From: Candidatus Lindowiibacteriota bacterium
GTDB taxonomy: Bacteria > Lindowbacteria > 2-12-FULL-62-27
Direction of reading: 5' to 3'
Assembly: GCA_023249255.1 (NCBI GenBank)
Contig: JAHFCY010000091.1
Coordinates: 1-11,590 of the forward strand
Length of the DNA stretch: 11,590 bases
Under the pieces are notes generated by a model, which searched no databases, was not told the origin of the DNA, and worked only from the letters and a program-made list of their open reading frames with translations. Positions 1 through 11,590 of this stretch are shown here, piece by piece. Made by a program: the position numbers and the translations under genes. Position 1 is the stretch's first letter, and the number at the start of each line of letters is the position of its first letter.

Positions 1-765
1 GATGCCCGATTTGCCGAACGGAGCGTTGATACAGCAGAAGGAGCATCGGTAGGGACACCCGAGACTCGTGTAGATCGACGCGTATGGCCGGCGATTCTTG
101 ATGTGATCGAAACAATGCCAGTTGTGAGCACGGTAGGCTTGCATGGGCAAAAGATCCCACGCCATGCCGGGAAGAGTCGCCGCCAGTTCGCGCTCGGGAA
201 TGACCGCCGCCGAAAAAGAGAATCGCGGCTTGCCATTCTCCCGCCACCACAGGCCGGGAATTTTCGGATACATCGAGTTGTCGTCAAGCCGATCCAGCTT
301 GAGCAGTGCGTCGAGCGTGTAAATACCCTCGCCCTGACCGACGAAATCGGTTTTACAATCGTTCAGTGTCCGTTCCGGCAATGCGGATGGATGCCCGCCG
401 ATCAGGATGGTTTTGATTTCCGGTGTGTGATCGTGAAAGGCATTAACAATATTTTCCGCCATTGTCATGTTCTGGGTTGATGCCGACGGCTGATGGCCGT
501 ACACGACGATGGCCGCCAGCCGCGGCGAAAGATCCTGCGCTCGCGTGACGACTTCATCCGGCGTCAGTCCCTCCGCCTCTTGGTCAATGATCGCGGCGCT
601 AATCCCGTGCCGCCGCGCAGTCTGCGCCAGAAGCGAGGCCCAGATCGGCGGCTCGATTGCGGCGTATTCGGTTGCAAGCTCCTGAAAAATCAGACGATGG
701 TTTCCGGGGCTGATCAACACCAGATCAACGGAATCGGTCATGTCATTCGATTGTGCAGGTTTCAT
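1..765 (-). CDS. B12-binding radical SAM protein (3' end outside window)
   Basis: The open frame runs to the left edge without a stop; 255 codons are visible. Residues about 12-150 look like a cobalamin-binding Rossmann domain, with GGHPSALPE near 123-131 followed by the GQGEGIYTLDALL stretch usual in BchE-like B12 radical SAM proteins. The radical SAM core begins at about 230 with C237-x3-C241-x2-C244 (CPYRCSFC), the cysteines that hold the 4Fe-4S cluster cleaving S-adenosylmethionine. No DxHxxG motif is visible in the B12 domain. The substrate cannot be told; family members catalyse methylations, cyclisations and ring changes in the cytoplasm. I chose the ATG at 765 because it overlaps the stop of the upstream TPR gene as ATGA, implying translational coupling; an in-frame ATG at 741 is the alternative. 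Neither start has a convincing SD. A degenerate copy of the first 13 codons lies at 2696-2734. Confidence 0.88.
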   Translation of the reverse strand, partial: MKPAQSNDMTDSVDLVLISPGNHRLIFQELATEYAAIEPPIWASLLAQTARRHGISAAIIDQEAEGLTPDEVVTRAQDLSPRLAAIVVYGHQPSASTQNMTMAENIVNAFHDHTPEIKTILIGGHPSALPERTLNDCKTDFVGQGEGIYTLDALLKLDRLDDNSMYPKIPGLWWRENGKPRFSFSAAVIPERELAATLPGMAWDLLPMQAYRAHNWHCFDHIKNRRPYASIYTSLGCPYRCSFCCINAPFGKSGI

Positions 766-778
766 TTTCGACTGTCAA
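727..778 (-). repeat. Degenerate gene-junction repeat, copy 2 (intact junction)
   Basis: This is the partner of 2696-2747. Here the sequence is functional, covering the last codons and TGA of the 643-aa TPR gene and the first 13 codons of the radical SAM gene. Confidence 0.7.
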
Positions 779-2693
779 TGTTTGGTCGGGCGGGGCCGTT
801 CCGGTACGGCAGCCGGGCCTGATACAACTGAAGGTGATATCGGACTATCGGCAAGTATGCGGTGTTTCCGGTGTGTTCGGCCGTGTCGATGGTTTTCATC
901 AATATCGCCGCCGCCTCGTCGAATCGGCCATCAGCGGCGTACGCGGTGGCAAGCATATCCAGAATCACCGGATCGCGGTGTTGGGTGAGCATTGCGGCTC
1001 TTTCCGCCAGACCTCGCGCCACCTTCGGGTTTCGAATATCGGTGTCTTCGTCCGTTGCGAAAATCCACGCCAGATTGTGAAGAATTTCAGGCTGGTCCGG
1101 CGCCAGCCGCATGGCCGACTCAAATTCTTCGACCGCTTCCTCACTTCGGCCTGTTTCATAAAGGGCGGCGCCGAGATTGATGTGATACTGCGTGGTGTTG
1201 GGCGCAAGGCGGATCGCCTCCCGATATTGATCGACCGCATCGCGCGGCCTGCCCTTCCGCAAGAGCGCGTTGCCGCAGTTGTAGCGGGTCAAAGCGACGT
1301 TGGGATTGGACGCAATCGCCTGTTCGTAATGGTTGATCGCCCCGTCCAGGTCACCGTGATCGGCAAGAACCTTTCCAAGTTGGGTTTGAATCGCAAAATT
1401 GTCGCGGGTGACGGTCAGCACGTATTCGAATAGCGTCACGCTATTTTTCCATCGTGCTGTCTGGACTGCGCTCAATCCTGCGAAAGCGCACAGAACAACC
1501 GCTGTTCCCGTGAAGACGGCCTTCGGGTTCCATTGTTTCCGGTCCACCGCCTCCGTCGCGGCCCATGCGATCATCATCATCAATCCGACGTACGGAATGT
1601 ACGTGAATCGGTCCGCGACGAGTACGAACGTGCAGCCCAGGACCATCGGCGCCATCGTGACGAGAAACCAGAACCATCCGAATGCGAGATAAGGTCTTGA
1701 TCGCGCCTGATTCAGCACTAAGGCGGTGATCACGGCGAGGAGTCCCGCCGAACCGACGATTTGCCATGGCGGCGACAGGGTCCCGGGGACATGGGGGTAC
1801 CATGCGGCCAGATGCACAGGCCAGAAAAGTTTCCAGAGATACCAGATGTATGCGACGGGCGCGGCCAATAATTGGACGAACGGCGTGGATCCGGGGAACG
1901 GTGTCTGGCCACGCCGGAATGTCGCCCAGCAGGACACGATCGACAACGCGAAAAATGGAATTTTTTCGATCAGTAAATGACGCAAACGCCCCCAATTCAC
2001 GGCGCCATCGAATTTGAAATCCACCTTCCCGGCGACACTATCTGAATCCTGCCGGGCATCACTGATCCGGTTGAGCGGCCACACGTCGAGCATCAGAAAT
2101 ATAATCGGCATCGTTATCAACACCGGCTTGGCCATCAGCCCCAGCGCCATCGTGAGGACAACGATGGCATAGAGTTTTTTTCCGGGCCTCGCCGCATACC
2201 GCGCGTACGCAAGCAACGTCAACCACCAGAATATCCCGGAAAGAACGTCCTTGCGCTCGACCACCCACGCGACCGATTCCACCCGCAAGGGATGGACAGC
2301 GAACGCGGCGGCGACCGCAGCGCCTAACCACATCCTCCCGCCAATCCGGTAAAGGAACAGAAAAAGCAACATCACGTTTCCGATGTGGAAAAAAACGTTC
2401 ATCAGGTGGTATCCGCCCGGCCGCATTCCGAATAACTGAACGTCGATCAGGCGCGACAGAATCGTGATCGGCTGCCAGTAGTCGACTTGGGGCGAAGGTT
2501 CGGACAGATCGGCGGTGAATGCCCATCGGACATTGTCCCGCGTGAATCCGCCGCGAAGGTGCGGATTGTCCCGCACATACACGTCGTCGTCGATATCGAT
2601 GAAATCAAACCTCGCAGTTTGGACAAAAACGACGAGGGTCAGCGCCGCCAGAACGGCGCAGATCCCCGCACGGTTGGATAAAAACCGTAACAT
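762..2693 (-). CDS. GT-C-like polytopic membrane protein with C-terminal TPRs (643 aa)
   Basis: The N-terminal two thirds is strongly hydrophobic with about ten candidate membrane helices. It begins with a single span at 10-25, followed by an acidic first loop DIDDDVYV (33-40). Landmarks are FAVHPLRVESVAWVVERKDV (131-150), MAKPVLITMP (187-196) and a second-half ADRFTYIP motif (360-367). These match the bacterial relatives of TMTC/PMT-type GT-C glycosyltransferases, which use lipid-linked sugars and act at the periplasmic face of the membrane. From about 433 to 545 there are roughly three TPR units (for example AINHYEQAIASNP), then a helical tail. The acceptor and sugar are unknown. The ATG overlaps the stop of a 13-codon upstream ORF as TAATG, and the stop overlaps the next gene's start as ATGA, so all three may be translationally linked. 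It is a diverged paralogue of the 715-aa protein at 4106-6253. Confidence 0.87.
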   Translation of the reverse strand: MLRFLSNRAGICAVLAALTLVVFVQTARFDFIDIDDDVYVRDNPHLRGGFTRDNVRWAFTADLSEPSPQVDYWQPITILSRLIDVQLFGMRPGGYHLMNVFFHIGNVMLLFLFLYRIGGRMWLGAAVAAAFAVHPLRVESVAWVVERKDVLSGIFWWLTLLAYARYAARPGKKLYAIVVLTMALGLMAKPVLITMPIIFLMLDVWPLNRISDARQDSDSVAGKVDFKFDGAVNWGRLRHLLIEKIPFFALSIVSCWATFRRGQTPFPGSTPFVQLLAAPVAYIWYLWKLFWPVHLAAWYPHVPGTLSPPWQIVGSAGLLAVITALVLNQARSRPYLAFGWFWFLVTMAPMVLGCTFVLVADRFTYIPYVGLMMMIAWAATEAVDRKQWNPKAVFTGTAVVLCAFAGLSAVQTARWKNSVTLFEYVLTVTRDNFAIQTQLGKVLADHGDLDGAINHYEQAIASNPNVALTRYNCGNALLRKGRPRDAVDQYREAIRLAPNTTQYHINLGAALYETGRSEEAVEEFESAMRLAPDQPEILHNLAWIFATDEDTDIRNPKVARGLAERAAMLTQHRDPVILDMLATAYAADGRFDEAAAILMKTIDTAEHTGNTAYLPIVRYHLQLYQARLPYRNGPARPNIDSRK

Positions 2694-2734
2694 TACACGG
2701 GATCACTCATTTCGTTCGATTGTGCAGGGTTCAT
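2693..2734 (-). pseudogene. 13-codon ORF, fossil of a radical SAM gene start
   Basis: The ORF encodes MNPAQSNEMSDPV then TAA. The first 13 residues of the radical SAM gene at 765 are MKPAQSNDMTDSV: 9 of 13 are identical and K/N, D/E and T/S are mild changes. Over these 39 bases 32 match without a gap. Both silent and replacement changes are present, which suggests a divergent coding homologue rather than a recent copy. The ATGA context of the intact start is also preserved. Its TAA overlaps the ATG of the 643-aa TPR gene (TAATG). I read it as what remains after deletion of a second radical SAM gene from a TPR/radical SAM tandem array. It could still be translated and couple ribosomes into the TPR gene, so a leader-peptide role cannot be excluded. 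Confidence 0.6.
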
Positions 2735-2747
2735 CCGAGCCTGTCAA
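2696..2747 (-). repeat. Degenerate gene-junction repeat, copy 1
   Basis: This 52-base stretch, read on the minus strand, aligns gap-free with 778-727. It starts with a shared TTGACAG, then six unlike bases, then 39 bases with 32 matches; overall about 40 of 52 match by my count. In the intact copy it spans the end of a TPR gene and the beginning of the radical SAM gene. Confidence 0.7.
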
Positions 2748-2764
2748 CGCCCATTCCGGAGATG

Positions 2765-2793
2765 TTGATTTTCGCATTTTAATGTCATATAAT
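2765..2793 (+). promoter_or_regulatory. Sigma70-type promoter of the toxin-antitoxin module
   Basis: A -35 box TTGATT (2765-2770) and a perfect -10 box TATAAT (2788-2793) are separated by 17 bases. The expected start of transcription, about 6-8 bases after the -10, falls on or beside the A of the antitoxin ATG at 2799. The mRNA would then be leaderless, which agrees with the lack of any SD before this ATG. Confidence 0.7.
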
Positions 2794-2800
2794 ATGACAT
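2782..2800. promoter_or_regulatory. Palindromic operator over the -10 box and start codon
   Basis: ATGTCATAT-A-ATATGACAT is a perfect 9+1+9 inverted repeat. It covers the whole -10 box and the first two bases of the antitoxin start codon. This is the usual position for an operator through which an antitoxin represses its own operon. The first gene encodes an HTH protein, so autoregulation is the natural inference. The site also lies 48 bases upstream of the divergent minus-strand mini-ORF and could affect that operon too. Confidence 0.72.
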
Positions 2801-3311
2801 GAGCAAGAAATGGGAGATTCATTCGGAAAAAGGTGTGGTACAGGTGTGGGTGCGTGACGAAGGCGGCGCGGTTCTGAGGCAGAGCGACAGCGCTGTGACG
2901 TCGGCGCGAGCCGCCCGGATCCTCGGCAAGAGCAGGAGGCACGTGTATCGCTACGTCGAGCGGGGCATGCTGAATCCTCTTGGGAAATTTTTGGATGAAT
3001 GGTTGTTTGATGCCGGGCAGGTCGCAAGATTCCGGAAGACGCTCGCCGCAGGCCGGATTCCTTTGCGCCGATATGTCATTCCGTCCCGATTCAGGACATT
3101 TTTTCCGGATTATCGTCTTGGGGAGATGAATCCGTGGACCAATGCTCCCTTGATCATCACCCGGATTTTGGATACCGGCACCCGGGCCGAGTGGAAATGG
3201 ATTTTCCGTCATTATCCGCGTTCGGTGGTTCGCGCGGTCATCCGGGAGCACGGCAGGAGGATCATGTCAGAGAGGTCGCATCATTTCTGGGCGTGGATGC
3301 TCGGATTATGA
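2799..3311 (+). CDS. HTH antitoxin of AbiE-like type (DUF6922-like C-terminus)
   Basis: A 170-aa protein. Residues about 33-80 form an excisionase/MerR-like helix-turn-helix: SARAARILGKSRRHVYRYVE, then a wing with WLFDAGQVARF. The C-terminal half has the pattern seen in DUF6922-type partners of nucleotidyltransferase toxins: a PSRFRTFFPDY entry (95-105), a helix with IITRILDTG (119-127), EWKWIFRHYP (131-140) and a final FWAWML (163-168). It is expected to bind DNA and neutralise the toxin encoded next. The ATG at 2799 fits the promoter and operator spacing and has no SD. The stop overlaps the toxin start (ATGA at 3308-3311). The function is inferred from pattern and context; I have no database match for it. 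Confidence 0.8.
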   Translation: MSKKWEIHSEKGVVQVWVRDEGGAVLRQSDSAVTSARAARILGKSRRHVYRYVERGMLNPLGKFLDEWLFDAGQVARFRKTLAAGRIPLRRYVIPSRFRTFFPDYRLGEMNPWTNAPLIITRILDTGTRAEWKWIFRHYPRSVVRAVIREHGRRIMSERSHHFWAWMLGL

Positions 3312-3955
3312 AGTGGCGTGGGGAGGCTCTGTCGGATGATTGCCGGATGGCGCTTCAACGGCTTTCCCGCACAAAATCGTTGCGTCATTTCTATCTGGCC
3401 GGCGGCACGGCCCTTGCGTTAAGACTTGGGCACCGAATTTCCGTTGATCTTGATTTTTTTTCAGTAAGAAATCCTTTGACCGGGCCGGCGCGCGCCGCGC
3501 TTTTGGAGGAGATTTCGAAGGCCGCGCCGGTGCGGGTGGACGAACAGATTGATCGGACGCTTCATCTTCGACTGGCCGGAACGCACGTCAGTTTTTTTCA
3601 TTACACGGCGCCGCTCCTTGCCCGATGTGAACGCCGGGAAGGGGTCCAAATCGCTTCAACGACGGATATCGGCGCCATGAAACTCTCGGCCCTGGTCGGC
3701 CGGGGATCGCGGAAGGATTTTCTGGATCTCTATGTCCTGACGACCCGTGTCATCCCTCTAAAAAATCTTTTGCAGAAGGCACAGGCAAAATTCCGAGATT
3801 CGACGGATTTTACGGCCCAGGCTCTGCGTGCCCTCGTCTACTTCAAAGACGCTGAAAGCGAGGATCCCCCGACTTTGCTTCAACCCATCTCGTGGAATGA
3901 CGTGATGACGCATTTTAGGAAGGCCGTTCGCGCGATTGGACGGACGTTTATGTGA
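3308..3955 (+). CDS. AbiEii/AbiGii-type nucleotidyltransferase toxin
   Basis: A 215-aa protein. Near the N-terminus it carries YLAGGTALALRLGHRISVDL (29-48) continuing into DFFS, the GG-x-T...D-x-D pattern of the DNA polymerase beta-type nucleotidyltransferase fold, with likely metal ligands D47 and D49. A second family block, DIGAMKLSALVGRGSRKDFL (120-139) then DLY, supplies the conserved K125, R132 and D137/D140. AbiEii-family toxins modify nucleic acid or nucleotides; relatives such as MenT add nucleotides to tRNA 3' ends. Whether this one does so is inference. The frame is open upstream to 3134, but the ATG at 3308 overlaps the antitoxin stop as ATGA and gives the normal N-terminus. All expected acidic residues are present, so it looks intact. 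It converges on the PIN remnant and TPR gene on the other strand. Confidence 0.87.
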   Translation: MKWRGEALSDDCRMALQRLSRTKSLRHFYLAGGTALALRLGHRISVDLDFFSVRNPLTGPARAALLEEISKAAPVRVDEQIDRTLHLRLAGTHVSFFHYTAPLLARCERREGVQIASTTDIGAMKLSALVGRGSRKDFLDLYVLTTRVIPLKNLLQKAQAKFRDSTDFTAQALRALVYFKDAESEDPPTLLQPISWNDVMTHFRKAVRAIGRTFM

Positions 3956-3968
3956 CGGCGAGGGCGCG

Positions 3969-4079
3969 TTACCAGAGAGATTTGGCGTGCTCGTAATTCA
4001 GAATTCTGACGCCCGCGGTGATGAGGGGCATGCCGGAGGCGATCTCGGTGGAAAGCAGAAAGAGGATTTGTTCAACAAT
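3969..4079 (-). pseudogene. C-terminal remnant of a PIN-domain (VapC-like) toxin
   Basis: On the minus strand a 36-codon frame ends at TAA 3971-3969. It is closed upstream by a TGA at 4082-4080 and has no start beyond an internal ATG. The peptide contains EIASGMPLITAGVRILNYEH and ends KSLW. That resembles the last third of VapC/PIN proteins, whose usual ending is a small-residue helix, GxPLxTxDxRI, and a terminal LW or IW. The acidic residue normally after TA is G here. The N-terminal part is missing: only 27 bases separate this frame from the stop of the 715-aa TPR gene. It is most likely a truncated toxin left by recombination. The short length keeps confidence modest. Confidence 0.42.
3998..4009. 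repeat. 12-bp perfect palindrome
   Basis: TCAGAATTCTGA lies within the PIN-like remnant, downstream of the toxin stop. No T-run follows, so it is not a convincing terminator. I see no clear terminator between the convergent transcription units here. Confidence 0.3.
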
Positions 4080-4105
4080 TCAACGCCTGACCCCCACCCG
4101 CCGAC

Positions 4106-6253
4106 TTATCTCTCGATGGTCTGAAGCATCTCCAGGGCTTTGGGGTGTTTCGGATTGCGATACAGCACTTCCAACACCTCGTCCAGGGCGGCCGACTTTT
4201 TCCCCTGCGCCAGCCGAACCGCCGCCAGATTGCACCGCGCCTCTAGGTTTCCGGTATCGATGCGGATCGCCTCTCGAAACTGCTCGGCCGCCGATTCCAG
4301 CTCTCCGATTCGAGCGAGGGAAACCCCGAAATTGTTCAGAAAATGGGAATCCCCCGGCCTTTGCCGGAGTGCGGCGTCAAAATTCCGGATGGCGGCCCGA
4401 TGGTTTCCCTCCCCCGCCTGCAATAGTCCCAGATTGTAGTACGCCCGGTCGAAATGGGGATCTATCTTGATCGCCCTCTCGTAATGGACCATGGCGTTCG
4501 AAGCGTCCCCGAGACGCACGAGGGTCAGCGCCAGATTGAAATGCGCATCCGAATCACGATCGTTTGCCGCCACCACCCGCTCAAACTCCATCCGGGCCGC
4601 GGCTGGCCTGCCCGCCTGCGCCAGCTCCACACCCAGATTTTTCCGGGATATGGCGTCGTCCGGATCGATCCGTAACGCCTCGGCATACTCCCGCATCGCT
4701 CCTTCGCCGTCTTCCTTCCGGGACAAAACAATCCCCATGGACTTGTGGGCTCGGCCCATGCCGGAGTCGAGGCGGATCGCTGTCTTGAATTCCTCGACCG
4801 CCGAATCCAATTTCTTCTCTCCGAAATAAACGTTTCCCAAATTGCCATGCGCCAGCGCATACCCCGGAAAAATCCTCAGCGCTTCATGAATATGGTCCTC
4901 CGCTTCGTCCCACCTTCCATCCTGGGCCAGGACGGATCCGAGGTTGTTTTCGACCAAGGCGTTGTTCCGGGTCACGGACAGCGTGTACCGGTACAGCGTT
5001 TCGCTGGTTAACCACCGATTCAACTGCAGGCGGGTGCAGATCGCCAGAGCGCCGATCGCGAATATCGCGAGGACGGTCAGGCCCACGCGCCACTCCGGAC
5101 GTTGTTTCGCCCAGTCGGCCAGTCCCCACACGACCATGATATAAATTCCGACCAGCGGCACATACGTGTGCCGGTCTGCAAGGGCCTGTGTGCCGACTTG
5201 GACGATGCCGATTACCGGCACGAGCGTGATGAGATACCAGAACCAGCCGAAGGGAAGATATCCGTACCGCCGCAACCGCCAGACCAAGACCGTGACGCCC
5301 GTGAGAGCCGCAGCGGCCGCAACCGGCTGCCAGAGCGGAAAGCCTCCGGTCGGATAAGGATAAAAAACAGCGAGATCGTGCGGCCAGAGCGCCATTCCCA
5401 TATATTTTACGTATGACACCAGCGCGTTTTCGAGTCGAAGGCCGATGGGAAGTTGTCCGAGGGATGAGACGGCGCCAGCCAGGCGTTGGGCGATCCAAGT
5501 GACGCCCGCGATGACCGCTGACATGAGAAACAGCGGCCATTTTTCCAGGGCGCGCAATCCGATACGGCGGAATTCGGACGAGGACGAATCGGCCGCTCCT
5601 GCGCCATCCTTGGCGTCCGCGGCACTTCCTCCATCCGGTCGGTCGGAACTCCAGCGTCCCGGCGGCCACAGATCGATCAAGAGGAGAGTCACCGGCAGCG
5701 TGACGATCATCGGTTTGGACATGAGGCCCAGGCCGAACGCCGAGAGGACACAGGTCATGCCCATGCGAGACGGGGTTGAAACGTAACCGGCGTAAGCGCG
5801 TATTGACGCAAACCAGAAAAAAGTGCTGAGAACATTTTTTCGTTCCGGAACCCAGGCAACGGACTCGACCCCGAGCGGATGGACCGCAAAGAGCGCGGCG
5901 ACGATCAAACTCCGCGCCGTTGACCCGGTGAGGCGCTGGAGAAGATGGAACAACAGAAGCGTGTTCGCGAGATGGACAAGCAGATTGACGAGATGGGGGC
6001 CGGCCGGGTCGAGACCGAAGCATTCGACGTCCAGCATGTGGGACATCCACGTGAGGGGATGCCAGTAAACGGGCCGCATGGCCGTGAAGGCCCAGAGGAT
6101 GTTCCGGACTGTGAGGCCGGCTTGTACCCTGGCGTTCTGGGTGACGTAGACTTCGTCATCAAAGGCGATAAATTCAAGGGTTCGAACGGGCCAGAATGCG
6201 GCGCAGGTCAGGACGGCCAGAAGGATCATGAATAACCGGCGGTCTCCGTTCAT
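4106..6253 (-). CDS. GT-C-like polytopic membrane protein with long TPR array (715 aa)
   Basis: Same architecture as the 643-aa protein. There is a membrane span at 7-25 and an acidic first loop FDDEVYV (31-37). YWHPLTW (63-69), AVHPLGVESVAWVPERKNVL (123-142), MSKPMIVTLP (178-187) and ADRHTYVP (359-366) follow, with about ten membrane helices up to 408. A low-complexity Gly/Ala/Ser/Asp loop sits at 202-227. From about 431 to 715 there are roughly eight TPR units, against three in the paralogue (for example AVEEFKTAIRLD, AMVHYERAIKIDP). It is probably a TMTC/PMT-type glycosyltransferase or related transferase using lipid-linked sugar, with the TPRs acting in substrate recognition; this is inferred. 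The frame can start at a TTG at 6271, but the ATG at 6253 gives a cleaner N-terminus. It follows the fibre-like gene by 21 bases with no SD, so it is probably read from the same transcript. Confidence 0.87.
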   Translation of the reverse strand: MNGDRRLFMILLAVLTCAAFWPVRTLEFIAFDDEVYVTQNARVQAGLTVRNILWAFTAMRPVYWHPLTWMSHMLDVECFGLDPAGPHLVNLLVHLANTLLLFHLLQRLTGSTARSLIVAALFAVHPLGVESVAWVPERKNVLSTFFWFASIRAYAGYVSTPSRMGMTCVLSAFGLGLMSKPMIVTLPVTLLLIDLWPPGRWSSDRPDGGSAADAKDGAGAADSSSSEFRRIGLRALEKWPLFLMSAVIAGVTWIAQRLAGAVSSLGQLPIGLRLENALVSYVKYMGMALWPHDLAVFYPYPTGGFPLWQPVAAAAALTGVTVLVWRLRRYGYLPFGWFWYLITLVPVIGIVQVGTQALADRHTYVPLVGIYIMVVWGLADWAKQRPEWRVGLTVLAIFAIGALAICTRLQLNRWLTSETLYRYTLSVTRNNALVENNLGSVLAQDGRWDEAEDHIHEALRIFPGYALAHGNLGNVYFGEKKLDSAVEEFKTAIRLDSGMGRAHKSMGIVLSRKEDGEGAMREYAEALRIDPDDAISRKNLGVELAQAGRPAAARMEFERVVAANDRDSDAHFNLALTLVRLGDASNAMVHYERAIKIDPHFDRAYYNLGLLQAGEGNHRAAIRNFDAALRQRPGDSHFLNNFGVSLARIGELESAAEQFREAIRIDTGNLEARCNLAAVRLAQGKKSAALDEVLEVLYRNPKHPKALEMLQTIER

Positions 6254-6274
6254 CGCCGAAAAAATGCGCAAAAA

Positions 6275-7774
6275 CTACTGGTTCATCCGGACGAATATGC
6301 CGATATTGTTGAGGGTCCAGTCGGTGCTGGCGTTGGAGACGCTGATCTGGGCGAAGAAGGTCGCTTCACCGTTATAGGTATACGATGTCCATGCGTCGTT
6401 CATCTCCGACTCGTTGCTTGCAAAATTAAGATAGTTCAGGACGACCTCGTTGCCGTTGGAAGTATTGAGAATTTGCACGTCGATGTTGCTCGACGCGGTG
6501 ATAGTCCCCCAACTCGCGCTGATTTTGTACTGGCAGCTTCCACCGGGTGGGCAAAAGTCGCTGGGATTGATGCGAAACCAGCTGCTGCTGAGATTGCCGT
6601 ATCCGGCGCCCCAGCCGGTTCCAGTCTTGGAATGGGCGATGCGAATATAGGTGATCACATTCGCCGTGACGATCGAATCGGATTTAATGCCGCCGTTGAC
6701 CTCCAGCTTGAGGGTCGGCGACGTTGTGTTGATGCCGACACGGGTGGTGGGCATGATGTCGATTTCTTTATTGGCCTGGATGATGAAATCACTGTTCCAG
6801 TCATTGTAGATCAGGCAGTTGCCGTCTCCGAAGAAGGCGGCTGCGGTGTCGCCGCTCGACCACGAGGCGTCTGTGCCGACGAAGAGACCGTTGCCCTTGC
6901 CGTGAAGCAAATGCAGCCTCCAGACCGGGACGGTGATCCCGACCCCAAAATTTCCGGTGCTCTCCTGCATGATCCACGAATCCTGCGCGTTGTAGGCGCT
7001 GAATGCGAGTCCGGTACCGTATACGCCGTCCATGTGGGTGTTGGTGTCGCCGGCGTATATCTGTCCGCGATCGCCTGCGGCGTCGTATCCGTCGTTGCCC
7101 TGTGCCATGACATGACCCCTCACAAAAAGCCTGACCCCGTTGGCGCTGTCGGGGATCGTTGCGGAGTCGATGATCACCACGCCGTTACTGCGAACAAGCA
7201 GACTGTCTCCCCTCGTTCCGCCGACGGCGAACGTGTCTTGGACGTTGGCTGAGCCTTTTACGTCAAATTTGCTTCCGGGAGTGCTTGTCCCGACGCCGAC
7301 ATTCCCGCTTCTCTTGACAATGAAACTGTCGCCTTTCACGTTGCCGACCGCGAAAGTGTCGAGGAGGCTGAAGGAACCGCGGGTGTCCAGATAGGCGTTG
7401 ACGAGATTATAGGACATTATGGCGTAAGGAACGGCGGCGAAGGGTGTGTAGGGGCTGAATGCGGTGCCTCCAACTGACACTTTTAACCACATCGGTCGGT
7501 TGAATAACGTGTCAATGTTACTCGAGTCGCCGATGTACACGCTGAATATTCCGTTCTGTACCGAAACACTGCTGACGGTCTGGCTGAACAGGGAACTTCC
7601 GCCGCTGCCGACGTCGTATAAATCGAACTGCATGCTGTACGTCCCGTTGACGCCGGACCCGGTGTCGTTGGCAAGCCGGCCTTGATAGAAAATCAGACGC
7701 GGGGCGGTATCGGTAGCCGTCGCGTAACCGGTCAGTGCCAAGACAAAGACCGCGGCAATCGCAACCTGTTTCAG
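6275..7774 (-). CDS. Secreted fibre-like surface protein, copy A (499 aa, probable CTG start)
   Basis: The mature protein opens with LIFYQGRLAND (27-37) and FDLYDVGSGG (50-59). SVQNGIFSVYIGD (71-83) and AAVPYAIMSYN (113-123) follow. This is the N-terminal module common in large bacterial secreted and 'tail-fibre-like' proteins. Next come repeats of the (V/I)G(V/I)xTxxPxxKxxV type (159-172, 346-359) and a duplicated DTFAVG..(K/R)GDS unit (139-150, 180-191). The C-terminal sandwich-like domain (about 375-499) holds CPPGGSC at 408-414. No endosialidase-type chaperone domain is seen. No ATG, GTG or TTG gives a workable export signal. A CTG at 7774, seven bases after GAGGA (7786-7782), yields a good signal peptide with a KQ n-region, hydrophobic VAIAAVFVLALTG and YATA cleavage site. 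The nearest TTG, at 7741, would cut the signal off. Residues 88-374 are identical to copy B. Confidence 0.8.
   Translation of the reverse strand: MKQVAIAAVFVLALTGYATATDTAPRLIFYQGRLANDTGSGVNGTYSMQFDLYDVGSGGSSLFSQTVSSVSVQNGIFSVYIGDSSNIDTLFNRPMWLKVSVGGTAFSPYTPFAAVPYAIMSYNLVNAYLDTRGSFSLLDTFAVGNVKGDSFIVKRSGNVGVGTSTPGSKFDVKGSANVQDTFAVGGTRGDSLLVRSNGVVIIDSATIPDSANGVRLFVRGHVMAQGNDGYDAAGDRGQIYAGDTNTHMDGVYGTGLAFSAYNAQDSWIMQESTGNFGVGITVPVWRLHLLHGKGNGLFVGTDASWSSGDTAAAFFGDGNCLIYNDWNSDFIIQANKEIDIMPTTRVGINTTSPTLKLEVNGGIKSDSIVTANVITYIRIAHSKTGTGWGAGYGNLSSSWFRINPSDFCPPGGSCQYKISASWGTITASSNIDVQILNTSNGNEVVLNYLNFASNESEMNDAWTSYTYNGEATFFAQISVSNASTDWTLNNIGIFVRMNQ
6653..7513 (-). repeat. 861-bp near-identical block, copy A
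   Basis: Aligned at a constant offset of 1531 bases with 8184-9044. I find a single difference, g at 6728 versus a at 8259, which is silent (Asn AAC/AAT). Divergence rises sharply on both sides, to an indel and several substitutions just past 7513 and many substitutions below 6653. Confidence 0.9.
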
Positions 7775-7781
7775 ACGAAAA

Positions 7782-7786
7782 TCCTC
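7782..7786 (-). promoter_or_regulatory. Ribosome binding site deciding a CTG start
   Basis: GAGGA on the minus strand is followed by seven bases and then CTG at 7774-7772. It is the only SD-like sequence in the gap between the two copies. Its spacing is ideal for this CTG and poor for the TTG at 7741. Confidence 0.55.
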
Positions 7787-7805
7787 GATGGCGAGCCCCG
7801 CGCCG

Positions 7806-9347
7806 CTACTGGTTCATCCGGATGTAAAATCCCATGTTGTTGAGGGTCCAGTCGGTGCCGGCGTTGGAGACGCTGATTTGCATGTACATCGTCGATTCGC
7901 CGTTGTATGTATAGGCTGTCCAGGAATTGTTCATGTTCGTTTCGTTGGACGCAAAATCATTATAACTGAGAAAGACGTTGTCGCCGTCGGTAGAGTTGAC
8001 AAGCTGCACGTCGATGTTGCTCGACGCGGTGATAGTTCCCCAACTGGCGGCGATTTTGTACCCGCATGAGCCGCCCGGCGGGCAGTAGTCCCTCGGATCA
8101 ATGCGAACCCAGTTGCTGCCGGGATTGCCGAATCCGGCGCCCCAGCCGGTTCCAGTCTTGGCATGCACGACGGGAATATAGGAGATCACATTCGCCGTGA
8201 CGATCGAATCGGATTTAATGCCGCCGTTGACCTCCAGCTTGAGGGTCGGCGACGTTGTATTGATGCCGACACGGGTGGTGGGCATGATGTCGATTTCTTT
8301 ATTGGCCTGGATGATGAAATCACTGTTCCAGTCATTGTAGATCAGGCAGTTGCCGTCTCCGAAGAAGGCGGCTGCGGTGTCGCCGCTCGACCACGAGGCG
8401 TCTGTGCCGACGAAGAGACCGTTGCCCTTGCCGTGAAGCAAATGCAGCCTCCAGACCGGGACGGTGATCCCGACCCCAAAATTTCCGGTGCTCTCCTGCA
8501 TGATCCACGAATCCTGCGCGTTGTAGGCGCTGAATGCGAGTCCGGTACCGTATACGCCGTCCATGTGGGTGTTGGTGTCGCCGGCGTATATCTGTCCGCG
8601 ATCGCCTGCGGCGTCGTATCCGTCGTTGCCCTGTGCCATGACATGACCCCTCACAAAAAGCCTGACCCCGTTGGCGCTGTCGGGGATCGTTGCGGAGTCG
8701 ATGATCACCACGCCGTTACTGCGAACAAGCAGACTGTCTCCCCTCGTTCCGCCGACGGCGAACGTGTCTTGGACGTTGGCTGAGCCTTTTACGTCAAATT
8801 TGCTTCCGGGAGTGCTTGTCCCGACGCCGACATTCCCGCTTCTCTTGACAATGAAACTGTCGCCTTTCACGTTGCCGACCGCGAAAGTGTCGAGGAGGCT
8901 GAAGGAACCGCGGGTGTCCAGATAGGCGTTGACGAGATTATAGGACATTATGGCGTAAGGAACGGCGGCGAAGGGTGTGTAGGGGCTGAATGCGGTGCCT
9001 CCAACTGACACTTTTAACCACATCGGTCGGTTGAATAACGTGTCGAAGTTACTGCTCGAGTCGCCGAGGTATACGCTGAATATTCCGTTCTGTACCGAAA
9101 CACTGCTGACGGTCTGGCTGTACATGGAACTTCCGCCGCTGCCGACGTCGTATAAATCGAACTGCATGCTGTACGTCCCGTTGACGGCGGACCCGGTGTC
9201 GTTGGCGAGGCGGCCTTGATAGAAGATCAAGTGCGGGGCGGTATCGGTGGAGGATGCCATCGCGGAACCAACGCACACCAAGGACAGAACCACCGCGAGA
9301 CCCATCCCGGCGGCTAAAGACGCACTCTCACGCATACGCTGACCCAT
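7806..9347 (-). CDS. Secreted fibre-like surface protein, copy B (513 aa)
   Basis: Same domain order as copy A, with LIFYQGRLAND after the signal peptide, the VGVGTSTPGSKFDV and VGINTTSPTLKLEV repeats, and a C-terminal domain with CPPGGSC. The signal peptide is unrelated to that of copy A: MGQRMRESASL, hydrophobic core AAGMGLAVVLSLVCVG, and cleavage after SAMA at about residue 31. The C-terminal 126 residues differ from copy A at about 36 positions and the first mature segment at about seven, including one inserted residue (SSSNF versus SSNI). The 287 residues between are identical. It is probably an exported structural or adhesive protein; the partner is unknown. The ATG at 9347 is preferred, with the in-frame ATG at 9335 possible; neither has a good SD. 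It is the first gene of the minus-strand group. Confidence 0.82.
   Translation of the reverse strand: MGQRMRESASLAAGMGLAVVLSLVCVGSAMASSTDTAPHLIFYQGRLANDTGSAVNGTYSMQFDLYDVGSGGSSMYSQTVSSVSVQNGIFSVYLGDSSSNFDTLFNRPMWLKVSVGGTAFSPYTPFAAVPYAIMSYNLVNAYLDTRGSFSLLDTFAVGNVKGDSFIVKRSGNVGVGTSTPGSKFDVKGSANVQDTFAVGGTRGDSLLVRSNGVVIIDSATIPDSANGVRLFVRGHVMAQGNDGYDAAGDRGQIYAGDTNTHMDGVYGTGLAFSAYNAQDSWIMQESTGNFGVGITVPVWRLHLLHGKGNGLFVGTDASWSSGDTAAAFFGDGNCLIYNDWNSDFIIQANKEIDIMPTTRVGINTTSPTLKLEVNGGIKSDSIVTANVISYIPVVHAKTGTGWGAGFGNPGSNWVRIDPRDYCPPGGSCGYKIAASWGTITASSNIDVQLVNSTDGDNVFLSYNDFASNETNMNNSWTAYTYNGESTMYMQISVSNAGTDWTLNNMGFYIRMNQ
8184..9044 (-). repeat. 861-bp near-identical block, copy B
   Basis: Partner of 6653-7513, lying wholly inside the coding sequence of the upstream paralogue. 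Confidence 0.9.
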
Positions 9348-9356
9348 ATGCCACTT

Positions 9357-9384
9357 ATTCTACCAGCCAGACGGTTTAAATCAA
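9357..9384 (-). promoter_or_regulatory. Promoter of the fibre-like gene group
   Basis: On the minus strand, TTGATT (9384-9379) and TAGAAT (9362-9357) are 16 bases apart, a good sigma70-type pair. Transcription should start near 9350, only about three bases before the ATG at 9347 (nearly leaderless) or about 15 before the ATG at 9335. The -35 hexamer is the same TTGATT as in the toxin-antitoxin promoter. Confidence 0.55.
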
Positions 9385-9661
9385 GTTTTTTATTCTGCCG
9401 GGGCGGAATGAATTGGCGGCCGTGAATTGACACGGTGCGGACCCGGAGGCTAACGTGGATGCCGTAACGGGGCGTGAAAGTTCAGGCAGTATTTGAAGGT
9501 CTGCGCGCCGGCGCGCGGATCCGCACCGGCTTTCGATTTCGGGTTTTTCTGACGGGTCGTAAGCGTTTTCATCTTCAGGGTCATGGGGAGACACGCGCAT
9601 CATGTCAACACAACGCCGATCCGGAATCTCAAATGATTGGGCACGGCTCACGGGAGACGTC

Positions 9662-9707
9662 CACACGAAGGCGCGAAGAAACAGAACTTTCTTTGTGGCT
9701 TTGTGTG
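9662..9707 (+). repeat. Dispersed-type intergenic hairpin repeat
   Basis: Two 21-base arms (9662-9682 and 9687-9707) form an imperfect inverted repeat around a four-base loop. Sixteen of 21 positions pair in DNA, and three of the five mismatches become G-U pairs in RNA read on the plus strand. The sequence style (cacgaaggcgcgaag ... ctttgtggctttgtgtg) resembles the cacgaag/ctttgtg palindromic elements scattered between genes in many environmental bacteria. It sits 11 bases before the ATG at 9719, so it would fold in the leader of that mRNA. Confidence 0.55.
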
Positions 9708-9718
9708 AGAATAAATCC

Positions 9719-10747
9719 ATGGTTGTTTGTCCGCTAATAGTTTTCATGTGTCTCGCATGGACCGCCCTTGCCGGATCGGCTTTAGATTCCCCAACAGCCG
9801 CGCCCGTGCGCGTGGCCCTCATCAGGCTCGAAAACAGATCTTCATACAATGGGCCGTGGGATATCTCCCGCCATCTCTCCCGGCAATTGCAATCGTCTCT
9901 TTCGGCCAATACCGGCATGCAGGCCGCGCCGGCCGCCGATGTTTCGGAGGCCTCACACAGTCTTCTGAATTTGTCCGATGACGTCCTCGACGCCCGGAAA
10001 ATCCGGGCTGTCGGCCGCGCCTGTGGATCCGACATCGTCATCAGCGGGACCATTGACCACTTCACGCTCGAGGGACAGAGCGGGATCAGCTATCGCGTCG
10101 GAGGACTCGAACGGTTTGTCGGCGAAGTCACGCTCACGATCACCGTCGTCGACGCTCGATCCGGCGCCGTGTTGATGGATCGGCGGACGGCAACGGGAAA
10201 AATCAGCGATAATGACGTGGGACTGGCGCTTCTCAAAGGTCCCGGGTACAGGGAAACAACGAATATTCTCCAGGTCATCTGGGATTCGCCCATCGACACG
10301 GACCTCGTTCAGGGCTCGGTGTTGGGCCGGGCCATGCAGATGGTGGTCGCAGATGCCACCGCTCAAATTTCCCGGGTAGTCTCCGGCGTGGCCAGCGGAC
10401 GTGAAGGCCGCGTTGTTCGAGTTCGGGGACAGGACATCTATATCAACCTCGGCTCCGAAGACGATCTGCGGCCGGGCGATCTCGTCTTGATCTGGCCCAG
10501 TGTCGAAGTCCTGCGCGATCCCAAAACGTCCGTCATGCTTGGATTGACCAAACCCGGTTCCGCCGCGGAAGCGGCAGTTCAGGAAATCCGGGACAAGCGT
10601 CTGGCCATCTGCCGCTCGACGGATAATTCCGTGCGGGAAGGCGACGTCGTCCGATTTGTCGGCGGCCAGCGCGAAGGTAAATGGGTCGGCGTCCGGCCGG
10701 AACGTCTCAATTCGGCCGAAGAAGGATATTCGCGCAAAGGAGAATGA
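9719..10747 (+). CDS. Secreted FlgT/CsgG-like protein (342 aa)
   Basis: The N-terminus MVVCPLIVFMCLAWTALAGS is a signal peptide. Residues 29-220 resemble the CsgG/FlgT middle-domain fold. They open with the strand PVRVALIRLENRS (29-41), then GSDIVISGTIDHF (103-115) and the strand pair EVTLTITVVDARSGAVLMDR (136-155). Residues 229-313 match the FlgT C-terminal pattern: EGRVVRVRGQDIYINLGSED (229-248), LRPGDLVLIW, a DPKTSVMLG turn (267-275), and a final VREGDVVRF. Relatives sit in the periplasm or outer membrane, in flagellar rings or secretion pores. No flagellar gene is visible here, so another envelope role is likely. The frame is open from 9602, but only the ATG at 9719 puts the signal peptide at the terminus. 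The gene is followed after one base by the hydrolase-like gene, so they are an operon. Confidence 0.72.
   Translation: MVVCPLIVFMCLAWTALAGSALDSPTAAPVRVALIRLENRSSYNGPWDISRHLSRQLQSSLSANTGMQAAPAADVSEASHSLLNLSDDVLDARKIRAVGRACGSDIVISGTIDHFTLEGQSGISYRVGGLERFVGEVTLTITVVDARSGAVLMDRRTATGKISDNDVGLALLKGPGYRETTNILQVIWDSPIDTDLVQGSVLGRAMQMVVADATAQISRVVSGVASGREGRVVRVRGQDIYINLGSEDDLRPGDLVLIWPSVEVLRDPKTSVMLGLTKPGSAAEAAVQEIRDKRLAICRSTDNSVREGDVVRFVGGQREGKWVGVRPERLNSAEEGYSRKGE
10738..10742 (+). promoter_or_regulatory. Strong Shine-Dalgarno of the hydrolase-like gene
   Basis: AGGAG ends six bases before the ATG at 10749 and lies inside the end of the FlgT-like gene. It is the best SD in the window and contrasts with the SD-less starts elsewhere. 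Confidence 0.7.
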
Positions 10748-10748
10748 C

Positions 10749-11590
10749 ATGCACATTCGATTTTTTGTATTTTTTTGGGTGATTGCTCTGGCCATGCCGT
10801 CCGCGTCCGCGTCTGACAATCGGGACCCCGCCGCCGGCCACGGACGGCCAAGTGCCGAATTCGACAGGGATGGCGCGTCAGGGAATTCGGCCTCTCTATA
10901 TTATAATAGCGCCCCGGAAGGGTTGGTCGGCAATGGCCGAAGTGTCGTCAAAGTCCGGCCGGCCGGATTTGAATTTTTTTCCGGGGGGACGGCGTCGGGC
11001 CGGTTCCGGCTGGTCATCGGAAATGAAACACACGATTTCCCTTCAACTGTCGCCAGATCGGAATTTTTTCCGGGTGGCGTGATTTATTCGATGAACGTTT
11101 CGGGATACGACGTCGATGTGCTTCATGGCGCCCTGCCGGACGTGCCTTATCTGGCCGCCATCCGGGTCAAATCAGGATCAAACCGCGCGGATAAAATATC
11201 GATAGAGGTCGAATCCAAAGATACACCGCAACTTTCCCCCGCAGGCCGCACCCGATTGGATTTTTCGAACGGCGCCGGACTTCTGATCGTGTCGGCCGGC
11301 CGTCCAATGGAGAAAACATCCTGGGAAGAGTTGAGAAACCGGATTGAATCCCCCTATCAGAAAGGTCTCCTGTTGCAAACGCCTTCGAAAAAAATCGACC
11401 GGGCCGTCCGGTTCTGCCAATTTTTGCTGGACCTCGGATATGACGGCAGGCTCATGGTCAGCGAATTGTTCCGGTGGCGCGACATCTGGTCGCGGGATCT
11501 TGGGACGGGCCTTGCGCCGGGCGCGATGATCGGCGGCCGGTATGACGCGGCACGCGCGTCGATTCAATACGATCTGAACCGGTACTCGGC
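10749..11590 (+). CDS. Secreted six-hairpin glycosidase-like protein (3' end outside window)
   Basis: The open frame runs to the right edge without a stop; 280 full codons are visible. It begins with a signal peptide MHIRFFVFFWVIALAMPSASA (cleavage at about 21-22). Residues 25-60 are low-complexity. Residues 65-200 look like a beta-sandwich N-terminal domain. From about 205 the sequence becomes helical: LLLQTPSKKIDRAVRFCQFL (207-226), FRWRDIWSRDLGTGLAPGAM (241-260), and YDAARASIQYDLNRY (265-279). The W-x-R-D stretch and alternating helices are reminiscent of the (alpha/alpha)6 barrels of amylo-1,6-glucosidase and related glycoside hydrolases. The second half of the barrel, where the catalytic general base would lie, is outside the window, so activity and substrate cannot be assigned. 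The start is fixed by the AGGAG six bases upstream. The gene sits one base behind the FlgT-like gene. Confidence 0.72.
   Translation, partial: MHIRFFVFFWVIALAMPSASASDNRDPAAGHGRPSAEFDRDGASGNSASLYYNSAPEGLVGNGRSVVKVRPAGFEFFSGGTASGRFRLVIGNETHDFPSTVARSEFFPGGVIYSMNVSGYDVDVLHGALPDVPYLAAIRVKSGSNRADKISIEVESKDTPQLSPAGRTRLDFSNGAGLLIVSAGRPMEKTSWEELRNRIESPYQKGLLLQTPSKKIDRAVRFCQFLLDLGYDGRLMVSELFRWRDIWSRDLGTGLAPGAMIGGRYDAARASIQYDLNRYS

Follow-up and report, generated by a model that had tools for sequence, protein, structure and literature searches.

The gene for TPR1, a glycosyltransferase-like membrane protein, is preceded by a 51-bp element that we read, with a probability of roughly 55%, as a duplicate of the promoter-plus-start module of the neighbouring B12-binding radical SAM gene, one copy now driving TPR1. 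The two copies (2747-2697 and 778-728, both on the minus strand) are identical at 40 of 51 positions (78%) and stand as direct repeats bracketing TPR1 (762-2693). The window, meaning the whole stretch of DNA analysed, is the entire 11,590-base contig C358 of a draft genome of 3.35 Mb (366 contigs, 88.7% completeness); a sample of 40 stretches, approximately 0.38 Mb including the window and contig C230, was used in place of the whole genome. Feature coordinates are collected in Table 1.

Table 1. Features of the window that bear on the repeated element and its neighbours
Feature	Position	Strand	Remarks
B12-binding radical SAM gene, 5' part, from likely true start M9 (MTDSVDLVL)	1-741	-	Remainder in contig C230 of the same genome
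Right repeat copy: TPR1 end, promoter-like -35 (778-773) and -10 (755-750), radical SAM start	728-778	-	
In-frame 8-codon extension MKPAQSND	742-765	-	Overlaps TPR1 stop (ATGA); no family feature
TPR1	762-2693	-	Membrane protein with C-terminal TPR repeats
13-codon ORF of the original prediction, MNPAQSNEMSDPV and stop	2693-2734	-	First 8 codons overlap promoter spacer and -10
ATGAGTGATCCCGTG, extended anti-SD-complementary stretch ahead of TPR1 start	2696-2710	-	Absent from the radical SAM copy
Left repeat copy, directly upstream of TPR1	2697-2747	-	40/51 identical to 728-778
Predicted -10 CACAAT, left copy	2719-2724	-	4/6; 17-nt spacer
Predicted -35 TTGACA, left copy	2742-2747	-	6/6
Divergent promoter TTGATT-N17-TATAAT of AbiE-like pair	2765-2793	+	Lies in the 106-bp region 2693-2798 together with the TPR1 promoter
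AbiE-like toxin-antitoxin pair	2799-3955	+	PF08843 in second gene; DUF6922 and weak HTH in first
TPR2	4106-6271	-	First in minus-strand transcription order

The original prediction concerned a 13-codon ORF directly ahead of TPR1. On the minus strand, 2734-2693 reads ATGAACCCTGCACAATCGAACGAAATGAGTGATCCCGTGTAA, with the translation MNPAQSNEMSDPV and a stop, and this was said to match the first 13 codons of the radical SAM gene, whose frame from 765 (-) begins MKPAQSNDMTDSV. A recount returns the same figures (32/39 bases and 9/13 residues), and the ORF stop TAA does overlap the TPR1 ATG (TAATG, 2695-2691). The homology of the stretch to the radical SAM gene start is supported, and its junction with the TPR1 gene is as originally described; the repeat itself also stands, with a length of 51 bp (2697-2747 vs 728-778) where 52 had been given. 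The homology of the two copies is far beyond chance, the point on which the prediction had been made to depend: the best match to the 13 codons in 3.47 million positions of simulated first-order Markov sequence is 26/39, the next-best match in the real window is 21/39, and the second copy has an E value of 3.1e-5 in genome-wide blastn. The shared unit extends past the ORF on its upstream side and takes in the final codons of the gene before it (TTGACAG is common to both), with no significant similarity further upstream of TTGACAG.

A dispersed repeat, which the original prediction had set against its own account, is rejected: there are just two copies in the genome, and no further copy was found in the genome (core searched with up to 3 mismatches), in two family relatives, in plasmids or in viral contigs. 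An integron attC site was also considered and rejected, as its core sites were unmatched when judged by eye. The best-conserved part of the 13 codons is codons 1-8 (MKPAQSND / MNPAQSNE, 21/24 bases). Of the seven differences between the two 13-codon stretches, five affect the third base of a codon (P = 0.045), a pattern compatible with both copies having been translated for some of the time since they arose. Across the full 51 bp, all 11 differences lie outside the -35 and -10 hexamers (hypergeometric P = 0.035), a modest sign in favour of the promoter reading.

The repeat opens exactly with the TTGACA hexamer and closes within codon 5, counted from M9, and both copies have the same layout: TTGACA, N17, CACAAT, 8 nt and then the M9 ATG. 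Measured against a sigma-70-type promoter (-35 TTGACA, 16-18 nt spacer, TATAAT-like -10 with A2 and T6), each copy agrees at 10 of 12 positions. Sites of at least 10/12 are found three times on the two strands of the 11.6-kb window, namely in the two repeat copies and at the toxin-antitoxin promoter, and all three lie within 25 nt of a gene start; the rate in shuffled sequence (1.7e-5 per base per strand) corresponds to an expectation of 0.0004 sites for the element. The genome contains TTGACA-N17-NANAAT 17 times, vs 3 times for a reversed control pattern, and many of the other matches stand just before a plausible gene start. Because the gene upstream of it is divergent, TPR1 needs a promoter in 2693-2799, where the left copy is the sole candidate found on the TPR1 strand. 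Against the promoter reading, the -10 hexamer matches at only 4 of 6 positions, and the two promoter-like sites count as a single observation because the copies are homologous.

Two other start regions may be described here. The AbiE-like pair has a near-perfect palindrome (ATGTCATATAATATGACAT, 2782-2800) over its -10, which is only 5 nt from the start codon; these two features suggest that its message is autoregulated and leaderless. On two different contigs (stretches L106 and L112, position 1501), near-identical promoter/start regions (TTGACACTCTC...GGAACAATCTCTTGGTGGG) are found, probably belonging to a mobile element or a duplicated gene.

Where the radical SAM gene really starts was examined by comparing 51 homologous loci, which come from many phyla. 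In 29 of the 51, the closest start codon stands 5 codons ahead of the conserved Asp, the same as M9; in 30 of the 51, a stop within 14 codons closes the frame, so that these loci cannot start at the equivalent of M1. Judging from these alignments, the family start is typically the M9 equivalent (MTDSVDLVL), which places codons 1-8 outside the family N-terminus. In the 13-codon ORF, the last 5 codons (MSDPV and stop, 2710-2693) align with the radical SAM gene's true start. A gene fossil should resemble the coding sequence for the family N-terminus; codons 9-13 do, and codons 1-8 fall outside it. The original observation is confirmed and its fossil interpretation partly supported; the case for a 13-codon fossil ORF is weak.

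The duplicated module would comprise the -35 TTGACA, a 17-nt spacer, the -10 CACAAT, 8 nt, the real start codon M9 and 4 further codons. Its right copy would serve the radical SAM gene from within the 3' end of TPR1, and its left copy, directly ahead of TPR1, would supply the TPR1 promoter. Transcription from the left copy is predicted to begin at about 2712 and to yield AAAUGAGUGAUCCCGUGUAAUG; with this start, the ATG at 2734 would fall in the promoter spacer and so would not be on the message. The first codons of the left copy would have lost their radical SAM message, and now read AUGAGUGAUCC, which lies 7 nt before the TPR1 AUG and resembles an extended Shine-Dalgarno (SD) sequence. As AUGAGUGAUCC could pair with the usual anti-SD tail, TPR1 may initiate directly, and the MSDPV-stop/AUG arrangement with its TAATG overlap may add coupling by reinitiation.

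With an assumed anti-SD sequence, the duplex of the 25-nt TPR1 leader has a predicted energy of -11.7 kcal/mol (among the strongest 3.3% of background 25-mers) and that of the equivalent radical SAM leader -4.7 kcal/mol; the 3' end of 16S rRNA, sought to confirm the anti-SD, was not found in three genomes. The leader has no Rfam match, and the RNA fold of 2712-2650 is unremarkable (z = -1.2). A small hairpin at 2685-2700 (-) holds the TPR1 start codon in its loop and is followed by a T run. It is terminator-like, but a terminator over the TPR1 start was rejected since the hairpin is within the number expected by chance.

As for its origin, the arrangement probably arose by a partial tandem duplication that ran from the TPR1 start to radical SAM codon 5 (TPR1a-P-TPR1b-P-radical SAM). 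The duplication joint would fuse the promoter to TPR1 in one step, and a second full radical SAM gene would not be needed. TPR1a would then have been lost or replaced, where the AbiE-like pair now stands. No remnant of TPR1a was found upstream of the left copy; one candidate there, CCGGAAYGG (8/9), was rejected since 10% of shuffles equal it. No remnant favours either the tandem duplication or a deleted-gene model.

Such a deleted gene was the core of the original prediction: a tandem TPR/radical SAM unit whose upstream radical SAM gene lost its body to an in-frame deletion reaching from codon 14 almost to the stop, with 13 codons left coupled to TPR1. This would account for a homology that runs from the preceding gene's end through the ATGA junction into the first codons, as well as for the lean of the differences towards third codon positions, which allows for a past phase of translation. 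Another genome does have two radical SAM genes in a single cluster (a Verrucomicrobia cluster, L049, with genes of the same family at 9001-10476 and 18648-19475, approximately 8 kb apart and 66% and 51% identical to the query). We nevertheless consider it unlikely that a whole second radical SAM gene once stood here. No radical SAM body or second TPR trace was found in 2694-4105, where nothing besides the 13 codons rises above chance, so that remnants are missing both beyond codon 13 and upstream. The tandem TPR/radical SAM pairs expected in related genomes occur in 0 of 52 homologous loci and in neither of two family relatives. The account also requires a second deletion of approximately 1.5 kb ending within one base of the TPR1 start, and the best-conserved codons, 1-8, lie outside the family N-terminus. 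Finally, TPR1 and TPR2 are only 37-39% identical and so are not a recent unit duplication of the repeat's apparent age; for them to be its two halves they have diverged too far, unless strong selection has acted on the element.

A less likely account again is that TPR1 was inserted before the radical SAM gene by single-crossover circle integration, or by other joint-duplicating recombination, in which case the repeats would be scars and any promoter role secondary. The repeats do sit precisely at both ends of TPR1, but no integrase, transposase or inverted ends adjoin it, and there is no sign of a foreign origin, as GC at the three codon positions is equal in TPR1 and the radical SAM gene (a weak test). 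It is improbable that a repeating TPR/radical SAM unit collapsed and its coupled mini-ORF (MSDPV-stop/AUG) was kept as a start device, a near-leaderless AUG loading ribosomes for the overlapping downstream gene.

Least probable is the selected leader peptide that had been offered as an alternative, with MNPAQSNEMSDPV translated to control TPR1 through translational coupling: the TAATG overlap and the third-position bias (5/7 differences) speak for it, but on the predicted transcript starting near 2712 it is unlikely because the ATG at 2734 lies in the promoter spacer, between -35 and -10, and would be untranscribed, leaving only the last 5 codons for the message; moreover, the leader lacks an Rfam match or an unusual fold, and no orthologue was found for a conservation comparison.

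The surroundings of the repeat are as follows. The N-terminal part of TPR1 appears O-mannosyltransferase-like through its 37-39% identity to TPR2. Both domains of the B12-binding radical SAM protein are supported, with PF02310 on the part in the window and radical SAM families on the joined protein (TIGR03471, TIGR02026 and others, all below cut-off). The join rests on window positions 1-205, which dovetail with 6438-6642 of C230 (L009) over 205 bp; 120 bases are identical, and the outer 85 bp carry 8 silent differences, which could reflect variation between strains or a second radical SAM copy. The genes of C230 are predicted from their translations to be transketolase-like, aminotransferase-like, epimerase-like and glycosyltransferase-like, and because of this content the C358/C230 region looks like a surface-polysaccharide locus. 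Window positions 6275-7741 and 7806-9347 (-) hold a tandem pair of secreted, repeat-rich surface or fibre-like genes with a long, apparently identical DNA core (the translations are the same for the greater part) and ends that have diverged, a pattern as after recent gene conversion or duplication; the second copy has no Pfam match. In the gap that separates TPR2 from the toxin-antitoxin pair, a frame on the minus strand (3960-4070) reads ...QILFLLSTEIASGMPLITAGVRILNYEHAKSLW and a stop, and resembles the 3' end of a further gene that has been truncated.

The duplicated promoter-plus-start module would be a small, clear example, drawn from sequence alone, of how a gene can acquire a promoter through duplication of a neighbour's start region into the position ahead of it. 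Read this way, the element reflects ordinary genome tinkering and not the relic of a whole lost gene. It also carries a caution: a short "fossil ORF" that resembles the beginning of a gene may prove to be a promoter copy, and the real starts of homologues distinguish the two.

Promoter propagation by putative mobile promoters has reportedly been described by Matus-Garcia, Nijveen and van Passel (2012, NAR). As in those cases, a promoter-bearing stretch recurs in the genome ahead of a non-homologous gene; here, however, there are just two adjacent copies bracketing one gene, which makes local duplication likelier than dispersal. The radical SAM start has a second parallel. A -10 region adjoining the ORF is associated with leaderless expression in Deinococcus-Thermus (PMC12340547), and leaderless genes are known in bacteria (PMC3160421); similarly, the radical SAM -10 hexamer is just 8 nt from the start codon, from which a near-leaderless start is predicted. 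Unlike those systems, the radical SAM start also has a -35 TTGACA, and when 152 first-in-operon genes of this genome were crudely surveyed there was no clear leaderless (-10-adjacent) signal, so that near-leaderless starts as a general habit are unsupported. A third comparison is with the work of Li and Bock, in which tandem duplication puts a downstream promoter before a gene and activates it (PMC11111574). Their event was laboratory-selected and the duplicate is still present (PMC11111574), whereas here the extra TPR1 copy would be gone and the event is reconstructed. There the duplication joint makes a new promoter-gene fusion by illegitimate recombination, as it would here. The element is thus most likely a duplicated promoter-plus-start module, and promoter gain by tandem duplication is an already known kind of event (PMC11111574).
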